DNA from: Streptomyces sp. V3I8
GTDB lineage: Bacteria > Actinomycetota > Actinomycetes > Streptomycetales > Streptomycetaceae
Reading direction: 5' to 3'
Length of the DNA stretch: 64,000 bases
Assembly (NCBI RefSeq): GCF_030817535.1
Contig: NZ_JAUSZL010000002.1
Coordinates: 4,836,001 to 4,900,000 of the forward strand
The notes under the pieces are model-generated. The model worked only from the letters and a program-made list of their open reading frames with translations, had not been told where the DNA came from and did not search any database. This document shows positions 1-64,000 of the stretch, one piece after another. Position 1 is the stretch's first letter. Each line of letters opens with the position of its first letter. Made by a program: the position numbers and the translations under genes.

Positions 1-2
1 AG

Positions 3-1352
3 GCGGGCGTCCCCTTCTACTCGATCTCCGGTTCCGACTTCGTCGAGATGTTCGTCGGTGTCGGTGCCTCCCGGGTCCGTGACCTGTTCGAGCAGGCCAA
101 GGCGAACGCCCCGGCGATCGTCTTCGTCGACGAGATCGACGCGGTCGGCCGCCACCGCGGCGCCGGCCTCGGCGGCGGTCACGACGAGCGCGAGCAGACG
201 CTGAACCAGCTGCTCGTGGAGATGGACGGCTTCGACGTCAAGGGCGGCGTGATCCTCATCGCCGCGACGAACCGCCCGGACATCCTCGACCCGGCCCTCC
301 TGCGGCCCGGCCGCTTCGACCGCCAGATCGCGGTCGACCGCCCGGACATGCAGGGCCGTCTGGAGATCCTCAAGGTCCACCAGAAGGGCAAGCCGGTCGC
401 GCCGGACGTCGACCTGTCGGCCGTCGCCCGCCGCACGCCCGGCTTCACGGGCGCGGACCTGTCGAACGTGCTGAACGAGGCCGCGCTGCTCACCGCGCGC
501 AGCAACCTCAAGCTGATCGACAACAACATGCTCGACGAGGCGATCGACCGTGTGGTGGCGGGCCCGCAGAAGCGGACCCGGATCATGTCGGACAAGGAGA
601 AGAAGATCACCGCGTACCACGAGGGCGGACACGCCCTGGTCGCGGCGGCCTCACCGAACTCCGACCCGGTCCACAAGATCACGATCCTCTCCAGGGGCCG
701 TGCTCTCGGCTACACGATGGTCCTGCCGGACGAGGACAAGTACTCCACGACCCGCAATGAGATGCTCGACCAGCTGGCGTACATGCTGGGCGGGCGCGCG
801 GCCGAGGAGCTCGTCTTCCACGACCCGACCACGGGCGCGGCGAACGACATCGAGAAGGCCACCGCCACGGCCCGCGCGATGGTCACGCAGTACGGCATGA
901 CCGAGCGTCTCGGCGCCATCAAGTTCGGCGGCGACAACACCGAGCCCTTCCTGGGCCGGGAGATGTCGCACCCGCGCGACTACTCGGAAGAGGTCGCCGC
1001 GCTCGTCGACGAAGAGGTCAAGAAGCTCATCGAGAACGCGCACAACGAGGCCTGGGAGATCCTGGTCGAGAACCGCGACGTGCTCGACGCGCTGGTGCTG
1101 CAGCTGCTGGAGAAGGAGACGCTGAACAAGGAGCAGATCGCCGAGGTCTTCGCTCCCCTCGTCAAGCGTCCGGCCCGCCCCGCGTGGACCGGCTCCTCCC
1201 GCCGCACGCCGTCCACCCGCCCGCCGGTGCTCTCCCCCAGGGAGCTGTCGCGGACGAACGGGACGAGCCCCGCGATCACGGCCAAGGCCGGTGCCTCCAC
1301 GGAGGCGCCGCCGGTGACCGAGACGGCCCCCGAGGACCGTCCCGAGAGCTGA
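3..1352 (+). CDS. ftsH: FtsH ATP-dependent zinc metalloprotease, 3' part
   Basis: Membrane-anchored AAA+ protease that degrades damaged membrane and some soluble proteins. The window opens inside the AAA domain, so the transmembrane N-terminus and Walker A lie upstream. Visible in order: Walker B ([11 protein letters not shown]), the second region of homology (RPGRFDRQI), then the peptidase domain with the zinc motif HEGGH and the downstream acidic ligand region (DIEKATA). The C-terminus is a Pro/Thr/Ser-rich tail, as in other actinobacterial FtsH. It is followed by a strong hairpin and then by folE on the same strand, an order familiar from streptomycetes. The identification is certain; only the start is missing. 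Confidence 0.97.
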
Positions 1353-1389
1353 CGGCCCGGCCGTCGGCGGCCTCACCAGGCCCGGAATG

Positions 1390-1431
1390 GATGCCGCGCC
1401 CCCCAGGTTCTAGCCTGGGGGGCGCGGCATC
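1390..1431 (+). terminator. Hairpin after ftsH
   Basis: Perfect 18-bp stem with a 6-nt loop (TTCTAG) in the ftsH–folE gap, without a T-tract, as is usual for streptomycete terminators. It should end or attenuate ftsH transcription before folE. Confidence 0.8.
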
Positions 1432-1495
1432 TTCGTATGCCCGGTCGTGAGACGCGTGGTCCACACGCGTGCGAGGCACAGAAACGAGGCACCAG

Positions 1496-2101
1496 ATGAT
1501 CGACCCCGTGAAGCTGGACGGCGAGGGCCGGATCGGCGAGTTCGACGAGAAGCGTGCCGAGAACGCCGTACGGGAACTGCTGATCGCGGTCGGTGAGGAC
1601 CCGGACCGGGAAGGGCTGCGGGAGACGCCGGGACGGGTGGCCCGGGCGTACCAGGAGATATTCGCGGGGCTGCGGCAGACGGCCCAGGACGTGCTGACGA
1701 CGACGTTCGACCTGGGGCACGACGAGATGGTGCTGGTGAAGGACATCGAGGTGTTCTCGACGTGCGAGCACCATCTGGTGCCGTTCCGGGGGGTTGCGCA
1801 CGTCGGCTACATCCCCAGCACGTCCGGGAAGATCACGGGCCTGTCCAAGCTGGCGCGGCTGGTGGACGTCTACGCGCGCCGGCCGCAGGTGCAGGAACGG
1901 ATGACCACGCAGGTGGCCGACTCGCTGATGGAGATCCTGGAGCCGCGGGGGGTGATCGTGGTGGTGGAGTGCGAGCACATGTGCATGTCGATGCGGGGGA
2001 TCCGTAAGCCGGGGGCCAAGACGATCACGTCCGCGGTGCGGGGGCAGTTGCGGGACGCGGCGACCCGTAACGAGGCCATGAGTCTGATCATGGCCCGCTG
2101 A
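1496..2101 (+). CDS. folE: GTP cyclohydrolase I
   Basis: Converts GTP to 7,8-dihydroneopterin triphosphate, the first step of folate synthesis; cytosolic, homodecameric in the family. The 201-residue product has the expected length. Zinc ligands are visible as Cys90 and His93 (CEHH) and Cys163 (EHMC), and the substrate region is CMSMRGI. The ATG at 1496 is preferred over an in-frame GTG at 1469 because the shorter protein matches the family N-terminus; the ribosome site is weak (CGAGGC). The other fol genes lie just downstream on the opposite strand, so folE is probably expressed separately from them. Confidence 0.96.
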
Positions 2102-2192
2102 CGGGTCCACCGCGGATCCGCTGCGGGTCCGCTGCGCGGTGCCGGGGGCGGGGACGGTGCGTTCGTGGGTGCGTGCGGCGCCGTCGTGGCTT

Positions 2193-2221
2193 GTCGCGCA
2201 GTTCCCCGCGCCCCTGAGGAG
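2193..2221 (+). repeat. Copy of the dispersed GCGCAGTTCCCCGCGCCCC element
   Basis: The 123-bp gap between the convergent folE and DUF3180 genes (2102–2224) holds one copy of a short element that recurs about a dozen times in intergenic DNA of this window. Its GCGC ends are self-complementary. No other feature is seen in the gap. Confidence 0.7.
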
Positions 2222-2224
2222 CGG

Positions 2225-2710
2225 CTAGGCCGCCGGGGCCGCTGTGCCCGGGGTGTCGTCGTCCTCCGGGAGTTTGCAGACCCGTTCCAGGAAGAAGGCG
2301 GCCGCTATGACGGCGATGCCCGCCAGGACCGAGAAGCCCGCGTAGACGGCCTGGTCGCGGCGGGCGGGGATGTCGAGGAACTCCAGGAGGAAGGCGCCCG
2401 CGCCGCCGTACATCCCGGCGACGAGCGCGGCCACCAGGGCGCTGGCCTGGCCGAAGACGACCGCGCGGGCCGCCATCAGCGGATCGACCGCCTTGGCGTC
2501 GGGGCGGCGCTCGCGCTGGGCCTTCAGCCGGGACCGCAGGGAGAGCGCGGTGGCCAGCAGGACCGCCGCGATCAGAGCCAGGACGACCGGGGCCGCCAGC
2601 GGGACCCGCGGGAGCGTGCCCAGCGAGTTCCACAGTCGGGCACCTGCCCAGGACAGCACCCCGGCCACGAGGAACACCGTGACCAGCGTCCTGATGCGCA
2701 GCTCTTTCAC
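2225..2710 (-). CDS. DUF3180 family membrane protein
   Basis: 161-residue integral membrane protein of unknown function, the last gene of the minus-strand fol cluster. Four hydrophobic segments are visible (about residues 8–24, 40–56, 85–105 and 124–142). The GTG start has an AGAGG site 9 nt upstream. DUF3180 genes routinely follow folK in actinobacteria, 63 bp away here, so a link to folate synthesis is suspected by context only. The Asp-rich cytosolic tail has no recognisable motif. Confidence 0.85.
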   Translation of the reverse strand: MKELRIRTLVTVFLVAGVLSWAGARLWNSLGTLPRVPLAAPVVLALIAAVLLATALSLRSRLKAQRERRPDAKAVDPLMAARAVVFGQASALVAALVAGMYGGAGAFLLEFLDIPARRDQAVYAGFSVLAGIAVIAAAFFLERVCKLPEDDDTPGTAAPAA

Positions 2711-2773
2711 TCAAGTCCTCTCGCGCTTGCGTGCCGTCGGGCGGCCGCCCTCCGTGCGTCCTGACCTTAACGA

Positions 2774-3382
2774 CTACTCGGGCAGCTGGAGTTCCAGGTC
2801 GGTCCGGGGCGCCACACCGTCACGGGGGACCCCGGCGAGCAGCCGTGCCACAGGGCCGTGGCCGGGCAGCTCGGCCCCGGGGTCCACGTCGTTCCAGGGC
2901 GCCAGGACGAAGGCACGTTCGTGGGCGCGCGGGTGGGGCAGGACCAGCTCCGGGTCGTTGCGGAGCACGTCCCCGTACGCCACGATGTCGACGTCGAGGG
3001 TGCGGGCGCCCCAGCGTTCGTCCCGTACCCGGTGGAAGGCCTCCTCGACCGCGTGGGCCCGCTCCAGGAGCGAGGCGGGCGGCAGGGTGGTCCTCAGGAC
3101 GATCACCGCGTTGAAGTAGGACGGCTGGCTGCCGGGTTCGACGCCCCACGGCTCCGTCTCGTACACCGGGGAGACCGCCTTGACGCGGACGCCGGGGGTG
3201 TCCTCCAGGGCGTCGACGGCACCCTGGAGGGTCTCCAGGCGGTTGCCGAGGTTCGAGCCCAGGGAGAGCACGGCGCGCTCGGGGTTCTGGAGGGTTGTGT
3301 CGGCGGCGTCCACCTGTTCGACCACGGAGGTGGGGACCGGCTGCACGGTCGGGTCGTTCCCGCTCCCGCCGAACGCGTTCAC
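2774..3382 (-). CDS. folK: 6-hydroxymethyl-dihydropterin pyrophosphokinase
   Basis: Transfers pyrophosphate from ATP to 6-hydroxymethyl-7,8-dihydropterin, giving the FolP substrate. About 202 residues, with a roughly 35-residue N-terminal extension before the catalytic core. Motifs: LGSNLGNR (about 41–48), ETEPWG (about 75–80) and the HPPK signature RWGARTLDVDIV (about 123–134). The GTG start overlaps the folB stop in a GTGA arrangement, so translation is coupled. The open frame extends upstream through folB, but that part is a shadow. Confidence 0.95.
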   Translation of the reverse strand: MNAFGGSGNDPTVQPVPTSVVEQVDAADTTLQNPERAVLSLGSNLGNRLETLQGAVDALEDTPGVRVKAVSPVYETEPWGVEPGSQPSYFNAVIVLRTTLPPASLLERAHAVEEAFHRVRDERWGARTLDVDIVAYGDVLRNDPELVLPHPRAHERAFVLAPWNDVDPGAELPGHGPVARLLAGVPRDGVAPRTDLELQLPE

Positions 3383-3738
3383 GCCCGGCTCCGGACGATG
3401 GTGACGGTCACGTCGTCGAAGGGGACCGTGATCGGGGCGTCCGGTTTGTGGACGCACACCTCGACCTCCTGGACCGCCTCGTGCTTCAGGCACGTCCGGG
3501 CGATGCGCTCGGCGAGGGTCTCGATGAGGTTCACCGGTCCGCCCTCGACGTCGGCCACGACCTCCTCCGCCAGGACGCCGTAGTGCACGGTCTTCGTGAG
3601 GTCGTCGTCGGCCGCCGCGGGTCGCGTGTCCAGGCCGAGCGTGAGGTCCACGATGAAGGTCTGGCCCTCCTCGCGTTCCTTGGGGAAGACACCGTGATGA
3701 CCACGGGCCTTGAGGCCGCGCAGCGCGACACGATCCAC
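3379..3738 (-). CDS. folB: Dihydroneopterin aldolase
   Basis: Converts dihydroneopterin to 6-hydroxymethyl-dihydropterin. 119 residues, typical length, with the conserved N-terminal stretch GHHGVFPKEREEGQ and the ETLAERIA segment. A GTG at 3747 is also in frame, but the GTG at 3738 has AGGAG eight bases upstream and gives the family-like start MDRVALRG. It lies between the NTF2-like gene and folK and overlaps folK by 4 bp. Confidence 0.94.
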   Translation of the reverse strand: MDRVALRGLKARGHHGVFPKEREEGQTFIVDLTLGLDTRPAAADDDLTKTVHYGVLAEEVVADVEGGPVNLIETLAERIARTCLKHEAVQEVEVCVHKPDAPITVPFDDVTVTIVRSRA

Positions 3739-3757
3739 GCGAATCACTCCTGCAGTT

Positions 3758-3799
3758 GTCGGTCGTCGGTCGTCGGTCGTCGGTCATCGGGCGTCGGTC
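3758..3799 (+). repeat. 7-bp tandem repeat (GTCGGTC)
   Basis: Six near-perfect copies of GTCGGTC in the 137-bp gap (3739–3875) between the NTF2-like gene and folB. One copy is degenerate (ATCGGGC). Probably a slippage-type microsatellite; no gene is seen in the gap. Confidence 0.75.
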
Positions 3800-3875
3800 G
3801 GGCCGGACTTCGTGACCGGCGCCACGATCACCAACGTACTACGGCGGGGATCATCCTCCCGGGGGCGGCGGTGCC

Positions 3876-4379
3876 TCAGGAGGACGGGTCGTCCGGCTCG
3901 TCGTCGTCCGTCTCGGCCAGGACGGGGGAGGCGTGGTGCGACCAGAGTTTCCAGCCGGCCGGGGTGCGGCGGAACACGTTCGTGGCGACGACGAGCTGGC
4001 CCACCAGCGGCCCGAGTTCGTCGCTGTCCTCGGGCGGGGGGCCGCCGCTGAGGATGTTCTCCGTGCAGGTCACCAGGGCGGTGTCGCCGGTGACCGACAC
4101 GTGCACGTCGGTCAGGAAGAACTGGATGTACTCGGTGTTGGCCATGATCAGCGCGTACGAGCGCAGGACCTCGCCGCGGCCGTTGAGGACCGGCCAGCCG
4201 GGGTGGACGCAGGAGATCTCGCCCGCCTGCGCCGGGTCGTGGTACTCCTCGTCCCGGCCGAGGTCGGAGGGGGTCAGCCAGAGCGCGGACAGCTCCTCGA
4301 AGCCGCCCTGCTCCAGCGCCTCGTAGAAGGCGGTGTTGGCGAGCTCGACCTGCTCGACGTCCGTGTGCGGGGCGCTCAC
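3876..4379 (-). CDS. NTF2/SnoaL-like fold protein
   Basis: 167-residue protein of the NTF2-like cone fold, read from a Trp- and Phe-rich alternating pattern (FYEALEQGGFEEL, HPGWPVLNG, ENILSGG, WKLWSHHASP). The family includes small-molecule isomerases and non-enzymatic binding proteins; the substrate is unknown. The GTG start overlaps the folP stop in a GTGA junction, so it is translationally coupled to folP and lies between folP and folB. This placement suggests a pteridine-related role, but that is inference. The C-terminus is an acidic tail. Confidence 0.85.
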   Translation of the reverse strand: MSAPHTDVEQVELANTAFYEALEQGGFEELSALWLTPSDLGRDEEYHDPAQAGEISCVHPGWPVLNGRGEVLRSYALIMANTEYIQFFLTDVHVSVTGDTALVTCTENILSGGPPPEDSDELGPLVGQLVVATNVFRRTPAGWKLWSHHASPVLAETDDDEPDDPSS

Positions 4380-5272
4380 CGGGCTCCCTCTGAGATCCCC
4401 GGCCCCTGCGGGACGCGGGCGCCCTCCACGGCCCGGGCGACCCGGACGGCGTCGGCGGTGGCCCGTACCTCGTGGACGCGGACGGCCCACGCGCCCTGGT
4501 GGGCGGCGAGCGCGGAGACCGCGGCGGTGGCGGCGTCCCGTTCCCGGGCGGGCGGCGGGGCGCCTTCCGGGCCGGCCAGCACCCGGCCGAGGAACCGCTT
4601 GCGGGACGCGGCCACCAGCAGCGGGTGGCCGATCTCCCGCAGCCGGTCGAGGTGGGCGAGCAGGACGAGGTCGTGCGCGGCCTCCTTGGAGAAGCCGAGG
4701 CCCGGGTCGACGACGATCCGGTCGGGGGCGACGCCACCCGCCAGAACGGCCTCCACGCGCGCGTGGAGCTCGTCGACGACTTCGGAGACGACGTCCTCGT
4801 ACGAGCCCCGCACGGTGCTGCCCTGCAGGAAGCCGCGCCAGTGCATGACCACGAAGGGGGCGCCCGCGGCGGCGACGGCCGGGATCATCGCCGGGTCGGC
4901 GAGGCCGCCGCTGACATCGTTCACGAGGACGGCGCCCCCGGCGAGCGAGCGCTCGGCGACGGATGCGCGCATCGTGTCCACGGAGACCACGACACCCTCG
5001 GAGACGAGGCCCCGGACGACGGGTATGACGCGCTTGAGCTCCTCCGCCTCGTCGACGCGGGCGGCGCCGGGGCGGGTGGACTCGCCTCCCACGTCGACCA
5101 GGTCCGCACCCTGCGCGACCAGGTCGAGACCGTGCTTGACGGCGGCGGTCGTGTCGAAGAAGTGGCCGCCGTCCGAGAAGGAATCGGGGGTCACGTTCAC
5201 GACGCCCATGACCGCGCAGCGGTCCCAGGCCGGGAGTCCTGACACTTGGCCTCGCCCGCTCTTCTTGCTCAT
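4376..5272 (-). CDS. folP: Dihydropteroate synthase
   Basis: Condenses 6-hydroxymethyl-dihydropterin pyrophosphate with p-aminobenzoate; the sulfonamide target. 298 residues, TIM barrel. Signatures: GVVNVTPDSFSDGG (about 23–36), the pABA/sulfonamide loop GGESTRPGA (about 62–70), VSVDT, NDVSGG, DPGLGFSK and SRKRFLG. ATG at 5272 is chosen because a TAGGCT -10 box ends seven bases upstream, giving a leaderless start; the longer open frame upstream is not convincing. First gene of the minus-strand fol operon. Confidence 0.96.
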   Translation of the reverse strand: MSKKSGRGQVSGLPAWDRCAVMGVVNVTPDSFSDGGHFFDTTAAVKHGLDLVAQGADLVDVGGESTRPGAARVDEAEELKRVIPVVRGLVSEGVVVSVDTMRASVAERSLAGGAVLVNDVSGGLADPAMIPAVAAAGAPFVVMHWRGFLQGSTVRGSYEDVVSEVVDELHARVEAVLAGGVAPDRIVVDPGLGFSKEAAHDLVLLAHLDRLREIGHPLLVAASRKRFLGRVLAGPEGAPPPARERDAATAAVSALAAHQGAWAVRVHEVRATADAVRVARAVEGARVPQGPGISEGAR

Positions 5273-5279
5273 ACCGTCC

Positions 5280-5285
5280 AGCCTA
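5280..5285 (-). promoter_or_regulatory. -10 box of leaderless folP promoter
   Basis: TAGGCT followed by seven bases and the folP ATG; no Shine–Dalgarno sequence is present. Transcription should start at or next to the A of the ATG. Confidence 0.5.
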
Positions 5286-5336
5286 GGCCCAAGGGGGTGA
5301 GGTGCCGGGCGGACCCGTGCGCGTACGCCGTACCGC

Positions 5337-7280
5337 TCAGGCCGCTCGTACGTCGCGTTCCGGTACCGCGTGGGCGCAGGGGCGGGCCGGCCCCGGGCGG
5401 CGCAGGGCATGCGGGAGGACGCGGGGCAGGGCGAGCCTCAGGAAGCCCTCGGCCTGCAGGGCGGCGAGCCCGATGCGCGGGAGGTCCCGGGAGGTGCGGT
5501 AGACGACGAAACGGGGCTCCCAGCCGGGACGGAACTTCGCGTTGAACCGGTAGAGCGACTCGATCTGGAACCAGCGCGAGAGGAACACCAGCAGACCGCG
5601 CCAGACCCGCAGGACCGGGCCCGCGCCGATCTTCTCGCCGCGTGCCAGCGCCGCGCGGAACATCGCGAAGTTCAGCGACACACGCGTGATGCCCAGGCGG
5701 GGAGCGGCCTGGAGGGCGGCCACGATGAGGAGTTCGTTCATGCCGGGGTCCGCCGAGCGGTCGCGGCGCATGAGGTCCAGGGAGACCCCGTCCGTGCCCC
5801 AGGGCACGAAGTGGAGTACGGCCTTCAGATCGCCGTACGGGCCCGGCACGCCGTCCGTCCCATGGGCCGTCGCGAGGAGGCAGTCGCCGTCCGCCGGGTC
5901 GCCGATGCGGCCGAGTGCCATGGAGAAGCCGCGCTCGGTGTCCGTGCCGCGCCAGTCCTCGGCCGCCCTGCGGATCCGGTCGAGCTCGCCCTCGCCGAGA
6001 TCACGGATGCGCCGTACCCGGGTCTCGTAACCGGCCCGCTCGATGCGCTTCACCATCTGGCGCACGTTGCGCATCGTGCGCCCGGCCAGGGAGAAATCCG
6101 CGACCTCCACCACCGCCTCGTCGCCGAGTTCGAGGGCGTCGAGGCCGGTCTCGCGGGTCCACACCTCGCCGCCCGTCTCGGAGCAGCCCATGACGGCGGG
6201 CGTCCAGGAGTGTGCGACGGCCTCGTCCATGAAGCGCTCGATCGCGCCCGGCCAGGCCTCGACGTCGCCGATCGGGTCGCCGCTGGCGAGCATCACGCCG
6301 GAGACGACGCGGTAGGTCACGGCCGCCTTGCCGCTCGGTGAGAAGACGACGGCCTTGTCGCGGCGGAGTGCGAAGTGGCCGAGCGAGTCGCGGCCGCCGT
6401 GCTTGTCCAGGAGGGCGCGCAGCCGGGTCTCGTCGTCCTCGGTGAGGCGCGCCGCCGGGTGCTCGGGGCGGAAGGCCAGGTAGATCGTGGTCACGGCGGT
6501 CAGCAGGCCGAGCGCGCCGAGCGAGAAGGCCACCGTCCAGGACGTGGTGCCGGTGTAGTGGAGGGGGCCTTCGAGGCCGAACAGCCCGTACAGCACGTGC
6601 TCGATGCGGTCCGCGAGGCTCGGGTCGCCGACCATGCGGTGCGGATGCGCGCTGACGACGACCAGACCGAGGGCGAGTGAACCGGCGCCCATCAGCACGA
6701 AGTTGGCGAGCGCACGCCAGCGGCTGCGCGGGTCGGGCAGCGCCGTGAACTCGTCCCGGTGGCGCAGCAGCGGGGCCAGCAGCGCGAGCGAGACGAGGAC
6801 GCCGACGAGCGAGTGCCGGTACGTGAACTGGGCGAGCGCGCCCGCCGGGAGCAGTACCACGGCGGCCCGCCACGCCCGGCGCTTGCGCCGGCGCAGTCCG
6901 TGGGCCAGGAGCAGCAGCAGGACACCCGCGCTGAGCGACAGGGCGGCGGCGAACGGGCCGAGCGCGCCCGGCAGCACCTCCGCGAGCGTGTGCATCCGGC
7001 TGTGCCGGAAGCGCGGGAAGACGCCCGCGGCGACGTCCAGGACCCCCACGAGCGTGCAGGCCCTGGCGACCCAGGCGGGCACGGCCTCGGGACGCGGGCC
7101 GTGCAGTACGGGCCGCGGGCCGCGGAGTACGGAGCGCGGGCCGTGCCGTACGGAGCGCGAGTCGTGGAGCACGGACGACGGACCGTGGGATGCAGCCCGC
7201 GGACCGTGGAGTACGGCTCGCGTCCGGCGCGTGCGCTCCGGAACCCCACCGGACTTTTCCCCATCTATCCTGACAGACAT
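5337..7280 (-). CDS. MprF/LPG-synthase-type aminoacyl-phosphatidylglycerol synthase
   Basis: About 647 residues. Family enzymes transfer an amino acid from aminoacyl-tRNA to phosphatidylglycerol, lowering membrane negative charge. The N-terminal half has about six hydrophobic segments; the C-terminal half is the DUF2156/LPG_synthase_C double-GNAT-like domain (FSPSGKAAVTYRVVSG, VMGCSETGGEVW, NVRQMVKRIERAGYE, SLNFAMFRAAL, SLYRFNAKFRPGWEPR). No fused lysyl-tRNA synthetase domain, unlike mycobacterial LysX, so the amino acid (Lys, Ala or other) cannot be told. ATG at 7280 (MSVRIDGEK) is chosen; the longer frame crosses the divergent promoter region. The N-terminal tail carries a 7-residue repeat. 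Divergent from a putative partner hydrolase. Confidence 0.88.
   Translation of the reverse strand: MSVRIDGEKSGGVPERTRRTRAVLHGPRAASHGPSSVLHDSRSVRHGPRSVLRGPRPVLHGPRPEAVPAWVARACTLVGVLDVAAGVFPRFRHSRMHTLAEVLPGALGPFAAALSLSAGVLLLLLAHGLRRRKRRAWRAAVVLLPAGALAQFTYRHSLVGVLVSLALLAPLLRHRDEFTALPDPRSRWRALANFVLMGAGSLALGLVVVSAHPHRMVGDPSLADRIEHVLYGLFGLEGPLHYTGTTSWTVAFSLGALGLLTAVTTIYLAFRPEHPAARLTEDDETRLRALLDKHGGRDSLGHFALRRDKAVVFSPSGKAAVTYRVVSGVMLASGDPIGDVEAWPGAIERFMDEAVAHSWTPAVMGCSETGGEVWTRETGLDALELGDEAVVEVADFSLAGRTMRNVRQMVKRIERAGYETRVRRIRDLGEGELDRIRRAAEDWRGTDTERGFSMALGRIGDPADGDCLLATAHGTDGVPGPYGDLKAVLHFVPWGTDGVSLDLMRRDRSADPGMNELLIVAALQAAPRLGITRVSLNFAMFRAALARGEKIGAGPVLRVWRGLLVFLSRWFQIESLYRFNAKFRPGWEPRFVVYRTSRDLPRIGLAALQAEGFLRLALPRVLPHALRRPGPARPCAHAVPERDVRAA
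7095..7220 (-). repeat. 21-bp in-frame repeat encoding RxVLHGP heptapeptides
   Basis: Six tandem copies of a 21-bp unit encode heptads of the type R-x-V-L-H-G-P at residues 21–62 of the MprF-like protein, just before its first membrane segment. Variants include RAASHGP, SSVLHDS and RSVLRGP. Confidence 0.8.
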
Positions 7281-7419
7281 CGCATCCCATGGTTCTGCGA
7301 GAGACCTTGAATCCGGTGCCAATCCGGCATCCGGCGACATTGCGCCCTCTAGGACGGTGTCCTGGGGGGCCAGGTTCACTCCCTTCGGGAAAGCCACTCC
7401 AAAGGACGAGGAAAGACCT

Positions 7420-8616
7420 GTGCAAGGCACCGTGAAGGCGGCGGTGCCGGCGCCACCGGTCGGAAAGCGCAGGCGGGAACAGCCCATGGGTCTCACGAGT
7501 GACAAGGTGCTGGCACTGGTGGTCCTCTCCGCCGTGCTGCTGTTCGTCGGCACGGTGTGGTTCTGGCCGCGTCTCGCGCGCCGCGGCCGGTGGATCGTGG
7601 TGGGACGGATCGTCCTGCTGACGGCCACTCAGGCCGCCGTCCTGGCCTCGGTCGGCCTGGGCGCCAACCAGGCCTTCGGGTTCTACGCGAGCTGGGCCGA
7701 CCTGTTTGGCCAGGAGTCCGGACAGGGTGTCGTCGTCGACCACGACACCGGTGCCGCGGGCGCGGCCGGGTCGCTCGAGGTGGTCGGCACCCGGCGGGTC
7801 AACGTGTCGGGCGGGGCGCGGCCGCAGATCGGCGGCCGGCTCCAGAAGGTCCGGGTGGTGGGCCGCCGGACGCACATCGCGAGCCCCGCGTACGTCTATC
7901 TGCCGCCGGAGTACTTCCAGCCGCGGTACCGCACCCGTACGTTCCCGGCCGCCGTCGTGCTCACCGGCTATCCGGGGACGGCGGAGGCGCTCGTCAAGGG
8001 CCTGCACTATCCGCAGACCGCCCACGCGCTGGTCAAGGACGGCAGGATGCGGCCGATGATCCTGGTCATGATGCGGCCGACCGTGGCGCCGCCGCGCGAC
8101 ACCGAGTGCGTGGACGTGCCCGGCGGCCCGCGGACCGAGTCCTTCTTCGCCGAGGACCTCCCCGAGGCCGTGTCGCAGTACTACAGGGTGGCCGAGGGAG
8201 CCAGGAGCTGGGGCGTCGTCGGCGACTCGACGGGGGGTTACTGCGCGCTGAAGCTCGCGATCCACCACCCGAGGACGTACGCCGCCGGGGCGGGCCTCTC
8301 CCCGTACTACCGGCCGCCGGACGACGCCACGACGGGCGATCTCTTCCACGGGGACGAGGAACTGCGCGACGACGCCGACCTGTTCCGGTACCTCGGGCAC
8401 CGGCCCGCGCCCGACACCTCACTGCTCGTCAGCAGCAGCCGGCACGGCGAGCACAACTACCGGGAGACGCTGCGGTTCGTCGACCTGGTCGCGGCGAAGG
8501 AGCCGACCCGGATCTCGTCGATCATCCTCGACAGCGGCGGGCACAACTTCAACACCTGGCGGCGGGAGATCCCGGCGACCCTGGAGTGGCTCGGCGGGCG
8601 GCTGAGTGATCGTTGA
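7420..8616 (+). CDS. Membrane-anchored alpha/beta-hydrolase (esterase D / Ag85-like)
   Basis: About 398 residues. Two hydrophobic helices (about 29–49 and 60–80) anchor a putative extracytoplasmic PF00756-type esterase domain. Catalytic features: nucleophile elbow VVGDSTGGY and the C-terminal His in SGGHNFNTW; a LSPYYRPPDD segment lies between. A GTG at 7420 with GAGGAAAG upstream is preferred; an ATG at 7486 (MGLTSDKV) is an alternative with a weaker site. It diverges from the aminoacyl-PG synthase across 139 bp. Hydrolases next to such synthases cleave aminoacyl-PG in Pseudomonas and Enterococcus, so a similar role is inferred here, not shown. Confidence 0.85.
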   Translation: MQGTVKAAVPAPPVGKRRREQPMGLTSDKVLALVVLSAVLLFVGTVWFWPRLARRGRWIVVGRIVLLTATQAAVLASVGLGANQAFGFYASWADLFGQESGQGVVVDHDTGAAGAAGSLEVVGTRRVNVSGGARPQIGGRLQKVRVVGRRTHIASPAYVYLPPEYFQPRYRTRTFPAAVVLTGYPGTAEALVKGLHYPQTAHALVKDGRMRPMILVMMRPTVAPPRDTECVDVPGGPRTESFFAEDLPEAVSQYYRVAEGARSWGVVGDSTGGYCALKLAIHHPRTYAAGAGLSPYYRPPDDATTGDLFHGDEELRDDADLFRYLGHRPAPDTSLLVSSSRHGEHNYRETLRFVDLVAAKEPTRISSIILDSGGHNFNTWRREIPATLEWLGGRLSDR

Positions 8617-8896
8617 ACCGGCGGCGGACAAGGGCGCCGCCGACGTCGTTCGCGAATACGGGGCGGGGCCGCGGAATTCCCCTCGGGCCCGCGTCCCCTT
8701 TTCGATCTCCGAATGCGAAACCCCGGCTCCGGTGAAACGGCACGACGGTGGTGACACGGGTGCGCGTGCCGGTACCGGACCGAGGCGCTGGGCCGGAAGT
8801 GGCCCGTGCGGAGATTTTCGGGTGAAGGGACGGTGGGAAGGTTTCGGTGTGGCTGCGTTTTTGTCTCGCGGGGCACCATCATTCGCCTACGCGCGG

Positions 8897-8902
8897 TAAG
8901 TT
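8897..8902 (+). promoter_or_regulatory. -10 box of leaderless promoter
   Basis: TAAGTT, seven bases before the ATG at 8910. No ribosome-binding site is visible. Confidence 0.45.
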
Positions 8903-8909
8903 TCTGGCC

Positions 8910-10763
8910 ATGCCACGAGGACGTCACCGCCATTCCCCACCTCTGCACCGGCTGTTGCCCCCCTCGGCGATCGCGGGCGTCGCCGCCGTCTGCGCCGTGG
9001 GGCCATGGCTGTTCTCCGAACCATGGGTGCTTCGCGGGCTGGCCGCGGGTGCCGCGCTGACGGCCGTCGTCGGCGCGGTCGTCATGCGCCGCTGGGACGA
9101 GTCGGCGGGCAGGCGCGTCGCCGACCTCGCACGCGGGCGCGCGAGCGACGAGTGGCGTCACGAGGAACGGGTCGCCGAGCTCGAGAGCGACCTGGAGGAG
9201 TCACGGGAGCTCCGCACCAAACTGGAACAACGGCTCCGGGCCAAGCGGACCGAACTGGCCGGGCTGCGCAACGAACACGCCGCGCTGCTGCGGCGGTACG
9301 CCACGGCGGAGACCGAGCGGGCCACCGCGCTGGAGGGCCGCCGGCTCCTCGAGATAGAGACGGCCGCCCCGGTCGCGGAACTGACCGCGGCGGAAGCGGA
9401 AGCGGCGGCGGCCGGGACGGCGGGTCCCGAGGGGGCCGCCGGCACGGCGGTGCCCGAGGCGACGACGGCGACGGTCCAGGCCGCCCTCGCGGCGTCCTCG
9501 GCGGCCTCGGTCCTCTACGTGAAGGCCAACTCGGCGCTGGACCGGCTCGCGGGAGCGGCCGTCACCGGCCCGGTCACGGAGGCGATCGCGGACGCCGACG
9601 CCGACGCGGTTCCGGCGGACGGCCCGGCCGAGGCCGGGCCCAGGAGCGATACGGACCCCGAGACCGGCTCCGAGCCTGACTCCGAGTCCGATGACGACGC
9701 CACCGTCGGCACCACTGCCGACGCCGGCGCTGACGCCCAGGCCGACGCCGTCGAAGCGGAGGGCGCGACCGAGGCTCCCGCGGTGGCGGCCGCCGGCACC
9801 GGAACCGCTCCGGTGAAGCCGGCCGGCTCGGCGCCCACCGCCGACTCCGCCCCCGCCGCGCCCGGTCCGACGCGGACCGGTGCTGCGACGAGCGTTCCGG
9901 CGCAGGCCGGTGCCGCGCCGGCGGACAACCCGACTCCGGACGATCCCGCGCCGACCACGCCTCCCCAGGGGAGCCCGGTCGAGCGGACTTCCGCGAAGGG
10001 CGCCACCCGGAAGGGTGCCCCCATGCCGGGCGGCCCCGGCAAGGGGGCGCCGCGGCCCGGCGGTTCGCCGAAGGGCGCGACCGCGACCGGTGGCACGATG
10101 ACGGCCGCTCCGGCCGAGGACGGGACCCGGCAGGAGGGTGAGACGCCGGGGAAGCCCGAGGCGGTCGGCGGACACGACCGCACGGCCGCCGCGACCGCAC
10201 CGGCACGCACGCAGTCCGCCGGGACCGCACCCACCCGGGCGCGGCCCGCCGGTGCCGGCGTGACGTCCCTGCAGTCCACCGCGACGCGTACGGCGCCCGA
10301 GCCGGATCCCGCGCACGCGCCGGCGCCCGGCTCGGCCCTCGCGCGGCCGACCCCGTCGGAGGTGGCGCGCGTACAGCGGCGGCCCGCCGCCGAAGAGAGC
10401 CACTCCCCGACCGGCGCGGCGGCGCTGACGCCCGCCGCGCGGCCCCCGCGCCCCGCCGGGCACTTCACCGTGCCCACGGCCGTGGCGGTCGCGCCGGCCG
10501 CACCCGTGCGGCGTCCCGCGGGCGAGGGCGGCTTCGACTTCTTCGGTACCGAGAAGGGCGCCGAGGCGCTGGAAGCCGTGCAGAACGAGGACCTCGCCGA
10601 CGTGGTGGGCCCGGAGGCGCTCGCGCTCCACAAGGCCGAGGCGGAGTCCGGGTTCAGGCCCGCGGGCGAGGAGTCCCGTGGGGTCGGTCAGGTCATCGAC
10701 CTGACCGCGCACGACGAGACGGAACAGATCGACCTGACGGGTCTGCGCAGCGTGGTCTCCTAG
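8910..10763 (+). CDS. Coiled-coil membrane protein with long low-complexity tail
   Basis: 617 residues, function unknown. Two hydrophobic helices (about 15–35 and 42–60), then a charged coiled coil (about 65–155: [23 protein letters not shown]) and a long Ala/Pro/Thr/Gly-rich disordered stretch, closing with a short conserved-looking end containing the repeat IDLT twice ([15 protein letters not shown]). The layout resembles streptomycete envelope or division-associated scaffold proteins, but nothing identifies a partner. ATG at 8910 is chosen because TAAGTT ends seven bases upstream (leaderless). The 293-bp gap before it (8617–8909) holds only this promoter. Confidence 0.75.
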
Positions 10764-10830
10764 CCCGCGGCCGGAGAACCGAAGAGCCGGAGAGTCGAAG
10801 AGCCGGAGAGTCGAAGGACGGGCCGGGGAC

Positions 10831-10859
10831 GAGGGCGGTGGCGGTCGGCCACCGCCCTC
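10831..10859. terminator. Bidirectional terminator hairpin
   Basis: Perfect 12-bp stem (GAGGGCGGTGGC and its complement) with a 5-nt loop between two convergent genes; its right edge overlaps the stop codon of the bPH2 gene. Imperfect repeats of GAGTCGAAGAGCCGGA lie just before it (about 10782–10816). Confidence 0.8.
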
Positions 10860-12168
10860 ACGCCATCCAGCGGTCCGGCAGGGCCTCCTGCCGGCCGGTG
10901 AGCGACCGGTCGGCCTGCGCGTACAGCAGCTCGGCGGCCTCCGAGGCGTCCCGCAGACGGGCTGTCACGGTCTTGTTGGCCCCGGTGTCCACGTGGACGT
11001 CGGCGAGCCCCTGGTGGTGCTGCCAGGGCCCTTGCTCCAGGCGCACGCTCTGCACCTTGGCGTGCGGCACGAGCGCGATGCTGCGCCGCAGCAGTCCGTA
11101 CCGGGCCACGAAGACGGTGTCGGTCACGGCGAGCCCGTAACCCCGCCACCAGAACGGCACGCACCGGCCGGCCCGGCGCGGCGGCCGGGCGAGTCCGGCC
11201 GGCACGGTCACCCCGGGCAGCACGCGCGCGACGACCGACTTGGCGACCTCGCGCGGAGCCACCGGTACGAGCACGGAGTTGGCCGAGCCCGCCACGTCCA
11301 GCTCGACGCGGACCCAGCCGCGCCGCCGCCACAGGAGCGGCTCGACGATGCGTACGGTCTGCACGCGTCCGGGCGGCACCGTCTCGTGCGTGCGGTCGAG
11401 CAGTCCGTGGTCGATGCGGAGCCCGTCCGGGGACTCGCCCACGGTCCAGTCGTACTCGCCCATGAACCGGCCCACGCTGCTCGCGCCCGCCGCGCCGAGC
11501 AGGGGCAGCGCCGTCGCCAGCACCGTCCACACGCTGTGGGTGGCGAACCACAGCAGCGGCGGTACGACGAGGGCCGCGGCCAGCGTTCCCCAGGTGGCCC
11601 CGGTCAGGACGAGCGAGACGGCGAGGACGCCGGCCGGTACGTGCAGCAGCTGCCGGGCCGGCGCCTCGCCCACCTCGTGCGCGGTCTCGGGCGCGAAACC
11701 GGCCGCGCGGGCGAGCAGTTCGGCCCGCAGCTTCCGGGCCTCCTCCTGGCCCAGGTAGGCCAGTTCGTCCTTCTTGTCGGCGCCCACGACGTCGAGTTTC
11801 AGCTTGGCGACCCCGGCCACGCGGGCCAGCAGCGGCTGGGTGAGGTCGACGGCCTGGATCCGTTCGAGCCGGATGTGCGCGGTGCGCCGGAACAGCAGGC
11901 CCGTACGGATGCGCAGTTCGGTGTCGGTCACCGCGAAGTGCGTGAACCACCAGCTCAGGAAGCCGTAGAGGGCGGCGCCCAGGACGGCGGCGGCGAGGAC
12001 GGCCAGCAGTGTGGTCGTCGCGAGCCGGGTCAGCTGCCGCTGGGCCTGGTCGGGGTCGTGCACGGCCCATCCGGCGATCACGGCGACCGGCGCCCACGCG
12101 CGCCTCAGCGGTGTCACGGGGTGCAGCCGCCGCTCGCGCAGCACGGGGGCGTCCGGCGGGGTCGTCAC
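10858..12168 (-). CDS. Bacterial PH (bPH2/YdbT-like) membrane protein, large
   Basis: 436 residues. Repeated bPH2/YdbT-type domains ([71 protein letters not shown]) alternate with hydrophobic helices. Role unknown; Bacillus YdbS/YdbT-type proteins affect membrane-stress or antimicrobial sensitivity. The GTG start overlaps the upstream small PH gene's stop (GTGA). The open frame extends upstream through that gene and nuoD2, but this is a shadow. The pair is a translationally coupled two-gene operon, as YdbS/YdbT pairs usually are. Confidence 0.88.
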
Positions 12169-12692
12169 AGCCCCGCCGACCGGGCTTCGCCCAGCTCGGT
12201 GAGCCGGTCGCGCAAACGTTCCGCCTCGGCCGGGTCGAGCCCCGGGATGCGGGCGTCCGTCGCCGCGGCGGCGGTGTGCAGCTGCACGCTCGCCAGCCCG
12301 AAGTGCCGCTCCACGGGGCCGGAGGTGACCTCCACCAGCTGCATCCGTCCGTACGGCACGACGGTCTCCTCGCGCCACAGCACGCCCCGGCTGATCAGCA
12401 GGTCGTCCGACCGCTCGGCGTACCGCCACGAACGCCAGTTGCGGCCCAGCATCGGCCAGCCCCACAGCAGCACCGCGAGCGGCAGCAGGGCCAGGGCCGC
12501 CCACGCGGGACCGGCGAGCAGGCCGGGCAGCAGGGCAGTCGCGACGGTCAGCAGCCCCAGCCACACCACCAGCAGCAGCCGCCGCATCCGCAGCAGTCCC
12601 GGTGGCAGCCCTGTCCAGGTCGGCCCGTCCGTCGTCGGCCGGGCCGGCGGACCCGCCGGCCGACCCGTATGTCCCGAGGTCCCCGTCTCCAT
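12165..12692 (-). CDS. Bacterial PH (YdbS-like) membrane protein, small
   Basis: 175 residues: a Gly/Pro/Thr-rich N-terminus, two hydrophobic helices (about 36–52 and 58–75), then one bPH2 domain ([27 protein letters not shown]) ending in a short helical tail. Upstream partner of the larger PH protein. ATG at 12692 (METGTSG) is chosen: TACGCT lies six bases upstream, giving a leaderless start only 31 bp from the divergent nuoD2. Confidence 0.86.
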
Positions 12693-12723
12693 GCCGCAAG
12701 CGTACGTACGACACACTGTCCGC
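12693..12723. promoter_or_regulatory. 31-bp divergent promoter region
   Basis: Two start codons face away from each other across 31 bp centred on the palindrome CGTACGTACG (12701–12710). Minus strand: TACGCT (12699–12704) then six bases to the ATG. Plus strand: CACACT (12712–12717) then six bases to the nuoD2 ATG. Neither gene has a Shine–Dalgarno sequence, so both mRNAs are probably leaderless and the -35 regions lie inside the opposite coding sequences. Confidence 0.5.
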
Positions 12724-13875
12724 ATGACTCCTACGACGGAGACCACGGTCGGTATCGGCGGCGCCGCGGAGAGCACCGACATGGTGCTCAACATCGGGCC
12801 CCAGCATCCGTCCACCCATGGTGTGCTGCGGCTCAAACTCGTCCTCGACGGAGAACGGATCCAGCGTGCGGAGCCGGTGATCGGCTACATGCACCGCGGC
12901 GCGGAGAAACTCTTCGAGGCACGCGACTACCGGCAGATCATCATGCTGGCCAACCGCCACGACTGGCTGTCCGCGTTCTCGAACGAGCTGGGCGTGGTCC
13001 TCGGCGTCGAGCGGATGCTCGGCATGGAGGTGCCCCCGCGCGCGGTGTGGACCCGCACGCTCCTCGCGGAGCTGAACCGCGTCCTGAACCACCTGATGTT
13101 CCTCGGGTCGTACCCCCTGGAACTCGGCGGGATCACCCCGATCTTCTACGCGTTCACCGAGCGCGAGGAGCTGCAGCACGTCATGGAGGAGATCTCCGGC
13201 GGCCGCATGCACTACATGTTCAACCGGGTGGGCGGCCTCAAGGAGGACCTGCCGGCCGGCTGGACCACGCGCGTGCGTGCGGTGGTCTCCGGGGTGCGCT
13301 CCCGGATGGACCGGTTCGACGACCTGGTGCTCGGCAACGAGATCTTCCGCGGGCGGACGCGCGGCATCGGGGTGCTCTCCCCGGAGGCGGTGCACGGCTA
13401 CGGGGTGAGCGGGCCGATCGCGCGCGCCTCCGGTGTCGACTTCGACCTGCGCCGGGACGAGCCCTACCTCGCGTACGGGGAGCTGCAGGACACCCTGAAG
13501 GTCGTCACCCGCCAGGAGGGCGACTGCCTGGCCCGCTTCGAGTGCCTCCTGGAGCAGACCCACAACGCGCTCGACCTCGCGGACGCCTGCCTGGACCGGC
13601 TCGCGGAACTGCCCCCCGGCCCCGTCAACCAGCGGCTCCCGAAGGTCCTGAAGGCCCCCGAGGGCCACACGTACGCCTGGACCGAGAATCCGCTCGGCAT
13701 CAACGGCTACTACCTCGTCAGCAAGGGCGAGAAGACCCCGTACCGGCTGAAGCTGCGGTCGGCCTCGTACAACAACATCCAGGCGCTCGCCGAGCTGCTG
13801 CCCGGCACGCTGGTCGCGGACATGGTGGCGATCCTGGGGTCGCTGTTCTTCGTCGTCGGGGACATCGACAAGTAG
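12724..13875 (+). CDS. nuoD2: NuoD-like subunit (49-kDa family), stand-alone paralogue
   Basis: 383 residues, homologous along its length to the NuoD/Nqo4/NDUFS2 quinone-site subunit of complex I. Family motifs: [15 protein letters not shown] (23–37), MHRGAEKL (56–63), [35 protein letters not shown] at the C-terminus. His32 matches a quinone-ligating His and Arg58 matches the arginine that NDUFAF7 dimethylates in bovine NDUFS2 (Arg85), but the quinone-ligating Tyr of the LDY motif is Trp here (HDW, Trp81). No CxxC hydrogenase ligands are present. No other nuo gene is nearby, so this is a dispersed second copy. The convergent neighbour is a MidA/NDUFAF7 homologue. Confidence 0.9.
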
Positions 13876-13951
13876 GCCGGGCGCGCGGGGCGTCGACGAG
13901 CGGGGAGGCGGAGGGCGGGCGAGCGGCCCGGCCCGTCACCCGCTCACCCGC

Positions 13952-15028
13952 TCACCCACGGAGCCGGTCGCCGTCGGGCAGCGGGTCCGGGATCCCCACC
14001 GGCTGCAGCAGCCAGCCGAAGTCGCCCAGTCCGCCCGGGGCGGTCAGCTCGGCGGCCTCGCCCGCGCCCGCGAGGGCCCGTACGTAGGCCGCGGGGTCCG
14101 TGGAGGCCAGGGACAGGGGCGGGCGGTCCCCGCGCACGCCCAGCGCCCGCAGGGCCGCCCGCTGGCCCAGCAGCCGGCCGCCGGGCAGGACGCACGCGTC
14201 CAGCGCCACGTGGGCGGTGATGTCGCAGGAGCCGTCGGGCACGGGCGCCGTCTCCCGGCCCGCCCTGAAGCCCGTCAGCGTCCCGAAGGGCGGCCGGGCG
14301 CCCGCACGGTGCCCGTAGTCGACAGCGACGGCGAGTCCGCGGCCGAGACCCGCCACGGCGGCCGCCCAGGCGGCGTCCCTGGGACGACCGACCTCGGCAC
14401 GGAGGCCTTCGGTACCGAGGCCTTCGGTACCAAGGCCTTCGATACCGAGGTCCTCGGCAGGGGGGACGGGGGAGCCGTGCGCCATGAGCGGCCACCATCT
14501 CGCCAGCCACCGCGCGTCCGCCCCCGTCACCGGCTCCCCGAGGGACTCCGTCCCGTCCGCGCTCACCAGGACGACGCGGGGCACGCCGCGCGCGTCCACC
14601 TCGACCACGTCCACCGGCACGTTGTCGAGCCACTCGTTGGCGAACAGGAGCCCCTCGACGCCCGGCGGAGGCTGCGGGAGCCATGCGATCCGGGGGTCGA
14701 CGCCGGCGGGGCGGGCGGCGCGTTCGACCGCGTACCCGCGCGCGCGGGAGGCCACTTCGGCGGGCAGCGCCCCCAGGACGGCGGTCACCAGCTCGCCGCG
14801 TCCCGCGCCCAGGTCGACGAAGGCGAGTTCGGCGGGGTGGCCGAGCGCCTCGTCGACGAGCCCGAGCAGCCGGGCCACGGCCCCCGCGAACAGCGGTGAC
14901 GCGTGCACCGAGGTGCGGAAATGGCCCGCGGGCCCCTCCGGCCGCCGGTAGAAACCGGAAGGCCCGTACAGCGCCTCCTCGGTCGCCCGGCGCCATCCGC
15001 GCACCCCGTCCGCCGTCCCACACCGCAC
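13952..15028 (-). CDS. MidA/NDUFAF7-type SAM-dependent methyltransferase
   Basis: 358 residues, DUF185/MidA family. SAM motif I is [10 protein letters not shown] (71–80); the family signature [13 protein letters not shown] (about 131–143) matches the NExLDxxPV loop; [13 protein letters not shown] corresponds to the conserved N-terminal substrate segment, and VAVDYGH occurs later. Eukaryotic NDUFAF7 dimethylates an arginine of NDUFS2, the NuoD homologue. GTG at 15028 is chosen because GGAGG lies eight bases upstream; a longer frame starts at 15115. It converges on nuoD2 76 bp away. A 5-residue repeat (GLGTE-type) interrupts the C-terminal half. Confidence 0.87.
14402..14459 (-). repeat. 15-bp in-frame minisatellite in the MidA gene
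   Basis: Two identical copies plus two diverged copies of a 15-bp unit (GAGGCCTTCGGTACC on the plus strand), encoding [18 protein letters not shown] pentads. It lies in a loop region between conserved methyltransferase segments, so length changes would keep frame. Confidence 0.8.
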
Positions 15029-15164
15029 TGCGCCCGCCTCCGCCCGCCGTCGCCGTCGTCGCGCCAGGTTAAAGGCCGGATGCAGGGCGGCCTCCACCTT
15101 GGGGAGTACAAGCACCGGTCACGGATCGATCCTCCGGTTGACCCCTGCACACAACACGCTTCCC

Positions 15165-15170
15165 TACGCT
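15165..15170 (+). promoter_or_regulatory. -10 box of leaderless histidine kinase promoter
   Basis: TACGCT, seven bases before the GTG at 15178. TTGACC lies at 15138–15143, but a 21-bp spacer makes it a poor -35. Confidence 0.5.
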
Positions 15171-15177
15171 GGGTCAC

Positions 15178-16383
15178 GTGCAGCGTCTCTATGACTTTCT
15201 CCGCAGGCACCCGACATGGGTCGACGGCTTCTGGGCCGTCGTCCTGCTCGGGATCTCGGTCATGAGCGGAACGTCCGGGCCGGAGAACTCCGCCGGTACC
15301 GATCATCTGGCCGTGACCCTCCCGATCACCTTCCTGCTGTGCCTGGTGATCGCGCTGCGCCGGCGTATGCCCGAGGCGATGCTGGTCCTGGGCGTCTCCA
15401 TGGGCGCGGCGCAGCTGGTGCTGGACATGTCGCTGGCGCCCGCCGACTTCGCGCTGCTGGTGATCACCTTCACGGTCGCCTCGAACGGCACCCGCTGGGC
15501 GTCCCGGCTCGCCCTGACGGCGGGCCTGTGCGCGGCTCCGCTGGCGCAGCTGCGCTGGCCGGAGGAGCAGCAGAGCGTCGGCGGCCAGATCGCGATAGTG
15601 GTCTTCCAGACGGTCCCGTTCGCCCTCGCCTGGGTCCTCGGCGACTCGCTGCGGACCCGCCGCGCCTACTTCGCGCAGCTGGAGGAGCGGGCCGCCCGGC
15701 TGGAGAAGGAGCGCGAGGCGCAGGCCAAGGTGGCCGTCGCCGCCGAGCGCGCCCGGATCGCCCGCGAGCTGCACGACGTGGTCGCGCACAACGTCTCGGT
15801 GATGGTGGTGCAGGCCGACGGCGCCGCGTACGTCCTCGACACCGCCCCCGACCAGGCCAAGAAGGCCCTGGAGATCATCTCCGGGACGGGCCGGCAGGCC
15901 CTCGCCGAGATGCGCCGCCTCCTCGGCGTCCTGCGCACCGGCGAGCACCAGGAGTCCGGCGAGTACGTGCCGCAGCCCGACGTGGAGCAGCTCGGCGACC
16001 TGATCGAGCAGTGCCGGGGCTCCGGCCTGCCCGTCGACTACAAGATCGAGGGCACCCCGCGCCCGCTGCCCAGCGGCGTCGAGCTGACCGCGTACCGCAT
16101 CGTGCAGGAGGCCCTCACCAACACCCGCAAGCACGGGGGGCCGAACACGGGGGCGAGTGTGCGCCTGGTCTACTTCGACGACGGGCTCGGTCTGCTCGTC
16201 GAGGACGACGGCAAGGGCGCTCCGCACGAGCTGTACGAGGAGGGCGGGGTCGACGGGCAGGGCCACGGCCTGATCGGTATGCGCGAACGCATCGGTATGG
16301 TCGGCGGCACCCTGGACGCCGGGCCGCGTCCCGGGGGCGGTTTCCGCATCAGCGCCCTGCTGCCGCTGAAACCCGCCCACTGA
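15178..16383 (+). CDS. NarL-type sensor histidine kinase
   Basis: 401 residues. About four to five hydrophobic segments (residues 15–150) with very short loops, suggesting intramembrane sensing. Then HisKA_3 with phospho-acceptor His199 in ARIARELHDVVAHNVSVM, followed by a HATPase domain (LTAYRIVQEALTNTRKH; GHGLIGMRER). Orthodox partner of the response regulator 42 bp downstream. The GTG at 15178 directly follows a -10 box, so the transcript is probably leaderless. The signal is unknown. Confidence 0.93.
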   Translation: MQRLYDFLRRHPTWVDGFWAVVLLGISVMSGTSGPENSAGTDHLAVTLPITFLLCLVIALRRRMPEAMLVLGVSMGAAQLVLDMSLAPADFALLVITFTVASNGTRWASRLALTAGLCAAPLAQLRWPEEQQSVGGQIAIVVFQTVPFALAWVLGDSLRTRRAYFAQLEERAARLEKEREAQAKVAVAAERARIARELHDVVAHNVSVMVVQADGAAYVLDTAPDQAKKALEIISGTGRQALAEMRRLLGVLRTGEHQESGEYVPQPDVEQLGDLIEQCRGSGLPVDYKIEGTPRPLPSGVELTAYRIVQEALTNTRKHGGPNTGASVRLVYFDDGLGLLVEDDGKGAPHELYEEGGVDGQGHGLIGMRERIGMVGGTLDAGPRPGGGFRISALLPLKPAH

Positions 16384-16425
16384 CACGTGCACGTATTCGA
16401 ATCCGTTCCGACCTGAGGACCTCCC

Positions 16426-17097
16426 ATGCCGATCCGCGTGATGCTCGTCGACGACCAGGTGCTGCTGCGCACCGGGTTCCGGATGGTGCTGGACGCCCAG
16501 CCGGACATGGAGGTCGTGGCCGAGGCGGGCGACGGCGTGGAGGCCCTGCAGGTGCTGCGCGGGAGCGACGTCGACGTGGTCCTGATGGACGTCCGCATGC
16601 CGAAGCTGGACGGCGTCGAGGCGACCCGCCGCATCTGCTCGGACCCGAACCCGCCGAAGGTGCTGATCCTGACCACCTTCGACCTCGACGAGTACGCCTT
16701 CTCCGGGCTCAAGGCGGGCGCCTCCGGCTTCATGCTCAAGGACGTGCCGCCCGGTGAGCTCCTCGCCGCGATCCGCTCCGTGCACAGCGGCGACGCGGTG
16801 GTGGCGCCCTCGACGACCAGGCGTCTGCTCGACCGCTTCGCGCCGATGCTGCCCAACGCCGGCAAGGAGCCCCAGCACAAGGAGCTGGAGCGGCTCACCG
16901 GGCGGGAGCGGGAGGTCATGATGCTGGTCGCGCAGGGGCTGTCCAACGGTGAGATCGCGGCCCGGCTCGTCCTCTCCGAGGCGACGGTCAAGACCCATGT
17001 GGGCCGCATCCTCACCAAGCTGGGCCTGCGTGACCGCGTCCAGGTGGTCGTCCTGGCGTACGAGACGGGTCTGGTGCGGGCCGGCGGGCAGGGCTGA
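16426..17097 (+). CDS. NarL/LuxR-family response regulator
   Basis: 223 residues. Receiver domain with phospho-acceptor Asp55 (VVLMDVRMP), the Thr of ILTTF and the Lys of FMLKD; C-terminal LuxR-type helix-turn-helix (LTGREREVMMLVAQGLSNGEIAARL, TVKTHVGRILTKLGLRDRVQ). GAGG lies eight bases before the ATG. It forms an operon with the upstream kinase. The regulator downstream is convergent and unrelated. Confidence 0.95.
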   Translation: MPIRVMLVDDQVLLRTGFRMVLDAQPDMEVVAEAGDGVEALQVLRGSDVDVVLMDVRMPKLDGVEATRRICSDPNPPKVLILTTFDLDEYAFSGLKAGASGFMLKDVPPGELLAAIRSVHSGDAVVAPSTTRRLLDRFAPMLPNAGKEPQHKELERLTGREREVMMLVAQGLSNGEIAARLVLSEATVKTHVGRILTKLGLRDRVQVVVLAYETGLVRAGGQG

Positions 17098-17176
17098 TCG
17101 GGCGGCTCGGCGCGCGGCTCGGCGCGCGGGGACGGAGGGCCGGTGCCGGTTGTCGGCTGCCGGCCGAGTGTGGCCG

Positions 17177-17280
17177 GTCGCGCAGTTCCCCGGGCCCCTG
17201 AGGGGCCATGGGTGCAGGCGACCCATGTGACATGCCCCGGGCCCCGGCCGTCTGGGAGCGCGGGGAACTGCGCGACCGGG
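17177..17280. terminator. Inverted pair of dispersed elements between convergent genes
   Basis: The 247-bp gap 17098–17344 holds two copies of the dispersed element in opposite orientation (about 17177–17206 and 17256–17280), which can pair to form a long hairpin ending both the response regulator and the ArsR-like gene. A short direct repeat, CGGCTCGGCGCG, lies just after the regulator. Confidence 0.65.
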
Positions 17281-17344
17281 CCCCACCGGCCCGCAGCCGG
17301 CAGCGGGACCCGGGCAGTTCGGCGTCAAGCCGGCGCGGCAGCGG

Positions 17345-18448
17345 TCAGCGCAGGATGCCCTCCAGGAAGTCGCTGCCCAGCCGGGCCACCATCGTGACGT
17401 CCAGCTGGTGCAGGACGTACCGGCCGCGGCGGCGGGTGGTGAGCAGGCCCGCCTTCTTGAGCACCCCCAGGTGCCGGGATATCTCCGGCGGCGTCATCCC
17501 GTGCGTCTGCGCCAGCTCGCTCGTGGTGAACGCGCTGCGCGCCAGGCTCCGGCACAGCCGCATCCGCACCGGATGGGACAGCGCCGTCATCCGCAGGGTC
17601 AGCTGTTCGACGGAGGTCGGGACCGTCAGCTCCGGGGAGCCGACCGGGTAGTGGATCACCGGCTGCCAGCCGTACCGGTGCAGCACCATGAGGTGCGGCC
17701 AGCCGAGGCTGGTCGGCACCAGCAGCAGCCCGCCGGCCCGGATCGAGGTGTGGCCGTGGCCCAGCTTGTCGATGACGATCCGGCCGCTCGCCTCGTCGAG
17801 CGTCACCGCGGGCGACACCGACGCCAGCGCCTCGGTCAGGCCCCGGCGGCCGAGCAGGTCCGTCTTGCGGCGGGCGTCCGCCTCGAGCTGCCGACGCAGC
17901 CGGGACCAGGTCCCGGCGAAGAACGCCTCGTCGCAGTCCTCCAGGAACTGCCGCAGCCAGGCCCGGATCCGCGGCGGCTCGGCCAGCAGCCGCTCGGTGA
18001 ACTCCGCCGCCCGCGGCCCGCGCGCGGCGGCGAGCTCCAGGGCGCGGCGGCGCGACGCGGGGTCGGTGAGGGCGCAGGCGCCCGGCGCGCTGTACGGGAG
18101 CGCGCAGGTGAACTCCAGGGCCGCGTCCACGAACTGCTCGTCCGACAGTTTGTCGAGCAGGTCCAGCTCCTCGGCGAGCGTGGCGCCCGGGAGCGCGCCG
18201 CCGCCCGCGGCCGCGTACGGCAGGAACAGATCCGAGAACGTCGTCCGCCACAGGAAGTCGGCCTCGCACATCCGGTCGGCGAGGTGCGGATCGAGCCGGG
18301 CGGTCACACCGGTCGCCCAGCCCTGGAGGCCGGGATGGTGACCCGGCTCGGCCAGCGCGTGCAGTGCCATGCACAACTCGGCCAGGGGCGAGGGCACGAC
18401 GGCCACCCGCTCCCTGCGCAGCCCGGAGATGTCGATGGTCACGCTCAT
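17345..18448 (-). CDS. ArsR-like winged-helix regulator with large N-terminal domain
   Basis: About 367 residues. The C-terminal third is an ArsR-type winged helix (LTLRMTALSHPVRMRLCRSLARSAFTTSELAQ, then MTPPEISRHLGVLKKAGLLTTRRRGRYVLHQLD). The N-terminal ~250 residues are a helical domain of the kind called DUF5937 in streptomycete regulators, with no known ligand. No metal-binding Cys motif is seen, so metal sensing is unlikely. ATG at 18448 follows GAGG too closely; a GTG at 18442 has better spacing and may be the true start. A perfect palindrome in its divergent promoter region is a likely autoregulatory operator. Confidence 0.85.
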   Translation of the reverse strand: MSVTIDISGLRRERVAVVPSPLAELCMALHALAEPGHHPGLQGWATGVTARLDPHLADRMCEADFLWRTTFSDLFLPYAAAGGGALPGATLAEELDLLDKLSDEQFVDAALEFTCALPYSAPGACALTDPASRRRALELAAARGPRAAEFTERLLAEPPRIRAWLRQFLEDCDEAFFAGTWSRLRRQLEADARRKTDLLGRRGLTEALASVSPAVTLDEASGRIVIDKLGHGHTSIRAGGLLLVPTSLGWPHLMVLHRYGWQPVIHYPVGSPELTVPTSVEQLTLRMTALSHPVRMRLCRSLARSAFTTSELAQTHGMTPPEISRHLGVLKKAGLLTTRRRGRYVLHQLDVTMVARLGSDFLEGILR

Positions 18449-18486
18449 GACCTCATGGTGCACCCCGGCGCCGACAACCCGGCCCC

Positions 18487-18509
18487 CGATTGACGAGCGC
18501 CGTCAATCG
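18487..18509. promoter_or_regulatory. Palindromic operator candidate (CGATTGACG-N5-CGTCAATCG)
   Basis: Perfect 9-bp arms around a 5-bp centre, 39 bp before the ArsR-like start and in the intergenic region shared with the small Arg-rich gene. Each arm contains TTGACG, which can also act as a -35 in either direction. Confidence 0.6.
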
Positions 18510-18677
18510 ACGCGACGGCCGTGGCCGGCCGGGCGCAGGCTGGCGTCACCGGGGCACCGCGGGGCCCACGGAGAACATCCGGGACCGGAACCGGGATCAG
18601 GACCGCCGTCGGCGACGGTTCCGATCCCGGTCCCGGCCCCGGAGACGTCCGTACCCGTCCCGAGAAGGCGATCCGCC

Positions 18678-19010
18678 ATGAGCATCACGCAGCAGTACCT
18701 ACTGGACACCTATCGCGCCCGGCGGCACGGGGACCCGACCCCGCCCGCCCCCGGCGCCCACGACTGGCAGGCCGTGCGCGAGCTGCGCGACCAGCGGCGG
18801 TTCCGCGCGGTCCTGGCCGGGCGGCTGGCACGCGGACGGACGAGGGCGGCCTGGGGCCGGCTGTTCGGCCGCCTGAGCCGCCCGGGCCGCCTCGACCGCC
18901 TCGGCCGCTTCAACCGGGGCGGCAGCCTCGACCGGGTCGGCCGGAGTCGCCGGGCGGGTGGCGGGGCCTGCCCGGGGATCAGTGGGGAACGCGCGCCACG
19001 AACTCCGTGA
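18678..19010 (+). CDS. Small Arg-rich protein, unknown
   Basis: 110 residues. The N-terminus MSITQQYLLDTYRARRHG and the segment HDWQAVRELRDQRRFRAVLAGRLARG look conserved and helical; the C-terminal half is a basic, repetitive stretch (RPGRLDRLGRFNRGG). No known domain. Divergent from the ArsR-like regulator, of which it may be a target. Its last 32 bp overlap the convergent PLP-lyase gene, so the exact C-terminus is the least certain part. Confidence 0.55.
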   Translation: MSITQQYLLDTYRARRHGDPTPPAPGAHDWQAVRELRDQRRFRAVLAGRLARGRTRAAWGRLFGRLSRPGRLDRLGRFNRGGSLDRVGRSRRAGGGACPGISGERAPRTP

Positions 19011-20148
19011 CCGCGGCCCGTACGTCGTCCGCGGTCCACTCCAGGCCCGGCTCGCCCACCGTGACCTCGGTGTACGACAGGCTCGGCCCGCCCCGTTCCC
19101 AGAGCTGCGGGAAGAGCGACACGCCCGTCTCCTCCGCCTGCAGCGTCCCCGCCTCGGCGAGGACGTCGGCCTCGTACGGCAGCCACACCTGGAACTGGTG
19201 CGTGTGCGGCTCCTCCGGGTGGACCCGGGCCCAGGGGAGCCCGGCCCCGGCGAACCCCTCGCGCAGCGCGGCGGCGACCACGCGCGCGTGGGCCACGTAC
19301 TGCGGCAGCCGGGGCAGTTCCCGCTCCAGGCCGATCAGCGCGGACAAGGCGGTGGGGAACTGCTGGAGGACCTGCCCGCCGTACCGGTGGCGCCAGGCCT
19401 TCGCCTCGCCGACCAGCGTCCTCGGGCCTGCGAGGGCGGCGCCGCCGAACCCGCCGAGCGACTTGTAGAAGGACACGTAGACGCTGTCCGCGAGAGCCGC
19501 GACCTCGTCCAGGGGGCGGCCGAAATGGGGGGCGCACTCCCACAACCGGGCCCCGTCGATGTGCACCACGGCGTCGCGTGCGCGGGCCGCGTCCGTGACG
19601 GCTACCAGTTCCTCCCAGGAGGGCAGGACGAAACCCGCCTCCCGCAGGGGCAGTTCGAGGAACAGCGTCCCGAAGGGCTCGTCCAGGTCGTGCACCTCCT
19701 CGGCGGAGGGCATCCGGAGCTCGCGCGTCGGGTGGACGGTCCGCAGGCCGCTCAGGGTACTGAGGGAGTGCCGTTCGTGGACCTCCGGGTGGGAGAGGGG
19801 GTGCATCGCCACCGTCGCGTTGCCCGTACGGCCCGCCCAGCAGCGCAGCGCGACCTGCTGGGCCATGGTGCCCGAGGGGAAGAAGGCGGCGGCCTCCTTG
19901 CCGAGCAGGCCCGCGACCCGCTCCTCCAGCGTCTCGACGATCCCGTTGCCGTACATGTCCACCGGCAGGTCGAGGTCGTACACGTCCGGCGCGCCGTCCG
20001 TCAGCCCGGTCAGCAGTTCACCGACCGTGGAGCGGAAACCGGGCCGCCACAGCGCCCGCCGGGCACCGCGCCAGGCGAGTCTGCGCCGCTCCCGCCGCTG
20101 CTCGGACGTCCGCTCCGTCACTTCCGGTCCCTGCGCCACATCGCTCAT
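18979..20148 (-). CDS. PLP-dependent beta-eliminating lyase / threonine-aldolase family
   Basis: 389 residues, fold-type I PLP enzyme. Motifs: [14 protein letters not shown] (cofactor-binding turn), [21 protein letters not shown] (Asp for the pyridine nitrogen) and the Schiff-base Lys in [10 protein letters not shown]. Closest to threonine aldolases, but the substrate cannot be fixed from sequence. ATG at 20148 (MSDVAQG); CATGAT lies seven bases upstream, possibly another leaderless start. No operon partners on its strand. Confidence 0.87.
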
Positions 20149-20209
20149 GTCCCGGATCATGCAGGACGCCGCGGCGGGGGTCACGCGAATTCTCCGGGCC
20201 GTATTCCCC

Positions 20210-20275
20210 AGGCTGTGGAGGAGAACCCGTGGGCGGGAATCCGTGGACGCGACCTGTGGACAGGACCTGTGGACG
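20210..20275 (+). promoter_or_regulatory. Cluster of DnaA-box-like CTGTGGA motifs
   Basis: The 212-bp divergent region 20149–20360 carries four CTGTGGA/CCGTGGA motifs (around 20210, 20241, 20253 and 20264). TGTGGACAG is one mismatch from the complement of the streptomycete DnaA box TTGTCCACA. GTGGAC occurs three times within 29 bp. Confidence 0.35.
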
Positions 20276-20360
20276 GAAAAACGGCCTCGGACCGATCGCG
20301 TTAACATGACGAGAAATCGTCCGGTACCCCGAGCGGACTGGAACGGAAGGCCGCCGTCGA

Positions 20361-21326
20361 GTGAGTACATTCTCCCAGCCAGACCCCAGGGACCGCCCCG
20401 CGCGGCTCACCGTCGGCGTCGTCGGCGCCGGGCGCGTGGGCCCCGCCCTGGCCGCGTCGCTGCAGCTCGCCGGGCACCGCCCGGTGGCCGTGTCCGGGGT
20501 GTCCGACGCCTCCCGGCGCCGCGCCGCGCGGCTGCTGCCCGACGTGCCGCTGGTAACACCCGCGCAGGTCCTGGAGCGGGCCGACCTGGTGCTGCTGACG
20601 GTTCCCGACGACGCCCTGCCGGGACTGGTGGAGGGGCTGGCCGACACCGGTTCCGTCCGGCCCGGCCAGCTGCTCGTGCACACGTCCGGCCGGTACGGGG
20701 CGAAGATCCTCGACCCCGCCCTGCGCGCCGGAGCGCTGCCTCTGGCCCTGCACCCCGCCATGACGTTCAGCGGCACCCCCGTGGACGTGCAGCGGCTCGC
20801 CGGGTGCTCCTTCGGGATCACCGCCCCCGAGGAGCTGCGGCTGGCCGCCGAGGCGCTGGTCATCGAGATGGGCGGCGAGCCCGAGTGGATCGCCGAGGAG
20901 GCCCGTCCGCTGTACCACGCGGCCCTGGCGCTCGGCGCGAACCACCTGGTCACCCTGGTCGCCGAGGCCATGGAGCTGTTGCGCGCGGCCGGGGTCGACG
21001 CCCCGGACCGGATGCTGGGCCCGCTGCTGGGCGCCGCGCTGGACAACGCCCTCAGGTCGGGCGACGCCGCCCTCACCGGACCGGTGGCGCGCGGCGACGC
21101 GGGCACGGTCGCGGCGCACGTCACCGAGTTGCGCAAGCACGCGCCGCAGACCGTCGCCGGCTATCTGGCGATGGCCCGCGCGACCGCCGACCGGGCCCTC
21201 GCCCACGGCCTGCTCAAACCGGAACTCGCCGAGGACCTCCTGGGCGTACTCGCCGACGCGCCCGCACACCCGGGCGGCCCCGGCGCCTCCGGTCCCTCCG
21301 GCGGCCCCGAAGGAGACGTCCGATGA
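20361..21326 (+). CDS. Rossmann/DUF2520 oxidoreductase, likely ketopantoate reductase
   Basis: 321 residues. N-terminal NAD(P)-binding fold with [17 protein letters not shown] (about 18–34), middle segment LHPAMTFSG, and a C-terminal helical DUF2520 domain ([20 protein letters not shown]). It overlaps panC by ATGA, opening the pantothenate/NAD operon. DUF2520-type proteins (PanG) have been described as alternative ketopantoate reductases, which would supply pantoate to PanC. This substrate is inference from context. GTG start with GGAAGG upstream. Confidence 0.82.
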
Positions 21327-22312
21327 CCATCGCCCTGCTGAGCACGGCCGACGAGCTGCACGCACGCGTCCGCGGGGGCCGCCGTGCCGTCGTCATGACG
21401 ATGGGCGCCCTGCACGAGGGCCACGCGACCCTGATCCGCACCGCCCGGAAGATCGCGGGCGACGGCGAGGTCGTCGTCACCGTCTTCGTGAACCCCCTCC
21501 AGTTCGGCGCGGGCGAGGACCTCGACCGCTACCCGCGCACCCTGGACGCCGACGTCAAGATCGCCGAGCAGGCCGGCGCGGACGCCGTGTTCGCCCCGGC
21601 CGTGGACGAGGTCTACCCGGGCGGCGAACCCCAGGTGCGCGTCAGCGCGGGGCCCATGGGGGAGCGTCTGGAGGGCGCGACCCGGCCCGGGCACTTCGAC
21701 GGCATGCTCACCGTCGTCGCCAAGCTGCTGCACCTCACCCGGCCCGACGTGGCGCTGTTCGGGCAGAAGGACGCCCAGCAGGTCGCCCTGGTCCGCCGCA
21801 TGGTGCGCGACCTGAACTTCGGTGTGGAGATCGTCGGCGTCCCGACGGTGCGCGAGGCGGACGGGCTGGCCCTGTCCAGCCGCAACCGCTACTTGTCGGC
21901 CGCCGAGCGCCGTACCGCGCTCGCCCTCTCCCAGGCCCTGTTCGCGGGCAGCGACCGGCACGCCGCCCAGGAGGCCCTGCGCGCGCGAGCCCGCGAAGTG
22001 CCCGCCACGCACGCGCGTGCCGAGGCCCTCAGCGCCATCGGCGAGTCCCGCGCCGCCGCCGACACGCACGCCGTCGCCAAGGCGGACCCCGGCGGCCCCG
22101 CCGCGGTCCGCGCCGCCGCCCGCCTGGTCCTCGACGACGCGGCCCGGCTCGGCCCGCCGCTCGTCCTGGACTACCTGGCGCTGGTCGATCCGTCCGACTT
22201 CACCGAGGTCCCGGACGACCACACCGGCGAGGCCGTCCTCGCCGTCGCCGCCCGGGTCGGGACGACCCGGCTGATCGACAACATTCCTCTGACCTTCGGA
22301 GCCGCCTCGTGA
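21323..22312 (+). CDS. panC: Pantothenate synthetase (pantoate–beta-alanine ligase)
   Basis: Joins pantoate and beta-alanine with ATP to make pantothenate. 329 residues, slightly longer than the usual ~285 because of an Ala/Arg-rich C-terminal segment. Motifs: TMGALHEGH (ATP HIGH-like), [25 protein letters not shown], and the KMSKS-like region [11 protein letters not shown]. Overlaps the DUF2520 gene by ATGA at its start and nadB by GTGA at its end, so it sits in a translationally coupled operon. Confidence 0.96.
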
Positions 22313-24135
22313 CCAGCACAGGCATACGTCTGCACGCCCCCGCACCCGGCTGGTCGATCGACGCCGACGTCGTGGTCGTCGGCTCCGGGGTCGCCGGACT
22401 CACCGCCGCCCTGCGCTGCGAGGCCGCCGGCCTGCGGACGGTCGTCGTCACCAAGGCCCGCCTCGACGACGGCTCCACCCGCTGGGCCCAGGGCGGGATA
22501 GCCGCGGCGCTCGGCGAGGGCGACACCCCCGGGCAGCACCTCGACGACACCCTGGTGGCGGGCGTCGGCCTGTGCGACGAGAACGCCGTGCGCATCCTCG
22601 TCACCGAGGGCCCCGACGCCGTACGCCGCCTCATCGAGACCGGCGCCCACTTCGACGAGTCCGAGGCGGGCGACCTGGAGCTGACCCGCGAGGGCGGCCA
22701 CCACCGCCGCCGCATCGCCCACGCGGGCGGCGACGCGACCGGCGCCGAGATCTCCCGGGCCCTCGTCGAGGCGGTCCGCGCGCGTGGCATGCGCACGGTC
22801 GAGAACGCGCTCGTCCTGGACCTCCTCACGGACGCCGACGGACACACGGCCGGCGTGACCCTGCACGTCATGGGGGAGGGCCAGCACGACGGCGTGGGAG
22901 CCGTCCACGCGCCCGCCGTGGTCCTCGCGACCGGCGGCATGGGCCAGGTCTTCTCGGCGACCACCAACCCGTCGGTGTCCACCGGCGACGGCGTCGCCCT
23001 CGCCCTGCGCGCCGGGGCCGAGGTCAGCGACCTGGAGTTCGTGCAGTTCCACCCGACCGTGCTGTTCCTGGGCCCGGACGCCGAGGGCCAGCAGCCCCTG
23101 GTGTCCGAGGCGGTGCGCGGCGAGGGCGCCCACCTGGTGGACGCGGCCGGCGAGCGCTTCATGGTCGGGCAGCACGAGCTGGCCGAGCTGGCGCCCCGGG
23201 ACATCGTCGCCAAGGGCATCACGCGGCGCATGCAGGAGCAGGACGCCGAGCACATGTACCTGGACGCCCGGCACTTCGGCGCGCACATGTGGGAGCACCG
23301 GTTCCCGACGATCCTGGCCGCCTGCCGGGCCCACGGCATCGACCCGGTCACCGAGCCGATCCCGGTCGCCCCGGCCGCCCACTACGCCTCCGGCGGCGTC
23401 CGCACCGACTCCCGGGGCCGTACCACCGTCCCCGGCCTGTACGCGTGCGGCGAGGTCGCCTGCACCGGCGTCCACGGCGCCAACCGGCTCGCCTCCAACT
23501 CCCTCCTGGAGGGCCTCGTCTACGCCGAGCGCATCGCGGCGGACATCGCGGACCGCCACGAGGACGGCCGCCGCGAGAACGGCCGCCACGAGGACGGCCG
23601 CCACGAGGACAGCGGTCACGGCGGCGACGGCCACGGGGAGAGCGGCTCACGCGCGCGTGTGCCCTCGCCGGGCGGGCGGCCGGAGAAGCCCGCCCACCCG
23701 CTGCTCGCCGCCGAGGCACGGTTCGCGATCCAGCGGATCATGACGGACGGCGCCGGCGTGCTGCGCTCGGCGGTCTCCCTGGAGACCGCCGCCGACCGCC
23801 TGCAGCGGCTGCACGCCGACGCCCGGGACACCCTCGACGCGCACGGCAAGACCGCCGAGCCCGGCGTCGACACCTGGGAGGCGACCAACCTCCTGTGCGT
23901 GGCCCGTGTCCTCGTCACCGCCGCCCGCCTCCGTGAGGAGACCCGCGGCTGCCACTGGCGCGAGGACCGGGGCGAACGGGACGACGACACCTGGCGCCGC
24001 CACATCGTCGTACGGCTCAATCCGGACCGCACGCTCGCGGTACACACCACCGACACCCCAGAATTCCCCCCGACACTCCCTCGCGCTCGCGACTCCGTTC
24101 GAGCCACCCCCACGCCCAGTCCCCAGGAGCAGTGA
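22309..24135 (+). CDS. nadB: L-aspartate oxidase
   Basis: FAD enzyme oxidising L-aspartate to iminoaspartate, the first step of de novo NAD synthesis. 608 residues, about 60 more than usual. FAD motif [28 protein letters not shown]-like [41 protein letters not shown]; helical C-terminal domain. The extra length is partly a His/Asp/Glu/Arg-rich repeat (residues ~415–445) between the flavin part and the C-terminal domain. GTG start overlaps panC; its stop overlaps nadC. The partner nadA (quinolinate synthase) is not in this window. Confidence 0.96.
23551..23640 (+). repeat. 15-bp in-frame repeat in nadB (RHEDG pentads)
   Basis: Four copies of a 15-bp unit (CGCCACGAGGACGGC type) followed by a diverged His/Gly-rich stretch; encodes [20 protein letters not shown]. 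Confidence 0.8.
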
Positions 24136-25157
24136 CAGAAGTGAGCACCCCCGACCTTCCCCTCCTCGACGGCGGTGGCTGCGGCGACGGCTGCGGCTGC
24201 GGCGAGTACGGCCTCGACGCCGCCGAGCACGCCCAGTACGCCGAGTGCGGGCTCGACCCCGACCTCGCGCGGCTCCTCACCGACGCCGGCCTCGACCCCG
24301 TCGAGGTCGAGGACATCGCGCACCTGGCCATCGAGGAGGACCTCGACCACGGCGTGGACGTGACCACGGTCGCGACCATCCCCGAGGAGGCCGTCTCCAC
24401 CGCCGACTTCACCGCCCGCGAGGCCGGCGTCGTGGCGGGCCTGCGGATCGCCGAGGCGGTCGTCTCCGTGGTCTGCACCGACGAGTTCGAGGTCGAGCGG
24501 CACGTCGAGGACGGCGACCGCGTCGTGGCCGGGCAGCGGCTCCTGAGCGTCACGACCCGCACCCGCGACCTGCTGACGGCCGAGCGCAGCGCGCTGAACC
24601 TGCTGTGCCGCCTGTCCGGCATCGCGACGCTCACGCGCGCGTGGACGGACGTCCTGGAGGGCTCCGGCGCGCGCGTGCGCGACACCCGCAAGACGACGCC
24701 AGGACTGCGCTCCCTGGAGAAGTTCGCGGTCCGTACGGGCGGCGGCGTCAACCACCGCATGTCGCTCTCGGACGCGGCCCTCGTCAAGGACAACCACGTG
24801 ATCGCCGCCGGCGGCGTCGCCCAGGCCTTCGCGGCCGTCCGGGAGACCTTCCCCGACGTGCCGATCGAGGTCGAGGTCGACACCCTGGACCAGCTGCGCG
24901 AGGTCCTGGACGCGGGCGCCGACCTGATCCTGCTGGACAACTTCACGCCCGGCGAGTGCGAGGAGGCCGTGGCGCTGGTGGGCGGCCGCGCGCTCCTGGA
25001 GGCCTCGGGCCGCCTCACCCTGAGCACCGCGGCGACGTACGCCGCGACCGGCGTCGACTTCCTCGCGGTGGGCGCCCTCACCCACTCCGCGCCCATCCTG
25101 GACATCGGCCTCGACCTGCGCGACGCCCCCGGGGCGCCGCTGAGCGAGGCTGAGTAG
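24132..25157 (+). CDS. nadC: Nicotinate-nucleotide pyrophosphorylase (carboxylating)
   Basis: Converts quinolinate and PRPP to nicotinate mononucleotide. 341 residues, about 50 longer than usual because of an N-terminal extension containing a cysteine cluster (C17, C21, C23 in GCGDGCGCG). Core motifs: EDLDHGVDVTT, RDTRKTTPGLR, HRMSLSDAALVKDNH, LLDNF. GTG at 24132 overlaps the nadB stop; an in-frame GTG at 24141 is an alternative. Confidence 0.95.
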   Translation: MTEVSTPDLPLLDGGGCGDGCGCGEYGLDAAEHAQYAECGLDPDLARLLTDAGLDPVEVEDIAHLAIEEDLDHGVDVTTVATIPEEAVSTADFTAREAGVVAGLRIAEAVVSVVCTDEFEVERHVEDGDRVVAGQRLLSVTTRTRDLLTAERSALNLLCRLSGIATLTRAWTDVLEGSGARVRDTRKTTPGLRSLEKFAVRTGGGVNHRMSLSDAALVKDNHVIAAGGVAQAFAAVRETFPDVPIEVEVDTLDQLREVLDAGADLILLDNFTPGECEEAVALVGGRALLEASGRLTLSTAATYAATGVDFLAVGALTHSAPILDIGLDLRDAPGAPLSEAE

Positions 25158-25159
25158 GC

Positions 25160-25957
25160 ATGCTGCTCACGATCGACGTCGGCAACACGCACACCGTCCT
25201 CGGGCTCTTCGACGGCGAGGACATCGTCGAGCACTGGCGCATCTCCACGGACGCGCGCCGCACCGCGGACGAGCTGGCCGTGCTCCTGCAGGGCCTGATG
25301 GGCATGCACCCGCTCCTCGGGGACGAGCTGGGCGACGGCATCGACGGCATCGCGATCTGCTCGACCGTGCCCTCGGTCCTGCACGAGCTGCGCGAGGTGA
25401 CCCGCCGCTACTACGGCGACGTGCCCGCCGTCCTCGTCGAGCCGGGCATCAAGACGGGCGTCCCGATCCTGATGGACAACCCCAAGGAGGTCGGCGCCGA
25501 CCGCATCATCAACGCGGTCGCGGCGGTCGAGCTCTACGGCGGACCGGCCATCGTCGTCGACTTCGGCACGGCGACGACCTTCGACGCGGTCTCCGCGCGC
25601 GGGGAGTACGCCGGCGGCGTCATCGCGCCCGGCATCGAGATCTCCGTCGAGGCGCTGGGCGTCAAGGGCGCCCAGCTCCGCAAGATCGAGATCGCCCGGC
25701 CGCGCACGGTCATCGGCAAGAACACCGTCGAGGCCATGCAGTCCGGCATCGTCTACGGCTTCGCGGGGCAGGTCGACGGCGTCGTCAACCGCATGGCCCG
25801 GGAACTCGCCGAGGACCCGGACGACGTCACCGTCATCGCGACGGGCGGGCTGGCCCCGATGGTGCTCGGCGAGGCCTCGGTGATCGACGAGCACGAGCCC
25901 TGGCTCACCCTCATCGGCCTGCGCCTCGTCTACGAGCGCAACGTCTCCCGCACCTGA
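25160..25957 (+). CDS. coaX: Type III pantothenate kinase
   Basis: Phosphorylates pantothenate, the first committed step to CoA. 265 residues, ASKHA fold: phosphate loop LTIDVGNTHTVLGLF, GADRIINAVAA, and the acidic VVDFGTATTFDAV site. It starts 2 bp after nadC, closing the operon that makes and activates pantothenate together with NAD. Unlike CoaA, CoaX enzymes are not feedback-inhibited by CoA. Confidence 0.95.
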   Translation: MLLTIDVGNTHTVLGLFDGEDIVEHWRISTDARRTADELAVLLQGLMGMHPLLGDELGDGIDGIAICSTVPSVLHELREVTRRYYGDVPAVLVEPGIKTGVPILMDNPKEVGADRIINAVAAVELYGGPAIVVDFGTATTFDAVSARGEYAGGVIAPGIEISVEALGVKGAQLRKIEIARPRTVIGKNTVEAMQSGIVYGFAGQVDGVVNRMARELAEDPDDVTVIATGGLAPMVLGEASVIDEHEPWLTLIGLRLVYERNVSRT

Positions 25958-25993
25958 CGGAACCGAGCGGAGCCGCCCCGACCGGCGGCTCCG

Positions 25994-26515
25994 CGACGGA
26001 CCCGCGCCCCGGGGACGACCGCCCCCGCCTGACGGCTGCCGTGACTCGACGATCGTCTTCGCCCGAGGGCCGCCGCGACTCGACGGACCTGCGCACCGGG
26101 ACGGCCGCCTTCGCCTGACGGCTGCCGTGACTCGACGATCGGCTTCGTCCGAGGGCTGCCGCGACTCGACGGACCCGCGCCCCGGGACGGCCGCCTCCGC
26201 CTGACGGCTGCCGTGACTCGACGACGGCCTTCGCCCGAGGGCTGCCGCGACTCGACGGACCTGCGCACCGGGACGGCCGCCTTCGCCTGACGGCCGCCGC
26301 GACTCGACGACCGTCTTCGCCTGACGGCCGCCGCGACTCGACGACCGTCTTCGCCTGACGGCCGCCGCGACTCGACGACCGTCTTCGCCTGACGGCCGCC
26401 GCGACTCGACGACCGTCTTCGCCTGACGGCTGCCGTGACTCGACGACCGCCCCGCCTGACGGCCGCCTCCGCACTACGGCCGCCTCCGCTCGACGGCCGC
26501 CGCCGCTCGACGGCG
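25994..26515. repeat. Two-tier tandem repeat array (34-bp and 86-bp units)
   Basis: This fills most of the 686-bp gap between coaX and the next gene. The anchor GACTCGACG recurs at 26043, 26077, 26129, 26163, 26215, 26249, 26301, 26335, 26369, 26403 and 26437. Spacing alternates 34 and 52 bp for three 86-bp super-units, then becomes a strict 34 bp for four monomers, with diverged copies at both ends. Monomers of the second type contain CCGTC-TTCGCCT-GACGG, a 5-bp hairpin. Because 34 is not a multiple of 3, all reading frames stay open on the minus strand; the Arg-rich frames there are artefacts. Function unknown. Confidence 0.85.
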
Positions 26516-26630
26516 GCCCCGCCTGCGGGTCGTCCCGCCCGGCGGCCGTCTCCGCCCGAGGCGCGCGGCCACCCGGAGGGCGTGGCCACGCCGCACGGCA
26601 GCGATCCGCGGATTTTGTCTGATTAGCGCG

Positions 26631-26636
26631 TATGGT
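26631..26636 (+). promoter_or_regulatory. -10 box of leaderless promoter
   Basis: TATGGT, seven bases before the ATG at 26644. Confidence 0.45.
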
Positions 26637-26643
26637 CGCGATC

Positions 26644-27336
26644 ATGCCCACGCCTTACGGATCCCGCGGCGGTCTGGCGTTCGGTGCGGAGGAGCTGCGT
26701 GTGCTCCGACGCGCCCTCGCCCTCGCCCTGCACCCCTCCCCCGCCTCGGCCCAGGACGTCCAGGACTGCCTCCGCCTCGCGGAGACCGTCGATGAGGCGG
26801 CCCGCGAGGGCGCCCGGCTGCGCGCCTTCCTGCTGGCCGACCTCGCCCGGTACCGCGCCGCCCTGCCGGGCACGGCCGCCGGTTTCCTGACGCTCCTGGA
26901 GGAAGCCGTCCGGGCCGGCTACCACCCGGTCCCCGACGACCTGGACGCGCTGCGCGCCCTGCGCGGCAACCCCGTCGCGGCCGCCCTCCTCGACCGCTGC
27001 CGCACGCCCGCGGAACAGGACGTGCGCAGGCGCCCGGCCCACCGCCCGGTCTCCGTCCCGCGCACCCGCGCCCGTACGCGGCTGACCGCGCTCCCCGGCG
27101 GCCTCGCGGCGGCGGCCCCGCCCGCGCGGGCGGCGCGGTGGGCCGGGGTGGCGACGGCCACCACCGGGGACCCCGGCGGGAAGCCGGTGGAGGAGCCCGC
27201 TGCCGATCCGGCCTCCAGCCCGGGGCCGCGGTCCCCGAACAGGAACCGCCCCGTTCCGACCCCGGGCGAGGTCTTCCCGAGGCGCAGACCGGCCACCCCG
27301 CCGGCGAACCCGTCCCAACGGCTGGCCGCCGTCTAG
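26644..27336 (+). CDS. Conserved streptomycete protein of unknown function
   Basis: 230 residues. The N-terminal ~125 residues are helical (FGAEELRVLRRALALALHPSP, VQDCLRLAETVDEAAREGARLRAFLLADLARYRAALPG); the remainder is Pro/Arg/Ala-rich and probably disordered. No known domain. ATG at 26644 is chosen: TATGGT (26631–26636) lies seven bases upstream and there is no Shine–Dalgarno sequence. It stands alone between the repeat array and a small membrane protein. Confidence 0.75.
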   Translation: MPTPYGSRGGLAFGAEELRVLRRALALALHPSPASAQDVQDCLRLAETVDEAAREGARLRAFLLADLARYRAALPGTAAGFLTLLEEAVRAGYHPVPDDLDALRALRGNPVAAALLDRCRTPAEQDVRRRPAHRPVSVPRTRARTRLTALPGGLAAAAPPARAARWAGVATATTGDPGGKPVEEPAADPASSPGPRSPNRNRPVPTPGEVFPRRRPATPPANPSQRLAAV

Positions 27337-27401
27337 CGGGCCCGCGGGAAGCCGCCGGGGACACTCGCGACCCCGAGCCGTACGGAGCCCGTCGCCGTGG
27401 C

Positions 27402-27407
27402 TACTCT
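27402..27407 (+). promoter_or_regulatory. -10 box of leaderless promoter
   Basis: TACTCT, seven bases before the ATG at 27415. The same twelve bases (TACTCTGGACGG) recur upstream of the Cys-rich gene at 54553. Confidence 0.45.
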
Positions 27408-27414
27408 GGACGGC

Positions 27415-27594
27415 ATGGACTACGTCTCCGCGCTCGTGCCCCCGGTCGTGATGGCCGTGTTCTTCATCGGTCTGATCGTGACGATCGTGAAGACCCAGGG
27501 CGGCGCCAACAAGGCCAAGGAGGACGCGGTGGTCGACGCGGTCCTCGCGAACGCCGAACACACCCGGCAGACCCCCCGCGACACCGACGCCTGA
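27415..27594 (+). CDS. Small single-pass membrane protein
   Basis: 59 residues: one membrane helix (about 5–25, VSALVPPVVMAVFFIGLIVTI) and a charged Ala/Lys/Glu tail (KTQGGANKAKEDAVVDAVL). Function unknown. ATG at 27415 is preferred over an upstream GTG at 27397 because TACTCT (27402–27407) ends seven bases before it. A strong terminator follows. Confidence 0.8.
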   Translation: MDYVSALVPPVVMAVFFIGLIVTIVKTQGGANKAKEDAVVDAVLANAEHTRQTPRDTDA

Positions 27595-27669
27595 GTTCCG
27601 CCCACGGCACAGCACGGCGCAACGCGACGCAACACAGCACGGCGCAACACAGCACAGCAAGCACGGCAC

Positions 27670-27710
27670 GGCGTACGGCTCATCGTTTTCTCGAGCCGTA
27701 CGCCCTTTTT
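27670..27710 (+). terminator. Rho-independent terminator with T-tract
   Basis: Perfect 12-bp stem (GGCGTACGGCTC) with an 11-nt loop followed by CTTTTT, unusual for Streptomyces in having a real T-tract. Before it, 27606–27668 is a run of imperfect CACAGCACGGCGCAA repeats with no coding signal. Confidence 0.9.
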
Positions 27711-27779
27711 GTTGCCGTTTGTCGCGCACTGCCACGTCCGCCGCGCGATCGGAGACATCTCCCCCTATTGTTCTGAGCT

Positions 27780-28208
27780 GTGCCTCGCCCATTGGGAGAA
27801 CTCGAAGACTCGGTCATGACGAGGGTGTGGAAGTGGAACCGCCCGGTGACCGTACGAGAAGTCCTGGAAGACCTCCGGCAGGAGCGGTCCATCGCCTACA
27901 CCACGGTGATGACCGTTTTGGACAATCTCCATCAGAAGGGCTGGGTGCGCCGTGAGGCGGAAGGCCGGGCCTATCGATATGAGGCGGTCTCCACACGTGC
28001 CGCCTACTCGGCCGCACTGATGAACGACGCCTGGTCCCAGAGCGACAACCCGGCCGCCGCTCTCGTCGCGTTCTTCGGCATGATGTCGCCACAACAGCGC
28101 GAAGCGCTGCGTGATGCCGTGCGTATCGTCCAAGGGCCGGAAACGCCCCCCGAGGAGAACACGGCGCGCGAGAACCCCGCCGCCGCGGAGGGCGTGACCG
28201 GGCGATAA
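27780..28208 (+). CDS. BlaI/MecI-family transcriptional repressor (orphan)
   Basis: 142 residues. Winged-helix N-terminal domain (LGELEDSVMTRVWKWNRPVTVREVLEDL, SIAYTTVMTVLDNLHQKGWVRREAEGRAYRYEAV) and a short helical dimerisation region. BlaI proteins repress beta-lactamase-type genes and are released by a BlaR-type membrane protease; none is encoded here, so this is an orphan. GTG start eight bases after TATTGT (27766–27771), so possibly leaderless. Its stop lies just before the acetyltransferase start. Confidence 0.9.
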   Translation: MPRPLGELEDSVMTRVWKWNRPVTVREVLEDLRQERSIAYTTVMTVLDNLHQKGWVRREAEGRAYRYEAVSTRAAYSAALMNDAWSQSDNPAAALVAFFGMMSPQQREALRDAVRIVQGPETPPEENTARENPAAAEGVTGR

Positions 28209-28217
28209 CGTCCCCAC

Positions 28218-28757
28218 ATGCCAGCAGAGCAGCCCGAAGTCAGCACTAATGCCCTCACCGTCCGCCGGGCCAGGACCAGCGATGTCCCGGCGGTTCGCCG
28301 CCTCCTCGACTCCTACGTCCGCGGTCGCATCCTGCTCGACAAAGCGACGGTGACGCTTTACGAGGACATCCAGGAGTTCTGGGTGGCGGAACACGGCACC
28401 GGGGCGAGTTCGGAGGTCGTGGGCTGCGGCGCTCTGCACGTCATGTGGGAAGACCTCGCGGAAGTCCGCACCCTCGCGGTCGATCCCGCTCTGAAGGGCG
28501 CCGGTGTGGGTCACCGGCTGCTGGGGAAGTTGCTGGAGACCGCACGGTGGCTCGGTGTTCGCCGGGTATTCTGCCTGACCTTCGAAGTGGACTTCTTCGC
28601 GAAGCACGGTTTCGTGGAGATCGGTGAGACGCCTGTGGACACCGATGTCCACGCCGAGCTGTTGCGTTCCTATGACGAGGGCGTGGCCGAGTTCCTGGGG
28701 CTCGAACGAGTGAAACCGAACACCTTGGGCAACAGCCGGATGCTTCTGCATCTGTGA
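28218..28757 (+). CDS. GNAT acetyltransferase, short ArgA-like (amino-acid N-acetyltransferase)
   Basis: 179 residues. GNAT fold with acetyl-CoA loop LAVDPALKGAGVGHRLLGKLLETA and the flanking segments VGCGALHVMWEDLAEVRTL and CLTFEVDFFAKHGFVEI. The set resembles the short actinobacterial ArgA (mycobacterial Rv2747 type) that acetylates L-glutamate for arginine synthesis. ATG at 28218 lies six bases after TAACGT, which overlaps the BlaI-family stop codon, so it may have its own leaderless transcript or be coupled. Confidence 0.82.
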   Translation: MPAEQPEVSTNALTVRRARTSDVPAVRRLLDSYVRGRILLDKATVTLYEDIQEFWVAEHGTGASSEVVGCGALHVMWEDLAEVRTLAVDPALKGAGVGHRLLGKLLETARWLGVRRVFCLTFEVDFFAKHGFVEIGETPVDTDVHAELLRSYDEGVAEFLGLERVKPNTLGNSRMLLHL

Positions 28758-28857
28758 TCGCCCGCGGGTAATACTCCGGACATACCTCCGGCACCGGTCC
28801 GCCACGCCTTGCCGCCCCTGCCCGGTGTCCCTATGTCCGAAACGCGCACGTTTCCGG

Positions 28858-28960
28858 TCTTCCCGGGGACCATCGGTCTCTCCCAGGGGTTTGTGTTTTT
28901 CCATCAAAAGCGGTTTGCTTTCCGACGTACTGCAGTAGTGCATATAACAGGGGACACGAA
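28858..28960 (+). promoter_or_regulatory. AT-rich lsr2 promoter region
   Basis: The 259-bp gap 28758–29016 contains the most AT-rich stretch in this part of the window (TTTGTGTTTTTCCATCAAAA and beyond), a perfect palindrome TACTGCAGTA (28928–28937) and a -10-like TATAAC (28943–28948) preceded by TG. Lsr2 binds AT-rich DNA, so autoregulation is plausible. Confidence 0.5.
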
Positions 28961-29016
28961 ACTGCGGCAGCCGCCGTGGACCCTCGGCCCTGAAGATATC
29001 GATGAAAGGAAAACCG

Positions 29017-29352
29017 GTGGCACAGAAGGTTCAGGTCCTTCTTGTCGATGACCTCGACGGCGGCGAGGCGGACGAGACCGTGACGTTCGCGTTGGACGGC
29101 AAGACGTACGAGATCGACCTCACGACTGCCAATGCGGACAAGCTCCGTGGACTTCTCGACCCCTACGTCAAGGGCGGTCGTCGTACCGGAGGCCGCGCTT
29201 CGGGCGGGCGTGGAAAGGCGCGCGCCGCTTCGGGCGGCAGCCAGGACACCGCGCAGATCCGTGCCTGGGCGAAGGAGAACGGTTACGAGGTCAATGACCG
29301 TGGCCGCGTCCCGGCGTCCATCCGTGAGGCCTACGAGAAGGCCAACGGCTGA
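29017..29352 (+). CDS. lsr2: Lsr2 nucleoid-associated silencing protein
   Basis: H-NS-like protein that coats AT-rich DNA and silences acquired and secondary-metabolite genes. 111 residues: N-terminal dimerisation domain (MAQKVQVLLVDDLDGG, VTFALDGKTYEIDL), a Gly/Arg linker, and the C-terminal DNA-binding domain (IRAWAKENGYEVNDRGRVPASIREAY) with the minor-groove RGR motif. GTG at 29017 follows AAAGGA; the ATG at 29002 would add five residues not found in the family. Overlaps the convergent next gene by 22 bp. Confidence 0.96.
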   Translation: MAQKVQVLLVDDLDGGEADETVTFALDGKTYEIDLTTANADKLRGLLDPYVKGGRRTGGRASGGRGKARAASGGSQDTAQIRAWAKENGYEVNDRGRVPASIREAYEKANG

Positions 29353-29975
29353 GCGCAGCGCCGCAGTCGGATGCGGTGGCACCCCGTGGCCACCGTCTCC
29401 ACGAGCCGTACGAGATCGGGGGCGCCCCCACCGCCCCCGCCCAGCCCCGACAGCGTCGGCAGCGACGGCTCCACCTCGCAGCCCGGCTCAGGGGGCCGCA
29501 GCCACACGGCGGCCCCCTGCGAGCCGGCGGCGGGATCCGCACGGCCCCCTGCCCCGCCCCGGCTCCCCATTCCGCCCCGGCCTCCCGCCCCACTGCGGCC
29601 CGCGCGGACCGGGACCGGCGGCAGCGGCGCCTCGACGCGTCCGCCCGAACCGGTCGCCACCAGGTCCAGCGGCAGGGAGCCCCACTCCAGCCAGTCCAGC
29701 AGCCCGGGCAGCTCCTCGGCGCTGCCCGCCGCGACGAACAGCCGCATCCGGTCCGCCCGCACGGCCACCGGAGAGTACGGCCCCAGGTGCCGCAGCGCCG
29801 CGAAGCCCGCCTCCGCCGGCACCTCGAGGACGTCGAACCTCAGCCCCGTCGGCAGTTGCACCGGCGGACCGGGCACCGTCGTCCAGCCCAGTTCGTTCTC
29901 GTACCAGTGCCGCACCGGGTCGTCCGGGCGGCGCGCGCCGGACGGACGGCGGGGAGGAGGGACCGTGGGCACCAT
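29331..29975 (-). CDS. SCO3374-family protein, unknown function
   Basis: 214 residues. The N-terminal part (VRHWYENELGWTTVPGPP, LPTGLRFDVLEVPAEAGFAALR, RLFVAAGSAEELPGLLDWLEWG) resembles the bifunctional primase/polymerase-like N-terminal fold used as a regulatory module in streptomycetes. A Gly/Arg/Pro-rich insert separates it from a C-terminal LVRLVETVATGCHRIR segment. It converges on lsr2, the arrangement seen in S. coelicolor. ATG at 29975 has no clear ribosome site, so the start is tentative. Confidence 0.75.
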   Translation of the reverse strand: MVPTVPPPRRPSGARRPDDPVRHWYENELGWTTVPGPPVQLPTGLRFDVLEVPAEAGFAALRHLGPYSPVAVRADRMRLFVAAGSAEELPGLLDWLEWGSLPLDLVATGSGGRVEAPLPPVPVRAGRSGAGGRGGMGSRGGAGGRADPAAGSQGAAVWLRPPEPGCEVEPSLPTLSGLGGGGGGAPDLVRLVETVATGCHRIRLRRCAQPLAFS

Positions 29976-30080
29976 GCAGGGCCAACCGCCGAAGGGGCGT
30001 CCGGGTTACGCTGGGTGGTCCTCCGTGTGCGAAGGGTGGCGCCCGCGAGGGCGTTCCCGGGGGTCCGCCGACGCAAGGGT

Positions 30081-30094
30081 GTTCGCCCGTAGCG
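30081..30094 (+). promoter_or_regulatory. ClgR box 1 upstream of clpC
   Basis: GTTCGC-CCGTA-GCG matches the ClgR operator consensus GTTCGC-N5-GCG exactly. ClgR activates clp and lon genes in Streptomyces. It lies 322 bp before the clpC ATG. Confidence 0.75.
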
Positions 30095-30186
30095 GAGGGA
30101 ACCGGTGTGCTCGGCATGGAGTGTCAGTGCGTACGGGTAAGACATCCCTAGTGGGAGGGGCGACACGCACGGCCGGGGCGTCTCAC

Positions 30187-30200
30187 GTTCGCCATCGGCG
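30187..30200 (+). promoter_or_regulatory. ClgR box 2 upstream of clpC
   Basis: A second exact GTTCGC-CATCG-GCG, 106 bp after the first. A TATCTG hexamer 15 bp downstream (30216–30221) could be the -10 of the activated promoter. The rest of the 440-bp leader (29976–30415) has no gene. Confidence 0.75.
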
Positions 30201-30415
30201 TACTGATGGTGAGGGTATCTGCCTGGCCTGCGGGAACATCGCCCAGCACCATCGGGTTGGAACGGATGTCGGCGTTCGGGGTCAGGAGGCAGTGCTGGTT
30301 CTCGGTCCGGTGTCGGCAGATGGAATGAGCGGTCCCCGCTTGCGGGACTAAGCTGCGGAAGGACAGGGAGGGGAGCGTCCCCTTACTGCCTGACCGCTCT
30401 GAGGAGCGATTAACG

Positions 30416-32944
<2,529 letters not shown>

Positions 32945-32984
32945 CCCCCGGGTCCGCCTGAGCACGACCGCTCACCGAGCGGCT

Positions 32985-33018
32985 GATGGGGCCGGTGCCT
33001 TCGGGCACCGGCCCCATC
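32985..33018 (+). terminator. clpC terminator with TTCG tetraloop
   Basis: Perfect 15-bp stem (GATGGGGCCGGTGCC) capped by TTCG, 40 bp after the clpC stop. Very strong. Confidence 0.9.
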
Positions 33019-33049
33019 GGCGTGCCGGGGTGCCCCGGCGCCGGGACAC

Positions 33050-33104
33050 CCCGTCCGTCCGTTCGTTCATCCGTCTGTCTGTCTGTCTGTCCGTCTGTCT
33101 GTCA
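33050..33104. repeat. Tetranucleotide microsatellite (GTCT/GTCC)n
   Basis: About 13 imperfect 4-bp units of GTCC, GTTC and GTCT, ending at the stop codon of the HAD phosphatase gene. Slippage here could change the 3' end of that gene. Confidence 0.8.
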
Positions 33105-33743
33105 GGACAGCTGTCCGTCGTAGTCCGGCAGCTTGTACGTCTTCTCGGCGTGTCCGCCCGACAGGTCGGTGGCGCTGTTGCCGATGTTCGCGATGACCGT
33201 GTAGCCCTTGGCCTCGACGGCCACGCGCTGCGCCGTCTTGTACTCGGCCACGTCCCGGAAGAGGTCGAGGAAGGTGCGTACGTACAGGCCGGAGACCCGG
33301 TAGCCGGCGTGCTCCAGGTTGTACTGCGTCACCGATCTGATGATGTCCGGGCGGGCGGTGACGAAGAACAGGGCGACGCCGTGGTCCTGCGCGTACCGCG
33401 CCACGTCGAGGACGGGCGCGTTGGCCGGCGAGGGGTAGCTGAAGCCGAAGTCGGTCTCCAGTGCGGTGTTGTCGATGTCGAGGACGATGGCCTGCTTCTC
33501 GCCCGCGGGCGCGCCGGCGATACGTTCCTTCAGGTAGGGCAGGGCCTCCGCCATGACGGCCCGGCAGTCCCTCTGCCAGGTGTCGTGGTCGACGTCGGCC
33601 GTGGCGGCGGCCGTCGTGGCGGCCGACGCGGTGGTGGCCGCGGCCGGGGTCGCGGCGGCGGTGGCCGGGATCGTCAGGGCCACGGTGGCGGCCGTGGCGG
33701 CGACGGTCACGCCGATGAGGCGCTGCAGGCTGCTTCCGGTCAT
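33102..33743 (-). CDS. Secreted HAD-superfamily acid phosphatase (class B-like)
   Basis: 213 residues. An N-terminal signal peptide (RLIGVTVAATAATVALTIPATAAA) is followed by an Ala/Thr-rich linker and a HAD IIIB-type domain. Motif I is IVLDIDNTALE (two Asp), motif II Thr is in LFFVTARPD, and the C-terminal ANIGNSATDLSGG carries the last acidic site. Likely hydrolyses phosphomonoesters outside the membrane; the substrate is unknown. ATG at 33743 has GAGGAA about ten bases upstream. Downstream of the NACHT gene on the same strand but separated by 154 bp, so probably independent. Confidence 0.88.
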   Translation of the reverse strand: MTGSSLQRLIGVTVAATAATVALTIPATAAATPAAATTASAATTAAATADVDHDTWQRDCRAVMAEALPYLKERIAGAPAGEKQAIVLDIDNTALETDFGFSYPSPANAPVLDVARYAQDHGVALFFVTARPDIIRSVTQYNLEHAGYRVSGLYVRTFLDLFRDVAEYKTAQRVAVEAKGYTVIANIGNSATDLSGGHAEKTYKLPDYDGQLS

Positions 33744-33834
33744 GGGTGGGGGGTTCCTCTCGCGTCGGAGCGCTGCGGGACACGGGTCGTGGAGCATGCT
33801 CGCGGGCGTGGGGGGCCAGTGGGGGACAATGAGA

Positions 33835-33848
33835 TTACCGGCCGGTAA
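33835..33848. promoter_or_regulatory. 14-bp palindrome TTACCGGCCGGTAA
   Basis: Perfect palindrome 92 bp upstream of the HAD phosphatase start, in the 154-bp gap after the NACHT gene. Suits a TetR-type dimer; the cognate regulator is unknown. Confidence 0.5.
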
Positions 33849-33897
33849 CTGTAGGGCGGTCGGCCGGTGTTGGGCCAGCCCCGTGCGGACACGGAGT

Positions 33898-36800
33898 TCA
33901 GAGAACGGTGTACGTCTTCGTGACGGTGTGCATGTCCGGGAAGAGCCGCCGGGTGTGTACGGGCACCTCCGCCGCCTCCGGGGCGAGGACGAACACGACG
34001 GAGCGCAGCCCGGGAAACAGGGCCGGAACCGCCGAGAGGTCTTCGGCTCCGGTGAACTTGTTGAGCCGCAGCCGCCTGATGCCGGGCAGGACGGGGCCTT
34101 CGCTCCAGGGGAGGGTGGCCCACTTGACGCCCAGTTCCTCGAGTCCGGGAAGCCGCGCGACCTCTTCGTAGTCCTCGGGCGTGAGTGGTTCGAAGAGGGT
34201 CCCCAGGGTCAGCCTTTTCAACGAGTCCAGCTGCCGCAGGCCGCGCAGTCCGGTGAACCGGAGGGCGTTCTTGCTGAAACGCAGCGAGGTGAAGGGAACG
34301 CGGGGGAGCGCGGCATCGAGGGATTCGGCCCGCAGCGGTACGCCGGTGTCGAGTTCGCGCAAGGTGGCCGAGGCCGAGAGCGGTGTCAGCGCGTCCGGTT
34401 TCTCCAGACCCGGCATGTAGTCCAGCGACAGCTGTTCCAGCGGCAGTCCGGCCAGCGGGGTGAGGTCGTCGACGTGCACGCTGCGGCTGATGGCCAGGCG
34501 CCGGAGCCGGTGCAGGGGTGCGAGGGCGGCCAGGTCGCGCAGCCGGCCGTTGTCCCGGACGACGAGCAGACGCGTCGTGTCCGCCGCGGGGCCGGCCGTC
34601 AGTTCCGCCGGTTCGATGTCCCCGATGAGGTGGAGGTTGCGGCGGCCGCCGAGGGCACGCAGGGCGCGCAGGTGCTCCGCCGAGTGCGCCGTGAAGTACA
34701 GGTCGTCCTGCGGCAGGTGGGCGATGACGTCCGCCGCGTACCGCTCGGCGTCGAAGCGGTGCCAGGCCCAGGTGAGCTGCGAGCGGACCGACAGGGACGG
34801 GTGGGTGCGGAAGCGGGCCAGGACCGGGACGGCCGCGTCGGTGCCGATGAGCGACGCGGTGACGACGACCGCCCTGGCCTCCGCCTCCGACAGACCCCCG
34901 GGGCCCGGCAGGAGTTCCAGGGCCAGCGGGCCCACCGAGGCCAGCTCGCGGGCCTCCTCGGCGGTGCGGGGCGGGATGAGCGTGGCCGCCTGCTCCTCCA
35001 CGGCGGCCCTGACCCGCGGGTCGAGTTCCGTGGCGTGTTCGAGGCAGGCCAGCGCGAGGAGCCGGATGCGGGTGCCGCCGGCCGGTCCGGCCCGGTCGGC
35101 GGCGGCCAGCAACTGGACGAGGAGGTCCGCCCGTTCGCGGGGCCGGGCGTGGGCGACGGCCATCCGGATCACGTCCGACCACTGCTGGTCGGCGGCGTTC
35201 CGGACCAGGAGCCCGAAGTCGCCGTCCTCCACCGCCGCCTTCGCGCCCAGGTAGTCCTGGAAGGTGCGGTGGACGAACTCGACCGTCCCGGGCGAGGGCT
35301 CGCGGAGCAGTCCGCTGCGTACGAGGAGGTGGCGGTGGATCGTGGGCGCGTCGCCCTGGCTCGCGACGGCGGGCAGGGCGGGCAGGGCGTCCGCGATCAG
35401 GCGCTCGGCCCGTTCACGGTCCATCTCCAGCCGGTTGTTGCGCACCAGCCAGTAGGCCAGCCGTTGCAGGAGCTGGATCTGCGGCAGCTCGGTGAGCCGG
35501 ACGCCGTCGTGCGGGAGCATGTCCCGCTCCTGGTCGCGGCGCGCGAGGAGCATGGAGAGCGCGGCGTCGTACAACTCCTGCCGTCCGTGCGGCAGATAGC
35601 CGCGCCGGTCCCGGTGCAGGGCGCAGATCAGACCGCACATCAGGGGGTTGGTGGCGAGGCGGCCGAGGTCCGGGGTGGTGGCGACGGCGTCGAGCAGCGA
35701 GGTCTCGTACGCGGTCAGCCGCTCGGTGTCGGGCGCGTCGACGCGGGCCGCCGTGTGCCAGCGCCGGATGAACGCCGTGATGTCGTCGCGGCTCATCGGC
35801 GCGAGCGCCAGCTCCGTGAAGCCGTCCGCGGCGAGCCAGTTCTCCCGCACGGCGGAGGGGCGCGAGGTGACCAGCCACTGGTTGCCCGGGTAGGCGTCGA
35901 GCAGGTCGCGCAGCCAGCGCCGGGTGCGCTCGCGGTCGGGTTCCGGTACCTCGTCGACGCCGTCGACCAGCAGCAGTGCGCGGCCCGCCGCCAGGACCCG
36001 GTCGGGCCAGCCGTCCGGGGCCGCGCCGTGGAAGGGCACGCGGGCGGCGGCGAGGAAGTCGGCGGGCGCGGGCAGCCCGCCGGGACGGCGTACGAGGGTG
36101 CGCAGCGGCAGGACGAAGGGGATCCGGTCGCCGCGCCCGCCCCGCGCCGCCGTCACCGCGAGCCACTGCACCAGCGTCGTCTTGCCCGAACCGGCCACGC
36201 CCTTCAGCAGCACCAGGTCCTGTTCGGACAGGGCCTCCTCGGCGGACAACGGGAGAACGGGGGAGCCGGCCGCCTCGCCGTCCTCGTCGCCCGTGGCGGG
36301 GCGCAGGGCCTGGAGGGTGAGGTAGGCGGCGTCCAGCGGCCAGCGGTCGGGGGAGTCCACCAGATCGATGCCGTAGATGGTCAGCTTGCTGTGCTTCGTC
36401 GCCGTGTAGGCGAGGAAGCGCCGCTCGAACGCCGGGTCGCCCCCGCCGGGCCTCGGCGTGCGAGCGATCAGCTCGTCGACCTTCGCGATCAGTTCGGCCT
36501 GCCGGCGGGTCTGCTCGACCAGTGTCCTGGCCACGAACGTCGAGCGCTGGGTGAAGAAGTGCAGGATGTGCAGACAGGCCGTGTCGAGCAGCCGCTCGTA
36601 GAGCAGCGTCGCGTCGAGACCGAGCCGGCGGCCGGGGTCCCCGGCGGTGCGGCGCAGGTGGAGGGCGAGGCCCGGGTGACCGAGCGCCACGGCCTGCGCG
36701 TCCGTCATGGTGAGGTCGCCGAGGGCGTGCAGGGTGTCGGCCAGGGCGTGCGCGACGGGCTGTTCCTGGTCGGCGGGCACGGGGCGTTCGGCGGCCTCCC

Positions 36801-37008
36801 CGACCGCCCGCGCGACCAGTTCGGTGGCGAGCCCGGTCAGGTCCTTCGCGCTCAGCGTGCGCTGTTCGCCCCTGAAGGAGACGCGCGACGAGATGCGTAC
36901 GGGCCGGTCGAGCAGGCCCGCGCCCGGCCCCTCCGTCACGAAGAGCTTCCTGATGAGCGGTGCGGCCACGCCGGACGCCAGCCGTATGCCCACGGTCGCC
37001 GGTTCCAT
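33898..37008 (-). CDS. NACHT NTPase with C-terminal leucine-rich repeats (NLR-like)
   Basis: 1,036 residues, cytosolic. About 1–250: helical N-terminal domain with no recognised enzyme motif. NACHT core: Walker A GVAGSGKT (270–277), Walker B LLLVDGVDE (345–353) with the double acidic/small pattern of NACHT, sensor WLVTSRPS (378–385), then winged-helix/helical regions (ELYDAALSMLLARRDQERD, VEFVHRTFQDYLGAKA). About 650–790: alpha-helical repeats; about 790–1010: leucine-rich repeats (LRRLAISRSVHVDDLTPL, LEQLSLDYMPGLEK, FTSLRFSKNALRFTGL). This is the layout of STAND/NLR sensors, which include bacterial anti-phage bNACHT proteins. No dedicated effector is seen. GGGGGAC precedes the ATG; a carboxylesterase diverges 175 bp away. 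Confidence 0.92.
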   Translation of the reverse strand: MEPATVGIRLASGVAAPLIRKLFVTEGPGAGLLDRPVRISSRVSFRGEQRTLSAKDLTGLATELVARAVGEAAERPVPADQEQPVAHALADTLHALGDLTMTDAQAVALGHPGLALHLRRTAGDPGRRLGLDATLLYERLLDTACLHILHFFTQRSTFVARTLVEQTRRQAELIAKVDELIARTPRPGGGDPAFERRFLAYTATKHSKLTIYGIDLVDSPDRWPLDAAYLTLQALRPATGDEDGEAAGSPVLPLSAEEALSEQDLVLLKGVAGSGKTTLVQWLAVTAARGGRGDRIPFVLPLRTLVRRPGGLPAPADFLAAARVPFHGAAPDGWPDRVLAAGRALLLVDGVDEVPEPDRERTRRWLRDLLDAYPGNQWLVTSRPSAVRENWLAADGFTELALAPMSRDDITAFIRRWHTAARVDAPDTERLTAYETSLLDAVATTPDLGRLATNPLMCGLICALHRDRRGYLPHGRQELYDAALSMLLARRDQERDMLPHDGVRLTELPQIQLLQRLAYWLVRNNRLEMDRERAERLIADALPALPAVASQGDAPTIHRHLLVRSGLLREPSPGTVEFVHRTFQDYLGAKAAVEDGDFGLLVRNAADQQWSDVIRMAVAHARPRERADLLVQLLAAADRAGPAGGTRIRLLALACLEHATELDPRVRAAVEEQAATLIPPRTAEEARELASVGPLALELLPGPGGLSEAEARAVVVTASLIGTDAAVPVLARFRTHPSLSVRSQLTWAWHRFDAERYAADVIAHLPQDDLYFTAHSAEHLRALRALGGRRNLHLIGDIEPAELTAGPAADTTRLLVVRDNGRLRDLAALAPLHRLRRLAISRSVHVDDLTPLAGLPLEQLSLDYMPGLEKPDALTPLSASATLRELDTGVPLRAESLDAALPRVPFTSLRFSKNALRFTGLRGLRQLDSLKRLTLGTLFEPLTPEDYEEVARLPGLEELGVKWATLPWSEGPVLPGIRRLRLNKFTGAEDLSAVPALFPGLRSVVFVLAPEAAEVPVHTRRLFPDMHTVTKTYTVL

Positions 37009-37183
37009 GGCTGTCCCCCGAGGTCATGGTGGGTGGTCGGCCAGCCTATCGCCGGGACGCGTGGGGTTCGGCACGTCCGGAGTTCGGCACGCCTGGGGTT
37101 CGGGCGCGACAAATGCGGTGGCCGTACGGCCCGTCGCGGCGGGAGGATCCGTACTGTCCGAACTGTCCACGGAGGGAGCGGCC

Positions 37184-38839
37184 ATGGAGGCCGACGCACC
37201 CGAAGTCCGTACCGCAGCAGGTGTGTTGAGGGGCACGACAGAAGGAACGGGCGGGGCCGGAAAGACGGGCGGGGCCGGGACCGGGAAGGGGGGCGCGGCG
37301 GTGTTCCGGGGGATCCCTTTCGCGGCCCCGCCCGTCGGCCCGCTCCGGTTCGGGGCGCCGCGGCCCGCGCAGGGCTGGGACGGCGTACGGGAGGCGACCG
37401 CGTTCGGGACCCCGCCCCCGCAGTCCGCGGCGTTCGGCATGGACACGCTGGCACCCCCGGACGCCGACGACGGCGACTGGCTGACGCTCAACGTCTGGAC
37501 GCCCGACCCCGGTCCCGGCGCCGGGCTGCCGGTGATGGTGTGGCTGCACGGCGGGGCGTACGTCATCGGGATGTCGAACCTGCCCGAGTACGACGGCGGA
37601 CGGCTGGCGCGGGAGGGCGGGGTCGTCCTGGTGACGCTCAACTACCGCCTCGGTATCGAGGGGTTCGGGCACATCGAGGGCGCGCCCGCCAACCGGGGGC
37701 TGCTCGACCAGGTGGCCGCGCTGGAGTGGGTGCGGGACAACGTCCGCGCCTTCGGCGGCGACCCGGACCGCGTCACGGTCTTCGGCGAGTCGGCGGGCGC
37801 CGGCTCGCTCGCCGCGCTGCTGTCGATGCCGCGCGCGGCCGGCCTCTTCCGCCGGGCCGTCGTGCAGAGCATGCCCGGTCCGTTCCTCTCGGCCGCGCTC
37901 GCCGCGGACATCGCGGGGGAGCTCGCGGCGGAGCTGGGACTGCGGCCGACCGTGGCGGACCTGGGTACGGTGGCGCCGGGGCTGCTGCCCGCGGCGGCGG
38001 ACGCGCTCGGGGCGCGGATGGGGCACCACGCGCGACGCTGGGGGGTGCTGGCGCACACGGCGATCCCGCTGGCGCCCGTGGTGGACGGGGACGTGCTGCC
38101 CCGCGCGCCCTGGGAGGCGCTCGCCGCCGGGGCGGCGCGGGACATCGAGCTGATGGCCGGCCACACGCGGGACGAGTACCGGCTCTTCATGGCGTTCGAC
38201 GGAACGCTCGGTGAGGAGCCGGCGGAGGGCCGCGTGACGGCGGCGCTGCGGACGTTCTCCCCCGGTGGCTCCGGTGGCTCCGGTGGCTCCGGTGGCTCCG
38301 GTGGCCTCGGCGGTGGGGGCGGGGACGGCGACGAGGCGTACCGGAAAGCCTTCCCGGGGCTCGGTCCGGCGGGGCTGTACGAGCTGGTCCACTCCGACTG
38401 GCTCTTCCGGATGCCGTCGCTGCACCTGGCCGAGGCCCAGGTCGTGGGCGGCGGCCGGGCCCATGTCTACGAGCTGGTCTGGGAGGCGCCGGGCATGGGC
38501 GGGCTGCTCGGGGCCTGCCACGGGCTCGATGTGCCGCTGGTCTTCGGGAACCTCGGCGGCGGGCTGCCTTCGCTGCTGTTCGGGGAGGCGCCGCCCGCCG
38601 GGGCGGAGGAGTTGTCGGAGCAGTTCCGGGCCGCGTGGACGGGGTTCGCGGCGGGGGAGGGGCCCGGGTGGCCCGCGTACGACCCCGACCGGCGACAGGT
38701 GCGGCTCTTCGACGTGCGGCCGACCGTGACCGCGTATCCGGAGGAGGTGTCACGGTCGCTCTGGCAGGGGCACGTCTTCGGGGCGCTGCCGCTGATCGGG
38801 CGGGAGAGGGCCGGCGAGGACGGTGGCGAGAGCCTGTAG
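37184..38839 (+). CDS. Type-B carboxylesterase/lipase
   Basis: 551 residues, alpha/beta-hydrolase. Oxyanion region VWLHGGAYVIG, nucleophile elbow VFGESAGAGS, C-terminal His in GACHGLDVPLVFG; N-terminal GIPFAAPPVGPLRF and NVWTP are family landmarks. No signal peptide, so cytosolic. A Gly/Gly/Ser linker of about 14 residues interrupts the domain before the last third. ATG at 37184 has GGAGGGAG upstream. Divergent from the NACHT gene. In the 175-bp gap (37009–37183), TTCGGCACG and ACTGTCC each occur twice. Confidence 0.9.
   Translation: MEADAPEVRTAAGVLRGTTEGTGGAGKTGGAGTGKGGAAVFRGIPFAAPPVGPLRFGAPRPAQGWDGVREATAFGTPPPQSAAFGMDTLAPPDADDGDWLTLNVWTPDPGPGAGLPVMVWLHGGAYVIGMSNLPEYDGGRLAREGGVVLVTLNYRLGIEGFGHIEGAPANRGLLDQVAALEWVRDNVRAFGGDPDRVTVFGESAGAGSLAALLSMPRAAGLFRRAVVQSMPGPFLSAALAADIAGELAAELGLRPTVADLGTVAPGLLPAAADALGARMGHHARRWGVLAHTAIPLAPVVDGDVLPRAPWEALAAGAARDIELMAGHTRDEYRLFMAFDGTLGEEPAEGRVTAALRTFSPGGSGGSGGSGGSGGLGGGGGDGDEAYRKAFPGLGPAGLYELVHSDWLFRMPSLHLAEAQVVGGGRAHVYELVWEAPGMGGLLGACHGLDVPLVFGNLGGGLPSLLFGEAPPAGAEELSEQFRAAWTGFAAGEGPGWPAYDPDRRQVRLFDVRPTVTAYPEEVSRSLWQGHVFGALPLIGRERAGEDGGESL
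38264..38304 (+). repeat. 9-bp repeat encoding GGS linker
   Basis: Four to five copies of GGTGGCTCC encode a flexible Gly-Gly-Ser linker inside the carboxylesterase. Confidence 0.85.
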
Positions 38840-39058
38840 TCGCCGTCACATCGCGCGGCCCGTGGATCCTGCCGCCCGGTGACATGACGCACAGGCGGTT
38901 CCCGCCCTACTAGGGGCGGTAGTGGACGGTCCGGGGCGGGCGGACGGGACCTTCGGCCCTACGCCGTGGGACCCGGGCCCCGGACCTGTCGGCGAAGGCC
39001 CGGGGGCGGGTCCCGGGCCGCGGTGGGCGTGTGTGAGGTGGGCCTGAACCGGTTGTCC

Positions 39059-39144
39059 GACAGAAAAAAGGGGCGATTGCCTACCGTCCGGTATTTCTGT
39101 CAAGAAGTCGAAAGTTTTGAGGTCAAGTACGACTTGTGGTCGTA
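39059..39144. promoter_or_regulatory. Nested inverted repeats upstream of the M23 peptidase
   Basis: The 388-bp gap 38840–39227 begins with a GC-rich imperfect hairpin (about 38965–39025, probably the carboxylesterase terminator). It then has GACAGAAA (39059–39066) and its complement TTTCTGTC (39094–39101), followed by CAAGT-ACG-ACTTG (39124–39136) overlapping TACGAC-N5-GTCGTA (39128–39144). This stretch is unusually AT-rich for the genome and probably contains the promoter and an operator. No ydaO-type c-di-AMP riboswitch signature was recognised. Confidence 0.5.
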
Positions 39145-39227
39145 GATGGGTGTTTTGGGGGACGGCGGGGGTGCGGGTTACCAAGGGACGACCGACCCCA
39201 TCCCCCGTCCCCCGGAGGTAGTCCCGC

Positions 39228-39920
39228 ATGTCGCAGCGCACCAAGTCCCGCATCCCCGGCACGTCCCGACTCCGTGGCCGCGCGGCCGTCCTGGCCCTCG
39301 GCCTGGGAGCCTCGGCCGCCGTGGGAGCAGGGGTCGCGGTCGCAGCCGACGCCACGTCGAGCGCCGTGGCCCTGCCGGCCTCGGCCGCCGCCTCCGTGCA
39401 GCAGCAGGCCACCGCCCAGGCCAAGGCCGCCAAGGCCGCTCAGGCCAAGAGCGAGGCGGCGAAGAAGGTCGCGGCCGGGCAGACCGCCGCGAAGACGGCC
39501 GCCTCCTGGGTCGACCCGGTCAAGAAGTACAAGCTCTCCGCGAGCTTCGCCCAGGCCGGCAAGCTCTGGTCGTCCACCCACTCCGGGCAGGACTTCGCCG
39601 TCCCCTCCGGCACCGCGGTCGTCGCCGCCCACGGCGGCACCGTCGTGAAGACCGGCGGCAACGGCGCCGGCGACGGACCCGCGTACGGCAACGCGGTCGT
39701 GATCAGGCACAGCAACGGCACGTACTCGCAGTACGCGCACCTGTCCCGTATCGACGTGCGGTCCGGCCAGACCGTCGGGACCGGCCAGCGGATCGCGCTG
39801 TCCGGCAACACCGGCAACTCCAGCGGGCCGCACCTGCACTTCGAGATCCGTACGACGGCCGACTACGGCACGGCGGTCGACCCGGTCGCCTTCCTGCGCT
39901 CCAAGGGCCTGAGCCTCTAG
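39228..39920 (+). CDS. Secreted M23/LytM-type peptidoglycan endopeptidase
   Basis: 230 residues. Signal peptide (RGRAAVLALGLGASAAVGAGVAVAA), a short Ala/Lys/Gln-rich helical linker (about 55–90), then the LytM domain: HSGQDFAVPSGT carries the first zinc His and Asp, the later YSQYAHL His and the GPHLHFEIR pair complete the HxH site. All catalytic residues are present, so it is probably an active cell-wall hydrolase. ATG with GGAGG ten bases upstream. Converges on a TetR gene 39 bp away. Confidence 0.94.
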   Translation: MSQRTKSRIPGTSRLRGRAAVLALGLGASAAVGAGVAVAADATSSAVALPASAAASVQQQATAQAKAAKAAQAKSEAAKKVAAGQTAAKTAASWVDPVKKYKLSASFAQAGKLWSSTHSGQDFAVPSGTAVVAAHGGTVVKTGGNGAGDGPAYGNAVVIRHSNGTYSQYAHLSRIDVRSGQTVGTGQRIALSGNTGNSSGPHLHFEIRTTADYGTAVDPVAFLRSKGLSL

Positions 39921-39959
39921 GACCGGCCCGTGGGCGTTTTCCCGGGGGTCGCGGGGTTC

Positions 39960-40544
39960 TCAGGATTCGTGGGGTCCCGAGTGGGCCCGCGTGACCAGCT
40001 CGACGGCGACCTCCAGGACGGCCTTCCGCTTGTCCTCGGGGTCGCCCTCCATGTCCTTGAGGGCGAACATCCCGGCGTGCATGGTGAACAGGGCGCTCAC
40101 GCACCGGACCTGGTCCGTCAGGGGGGCGTCCGGCTCCTTGATGATGTCCAGCAGCTTGAGCATGCGGTTCTTGAAGGACTCGCCGATGCTCAGCTCGCGG
40201 ACCGTCGCCTGGTTCTCCTGCATGAAGCGGAAGAGGGGGGCCGCCTGTGTGAGGGCCTCGCTGTAGCGCCGCAGGAGCTCCTGCTTGGTGTCCAGGGAGT
40301 GCGGCTGGGCCCTGCCCCACTCGATCAGCTCGTCCATCGGCCTCGTCAGGTCCTCGAAGAGGCTGATGAGGATGTCCTCCTTGGTCTTGAAGTGGTAGTA
40401 GAGGGCCGCCTTCGTGACGTCCAGCCGCTCGGCGATCTCGCGCAGGGAGGTCTTCTCGTAGCCCTGCTCGGCGAAGAGTTCGACGGCCACGTCCTGGATG
40501 CGCTGGCGGGTGTCTCCGCGCCGCCGCTGCCTGTTGCCGTCCAT
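39960..40544 (-). CDS. TetR-family repressor of the adjacent efflux pump
   Basis: 194 residues. N-terminal helix-turn-helix (IQDVAVELFAEQGYEKTSLREIAERLDVTKAALYYHFKTKEDIL); C-terminal ligand-binding helices with HAGMFALKD. GAGGAG lies eight bases before the ATG. Divergent from the MFS transporter; two matching palindromic sites in the 152-bp gap are its probable operators. Confidence 0.94.
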   Translation of the reverse strand: MDGNRQRRRGDTRQRIQDVAVELFAEQGYEKTSLREIAERLDVTKAALYYHFKTKEDILISLFEDLTRPMDELIEWGRAQPHSLDTKQELLRRYSEALTQAAPLFRFMQENQATVRELSIGESFKNRMLKLLDIIKEPDAPLTDQVRCVSALFTMHAGMFALKDMEGDPEDKRKAVLEVAVELVTRAHSGPHES

Positions 40545-40597
40545 CGTGGCGCTCCTCGTCCTCGTCGCACGCCGTCGGCGCGGGTAAAGAAAAACTT

Positions 40598-40615
40598 ACT
40601 TGACGCCCGGCTAGT
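40598..40615 (+). promoter_or_regulatory. TetR operator O1 (degenerate)
   Basis: ACTTGACGCCCGGCTAGT matches the reverse complement of O2 at 15 of 18 positions. It covers the -35 hexamer TTGACG (40600–40605), so binding would block RNA polymerase. Confidence 0.6.
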
Positions 40616-40629
40616 TACGGGTCTACTTT
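40600..40629 (+). promoter_or_regulatory. Promoter of the MFS efflux gene
   Basis: TTGACG (40600–40605), 18-bp spacer, TACTTT (40624–40629), read toward the MFS gene. It is overlapped by O1 and followed by O2. Confidence 0.55.
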
Positions 40630-40644
40630 CCTCCAGTGTAGTCA

Positions 40645-40662
40645 ACTTGCCGGTCGGCAAGT
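40645..40662 (+). promoter_or_regulatory. TetR operator O2 (perfect palindrome)
   Basis: ACTTGCCG-GT-CGGCAAGT, 8-bp arms. It lies downstream of the likely transcription start, so would act as a roadblock. Confidence 0.7.
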
Positions 40663-40696
40663 AAGTGGCAGGGCGGTACCCAGGGGAGATGGGACA

Positions 40697-42430
40697 GTGG
40701 CGGACACCAGGACGGCCGGGACGGCCGGAGCGGCCGGAGCGGCGAGCGAGAAGGAGACGCCTGCGGACACCGTGGGCGCGGGGGAACGGGGAGCGGTGCC
40801 TGCGGACGTCACGGACGTCGTGGACGCCGGGAACGGCGTGAGTGCCGCGGACGGCGTGAATGTCGCGGACGCCGCGGGTGCCGCGGACGGGGGCAAGCAG
40901 CCCCGGAGCGTCCGGGTCGTCCTGCTCGCGCTCATGATCGCGATGCTGCTCGCGATGCTCGACAACATGATCATCGGCACCGCGATGCCGACCATCGTGG
41001 GAGAGCTGGGCGGGCTGGAGCACCTGTCGTGGGTCGTCACCGCGTACACGCTCGCGACCGCCGCCTCCACCCCGATCTGGGGCAAGCTCGGCGACATGTA
41101 CGGACGCAAGGGCGTCTTCATGACCTCGATCGTGCTCTTCCTGATCGGGTCGGTGCTGAGCGGCATGGCCCAGGACATGGGGCAGCTCATCGGGTTCCGC
41201 GCGGTCCAGGGGCTCGGCGCGGGCGGTCTGATGGTCGGCGTCATGGCGATCATCGGTGACCTGATCCCGCCCCGGGAGCGGGGCAAGTACCAGGGCATGA
41301 TGGCCGGCGTGATGGCCCTCGCCATGATCGGCGGACCGCTGATCGGCGGCACCATCACCGACCACTGGGGCTGGCGCTGGTCCTTCTACATCAACCTGCC
41401 GCTCGGCATCGTGGCACTGGTCGCCATCAGCGCCGTACTGCACCTGCCGAAGAAGCGGGTGGACGCGCGGATCGACTACCTGGGCGCCGCGCTGCTCACC
41501 GTGGGCATCACCGCGATCGTGCTCGTCACCACCTGGGGCGGCACCGAGTACGCCTGGGGCTCCGCCAGGATCATGGAGCTGATAGCGATCGGGGTCGCCG
41601 CACTGGTCGGCTTCCTGTTCGTGCAGACCAAGGTCGCAGCGCCCGTCATGCCGCTGCACATCTTCCGCAGCCGCAACTTCACGCTGATGTCCGTCGTCGG
41701 TTTCGTCGCCGGGTTCGTGATGTTCGGCGCGGTGCTGTTCCTGCCGCTCTACCAGCAGTCGGTGCAGGGCGCGTCCGCGACCAACTCCGGCCTGCTGCTG
41801 CTGCCGATGCTCGGTGCGATGCTCGTGACCTCGATGATCGCCGGGCGGGTCACCACCAGCACCGGGCGCTACAAGGCCTTCCCGATCGTGGGCAGCGCGC
41901 TGATGGTGGTCGGGCTGTACCTGCTGTCGCTCATGGACACCGACACGTCGCGGCTGACGTCGGGTGTGTACATGGCCGTGGTCGGCGCGGGCATGGGCTG
42001 CCTGATGCAGGTCACCATGCTGGTCGCGCAGAACAGCGTGGAGATGAAGGACATGGGCGTCGCGTCCTCCTCGACCACCCTGTTCCGTACGCTCGGCTCG
42101 TCCTTCGGTGTCGCCATCATGGGCGCGCTGTTCAACAACCGGGTCCAGGACGTGATGTCCGAGCGGGCCGGGGCGCTGGGGTCCAAGGTGACCGAGCAGT
42201 CGGCGCAGCTGGACGCGGCGAGCCTGGCGAAGCTGCCGGTGGCCGCGCGGGAGGCGTACCAGCACGCGGTGTCGTCCGGGACGCACTCCGCGTTCCTGCT
42301 CGGGGCGGTCGTCGCGGTGCTCGCGCTGGTGACGGCGGTGTTCGTGAAGGAGGTTCCGCTTCGCGGAGCCGGTGCCGGTCCCTCCGGCGGTGCCGGCGGG
42401 GAGCGGGCGGCGGCCGACGCGGGAGTCTGA
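40697..42430 (+). CDS. DHA2-family (14-TM) MFS multidrug efflux transporter
   Basis: 577 residues. After a ~70-residue Gly/Ala/Asp-rich cytosolic N-terminus come about 14 membrane helices. Motif A is LGDMYGRKG, the helix-1 DHA2 pattern is LDNMIIGTAMPTIVGEL, and the motif C region is GPLIGGTITDHWGWRW. Exports drugs by proton antiport in the family; the substrate is unknown. GTG start with GGGGAG upstream. Controlled by the divergent TetR protein. Confidence 0.94.
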   Translation: MADTRTAGTAGAAGAASEKETPADTVGAGERGAVPADVTDVVDAGNGVSAADGVNVADAAGAADGGKQPRSVRVVLLALMIAMLLAMLDNMIIGTAMPTIVGELGGLEHLSWVVTAYTLATAASTPIWGKLGDMYGRKGVFMTSIVLFLIGSVLSGMAQDMGQLIGFRAVQGLGAGGLMVGVMAIIGDLIPPRERGKYQGMMAGVMALAMIGGPLIGGTITDHWGWRWSFYINLPLGIVALVAISAVLHLPKKRVDARIDYLGAALLTVGITAIVLVTTWGGTEYAWGSARIMELIAIGVAALVGFLFVQTKVAAPVMPLHIFRSRNFTLMSVVGFVAGFVMFGAVLFLPLYQQSVQGASATNSGLLLLPMLGAMLVTSMIAGRVTTSTGRYKAFPIVGSALMVVGLYLLSLMDTDTSRLTSGVYMAVVGAGMGCLMQVTMLVAQNSVEMKDMGVASSSTTLFRTLGSSFGVAIMGALFNNRVQDVMSERAGALGSKVTEQSAQLDAASLAKLPVAAREAYQHAVSSGTHSAFLLGAVVAVLALVTAVFVKEVPLRGAGAGPSGGAGGERAAADAGV

Positions 42431-42448
42431 TCACCCCCGAACCCCCGG

Positions 42449-42542
42449 TCCTCAAACGCCGGACGGGCTGAACAAGGCGCCGGACGGGCTGAAGGATTCG
42501 CGGCTCTGCTGCGACATCCTCAGCCCGTCCGGCGTTTGAGGA
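42449..42542. terminator. 23-bp inverted repeat between convergent genes
   Basis: Perfect 23-bp arms (42449–42471 and 42520–42542; core CCTCAAACGCCGGACGGGCTGA) separated by 48 bp, with an extra internal copy of CGCCGGACGGGCTGA. The element GTCCGGCGTTTGAGGACGAG is a widely repeated streptomycete intergenic sequence. Ends both the MFS and cseC transcripts. Confidence 0.85.
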
Positions 42543-42567
42543 CGAGCGCGCAAGCGCGACGCGGGGT

Positions 42568-42613
42568 CCGGGGGCGCAGCCCCCGGGGTCGGGTCGGGTC
42601 GGGTCGGGTCGGG
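42568..42613. repeat. GC hairpin followed by (GGGTC)5 run
   Basis: CCGGGGGC-GCA-GCCCCCGG (42568–42586) is followed directly by five GGGTC units plus GGG (42586–42613), a G-tract spacing able to form a G-quadruplex on the plus strand. It lies 33 bp past the cseC stop. Confidence 0.75.
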
Positions 42614-42646
42614 AAGGGACGGCGGGGGCGGAAAACTCCGCTCCCC

Positions 42647-44113
42647 TCACGCCGGCAGCATCGGATAGCTGCCGGTGTTCGTCGGAGCGTGCTCCGGCAG
42701 CCACAGCACCGCCACCGCCCCCTCCGCGGGCACGCCGTCGGGCGCCCCCACCGCCCGCACATTGCGGAACGTCAGCCGCGCGCCCAGCACCCGCGCCTGC
42801 CCCGCGGCGATCGTGAGCCCCAGCCCGTGCCCGTGCCCCGCACGGTCGCTGCTGCCGGTGCGGAAGCGGCGCGGCCCGTCGGCGAGCAGCGCGTCGGGGA
42901 ATCCCGGCCCGTGGTCGCGGATCCGGATCACCCGCCCCTCCACCGTCACCTCGATCGGCGGCTTGCCGTGCTTGGCGGCGTTGACCAGCAGGTTGATGAG
43001 CACCCGCTCCAGCCGGCGCGGATCGGTGGTGACCGCGGACTCGTGCACGACCCGTACGAGGATGTCCGGGTCCCGCGCGATCATCCGCCGCGTCACGAAC
43101 TCGCCCAGCACGATGTCCTGCAACTCGGCCCGCTCGGACGCGCTGTCCAGCCGGGCCACCTCCAGCACGTCCTCGACCAGCTGCCGCATGGCCTGCGCCC
43201 GGTCCCGTACCAGCTCGGTCGGCCGGCCCGGCGGCAGCAGTTCGGCCGCGGTGAGCAGCCCGGTCACCGGCGTGCGCAGCTCGTGCGCGATGTCCGCCGT
43301 CACCCGCCGCTCGGCCTCGATGCGCTGCTGCAGCGCGTCCGCCATGGCGTCCACGGCCCGCGCCAGGTCGTCCGTCTCGTCGCGCACGACCCCGCCGATG
43401 GAGTCCCGCACCCGTACGTCCGGCTCGCCCTGCGCGACCCGCCGGGCCGCCGTGGCGGCCTGGCGCAGCCGCCGCGAGAGCTGGCCGCCGATCAGTACGC
43501 CCAGCGCGCAGCCGCCGAAGACCACCGCGATGGAACCGATGAGCAGCGCCTCGTCGAGGTCCTTGAGCACGGTCGTGCTGCGGTCGGTGAAGCTCGTGTG
43601 CAGCGACAGGATCCGCCCGTCCTTGAGCGGTACGGCGGCCCAGATGTCGGGCACGCCGTTGGAGTGCTCCGTCACGAAGGTCGCCCGGCGCCCCTCCTTC
43701 GCCTTCGCCAGCAGATCCTCCGGCAGGCCGGGGTCGTCGATCTTGATGCCGGGGAAGTTCGGGCGCCCGGAGGCCTCGTAGTTGCGCTGCGCGATCTGGA
43801 CGCGCTCGTCCGCCAGGTCGCGCGCGTTGTCGAGCATCGAGACCCGGGCGGCGTTGTGCACGACCAGGCTCAGCGCGACGGCCACCAGCGCTCCGACCGC
43901 CGCGATCGCGGCGCTGAGCTTCCACCTGATGCTCGTACGCGGCATCAGCTGCCCGAGCCGCTCGCGCCGCAGCCGCCGCCCGGCCCGGACCCGCTCCTCG
44001 CGATCCCCGCGTCCGGTCAATTCGTCGCGCCCGTCGTGCCCGTCGCGCTCAGAGTGCCCGTCCCCCGGGACAGGGCCCCCGGTCGCCGGGTGGCTGTCGT
44101 TCGTGCCCCGCAT
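42647..44113 (-). CDS. cseC: CseC envelope-stress sensor histidine kinase
   Basis: 488 residues. Basic N-terminus, two membrane helices (about 64–85 and 190–212) bracketing an extracytoplasmic sensor, HAMP, HisKA with VTADIAHELRTPVTGLL, and HATPase motifs (LINLLVNAAKHG, RDHGPGFPD, GHGHGLGLTIA). Last gene of the sigE–cseA–cseB–cseC operon. In S. coelicolor CseC senses cell-wall damage and activates CseB. GGAG lies seven bases before the ATG; 13 bp separate it from cseB. Confidence 0.95.
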   Translation of the reverse strand: MRGTNDSHPATGGPVPGDGHSERDGHDGRDELTGRGDREERVRAGRRLRRERLGQLMPRTSIRWKLSAAIAAVGALVAVALSLVVHNAARVSMLDNARDLADERVQIAQRNYEASGRPNFPGIKIDDPGLPEDLLAKAKEGRRATFVTEHSNGVPDIWAAVPLKDGRILSLHTSFTDRSTTVLKDLDEALLIGSIAVVFGGCALGVLIGGQLSRRLRQAATAARRVAQGEPDVRVRDSIGGVVRDETDDLARAVDAMADALQQRIEAERRVTADIAHELRTPVTGLLTAAELLPPGRPTELVRDRAQAMRQLVEDVLEVARLDSASERAELQDIVLGEFVTRRMIARDPDILVRVVHESAVTTDPRRLERVLINLLVNAAKHGKPPIEVTVEGRVIRIRDHGPGFPDALLADGPRRFRTGSSDRAGHGHGLGLTIAAGQARVLGARLTFRNVRAVGAPDGVPAEGAVAVLWLPEHAPTNTGSYPMLPA

Positions 44114-44126
44114 CGTCCGCTCCGCC

Positions 44127-44855
44127 TCAGGCCTTCAACTTGTAGCCGAAGCCGCGGACCGTCTCGATCCGGTCCTGGCCGATCTTCGTACGCAGCCGCT
44201 GCACATGGACGTCGACGACCCGGGTGTCGCCGCCCCAGCCGTAGTCCCAGACCCGTTCCAGGAGCCTGTCGCGCGACAGGACCGTACCGGGCGAGGACGA
44301 GAACTCCAGGAGCAGCCGCATCTCGGTGGGCGTCAGGGCCACCGGCGTGCCGCCCCTGCGCACCTCCATGCCCTCCGTGTCGATCTCCAGTTCGCCCGCG
44401 CCGGCGCCGAAGGACAGCACACCGCCGACGGACGCGGACGAGGCGCCGTCGGCCGCGTCGGCGCCCGAACGCGGGCCGCTCGCGTGTCCGAAGCGCCGCA
44501 GCACGGCCCGGATGCGGGCGACCAGCACGGCACCGTCGAAGGGCTTCGTCACGTAGTCGTCGGCACCCGCCTCCAGGCCGAGGACGACGTCGATCGAGTC
44601 GGCACGGGCCGACAGCATGATCACGGGGACCGCCGACTCGTCGCGGATCCGCCGGCACAGCGACACGCCGTCGAGGCCCGGCACCATCACGTCGAGGAGC
44701 GCGATGTCGGGCCGGTCCGCCCGGAACGCCTCGAGTCCCGAGAGACCGTCGGGCATGGCGGTGACCACGAAGCCGTCGCGCTCCAGCGCGAGCTGGGTGG
44801 CCTCGCGGATGACGTCGTCGTCCTCGACGAAGAGGACGTGGGTCTGCTCTGCCAT
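44127..44855 (-). CDS. cseB: CseB OmpR-type response regulator
   Basis: 242 residues. Receiver with phospho-Asp in IALLDVMVPG, the conserved Thr/Ser switch in VIMLSARADS and Lys in DYVTKPF; after a Gly/Ala/Ser linker comes a winged helix (LTPTEMRLLLEFSSSPGTVLSRDRLLERVWDYGWGGDTRVVDVHVQRLRTKIG in pieces). In S. coelicolor it activates the sigE promoter. A 135-bp gap to cseA (44856–44990) holds imperfect GGTCGGTGGG/GGGGTAG repeats (44888–44948). Confidence 0.95.
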   Translation of the reverse strand: MAEQTHVLFVEDDDVIREATQLALERDGFVVTAMPDGLSGLEAFRADRPDIALLDVMVPGLDGVSLCRRIRDESAVPVIMLSARADSIDVVLGLEAGADDYVTKPFDGAVLVARIRAVLRRFGHASGPRSGADAADGASSASVGGVLSFGAGAGELEIDTEGMEVRRGGTPVALTPTEMRLLLEFSSSPGTVLSRDRLLERVWDYGWGGDTRVVDVHVQRLRTKIGQDRIETVRGFGYKLKA

Positions 44856-44990
44856 CCGGCTGCTCTCGGTTTCTCGGTGGTGGCGGGGTCGGTGAGGTCG
44901 GTGGGGTCGGTGGGGTAGCGGGGTAGGGGAGTAGGTCGGAGTAGGGGATCGCCGAGGTGGCGGAGGGTTCTCAGCGGCGCTCGGCCGGCC

Positions 44991-45644
44991 TCACTGCCCG
45001 GCCGGGGCCTGGGTCTCGCCGCCCACCACTTTGCTGTAGTCGTTGTGCGTCCTGGCCCGCTCGGTGAAACGGGTCGCCGTCCAGTGGTACGTGACCACTT
45101 CCTCGCCGGACGGATAGGTCACCGAGTCGTTCTTCGCGTACACCTGCTGGGTGATCACCAGGTCGCCCCGGTCGATCTCCGCGTACACCGGGGGCTCCTC
45201 GGCGCGGAAGACGTTCCGGTACCCGGAACCCTCCTCGCGGTACACGTAGGAGCCGACGCCGACCGCGTCCCCGCAGGTCATCACGTTGATCACGACGTCG
45301 TCGACGGAGCCGCCGGTGAGCTTGCCGTACGACACGTCGACCGGGTACTCGTCGCCGACGCACGGCTTCAGGTCGCGCTTGACGGCCGTGCTGACCTCGG
45401 GGTCGGCCTTGACGAGCCGCACCGCGTTCACCCGGTCGGGAGGCGAGGAGGGGGAGAGGGTGGCGGGCACCGACGCGCTGCCGACGGCCGGGTCGGAGAG
45501 GGCCGGGCCCTCGTCGCGGGCGCCGGTGCCGCCCGTACCGCAGGCGGACACGAAAAGGCCGAGGGCGGCGAACCCGGCCACTGCCGTGATCACCGCCTTC
45601 CGTGCCCCGCGGACCCGGGGGGCCCCTGCGTCTAGGCCGCGCAA
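44991..45644 (-). CDS. cseA: CseA lipoprotein, negative modulator of SigE signalling
   Basis: 217 residues. Signal sequence with lipobox (AALGLFVSAC), so lipidated at Cys35 and held outside the membrane, then a Ser/Pro linker and a folded domain with two Cys (KPCVGDEYP, VMTCGDAV). CseA dampens SigE activation in S. coelicolor. The best start is a TTG at 45644 with GAGGAG–GGGAG upstream, overlapping sigE by 13 bp; the rare start codon suggests low, sigE-coupled translation. Confidence 0.9.
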   Translation of the reverse strand: MRGLDAGAPRVRGARKAVITAVAGFAALGLFVSACGTGGTGARDEGPALSDPAVGSASVPATLSPSSPPDRVNAVRLVKADPEVSTAVKRDLKPCVGDEYPVDVSYGKLTGGSVDDVVINVMTCGDAVGVGSYVYREEGSGYRNVFRAEEPPVYAEIDRGDLVITQQVYAKNDSVTYPSGEEVVTYHWTATRFTERARTHNDYSKVVGGETQAPAGQ

Positions 45645-46189
45645 CGCTCCCGCTCCTCACGCTTCGGCAGGTGTACGCCGAGCTCGTCGTTCTCGTCGCG
45701 GGCCCGGCGCTCCAGCTCCTCGCGGAGCCGGGCCAGGGCCCGGTGCAGTGTGCTCTTGACCGTGCCGGCCGACATGCCGAGGGCTGCGGCCGTCTCCTCC
45801 GTGGACATCTGCTCCCAGTGTCGCAGCACGACGACACTGCGCTGCTTGGGAGCCAGCACCTTCATGAGGTCCATCAGGAAGGCGCGGTCCGCGTGCTGCT
45901 CGGTGGAATCGTCCACGCTCGCGTCCGGCAGCTGCTCGGTGGGGACCTCCTCCAGCCTGCGCGCCCGCCACCACTCCGTACGTGTGTTGATCATGACGCG
46001 GCGCAGATAGGCGTCGGCGAGACGCTTGTCCGCGATGCCGTCCCAGCGACCGTAGGTGCGCACCAGCGCGGTCTGCAGGAGGTCCTGCGCGTCGACGGGG
46101 TCGGGGACCAGGCGGCGTGCGCTGCGCAGCAGCGCGTCCTGCCGGGTGCGTACGTACTCCTCGAACTCGAGCACCTCGCCGTGCGCCAT
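45632..46189 (-). CDS. sigE: ECF sigma factor SigE
   Basis: 185 residues, SigE-type ECF. Region 2 (FEEYVRTRQDALLRSARRLVPDPVDAQDLLQTALVRTYGRW in pieces) and region 4 (LAPKQRSVVVLRHWEQMSTEETAAALGMSAGTVKSTLHRALARLREEL in pieces). It directs cell-envelope stress genes. No anti-sigma factor follows; control is transcriptional through CseB/CseC. GGAGG eight bases before the ATG supports the start. The upstream 323 bp hold repeats and a 10-bp inverted repeat. Confidence 0.96.
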   Translation of the reverse strand: MAHGEVLEFEEYVRTRQDALLRSARRLVPDPVDAQDLLQTALVRTYGRWDGIADKRLADAYLRRVMINTRTEWWRARRLEEVPTEQLPDASVDDSTEQHADRAFLMDLMKVLAPKQRSVVVLRHWEQMSTEETAAALGMSAGTVKSTLHRALARLREELERRARDENDELGVHLPKREERERCAA

Positions 46190-46229
46190 TCCAACCGCCT
46201 CCGTCCCCGTTCCGGCCCGTGTGCTGCCG

Positions 46230-46336
46230 GCTGTCCGTTGCCTGCCGTACCGCTGGTGTGCGGTACGGCACTGAAGTTACGGACGTGTTGTCACGGGGCT
46301 GTCCGAGCGAGCATGCGGTGAGCACTCGGCTGTCCA
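46230..46336 (-). promoter_or_regulatory. sigE upstream region: three GGACAGCC repeats and a 10-bp inverted repeat
   Basis: On the coding strand GGACAGCC occurs three times (plus-strand 46230–46237, 46298–46305, 46329–46336), the upstream pair 31 bp apart, about three helical turns. Between copies lies GCCGTACCGC-N6-GCGGTACGGC (46245–46270), a perfect hairpin in what should be the leader or core promoter. Direct repeats suit CseB, an OmpR-type activator. Confidence 0.45.
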
Positions 46337-46460
46337 TAGGTTGTGTAACGGAAGTAGGCGCGGGGTAAAGCGGGATGGCGACTGGTGCGGGTACGGGGCG
46401 ATTTGCCCGCCGGGCCACTGTCACGGAGCCCGGCGGGGCCTGTGGAACAACTGAGGGCCG

Positions 46461-46508
46461 ACCGCCGGTCGACCGGTGATCAACCGGTGATCAACCGGCG
46501 GTCGACCG
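46461..46508. repeat. Nested palindromes after mutY
   Basis: Two tandem 11-bp units ACCGGTGATCA (46472–46493) flanked by CCGCCGGT/ACCGGCGG (46462–46469 and 46494–46501) and two GGTCGACC sites. It lies immediately past the mutY stop, so may form its terminator. Confidence 0.65.
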
Positions 46509-46512
46509 GGTG

Positions 46513-47538
46513 TCAGCTCTGCGGCAGCCGGTACAGACCGCCGGTGAGCGGCTCGACCAGTCCGTCGGCGACCAGGCCGTCCAGGGCGCGGGCCCGCTGC
46601 ACCGGCTCCTCCCAGACCTGGTCGAGTACCGACTGCGGGACGGGGGCGACCGCCTCGCGCAGTACCGCGAGCAGCCGGCCGCGCACCTGCCGGTCCGTGC
46701 CCGCGTATGTCTGGCCGCGCCGCGGCGGTCCCTCGTGCGCGGGCTTCCCGGCCAGCCGCCAGGCGCACATGGCCGCGACCGGGCAGCGTACGCACGTCTC
46801 GTTCTTCGCCGTGCAGACGAGCGCGCCGAGTTCCATGGACGCGGCGGCCCACAGCGAGGCCGTGCGGTCGTCGTCGGGCAGCAGCGTGCGGGCGAGCTTG
46901 CGCTCGGCGGCCGTCGTGGCGTTCGGCGGGTACTGGACGCCGGTGACGGCCCGCGCGAACACGCGCCGCACGTTCGTGTCGAGGACGGCGTGCCGCTGCC
47001 CGTACGCGAAGGAGGCCACCGCCGCCGCCGTGTACTCCCCGATGCCGGGCAGCGCGAGCAACTGCGCGTGGTCCGTGGGTACGTCGCCACCGTGGCGCTC
47101 CGTTATGGCGACCGCGGCGCCGTGCAGGCGCAGCGCGCGGCGGGGGTAGCCGAGGCGGCCCCAGGCGCGGACGGCCTCGCCCGGCGCGTCCTCGGCGAGG
47201 TCGGCGGGGCGCGGCCAGCGGGCGAGCCACTGCTCGTACACCGGGAGCACGCGGCTCACCGGGGTCTGCTGCAGCATGAACTCGCTGACCATCACGCCCC
47301 ACGGGCCGGCGTCGGGCCGCCGCCACGGCAGGTCGCGCGCGTTCTCCTCGAACCAGTCGATGACGGGGGCGTGGAGGGTGTGGCCGGCGGATTCGCCGCC
47401 GGCCTCGGGAGTGTCGGGCCGGGCGTCCTGCCGTGCATCGGACCGGGCTTCGGACTGGGCTTCGGGCCTGGCGTCGGATTGGGCGTCGGACCGGGCGTCG
47501 GGCCGGGAGGGCGAGGGGGGCTTCGTGGGGGCAGTCAT
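46513..47538 (-). CDS. mutY: A/G-specific adenine glycosylase
   Basis: Removes adenine mispaired with 8-oxoguanine. 341 residues. Catalytic Glu in MVSEFMLQQTPV, helix-hairpin-helix LPGIGEYTAAAVASFAYG, catalytic Asp in AVLDTNVRRVF, and the 4Fe-4S loop C-x6-C-x2-C-x5-C (CTAKNETCVRCPVAAMC). The C-terminus is short and lacks a clear NUDIX-like 8-oxoG recognition domain, ending in a winged-helix-like tail (LREAVAPVPQSVLDQVW). A tetrapeptide repeat fills the N-terminus. ATG at 47538 has GGAGG five bases upstream. Confidence 0.92.
   Translation of the reverse strand: MTAPTKPPSPSRPDARSDAQSDARPEAQSEARSDARQDARPDTPEAGGESAGHTLHAPVIDWFEENARDLPWRRPDAGPWGVMVSEFMLQQTPVSRVLPVYEQWLARWPRPADLAEDAPGEAVRAWGRLGYPRRALRLHGAAVAITERHGGDVPTDHAQLLALPGIGEYTAAAVASFAYGQRHAVLDTNVRRVFARAVTGVQYPPNATTAAERKLARTLLPDDDRTASLWAAASMELGALVCTAKNETCVRCPVAAMCAWRLAGKPAHEGPPRRGQTYAGTDRQVRGRLLAVLREAVAPVPQSVLDQVWEEPVQRARALDGLVADGLVEPLTGGLYRLPQS
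47405..47512 (-). repeat. 12-bp in-frame repeat (SDAR/PEAQ) at mutY N-terminus
   Basis: About eight degenerate 12-bp units encode tetrapeptides of the type S/P-D/E-A-R/Q before the glycosylase domain. Confidence 0.75.
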
Positions 47539-47624
47539 GGCACCTCCGATCCTGCCATGGCCTCCGGCGGTTTCGCGGCGGGTGGGGGGTTTGTGTTGTT
47601 TCCCGGGCGCCGGCCGGTGGGGCC

Positions 47625-47652
47625 CGTCGCGCGGTTCCCCGCGCCCCGGGCG
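47625..47652 (+). repeat. Dispersed element copy
   Basis: GTCGCGCGGTTCCCCGCGCCCC variant in the 233-bp divergent gap between mutY and the next gene (47539–47771). Confidence 0.65.
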
Positions 47653-47771
47653 GGCGTGGTGTGCCTCTTCTCCGGTGCGCATCGCCGTTGCGGGCCGATG
47701 ATCGGAAAAAGTTGGGGGTTTGAGCGGCGGGTGGGGGCGGTGAAGTGCCGAGACTCTCGTAGAGTTGCGCC

Positions 47772-48608
47772 GTGGGATCTATGCGCAATCCGGTCGGGCC
47801 GCTTCCCTCCTCCATCTACTGGCGACGGAGGGCCATTCTGGCGTCCATGGTCGCGGTGTTGGCGCTGCTGATCACCTGGGTGGTCACCTCCGGAGGCGGA
47901 GGCGGCGGCGGGAACGAAGCCGACGGGCCCGACGGCAAGAATCCCACCGCGTCGATCACTCCGGGCCCCTCCGACTCGGGCCCCGCGATCAGTCAAGCAC
48001 CGGGCGGACGCGACGAGTCGAGCGACGGCGGCGACGGGGACGGCGGCTCCGGTGGTTCGGGCGGCTCGGCGGGCTCCGGCGGTTCGGACGGTTCCGCCTC
48101 GGGCGGCTCCGGTTCAGGTTCCGGTTCAGGCGGTGGCGGGGGCGGCGCGGACGACGGTGAGGGCGGCGGAGGCTCCGGCGACACGGTTCCGGCCGGGTCC
48201 AGCCTTCCCAACTGCACTGCGGGAGCGGTGAAGTTGACGCTGCGCAGCGTCAGCAACTCCTACACGCCCGACGAGAAGCCGACCTTCGAGCTGATCGCCA
48301 GGAACTCCTCCGGCAGCGACTGCAAGCTCGATCTCGGCCCGAAGCGGGCGGTGCTGACGATCACTCAGGCGGAGAGCGACGACGAGATCTGGTCCTCGGC
48401 GGACTGCCCGACGGGCGCCGCGAGCATCCTCTTCCGCGTCCCCGCGAACGACCGGGTCGTCCGCACCGTCGAATGGAACCGCAAGGCGAGCGCCCCCCGG
48501 TGCGCGACCCCGCCCGCCCTCACGGCGACTCCCGGCACCTACTTGGTGGAGGCCAGGACCCCGGACCTCCCCAAGTCCCAGATCTCCTTCGTCCTGAAGA
48601 AGGACTAG
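47772..48608 (+). CDS. Membrane-anchored extracellular protein with Gly/Ser stalk
   Basis: 278 residues. One membrane helix (about 22–40, AILASMVAVLALLITWVV), a ~100-residue Gly/Ser/Asp stalk, then a beta-rich C-terminal domain with four Cys (SLPNCTAG, SDCKLDL, SADCPTGA, PRCATPP) likely forming two disulfides. No known family. GTG at 47772 lies six bases after TAGAGT (47760–47765); an ATG at 47781 is possible. Converges on disA. Confidence 0.8.
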   Translation: MGSMRNPVGPLPSSIYWRRRAILASMVAVLALLITWVVTSGGGGGGGNEADGPDGKNPTASITPGPSDSGPAISQAPGGRDESSDGGDGDGGSGGSGGSAGSGGSDGSASGGSGSGSGSGGGGGGADDGEGGGGSGDTVPAGSSLPNCTAGAVKLTLRSVSNSYTPDEKPTFELIARNSSGSDCKLDLGPKRAVLTITQAESDDEIWSSADCPTGAASILFRVPANDRVVRTVEWNRKASAPRCATPPALTATPGTYLVEARTPDLPKSQISFVLKKD

Positions 48609-48621
48609 GGCGTTCCTTTTG

Positions 48622-48651
48622 GATCAGGTCGGATCAGGTCGGATCAGGCCG
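48622..48651. repeat. 10-bp direct repeat GGATCAGGTC x3
   Basis: Three head-to-tail copies just after the previous stop, in the 226-bp gap 48609–48834 between convergent genes. Confidence 0.75.
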
Positions 48652-48700
48652 CGGTGTCCGGTGCGGTGCGTCGCACGGCGGAGCATGACCCGCGTACTTC

Positions 48701-48793
48701 GAGGGGCGCGGGGAACTGCGCGACAAGCCCCCACCGACCGGTACCCGAAGAACAACCCAGCCCTCCCAGGGCCGCGGGGAACCGCGCACACCC
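48701..48793. repeat. Two dispersed-element copies
   Basis: GAGGGGCGCGGGGAACTGCG (48701–48720) continuing into CGACAAGCCCCCACC, and a shorter variant GCCGCGGGGAACCGCGCA (48771–48788), between convergent genes. Confidence 0.65.
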
Positions 48794-48834
48794 GGCCCCG
48801 ACTCCCCGGGAGGCCACGCCAAGCCGCCGGCGGG

Positions 48835-49959
48835 CTACACGTAACGCTCGAGGATCGAGGACTCGGCCAACCGCGAAAGCCCCTCCCGCACACTCCGGGC
48901 CCGGGCCTCCCCCACCCCGTCCACGGTCTGCAGATCGTCCACACTCGCGGCGAGCAGCTTCTGCAGTCCCCCGAAGTGCTCGACCAGCCGGTCGATGATC
49001 GCCCCGGGCAGCCGCGGCACCTTCGCCAGCAGCCGGAACCCGCGGGGCGACACCGCGGAGTCGAGCGCCTCGGGCGACCCGGTGTACCCCAGCGCCCGCG
49101 CCACCGTCGGCATCTCGAGCAGCTCGGCATGGCTGAGCGCGTTGAGTTCGAAGAGCGCCTCGTCGACCGTGCGGGAGCGCTTGGCGGTCGGCTCCGGCAC
49201 GTAGTCCCGCACGACGAGCGAGCGCTCCGGCTCCACCCCGGCGATCAGCTCGTCCAGCTGCAGGGAGAGCAGCCGACCGTCCGTGCCCAGCTCCACCACG
49301 TACTCGGCGATCTCCGTGGCGATCCGGCGCACCATCTCCAGCCGCTGGGCCACCGCCGACACGTCCCGGACGGTGACCAGGTCCTCGATCTCGAGCGCGG
49401 ACAGCGTGCCCGCGACCTCGTCGAGCCGCAGCTTGTACCGCTCCAGCGTCGCCAGGGCCTGGTTGGCCCGGGACAGGATCGCGGCCGAGTCCTCCAGGAC
49501 CCGTCGCTGCCCGTCCACGTACAGTGCGATCAGGCGCATGGACTGGGAGACGGAGACCACGGGGAAGCCGACCTGCTTGCTCACCCGGTCCGCGGTGCGG
49601 TGCCGGGTGCCCGTCTCCTCGGTGGGGATGGTCGGGTCGGGGACCAGCTGCACGCCGGCCCGCAGGATCTTGGTGATGTCCTTGTCGACGATGATGCCGC
49701 CGTCGAGCTTGCACAGCTCGCGCAGCCGCGTCGCCGTGAACTCGACGTCCAGCACGAAACCGCCGCTGCACATCGCCTCGACGGTCTTGTCCCAGCCGAG
49801 CACGATGAGCCCGCCGGTGTTGCCGCGGAGGATGCGCTCCAGGCCGTCACGCAGCCCGGTGCCGGGGGCCACGGCGCTGAGAGCCGTGCGCATCAGGCCA
49901 TCGGTGCCGGAACTCCCGCCGGACTTGCCGGGAACTGCTGCCCGGTCGTTGGCTGCCAC
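48835..49959 (-). CDS. disA: DisA diadenylate cyclase / DNA-integrity scanning protein
   Basis: Makes c-di-AMP from two ATP and monitors DNA branches. 374 residues: N-terminal DAC domain with catalytic Asp86 in LDGG (most homologues have DGA) and the RHR motif in [10 protein letters not shown]; central helical spine; C-terminal helix-hairpin-helix DNA-binding domain ([21 protein letters not shown]). GTG start with GGAGGAG upstream. It follows radA by 70 bp, the usual pairing; RadA restrains DisA activity in Bacillus. Confidence 0.96.
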
Positions 49960-50029
49960 TGCACTCCTCCGGTCGCAGGCTTCTGAGGGCGCCCTCGGTT
50001 CGTACGCACGGGCGAGACCTGGGCAAAGT

Positions 50030-51439
50030 CTACCGGCGCTCTTCCTCGTCCCGTGGGGCGTCTCGCCGACGCGACCTCGGGAGGACCCGCAGCGCGTCCC
50101 CCATGTCGGCGACTTCCAGGACCTTCATACCGGGAGGGATCTTGCCCGGGTCGCCCGGGACGAGGGCGTGGGTGAAGCCCAGGCGGTGCGCCTCGGAGAG
50201 CCGGCGCTGGACCCCCGTGACCCGTCTGACCTCGCCCGCGAGCCCCACCTCGCCGATCGCGACGAGGTTCTGCGGGAGCGGGGTGTCGCTCGCCGCGCTG
50301 GCCAGCGCGAGGGCGATCGCGAGGTCCGCGGCGGGCTCGGAGAGCTTCACGCCACCGACCGTCGCGGTGTAGATGTCCCGCTTCCCGAGGGCGCTGATCC
50401 GGCCGCGCTGCTCCAGGACGGCGAGCATCATCTGCACCCGGGAGGTCTCCAGGCCGGAGGTGGTGCGCCGCGGGGTGGGGATCTGGGTGTCCACGGTGAG
50501 CGCCTGCACCTCGGCCACCAGGGGGCGGCGGCCTTCGAGGGTGACGGTCAGGCAGGTGCCGGGGACGGGCTCGGCCCGGCGGGTGAGGAAGAGGCCGGAG
50601 GGGTCGGCGAGCCCGGTGATGCCCTCGTCGTGCAGTTCGAAGCAGCCGACCTCGTCCGTGGTGCCGTACCGGTTCTTGACGCCCCGGACGAGCCGCAGGC
50701 GCGCGTGCCGGTCGCCCTCGAAGCTCAGGACGACGTCCACCAGGTGCTCCAGGAGGCGTGGCCCCGCGATGGCGCCGTCCTTGGTGACATGGCCCACCAG
50801 GAGCGTGGCCATGCCGCGCTCCTTGGAGGCGCGGATCAGCGCCCCGGCCACCTCGCGGACCTGGGACATGCCGCCGGGGGCGCCGTCGATCTCCGGGGAG
50901 GCCACCGTCTGTACGGAGTCGACGACGAGCAGGGACGGCTTCACCGCGTCCAGGTGCCCGAGGACCGCGGACAGGTCGGTCTCCGCCGCCAGGTACAGAT
51001 GGTCGTCGATCGCCTTGATGCGGTCGGCGCGCAGCCGGACCTGGCTCGCCGACTCCTCACCGGTGATGTAGAGCGTGCGGTGCTCGTCGCTCGCCGCCTT
51101 GGCCGCCACGTCCAGCAGCAGGGTGGACTTGCCGACGCCCGGCTCGCCCGCCACGAGCACCACCGCACCGGGCACGAGGCCGCCGCCGAGCACGCGGTCC
51201 AGCTCGGGCACCCCGGTCGAGCGGGCGGTCGCCTGCCGGCCGTCGACCTCGCCGATGGGCAGCGCGGACGTGGTGACGCGGCCGGGGGCCGTCGTACGCA
51301 CCGCGGGCGCGCCGTACTCCTCGACCGTCCCCCAGGCCTGGCACTCGCCACAGCGGCCGAGCCACTTCGCCGTCTGCCAGCCGCACTCGGTGCAGCGGTA
51401 GGACGGCCGGTCCTTCGCGGTCTTCGTACGAGCAGCCAT
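50030..51439 (-). CDS. radA: RadA/Sms recombination ATPase
   Basis: 469 residues. N-terminal zinc finger [18 protein letters not shown], RecA-like core with Walker [10 protein letters not shown] and Walker [10 protein letters not shown], the RadA motif as KNRYG rather than the usual KNRFG, and a Lon-like C-terminal domain. Promotes branch migration. ATG at 51439 lies seven bases after TACGGT (51447–51452 on the minus strand); the longer upstream frame is rejected. Confidence 0.95.
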
Positions 51440-51446
51440 GACACGA

Positions 51447-51452
51447 ACCGTA
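51447..51452 (-). promoter_or_regulatory. -10 box of leaderless radA promoter
   Basis: TACGGT then seven bases to the radA ATG. The same hexamer and spacing occur at the divergent gene start (51645–51650). Confidence 0.45.
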
Positions 51453-51644
51453 ACCGCCGCCACTGACAGCGCGGTCACGGCCGTCCGGGTCACCGCGTCG
51501 GCGGCCGGGCGGCCCTCGTGTTCCGGACACATTCCGTCAAGGGAACGACACGGAATCCAGGGTTCCTGTCCTCTTATGAGGGATCGTTTCACCCGTACGG
51601 ATTAAATGTGCTCAAGCAGGAAGAGGGGGCCGCGGCCAGGCGCC

Positions 51645-51650
51645 TACGGT
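51645..51650 (+). promoter_or_regulatory. -10 box of leaderless promoter
   Basis: TACGGT, seven bases before the GTG at 51658. Confidence 0.45.
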
Positions 51651-51657
51651 CGCACGG

Positions 51658-53550
51658 GTGATGAGCAGCAGGCCCGACACCTCGACCCGCACCACCGGCG
51701 CACACCGGGCGCACAGCGAGGCGCGCGACCGGGCGGCGGCGCGCACGCTGGCGCAGTCCCCGCCGGCCCGCTACGAACCGTACCTGGACGGCCTCTTCAC
51801 CTACTGTCTGTCCGTCCTGTGCGACCACGACACCGCGACCGCCGCCCTCGGCGACGTCCTCGCGCTCGCCGAGCGCCGTGGCCAGCGCGGCCCGGAGGAG
51901 CCCGGCGACCGCAGGGCCTGGCTGTACGCGCTCGCCCGCTGGTCCTGCCTGCGCAAGCTGGCCGAGGCCAAGCAGAAACGTCATGGCACCCACGCGTCGG
52001 GCCGTACCGAGGGCCGGGGGCGCACGGAGGACCGTACCGAGGGCGCCCGCGCCGACGCCCGCCGCGGCCCCTCCACGGGCCCGGACCGCGCGCGCGACCG
52101 CGACCTCGGCCGCCCCGGGGACCGTTCGGGCGGCCCTGCCGGCGGCCGCGCCGCCGGCGACGCGGCCGCCGACCTCCCCGCCGCCGCGGAGGAGGAGCGC
52201 CGCCGTCGCGAACTCTCCCTGCTGGCCTGGCCGGAGGCGGCCGGCACGACCCCCGAGCAGCGCGAGGCACTCGAACTCGCCGTACGCCACCAGCTCACCG
52301 TGCACGAGGTCGCCGCCGTCCTCGGCATGGACCCGGTCGCCGCGCGGGAACTCCTCGCGGCGGCGGCCTGCGAGGTCGAACGCACGCGCGCGGCTCTGGC
52401 CGTCGTCCAGACCGGCACCTGTCCGGGCGTCGCCCGGCTCACCGGCGACCGCCACCTCGTCCTGAGCACGGCCCTGCGCCGCGAACTGGTCCGGCACGTC
52501 GACGACTGCCCGCGCTGCCGCCGGACCGCCGAGCGCGCGGTGCCCGGCGCCTGGCCCGGCACCAGCGTCACGCCCGCCGCGCTGCCCGTGCTCGAAGCCC
52601 CGCGCGCGGCCCTCCACAGGGCGCTCACGCACCTCCCGCGCGCGCGGAGCGGCGGTCCGCGCTTCGACCGGCGCGGTTTCCCGATGGACCCCAAGGACCA
52701 CGCGGCCCGCCGGGACCGCCTGCGCGCGCGTGCCGTCACGACCACGGTCGTCGCCACCGTCGTGGCGGCTCCCGTGCTCGCCCTGTGGGCGGCCTACCGG
52801 GGTGCGCCCCTGCTCGGCGAGGGCGCCGACGGCCGGCCCGTCACGGCGAACGAGGCCCAGGACCCGGAGGCCCTCGGCGACGGGGCCGCCGGCTACGAGA
52901 ACGCCGGCAACGCCCGTACGCGGCCCGGCTCCCGCTTCACCCCGCGCAGCGGCTCGTCCGACGTCTCCGTGGAGGTCGTCGGCGTGGCCCCGGGGCGGGG
53001 CGGGCTCTCCGTGACGGCCGACTCCAGCGGCGACACGACGCTCGTGACCCTCACGGCGGCGGACGACGGTCCGCCGGTCCACTGGTCCGCGCGGACCGGG
53101 GCGTCCTGGCTCTACCTGAGCCGGTCGTCGGGGACGCTGCGGCCGGGGGAGTCGGTGACGATCAGGGTGTACGTCGACCGTCTGCGCGAGCCGAACGGCG
53201 CGTGGAGCGCGCGGGTGGCGGTCGCGCCGGCGGGGGCGGTCGTGACGATCAGCGGGTACGGGGCGGCGGGGCCGTCGCGGCCGGGCCCCGGGCCCCGGCC
53301 GGATCCGCCGGCGCCGTCCGGTCCCGGACCGTCCGGCCCGGGGCCTTCGGAGCCCGGGCCGGACGGTCCGGGACCCGGTCCCGAACCGACGCCGTCCGGT
53401 CCTGGACCCTCGGAGCCCGGACCGTCCGATCCCGGGACGGGCGGGCCGAGCCCGTCGGACCCGGAGCCGGAGCCGCCGCCGGAGTCCTCCGGAGGTTCTG
53501 CGGGATCGCCCACCGGAGGAGACGGGGAGCCGGGTTCCCCGGGGGGATGA
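51658..53550 (+). CDS. Sigma-like / zinc-finger / BACON membrane fusion protein
   Basis: 630 residues. About 38–100: sigma-region-2-like helices (YLDGLFTYCLSVLCDHDTATAALGDVL). About 180–255: region-4-like helix-turn-helix (LELAVRHQLTVHEVAAVLGMDPVAARELL). About 279–287: anti-sigma-type zinc motif HVDDCPRC. About 358–381: one membrane helix. About 435–535: BACON-type beta-sandwich (WSARTGASWLYLSRSSGTLRPGESVTIRV in pieces). Then a Pro/Gly/Ser tail. A cytosolic DNA-binding half is thus tied to an extracytoplasmic sensor. Whether region 2 still binds core polymerase is unknown. Leaderless GTG start. Confidence 0.82.
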   Translation: MMSSRPDTSTRTTGAHRAHSEARDRAAARTLAQSPPARYEPYLDGLFTYCLSVLCDHDTATAALGDVLALAERRGQRGPEEPGDRRAWLYALARWSCLRKLAEAKQKRHGTHASGRTEGRGRTEDRTEGARADARRGPSTGPDRARDRDLGRPGDRSGGPAGGRAAGDAAADLPAAAEEERRRRELSLLAWPEAAGTTPEQREALELAVRHQLTVHEVAAVLGMDPVAARELLAAAACEVERTRAALAVVQTGTCPGVARLTGDRHLVLSTALRRELVRHVDDCPRCRRTAERAVPGAWPGTSVTPAALPVLEAPRAALHRALTHLPRARSGGPRFDRRGFPMDPKDHAARRDRLRARAVTTTVVATVVAAPVLALWAAYRGAPLLGEGADGRPVTANEAQDPEALGDGAAGYENAGNARTRPGSRFTPRSGSSDVSVEVVGVAPGRGGLSVTADSSGDTTLVTLTAADDGPPVHWSARTGASWLYLSRSSGTLRPGESVTIRVYVDRLREPNGAWSARVAVAPAGAVVTISGYGAAGPSRPGPGPRPDPPAPSGPGPSGPGPSEPGPDGPGPGPEPTPSGPGPSEPGPSDPGTGGPSPSDPEPEPPPESSGGSAGSPTGGDGEPGSPGG

Positions 53551-53622
53551 GCGCTGCCGCCGGTCGTCGCTCGCCCGCGGGTCCCTCGTGGTCCCCCGGC
53601 CTTCGGCCGGGGGGTACCCCAG

Positions 53623-53650
53623 GTTGCGCAGTTCCCCGCGCCCCTGACGG
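53623..53650 (+). repeat. Dispersed element copy
   Basis: GTTGCGCAGTTCCCCGCGCC variant in the 118-bp convergent gap 53551–53668, after a short GGCCTTCGGCC hairpin. Confidence 0.65.
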
Positions 53651-53668
53651 CGCGCGGGTTCCCGGTGC

Positions 53669-54553
53669 TCACACGACGGGGGTCGGGTCCGCGGGGTGCG
53701 GGGCCAGCAGGGGGAGCTGGGAGGCGAGGCGTTCCTCGCAGAGGGCCGTCAGACGGTCGTAGCCCGACGTGCCCATCAGCTCGATCAGTTCCGGGCGGTA
53801 CGAGACGTACACCGGGTCCCCCGCGCCGTGGGCCGAGGTCGCCGACGTGCACCACCAGTGCAGGTCGTGGCCGCCGGGACCCCAGCCGCGGCGGTCGTAC
53901 TCGCCGATCGACACCTGCAGCACGCGGGTGTCGTCGGGCCGGTCGATCCACTCGTACGTCCGCCGCACCGGCAGCTGCCAGCAGACGTCCGGCTTGGTCT
54001 CCAGCGGCTCGCGGCCCTCCTTGACGGCCAGGATGTGCAGCGAGCAGCCCATGCCGCCGGCGAAACCGGGGCGGTTCTGGAAGATGCAGGACCCCTGGTA
54101 CGGGCGCGTCTGCCGCTCACCGTCCTCGTCCTGCGAGACCCAGCCGGTCGCGGTGCCCACGTCGTGGTGCTGCCAGATGTCCGGCGTGAGCCGCGCCACG
54201 TGGTCCGCGACGCGCTTCTCGTCGTCCTCGTCCGAGAAGTGGGCGCCCAGCGTGCAGCAGCCGTCGTCCGCGCGCCCCGCCTGGATGCCCTGGCAGCCGC
54301 TTCCGAAGACGCAGTTCCAGCGAGAGGTCAGCCAGGTCAGGTCGCAGCGGAAGACCTGCTCGTCGTCGGCCGGATCCGGGAACTCCACCCACGCGCGTGC
54401 GAAGTCGAGCCCCTTCTCGTCGCCCTTCGGGGGCTTGGGAAGCTTTCCGGGCTTCTTGGACCCGCGGACCTTCGTCCGGAGCAGGTCCTCGACGGGTTCG
54501 GTGGCGGAACTCGCGGACGATTTGTCGCTCTTCGCCTTTTTCGTCTTTGGCAC
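53669..54553 (-). CDS. Cys-rich conserved protein, unknown function
   Basis: 294 residues. Basic N-terminus ([11 protein letters not shown]), then a domain with about eight Cys and several His ([40 protein letters not shown]). The spacing suggests metal or Fe–S binding, loosely like the YkgJ-type cysteine cluster, but I do not recognise a named family with certainty. GTG at 54553 is chosen because TACTCT (54560–54565, minus strand) lies six bases upstream. Divergent from ppx across 71 bp. Confidence 0.75.
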
Positions 54554-54624
54554 CCGTCCAGAGTAAGTCGCCCGCGACCACTCCGGGGACGGCCGGGCGG
54601 TCCGGGCGCAGTAGCGTGCCGTAC
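54554..54624. promoter_or_regulatory. Divergent pair of leaderless promoters
   Basis: TACTCT (54560–54565) drives the Cys-rich gene leftward; TAGCGT (54612–54617) lies seven bases before the Ppx/GppA ATG rightward. Neither gene has a ribosome-binding site. Confidence 0.5.
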
Positions 54625-55557
54625 ATGAGACTCGGTGTCCTGGACGTGGGTTCGAACACGGTGCACCTGCTGGTGGTGGACGCACACCCCGGCGCACGCC
54701 CGCTGCCCGCGCATTCGTACAAGGTGGAGCTGCGGCTCGCCCAACTCCTCGACGACAGCGGCTCGATCCACCCCGAGGGCGTCGACAGACTGATCGCCGT
54801 CATCAAGGAGGCGCTCGAGGCCGCCGAGGACAAGGGTGTCGAGGACCTGCTGCCGTTCGCGACCTCCGCGGTGCGCGAGGCGGGCAACGCCGACGAGGTG
54901 CTGGCCCGGGTGCGCGACGAGACCGGTGTGGAGCTCCAGGTCCTCACCGGCGCCGAGGAGGCCCGGCTCACCTTCCTCGCCGCCCGCCGCTGGTTCGGCT
55001 GGTCGGCCGGGAAACTGCTCGTCCTGGACATCGGCGGCGGTTCGCTGGAGATCGCGTACGGGATGGACGAGGAGCCCGACGCGGCCGCCTCCCTGCCGCT
55101 CGGCGCGGGCCGGCTGACCGCGGGCTGGCTGCCGACCGATCCGGCGGACCCGGCGGAGGTCAAGGCCCTGCGCCGCCATGTGCGGACCCAGATCGCCCGT
55201 ACGGTCGGGGAGTTCAGCCGGTTCGGCGCCCCCGACCACGTGGTCGCCACCTCCAAGACCTTCAAGCAGCTGGCCCGCCTCGCCGGGGCCGCGCGCTCGG
55301 CCGACGGCCTGTACGTGCCGCGCGAGCTCAAGCGCCGCTCCCTGGAGGACTGGGTCCCGCGCCTGGCCGCCATGACCACCGCCGAACGCGCCGAGCTCCC
55401 CGGGGTCTCGGAGGGCCGCGCGGGCCAGCTCCTGGCCGGCGCCGTCGTGGCCGAGGGGGCGATGGCCCTCTTCGAGGTGGAAACGGTGGACATATGCCCC
55501 TGGGCCCTCCGCGAGGGAGTGATCCTCCGAAACCTGGACCAGATGACAACCCCGTGA
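54625..55557 (+). CDS. Ppx/GppA-family exopolyphosphatase
   Basis: 310 residues, the short actinobacterial form. ASKHA fold with phosphate-1 [13 protein letters not shown] (about 5–17), catalytic region [11 protein letters not shown], phosphate-2 [14 protein letters not shown] and the [10 protein letters not shown] turn. Hydrolyses polyphosphate and/or pppGpp; short forms such as mycobacterial Ppx1 act mainly on short polyP. Start chosen by the leaderless rule. Confidence 0.92.
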
Positions 55558-55560
55558 GGA

Positions 55561-55690
55561 CGCGGGCGACGGCGCGGTCTTCGGCTTTCGGGGGCGCGGG
55601 CGACGGCGCGGTCTTCGGCTTTCGGGGGCGCGGGGAACGGCGCAGTCTTTTCAGGGGCGCGGGGAACGGCGCGAGCAACCCCCACCGGAC
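55561..55690. repeat. Tandem copies of the dispersed element (34-bp period)
   Basis: The 211-bp gap 55558–55768 holds four head-to-tail copies of a GGGGCGCGGG(G)AACGGCGC unit, the first three with a strict 34-bp period (CGCGGG at 55561, 55595, 55629), the fourth at 55658. Confidence 0.75.
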
Positions 55691-55768
55691 CGGCCACGAG
55701 CCCACCCACCCCGCACCCCCACCCCCCACCCCGCCACACCCGACGGACCCACCCCGTAACCTGTCCCC

Positions 55769-56593
55769 GTGGCAGAACCAGTCGTGCGCATCCCGGATGC
55801 GAAGGTCGCCCTGTCCACGGCCTCCGTCTATCCGGAGTCGACAGCGACGGCCTTCAAGATCGCCGCGCGCCTCGGCTACGACGGCGTCGAGGTCATGGTG
55901 TGGACCGATCCGGTCAGCCAGGACATCGAAGCCCTGCGCCGCCTCAGCGACTACCACGGCGTCCCGATCCTCGCCGTGCACGCCCCCTGCCTGCTCATCA
56001 CCCAGCGCGTCTGGTCCACCGACCCGTGGACCAAGCTCCAGCGCGCCCGGGCGGCAGCCGAGAGGCTCGGGGCGAGCGCGGTCGTCGTGCACCCCCCGTT
56101 CCGCTGGCAGCGCCAGTACTCCCGTGACTTCGTCACCGGAATCTGGCGGATAGCCGACGAGACGGACGTACGGTTCGCCGTCGAGAACATGTACCCCTGG
56201 CGCTACCGCGACCGCGAGATGCTCGCCTACGCACCCGACTGGGACGTCACGAAGGACGACTACCGGCACTTCACGATCGACCTGAGCCACACCGCGACGG
56301 CCCGCACCGACGCGCTCCAGATGGTCGACCGCATGAGCGACCGCCTGGGCCACGTCCACCTCGCCGACGGCAACGGCTCCAACAAGGACGAGCACCTGGT
56401 CCCCGGCCGCGGCACCCAGCCCTGTGCCGAACTGCTCGAACGGCTCGTCCTGTCCGGCTTCGACGGCCACGTCGTCATCGAGGTCAACACCCGCCGGGCC
56501 ATGTCGAGCGCCGAGCGCGAGGCCGACCTGGCGGAGGCCCTCGCCTTCACCCGCCTCCACCTCGCTTCGGCGGCCCGGATCCCGCGTCCATGA
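55769..56593 (+). CDS. Sugar-phosphate isomerase/epimerase (AP-endonuclease-2 TIM barrel)
   Basis: 274 residues, xylose-isomerase-like barrel. Conserved metal and substrate segments: [51 protein letters not shown]. The family covers isomerases, epimerases and endonuclease-like enzymes; substrate unknown. GTG at 55769 lies six bases after TAACCT (55757–55762). Its stop overlaps the TetR gene by ATGA, so the two are coupled. Confidence 0.88.
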
Positions 56594-57204
56594 CAGCCGC
56601 CGCCCCGCGCCGCCGGGGCCGCCCCTCCCGTACGGACTCGGCGGACGGCCCCGCGGCCCGCGACCGCATCCTGGCGGCGGCCCGCGAGGAGTTCGCCGAG
56701 CGGGGTTTCGAGAAGACCTCCGTACGCGGCATCGCGAAGACGGCGGACGTGGACGCGGCGCTCGTGCACCACTACTTCGGCACCAAGGAGCAGGTCTTCG
56801 AGGCGGCCATCGAGGTCGCCATCGGCCCCCTCCTGAGCGCCCCCGGCTCGGTCGGCGAGGGCCCCCTCGACGGCGTCGGCGAGCGGCTGGCCCGCTTCTT
56901 CTTCGGGGTCTGGGAGAACCCGGCCACCCGCGGGGCCCTGCTGGCGATCGTCCGCTCCGCCGTGAACAACGAGACCGCGGCCGGCGTCTTCCGCCGGCTG
57001 ATCTCCGCCCAGCTGCTGCGCCGCGTCGCCCTCCAGCTGGATCTCCCGGACGCCGAACTGCGCGCCGAACTGGCCGCCGCGCAACTCGTGGGCATCGCCA
57101 TGCTGCGCTACGTGATCAAGGTGGAACCCCTGGCCTCGGCGGACCCGGAACAGATCATCGCCAGGGTCTCCCCGGTGATCCAGTCCCACCTGACCGCTCC
57201 CTGA
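56590..57204 (+). CDS. TetR-family regulator
   Basis: 204 residues. Helix-turn-helix ([44 protein letters not shown] in pieces) and a C-terminal TetR_C domain with VVNNE-like [16 protein letters not shown]. Translationally coupled to the isomerase, so it may control that gene or be co-expressed with it. The 226-bp gap after it (57205–57430) has one dispersed-element copy (57235–57260) and imperfect CCCAGGCCC repeats. Confidence 0.92.
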
Positions 57205-57430
57205 ACCGGGCGGCCCTCCACGGGCGCCCCCGAAGGAGCGCGGGGAACCGCGCCCAGCCCCACCCGACCGTCACCGAACATCAGGTCCCCAGGCCCCGGG
57301 CACCCGATCTCCCAGGCCCAGGCACCCGGAACCCGAGACAGCCGTCCCGCATTCCGGACGCCATGTCCGAACCCTGGATGACCGGCGTACGCTCGACGAC
57401 AGTCAACACTCTCCGAAGGAGCGATCGACG

Positions 57431-59284
57431 ATGCCCGAGCTGAGGTCCCGCACAGTCACCCACGGCCGCAACATGGCGGGCGCACGCGCCCTTATGCGCG
57501 CCTCCGGTGTACCGGGCGCGGACATCGGCCGCAAGCCGATCGTCGCGGTCGCCAACTCCTTCACGGAGTTCGTCCCGGGCCACACCCACCTCCAGCCGGT
57601 CGGCCGGATCGTCAGCGAGGCCGTCACGGCCGCGGGCGGCATCCCGCGCGAGTTCAACACGATCGCCGTCGACGACGGCATCGCGATGGGCCACGGCGGA
57701 ATGCTGTACTCCCTGCCGTCCCGCGACCTCATCGCGGACAGCGTGGAGTACATGGTGGAGGCCCACTGCGCCGACGCCCTGATCTGCATCTCCAACTGCG
57801 ACAAGATCACGCCCGGCATGCTGATGGCCGCCCTGCGCCTGAACATCCCGACGGTCTTCGTCTCCGGCGGCCCCATGGAGTCCGGCCGCGCCACGCTGGT
57901 CGACGGCACGGTCCGTACGCTCGACCTGGTCGACGCGATGTCCGAGGCGGCGAACGAGAAGGTCTCGGACGAGGACATCCTCCGTATCGAGGAGAACGCC
58001 TGTCCGACCTGCGGGTCCTGTTCCGGCATGTTCACGGCCAACTCCATGAACTGCCTGACCGAGGCCATCGGCCTGTCCCTGCCCGGCAACGGCTCGGTCC
58101 TCGCCACGCACACGGCCCGCAAGGGCCTGTACGAGGACGCGGGCCGCACGGTGATGGACATCACCCGCCGGTACTACGAGCAGGACGACGAGTCGGTCCT
58201 GCCGCGCAACGTCGCCACGATCGAGGCCTTCGAGAACGCCATGGCCCTCGACATCGCCATGGGCGGCTCGACCAACACGATCCTGCACCTGCTGGCCGCC
58301 GCCGAGGAGGGCGGCGTCGCGTTCGGCCTGGACGAGATCAACGCGGTCTCGCGCCGCGTGCCGTGCCTCGCGAAGGTCGCCCCGAACGTGGCGAAGGACC
58401 GCACGTACTACATGGAGGACGTGCACCGGGCCGGCGGCATCCCCGCCCTGCTCGGCGAGCTCCACCGCGCGGGCCATCTGAACGAGGACGTGCACTCGGT
58501 GCACAGCCCGTCCCTGTCGGACTGGCTCAAGACCTGGGACGTCCGCGCCGGTTCCCCCTCCCCGGAGGCCCTGGAGCTGTGGTTCGCGGCACCCGGCGGC
58601 GTCCGCTCGTCCGAGGCCTTCTCCCAGTCCGAGCGCTGGGAGGCCCTCGACACGGACGCGGAGGGCGGCTGCATCCGCTCGGCGGAGCACGCGTACTCCA
58701 AGGACGGCGGACTGGCGGTCCTCAAGGGCAACCTCGCCGTCGACGGCTGCGTCGTGAAGACAGCCGGCGTGGACGAGTCGATCTGGACCTTCGAGGGCCC
58801 GGCGGTCGTCTGCGAGTCGCAGGAGGAGGCCGTCGACAAGATCCTCAAGAAGGAGATCACGCACGGCGACGTCGTCGTCATCCGCTACGAGGGCCCCAAG
58901 GGCGGCCCCGGCATGCAGGAGATGCTCTACCCGACCTCCTTCCTCAAGGGCCGCGGTCTGGGCAAGACCTGCGCCCTGGTCACCGACGGCCGCTTCTCCG
59001 GCGGCACCTCGGGCCTGTCCATCGGGCACGCGTCGCCCGAGGCGGCGTCCGGCGGCACCATCGCCCTGGTCCGCGACGGCGACCGCATCCGCATCGACAT
59101 CCCGAACCGCAGCATCGAGCTGCTGGTCGCCGACGAGGAACTGGCCGCCCGCCGCGAGGCCCTCGGCGGTGTGTACGCACCGGTCGCCCGCGAGCGCAAG
59201 GTCTCGGCCGCCCTGCGCGCGTACGCCGCGATGGCCACCAGCGCCGACCGGGGCGCGGTCCGCGACGTCTCCAAGCTCGGCTGA
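57431..59284 (+). CDS. ilvD: Dihydroxy-acid dehydratase
   Basis: Third enzyme of valine/isoleucine synthesis. 617 residues. Fe–S Cys in [10 protein letters not shown] and [18 protein letters not shown]; Mg-site segment [13 protein letters not shown]-terminal [21 protein letters not shown] in pieces. ATG with AAGGAG nine bases upstream. No leader peptide or T-box is seen. A strong terminator follows. Confidence 0.97.
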
Positions 59285-59308
59285 CCCGACTCCGCCCCAC
59301 CGCGTACG

Positions 59309-59343
59309 CGAACCCGCCCGGTCCTCACCACCGGGCGGGTTCG
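59309..59343. terminator. ilvD terminator hairpin
   Basis: Perfect 14-bp stem (CGAACCCGCCCGGT) with a 7-nt loop, between ilvD and the convergent kinase gene. A direct repeat GTGGAGCTCACCAG follows at about 59350 and 59368. Confidence 0.85.
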
Positions 59344-59374
59344 TCGTTCGTGGAGCTCACCAGTCGCGTGGAGC

Positions 59375-61597
59375 TCACCAGCCGGCGGGCCTGCGGGCGT
59401 CCACGGCGAAGACGCTGCCGTCGGGTGCGCCGGCGAAGACCTCGCCGTCCATGACCACCGGCCGGGGCAGTTCCGCCACGACCCGTGCCGTGTCGCCGCC
59501 GAGCCGGGGGCGGGTCTGGCCCAGCGGTTCACCGCGGCGGGCGTCCGTGGCGAGCAGACGGCCGTCGGGAGCGGTGACGTACACGCGGCCGCCCGACACC
59601 ACGGGCCGCGACGGACGGCTGACCGACGTCTCCAGGCGCCACAGCTCGGCGCCCACCCCGTTCTTCCCGGCCCGGCGCGTGTCGACGGCCACGAGCGAGC
59701 CGCCCACGTCGCTCAGGTACGCGACGCCACCGCTCTGCGCGGCGGACGCCCGGTCGAGCGGGGTCGGCAGGGACACCCGGCGGGCGCTGCGCTTTCCGCT
59801 GTCGAACCGGACGATCGCGTCGACCAGCTGGTCGGCATTGGTCGACAGCAGGTACAGGGCTCCGTCCGGCGCGGAGAACGGGCTCAGGTTCCCGGCCGCA
59901 GACCTCGTCCACAGCACGGTGCCGCCCTCCACGGACACCGCGCTGACCTGCGTGGCGGTCCCGTCGGCGGAGGGCGTCACCGCGTAGAGGACGCCCGGAC
60001 CGGACCTGGTCCCGGCCGGACCGCCGATCCACTGGGTGCCGACACCGCCGATCCGCGTGCTCCAGCGCTCCCCGCCCGTCGCACTGTCCAGCGCCCGCAC
60101 GGTGCCGTGCCCACCGACGAGGAGTGTGGTGTCGGCGCTGTGCACGACGGCGGCGTACGCGGAGATGTCGGCCTCCCAGCTCTGCGTGCCCGACCGGGGG
60201 TCGACCGCTGTGAGCCGGCTGCCGCTCGTGAGGTGCAGCAGACCGCCGGACAGCTCGGGCGGCGTCTTGGCCCCCGCCGAGCCACCACCGTCACCCTCAC
60301 CCTCTCCTTTGTACGACCACAGGACCCGGCCGTTCGAGGGATCGAGCCGCGCTGCCGGAACCCCCGGGGCCGAGCAGTAGAGGGCGCCCCCACCCGAAGT
60401 GCAGACGGGCGGCACGGCACCGGCGCCGTCGCCCTGCGTGCCGCCGAGAACCGTGCTCCACGGCCGGAAGGTCCCGGGGCTCGCCTCGGCGGGACCGGCC
60501 GTGGTCGTCCCGGCCGAGGTCAGCTCCCGTACGCCGAACGCGCCCCCGGCGGCCAGTACGAGCGTGACGCCGACCACCGTGACCCGCCCGGGACGCCGAC
60601 GGACCCACGAGGAAGCGGCCGGTCGCGACCTCGATCCCGATCCTGATCCCGACCCCGGTTCTGATTCCGGTTCCGGTTCCGGTTCCGTCCGCGGTTGCGG
60701 TCCCGCACCGATGTGCGTCTCGTCCGGGGAGCGCCGCTGGGCGGGGATGCGGGGCCTGGGCGCCGACGCGGGCACCGGCTGCCGCAGGGCGTCCATCACC
60801 TCGGCGGGCAGCGGCCGTTCGGCCGGATCCTTCGCGAGGCAGCGCAGGATCAGCGGTACCAGGTCGTCCGGGACGCCCGCGAGATCCGGTTCGTTGTGCA
60901 CCACCTGGTACGCCACGACGTACGGGCTGTTGGAGTCGAAGGGGCCGCGGCCCGTCGCCGCGTGGGCCAGCACCGCGCCCATCGCGAACACGTCCGCGGC
61001 CGGTCCGACCTCCCGCGGCCGCTGGAACTGCTCGGGCGCCATGAAGGGCGGCGAACCGATCAGCTTCCCGGTCTCCGTACGCACATCACTGTCCGTCGGC
61101 CGCGAGATGCCGAAGTCGATGACCTTGGGGCCGTCGGGCGCGAGCAGGACGTTGCTCGGCTTGAGATCGCGGTGGACCACACCTGCCCGGTGGATGTCGC
61201 GCAGTGCCTCGGCCAGACCGGCCCCGAGCCTGCGCACCTCGGCGGCCTCCATCGCACCGTTCCGCTTCACCTGCTCGGCGAGCGTGGGACCGGGGATGAA
61301 CAGCGTTGCCATCCACGGCAGCGTGGCATGGGGATCCGCGTCCACCACGGGGGCGGTGAAGGCTCCGCTCACCCGCCGGGCGGCGCTCACCTCCTGCCGG
61401 AAGCGGGCCCTGAACTCGGGATCCGCCGCATGCTCGCCATGCACGACCTTGATCGCGAGACGCAGGCCGGAGGCGGACGTCGCGAGGTGCACCACACCCA
61501 TGCCACCCGCACCCAGGCAGGATTCGAGGCGGTACTGCCCGGCATAGTCCGGGTGTTCCGCTTCCTGTCCGGGTCCGAAGCTGCGCAGCGGGGCCAT
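59375..61597 (-). CDS. Ser/Thr protein kinase with extracellular PQQ-type beta-propeller
   Basis: 740 residues. Hanks-type kinase (about 16–275): Gly-loop CLGAGGMG, Lys in LAIKVVH, catalytic HRDLKPSN, DFG in VIDFGISRP, APE as MAPEQF. Then a Glu/Pro/Ser/Arg linker with a Gly/Ser/Arg dipeptide run, one membrane helix (about 335–357) and a ~380-residue beta-propeller of PQQ-like blades (GRVLWSYKGEG, GTQSWEADIS, GGERWSTRIGG, GTVLWTRSAAG, AELWRLETS). The outside domain probably senses a cell-wall or small-molecule ligand. ATG at 61597. Confidence 0.92.
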   Translation of the reverse strand: MAPLRSFGPGQEAEHPDYAGQYRLESCLGAGGMGVVHLATSASGLRLAIKVVHGEHAADPEFRARFRQEVSAARRVSGAFTAPVVDADPHATLPWMATLFIPGPTLAEQVKRNGAMEAAEVRRLGAGLAEALRDIHRAGVVHRDLKPSNVLLAPDGPKVIDFGISRPTDSDVRTETGKLIGSPPFMAPEQFQRPREVGPAADVFAMGAVLAHAATGRGPFDSNSPYVVAYQVVHNEPDLAGVPDDLVPLILRCLAKDPAERPLPAEVMDALRQPVPASAPRPRIPAQRRSPDETHIGAGPQPRTEPEPEPESEPGSGSGSGSRSRPAASSWVRRRPGRVTVVGVTLVLAAGGAFGVRELTSAGTTTAGPAEASPGTFRPWSTVLGGTQGDGAGAVPPVCTSGGGALYCSAPGVPAARLDPSNGRVLWSYKGEGEGDGGGSAGAKTPPELSGGLLHLTSGSRLTAVDPRSGTQSWEADISAYAAVVHSADTTLLVGGHGTVRALDSATGGERWSTRIGGVGTQWIGGPAGTRSGPGVLYAVTPSADGTATQVSAVSVEGGTVLWTRSAAGNLSPFSAPDGALYLLSTNADQLVDAIVRFDSGKRSARRVSLPTPLDRASAAQSGGVAYLSDVGGSLVAVDTRRAGKNGVGAELWRLETSVSRPSRPVVSGGRVYVTAPDGRLLATDARRGEPLGQTRPRLGGDTARVVAELPRPVVMDGEVFAGAPDGSVFAVDARRPAGW

Positions 61598-61745
61598 GGC
61601 CCACCCCCGTGTCTGTGTCCGCCGAGCGACGCACGGAGCCTAGTCGATGGTGCGTGCGATGTCGGACGTGCTTGCTAGCCTGCGCGGGTCGCGGGCGGAA
61701 TCCGTGGCAGCGGTTACAGGAAGTACATCAACGGGGGTGGCAGCG

Positions 61746-62060
61746 ATGGCTGTTGAGGAAGGTACGAGAACGGTCGACGACGCGGTCGACAGCGCGGCGG
61801 AGGGGGCGGTGGCGGTCCGCTACTCGGTGGCGGAGGGCATCCGCCTGAACGTCCGCAGCGGGCCGGGCACGCAGTACCAGCTCATCAAGGCGCTGGCACT
61901 CGGCGCCCGGGTGCCGATCAACTGCCAGAAGCCCGGCGAGTGGGTGAGCGGCACGTACGGCACGACGAACCTCTGGGACAACATCGCCAACGGCGAGTAC
62001 GTCTCGGACGCGTACGTCCACACGGGCAGCGACGGGTACGTGGCGGCGCGCTGCGCCTGA
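61746..62060 (+). CDS. Bacterial SH3-domain protein
   Basis: 104 residues. An acidic helical N-terminus (MAVEEGTRTVDDAVDSAAEG) is followed by an SH3b domain (IRLNVRSGPGTQYQLIKALALGARVPINCQKPGEWV in pieces; two Cys, one C-terminal). SH3b domains often bind cell wall, yet no signal peptide is visible from this start. An upstream in-frame ATG at 61647 would add 33 residues but no signal either. GGGGGTGG lies a few bases before 61746. Confidence 0.8.
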   Translation: MAVEEGTRTVDDAVDSAAEGAVAVRYSVAEGIRLNVRSGPGTQYQLIKALALGARVPINCQKPGEWVSGTYGTTNLWDNIANGEYVSDAYVHTGSDGYVAARCA

Positions 62061-62075
62061 CGCCCCGGCCGACCG

Positions 62076-62119
62076 GCCCTCGCGGCCCACGGGGTAAGCA
62101 GCCCGTGGGCCGCGAGGGC
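62076..62119 (+). terminator. 18-bp stem terminator
   Basis: Perfect 18-bp stem (core CCCTCGCGGCCCACGGG) with an 8-nt loop; it abuts the next promoter. Confidence 0.85.
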
Positions 62120-62125
62120 TGAGGC

Positions 62126-62131
62126 GATAAT
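62126..62131 (+). promoter_or_regulatory. -10 box of leaderless promoter
   Basis: GATAAT, six bases before the GTG at 62138. Confidence 0.45.
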
Positions 62132-62137
62132 CGAGCG

Positions 62138-62623
62138 GTGAGCGACGAAGCAGGCACCACCGCAGCCACTACCGCGGGCGCCACCGCAGGCCCCCGCCCC
62201 GAACCGATCCGCTTCTTCGGAACGACCTGGGTGGACCATGACGGCGGCTACGCGGTCCGCCGTGCCGCCGCGGCCGTCGGCGCACTCGCCGTGATCGTGG
62301 CCGGCTGCCTGGTCCTCCGCTTCGCGTACGAGGGTCTGGAGATCGCAGCCGTGGGCGGCTTCGTCACCGTCCTCGTGGTGACGATGTTCGCCGTCTGCAG
62401 CGCGCTCGCGTTCCGCCACACCTGGGCGGGTTATGCGCAGCGCCCGGCCCCGGACACGCAGTCCTCCCTGCGCGGCCTGCTGGCCATCGGTTTCATCGGC
62501 ACCCTCACCGCGTACTTCTTCCGCGCCCTGACGGAAGCCCCGGGCGAACACCTGCACCGCACCGAGTACGAGACGGCCCGCGCCGCGTACAACCGCCGAG
62601 CGCCCCGCCGCAGAGGACGCTGA
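62138..62623 (+). CDS. Three-helix membrane protein, unknown
   Basis: 161 residues. Ala/Thr-rich N-terminus, conserved-looking FFGTTWVDHDGGYAVRRAAAAVG, three hydrophobic helices (about 45–62, 69–88 and 108–124) and a basic tail. No family recognised. GTG start directly follows a -10 box. Confidence 0.78.
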   Translation: MSDEAGTTAATTAGATAGPRPEPIRFFGTTWVDHDGGYAVRRAAAAVGALAVIVAGCLVLRFAYEGLEIAAVGGFVTVLVVTMFAVCSALAFRHTWAGYAQRPAPDTQSSLRGLLAIGFIGTLTAYFFRALTEAPGEHLHRTEYETARAAYNRRAPRRRGR

Positions 62624-62673
62624 GGCCGACCCACCCCCACCGGTCGGGGCGCACGGAAAGCCCCGGTGCTTTC

Positions 62674-62720
62674 AAGGGGCGCGGGGAACTGCGCGCTCAG
62701 CCACAGCCCACCCGGCCCAT
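62674..62720. repeat. Dispersed element copy
   Basis: AAGGGGCGCGGGGAACTGCG followed by CGCTCAGCCACAGCCCACCC, the longest form of the element in this window. Confidence 0.65.
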
Positions 62721-62749
62721 CCCAAACCGGCGGCAGCCACGACGGCCCC

Positions 62750-62975
62750 ATGACCGACTCCTCCTCACCTACCCCCAGCCCTGGCCCTCAGGTGGGGTGG
62801 AACACCGCCGTCCGTGATGTGCCCTGGCAGGACGAGCAGAGCCGGCACGTGGAGGAGCTCATCGGCGGTGACGTCGCCGAGAAGCGGGCCTCGGGCCTCC
62901 GGGCCCACGCGGAGGACGTCTTCGCGGAAGCCCCGTACGCGCCGCGCGGGCTTGACGACCCCACGACCCGGGCGC
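62750..62975 (+). pseudogene. Possible gene remnant upstream of the ABC transporter
   Basis: From the ATG at 62750 one frame has strong G/C third positions and a natural-looking composition (VGWNTAVRDVPWQDEQSRHV, EELIGGDVAEKRASGLRAHA) for about 75 codons, then runs out of frame into the ABC gene without a stop. It could be a truncated gene that lost its end. Functional identity unknown. The ABC promoter lies inside its 3' part. Confidence 0.25.
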
Positions 62976-62980
62976 AATAT
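62952..62980 (+). promoter_or_regulatory. Promoter of the ABC exporter operon
   Basis: TTGACG (62952–62957), 17-bp spacer, CAATAT (62975–62980), then seven bases to the ATG at 62988: a near-ideal leaderless promoter. Confidence 0.65.
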
Positions 62981-62998
62981 TCATCACATGATGAATAT
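62977..62998. promoter_or_regulatory. 22-bp palindromic operator over the start codon
   Basis: Perfect 10-bp arms (ATATTCATCA and TGATGAATAT) around CA. It overlaps the -10, transcription start and start codon of the ABC gene, and is AT-rich against the local background. A dimeric TetR-, PadR- or GntR-type repressor is expected; none is encoded upstream, so it may lie past the window end. Confidence 0.7.
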
Positions 62999-63827
62999 AG
63001 CGTCGGGCCCACCCGACCCCGCATCACCGGCCCCCGACCCCACACCACCGACCACCGACCACCCGGCGGTCCACGCCGTCGGCCTCACCGTCCTCCGCGG
63101 CCCCCGCCAGGTCCTGCGCGGCATCGACTTCGACGTCCCCCGCGGCCGTATCACCGGCCTGCTCGGCCCCTCCGGCTGCGGCAAGTCCACCCTCATGCGG
63201 TCGATCGTCGGCACCCAGGCCAAGGTCACCGGCACCCTGGACGTCCTCGGCCTCCCCGCCGGAGACCCCGCCCTCCGCTCCCGCATCGGTTACGTCACCC
63301 AGGCCCCCTCCGTCTACGACGACCTGTCGGTCCGCCAGAACCTCGACTACTTCGCCGCGATCCTCGACCCCGGCCGCGCGGCCGCCGACCGCCGCCACGA
63401 GAGCGTCACCCGCGCCATCTCCGACGTCGACCTCGCCACCCACGCCGACGCCCTCGCGGGCAACCTCTCCGGCGGCCAGCGCAACCGCGTCTCCCTCGCC
63501 GCGGCCCTCCTCGGCACCCCGGAGCTCCTCGTCCTCGACGAACCCACGGTCGGCCTCGATCCCGTACTCCGCCGCGACCTCTGGCAGCTCTTCCACGCCA
63601 TCGCCGCCGACCGGGGCGCCACCCTCCTCGTCTCCTCCCACGTCATGGACGAGGCCGAGCGCTGCCACCGCCTGCTCCTGATGCGCGAGGGCGAAATCCT
63701 CGCCGGGGGCACCCCGGACGCCCTGCGCACCCGTACCGGCACCGACACCGTCGAGGCCGCCTTCCTCCACCTGGTCGACGAAGCGATCGCGGCCGGCGAC
63801 CGGCCGCACAAGGAGACCCTCCGATGA
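62988..63827 (+). CDS. ABC transporter ATP-binding protein (ABC-2/DrrA-like)
   Basis: 279 residues. Walker A GPSGCGKST, Q-loop YVTQAPSVYDDLSV, signature LSGGQRNRVSLA, Walker B LLVLDEPTVGLDP, H-loop SSHVMDEAERC. DrrA-type drug or lipid exporter class. ATG at 62988 or 62991 is chosen over the long frame from 62814 because the promoter ends just before it. Overlaps the permease by ATGA. Confidence 0.93.
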   Translation: MMNIASGPPDPASPAPDPTPPTTDHPAVHAVGLTVLRGPRQVLRGIDFDVPRGRITGLLGPSGCGKSTLMRSIVGTQAKVTGTLDVLGLPAGDPALRSRIGYVTQAPSVYDDLSVRQNLDYFAAILDPGRAAADRRHESVTRAISDVDLATHADALAGNLSGGQRNRVSLAAALLGTPELLVLDEPTVGLDPVLRRDLWQLFHAIAADRGATLLVSSHVMDEAERCHRLLLMREGEILAGGTPDALRTRTGTDTVEAAFLHLVDEAIAAGDRPHKETLR

Positions 63828-64000
63828 ACACGACCAGCACCTCAGATACCTCAGGTACCCCACGTACGAGTCCGGCCACACCGGGCTCACCGGCCGAGCC
63901 GCGCGCCTTCGGCCTCGCGCGCACCACCGCCACCGCGACCCGGGTCCTGCGCCAGCTCCGCCACGACCCGCGCACGATCGCGCTGATGATCCTCATCCCG
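63824..64000 (+). CDS. ABC-2 transporter permease, 5' part
   Basis: First 59 residues only: a Ser/Thr-rich N-terminus, then FGLARTTATATRVLRQLRHDPRTIALMILIP, the typical pre-TM1 amphipathic segment of ABC-2 permeases. Coupled to the ATPase gene by ATGA. Cut by the window end. Confidence 0.88.
   Translation, partial: MNTTSTSDTSGTPRTSPATPGSPAEPRAFGLARTTATATRVLRQLRHDPRTIALMILIP

Follow-up and report, generated by a model that had tools for sequence, protein, structure and literature searches.

The complex I of Paracoccus denitrificans is of the canonical type. An arginine in its D subunit is dimethylated (PMC3750175), and in mitochondria the methyltransferase NDUFAF7 has been shown by experiment to modify Arg85 of the corresponding subunit, NDUFS2 (PMC3829151). 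For the prokaryotic members of this family, MidA, function has so far only been inferred in silico, according to a 2025 paper (PMC12455994). The arginine belongs to a switch between subunits, in which a Thr in the NDUFS2 homologue goes with an Arg in the NDUFS7 homologue; the switch arginines of the two subunits occupy the same space near cluster N2 (PMC8042128).

Genes of the kind treated below are already in print for Streptomyces. The second nuo cluster of S. coelicolor, nuo2 (SCO4599-4608), has been described as devoid of C, D, E, F, G and L, and its function was called unclear in 2022 (PMC9239103); in S. ambofaciens, nuoD2 is separate from nuo2 (PMC8388888). As far as the consulted sections of these two accounts go, nuoD2 is not connected with the NuoB switch or with MidA, and a search of the open-licence PMC literature found no publication that relates bacterial MidA to NuoD2 or nuo2. 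A further relative is the 11-subunit complex I-like enzyme of, for example, Desulfitobacterium, encoded by a single operon, nuoABCDHIJKLMN, without EFG, for which ferredoxin has been proposed as donor (PMC11238625).

The locus described here shares with the mitochondrial system the enzyme family, its fold and the D-subunit arginine, but the complex is bacterial, its cluster appears to hold no NuoEFG and the D gene is split off, and the role of MidA is deduced rather than established by experiment. It resembles the P. denitrificans enzyme in having a bacterial D subunit with the arginine, which is modified in that species (PMC3750175). Like the 11-subunit enzymes it appears to lack EFG, and unlike them it has its D gene apart, together with MidA. 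At the position of the quinone-site Tyr, its D subunit carries Trp. MidA, NuoD and nuo2 are known kinds, and what is likely to be new is the Arg-type NuoD, its Trp81, and a split nuo2 with a probable modifier.

NuoD2 and MidA in the window

The window is the whole stretch of 64,000 nucleotides that was analysed, G000:C2:4836001-4900000 of a 9.3-Mb Streptomyces genome. The gene nuoD2 (12724-13875, + strand) encodes a protein matching the Pfam profile PF00346 (E 7.2e-71; 238.9 bits, cut-off 24) and the NCBIfam NuoD model NF004739 (377.5 bits, cut-off 360), while staying under the cut-offs of TIGR01962 (387.4 against 459.35) and NF008974 (391.5 against 522). It converges with midA (13952-15028, − strand), whose product matches PF02636 (53.2 bits, cut-off 23.3), with 76 bp between the two stops. 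A sequence-only reading of this DNA had placed a NuoD paralogue at that distance from a MidA-family gene, and the profile matches and measured stops bear it out. The midA frame stays open to a GTG at 15115 (ORF 13952-15115, − strand), and the likely start is the GTG at 15028, which has GGAGG upstream and lies near the end coordinate given in that reading.

No NCBIfam model matched the MidA ORF, and PF02636 finds this one locus in the genome. An AlphaFold2 model of the protein has a mean pLDDT of 84.1, with low confidence for residues 1–28 of the longer frame. In a fold search of the PDB, all six matches of this predicted structure below E 0.001 are MidA/COG1565 structures (4f3n, 4g67, 5ztz, 5zu0 and two chains of 1zkd; E 1.3e-19 to 3.2e-18), weaker matches being to PRMT5 and other methyltransferases. 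The match to the Dictyostelium MidA structure 5ztz (E 2.4e-19) is that of a distant relative, with 17% identity to the characterised enzyme. A profile built from a 20-row MidA alignment agrees with this (4f3n 4.8e-24, 1zkd 3.1e-14, 5ztz 2.9e-11). In the same alignment, G103 and G107 of the SAM loop are nearly invariant, and E161, L163, D164, P167, D266, Y267, T300 and V303 are invariant.

Divergent from midA lies a sensor histidine kinase gene (15178-16383, + strand; DUF7134, HisKA_3 and HATPase_c by Pfam), near it also a LuxR-type response regulator gene (16426-17097, + strand; Pfam). A histidine-kinase-like gene also adjoins MidA in four other loci (L124-L127), a pair resembling the one at 15178-17097 is found between MidA and NuoD2 in L121 and L122, and in L123, L143 and L145 a cytochrome P450-like ORF, recognised by eye, occupies that place.

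A profile search of the genome with PF00346 finds two loci, NuoD2 and the NuoD of the main nuo operon (NuoD1), which are 36% identical over 421 columns. The main operon is ∼188 kb and nuo2 ∼230 kb away from NuoD2, which stands alone, as had been claimed. Of 101 genomes of the genus, 100 have NuoD2 with at least 86% identity.

The codon of Arg58, the proposed methylation site, is at 12895-12897 (+ strand), within an HRGAEK motif. This arginine aligns without gaps to residue 118 of the mouse NDUFS2 precursor, that is residue 85 once a presequence, which I take to be 33 residues long, is removed. It also aligns, again without gaps, to Thr64 of T. thermophilus Nqo4, which has been equated with human Arg85 (PMC3829151). 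The equivalence to NDUFS2 Arg85, first proposed from residue spacing, thus holds in both alignments. NuoD1 of the same genome has Thr at this position (GYLHTGIEK), so that the sole PF02636 gene of the genome adjoins the sole NuoD with the arginine. Across the class Actinomycetia, the NuoD2 arginine is present in 106 of the 107 locus rows, of which one genome may supply several; the exception, from G192, is a misaligned fragment of a broken gene whose second fragment shows Arg. Counted by genome, it is found in 96 of those read, the 97th being G192, broken at that place.

The Arg/Thr switch and the nuo2 cluster

The second cluster of this genome, at about C2:5077290-5087417, holds A2, B2, C2, H2, I2, J2 and K2 by Pfam, together with L2, M2 and N2. 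The PF00346 profile search of the genome finds no D gene in it, and 50 nuo2 loci from the class are likewise without a D match, although most of those that are short end before or within H2. Unlike the S. coelicolor cluster as described in the consulted part of PMC9239103, it has a NuoC (PF00329, 113 bits) and a NuoL-like gene. The NuoC2 ORF (L049, C2:5078304-5079689) has its domain at residues 30–152 of 461, followed by a Pro/Ala-rich stretch of ∼300 residues.

The two clusters differ in the switch residue of NuoB, NuoB1 reading AGRV (Arg) and NuoB2 SGTV (Thr). With the D subunits, this gives Thr/Arg for NuoD1 and NuoB1, and Arg/Thr for NuoD2 and NuoB2. By switch residue, as read from the alignments, NuoD2 matches NuoB2 and not NuoB1. 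Among 83 genomes with a linked D/B pair there are 42 Thr/Arg pairs, 41 Arg/Thr pairs and nothing else; 32 of the Thr/Arg pairs are from the class, while the other classes contribute 10 Thr/Arg and 41 Arg/Thr. Among the loci read from the class, NuoB1 has Arg and NuoD1 has Thr in 30 of 30 genomes, and NuoB2 has Thr in all 50 locus entries, from 36 genomes. Since NuoD2 and NuoB2 are unlinked there, the class-wide match rests on each of the two being constant.

Of the 24 loci that match NuoD2 best in other classes, 15 have the NuoD2-type gene next to C2 or H2 in a nuo2-type cluster, and the remaining nine have no nuo neighbour within 1.5 kb. This, with the switch residues, is the main ground on which NuoD2 is assigned to nuo2, and the sequences are best read as making it, most likely, the missing D subunit of that cluster. 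The Arg of NuoB1 and the Thr of NuoB2 likewise indicate that NuoD2 most likely completes a separate nuo2 complex.

Adjoining nuo2 are two genes for a pyruvate/2-oxoacid:ferredoxin oxidoreductase (here called KorAB; POR and TPP domains), and KorAB-like genes are found in divergent orientation to nuo2 in many further genomes of the class. Of the three NuoF-type (PF01512) matches in the genome, one belongs to the main operon and none is near nuo2; the two outside both nuo clusters (C2:1684654-1685166 and C2:5785661-5786149) are possibly other electron-input modules. Between the KorAB-type genes and nuo2, regulator-like ORFs were noticed by eye (C2:5073031-5077191, L049); these are perhaps an AbrC-type system, such as adjoins nuo2 in S. 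coelicolor (PMC9739823).

Inheritance of NuoD2 and MidA

Among 197 genomes of the class, 85 have a NuoD2-type gene at E 1e-75 or better and 79 have PF02636. The first count gave both in 74 genomes, NuoD2 only in 11, MidA only in five and neither in 107 (Fisher's test 1.2e-35, kinship ignored). Inspection of all 11 NuoD2-only genomes revealed MidA near NuoD2 in four (G119, G264, G222 and G284), in the first two of which it is only a piece at a contig end. Three of the five MidA-only genomes were inspected: in G172 and G122 a NuoD2-type gene truncated at the end of the contig lies beside MidA, and in G166, which is 94% complete, no NuoD2 was found on the 13.4-kb contig that carries MidA. The piece from G172 is 83% identical to NuoD2; that from G122, 39% identical and about as close to NuoD1, was counted as NuoD2 for its HRG motif and its place. 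G114 and G202 (72% and 80% complete), still counted as MidA-only, both have NuoB2. The revised count is 80 with both, seven with NuoD2 only, three with MidA only and 107 with neither; as only discordant genomes were rechecked, and not the 107 concordant absences, the revision could only raise the agreement. The two genes agree in 187 of the 197 genomes observed, whereas 20000 shuffles of MidA within families average an agreement of 172 and never exceed 183; genomes within a family are still related, and this is not an exact probability.

Five of the seven NuoD2-only genomes have a NuoD2 less than 50% identical to the query, and four of these five are at least 96% complete; the other two of the seven are 77% and 78% complete. 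In G210, G221, G231 and G271, all at least 96% complete, a divergent NuoD2 (40–47% identity) has the arginine, and no MidA was found. A profile search of the stretches fetched from the remaining NuoD2-only genomes revealed no distant MidA.

The two genes are also close together. In the 74 genomes first counted with both, they share a contig in 67 and are on different contigs in seven; on shared contigs, the Pfam and NuoD2 matches are at most 11 kb apart in 67 of 67, and at most 2 kb in 33. MidA is beside NuoD2 in 29 of 29 other loci fetched, these being the closest by NuoD2 score, so that the adjacency is not limited to this genome. By eye, bPH2-, DUF2520- and panC-like genes recur around the pair, and in such a conserved housekeeping neighbourhood the closeness is in part ordinary vertical synteny.

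At the level of the phylum, PF02636 is found in 49 of 149 genomes, 43 of them outside the class. NuoD and MidA are on different contigs in 21 of these 43; in the other 22 they are on one contig, no more than 20.4 kb apart. In eight of 15 regions read, which were selected for this linkage, MidA is the next gene after nuoN2, in the same orientation, with 40–310 bp between the matched parts; J2 was unmatched in these eight by the search used, and in one the contig starts at C2. The genetic linkage of enzyme and presumed substrate, which the sequence-only reading drew from this one locus, is thereby extended to co-occurrence, closeness and, in other classes, a shared cluster.

An Arg-type NuoD is present in 36 of the 37 MidA-bearing genomes from other classes that were read (of 43), the sole exception, G375 (L241, L279), having two strong PF02636 matches, only a Thr-type NuoD and an Arg-type NuoB. 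Reading 30 of the 94 other-class genomes without PF02636 gave 21 with an Arg-type and nine with a Thr-type NuoD. A strict rule that an Arg-type NuoD needs MidA is therefore refuted outside the class, and the arginine does not need MidA everywhere. MidA goes with the arginine, and the arginine can exist without a detected MidA, as in E. coli, where the D-subunit residue is unmodified (PMC3750175) and the control genome gave no PF02636 match.

In a NuoD tree of 73 chosen rows, several of them long, Actinomycetia NuoD2, the MidA-linked stand-alone NuoD of other classes and NuoD1 are each split off by a 100/100 branch. Support is weak (89/56) for a branch joining both stand-alone groups to the exclusion of the in-cluster NuoD, and one relocation of NuoD cannot be told from two.

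Proposed maturation of NuoD2, and its quinone site

Taken together, these observations make it, in my assessment, quite probable that NuoD2 is the split-off D subunit of nuo2, and that its Arg58 is dimethylated by MidA before or while it joins NuoB2. The pair would then work together like its mitochondrial relatives, as the genome comparisons suggest. By analogy with the mitochondrial enzyme, I infer that the dimethylation would help NuoD2 to join NuoB2; the modified Arg58 would become part of the second shell of cluster N2, a place filled in the main complex I by the arginine of NuoB1. The gene neighbourhood points to the 2-oxoacid:ferredoxin oxidoreductase and ferredoxin as the probable electron source.

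Three other explanations were weighed. MidA and NuoD2 may be neighbours through regional conservation only, MidA having another substrate. The recurrent bPH2-, DUF2520- and panC-like genes would fit this, as would the report that a Wolbachia MidA methylates DNA (PMC12455994) and the frequency in other classes of Arg-type NuoD without a detected MidA; but the two genes are present or absent together within families as well, and outside the class they lie close to each other at different sites, and also within one cluster, for which synteny is insufficient by itself. I consider this explanation unlikely. Still less likely is that MidA aids nuo2 assembly by binding NuoD2 with no methylation, and I give this the lowest weight of the three: the linkage data fit a chaperone equally well, yet the SAM loop and the invariant family residues are kept over the 20 MidA rows.

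It is also improbable, to a degree between these two, that NuoD2 takes the place of NuoD1 in the main complex I, or that the two clusters form hybrids, with MidA marking the alternative form. Hybrid machinery of nuo and nuo2 has been suggested for S. coelicolor (PMC9239103), and the 36% identity of NuoD1 and NuoD2 speaks for an exchange. Against it, a role for NuoD2 in canonical complex I would require a NuoB partner without the switch arginine, and NuoB1 already has that arginine; no Arg/Arg or Thr/Thr pair occurs in the 83 genomes; and NuoD2-type genes are inside nuo2-type clusters in other classes. The interpretation first offered for this locus therefore survives in part: the pair is linked, with NuoD2 the only Arg-bearing NuoD of the genome, but the suggestion that NuoD2 replaces NuoD is not supported, since the Thr of NuoB2 matches NuoD2. 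The reading of NuoD2 as a stand-alone spare NuoD is likewise rejected on the switch and the in-cluster relatives.

A D subunit completing nuo2 would also differ from NuoD1 at the quinone site. NuoD2 keeps the quinone-site histidine (His38 of Nqo4) as His32, but in the alignment to Nqo4 the quinone-site Tyr87, a quinone ligand and proton donor (PMC5938582), is replaced by Trp81 (codon 12964-12966, + strand). This Trp is present in NuoD2 of 97 of 97 Actinomycetia genomes read, G192 included. In the Arg-type NuoD of other classes the residue is Trp (45 genomes) or Tyr (13 genomes), with G420 counted for both, and Thr-type NuoD has Tyr in 42 of 42. The Trp suggests a different quinone chemistry in the NuoD2 complex, and would speak against a simple swap with NuoD1. 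A wider proposal, which I advance only tentatively, is that bacterial MidA is dedicated to one lineage of complex I, dimethylating the NuoD arginine that replaces the NuoB arginine at N2 in a ferredoxin-driven 11-subunit complex, which, with Trp for the proton-donating Tyr, might reduce quinone or another acceptor by a different proton route.

The assignment of NuoD2 gives nuo2 a named missing subunit and a likely maturation step, and gives genetic grounds for testing whether bacterial MidA acts on NuoD. A genome that carries both an Arg-type and a Thr-type NuoD offers a built-in control for the effects of the arginine and its methylation on N2, and the natural Tyr-to-Trp variant makes the proton-donor role of Tyr87 testable.

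Some variation was seen around these residues. The equivalent of Nqo4 His38 is lost in three divergent genomes of the class (G261, G271 and G280), and NuoD2 of G231 has lost the first His of the motif. In other classes, HRC replaces the HRG motif in the Arg-type NuoD of four genomes without PF02636 (G300, G314, G397 and G323; L299-L302).
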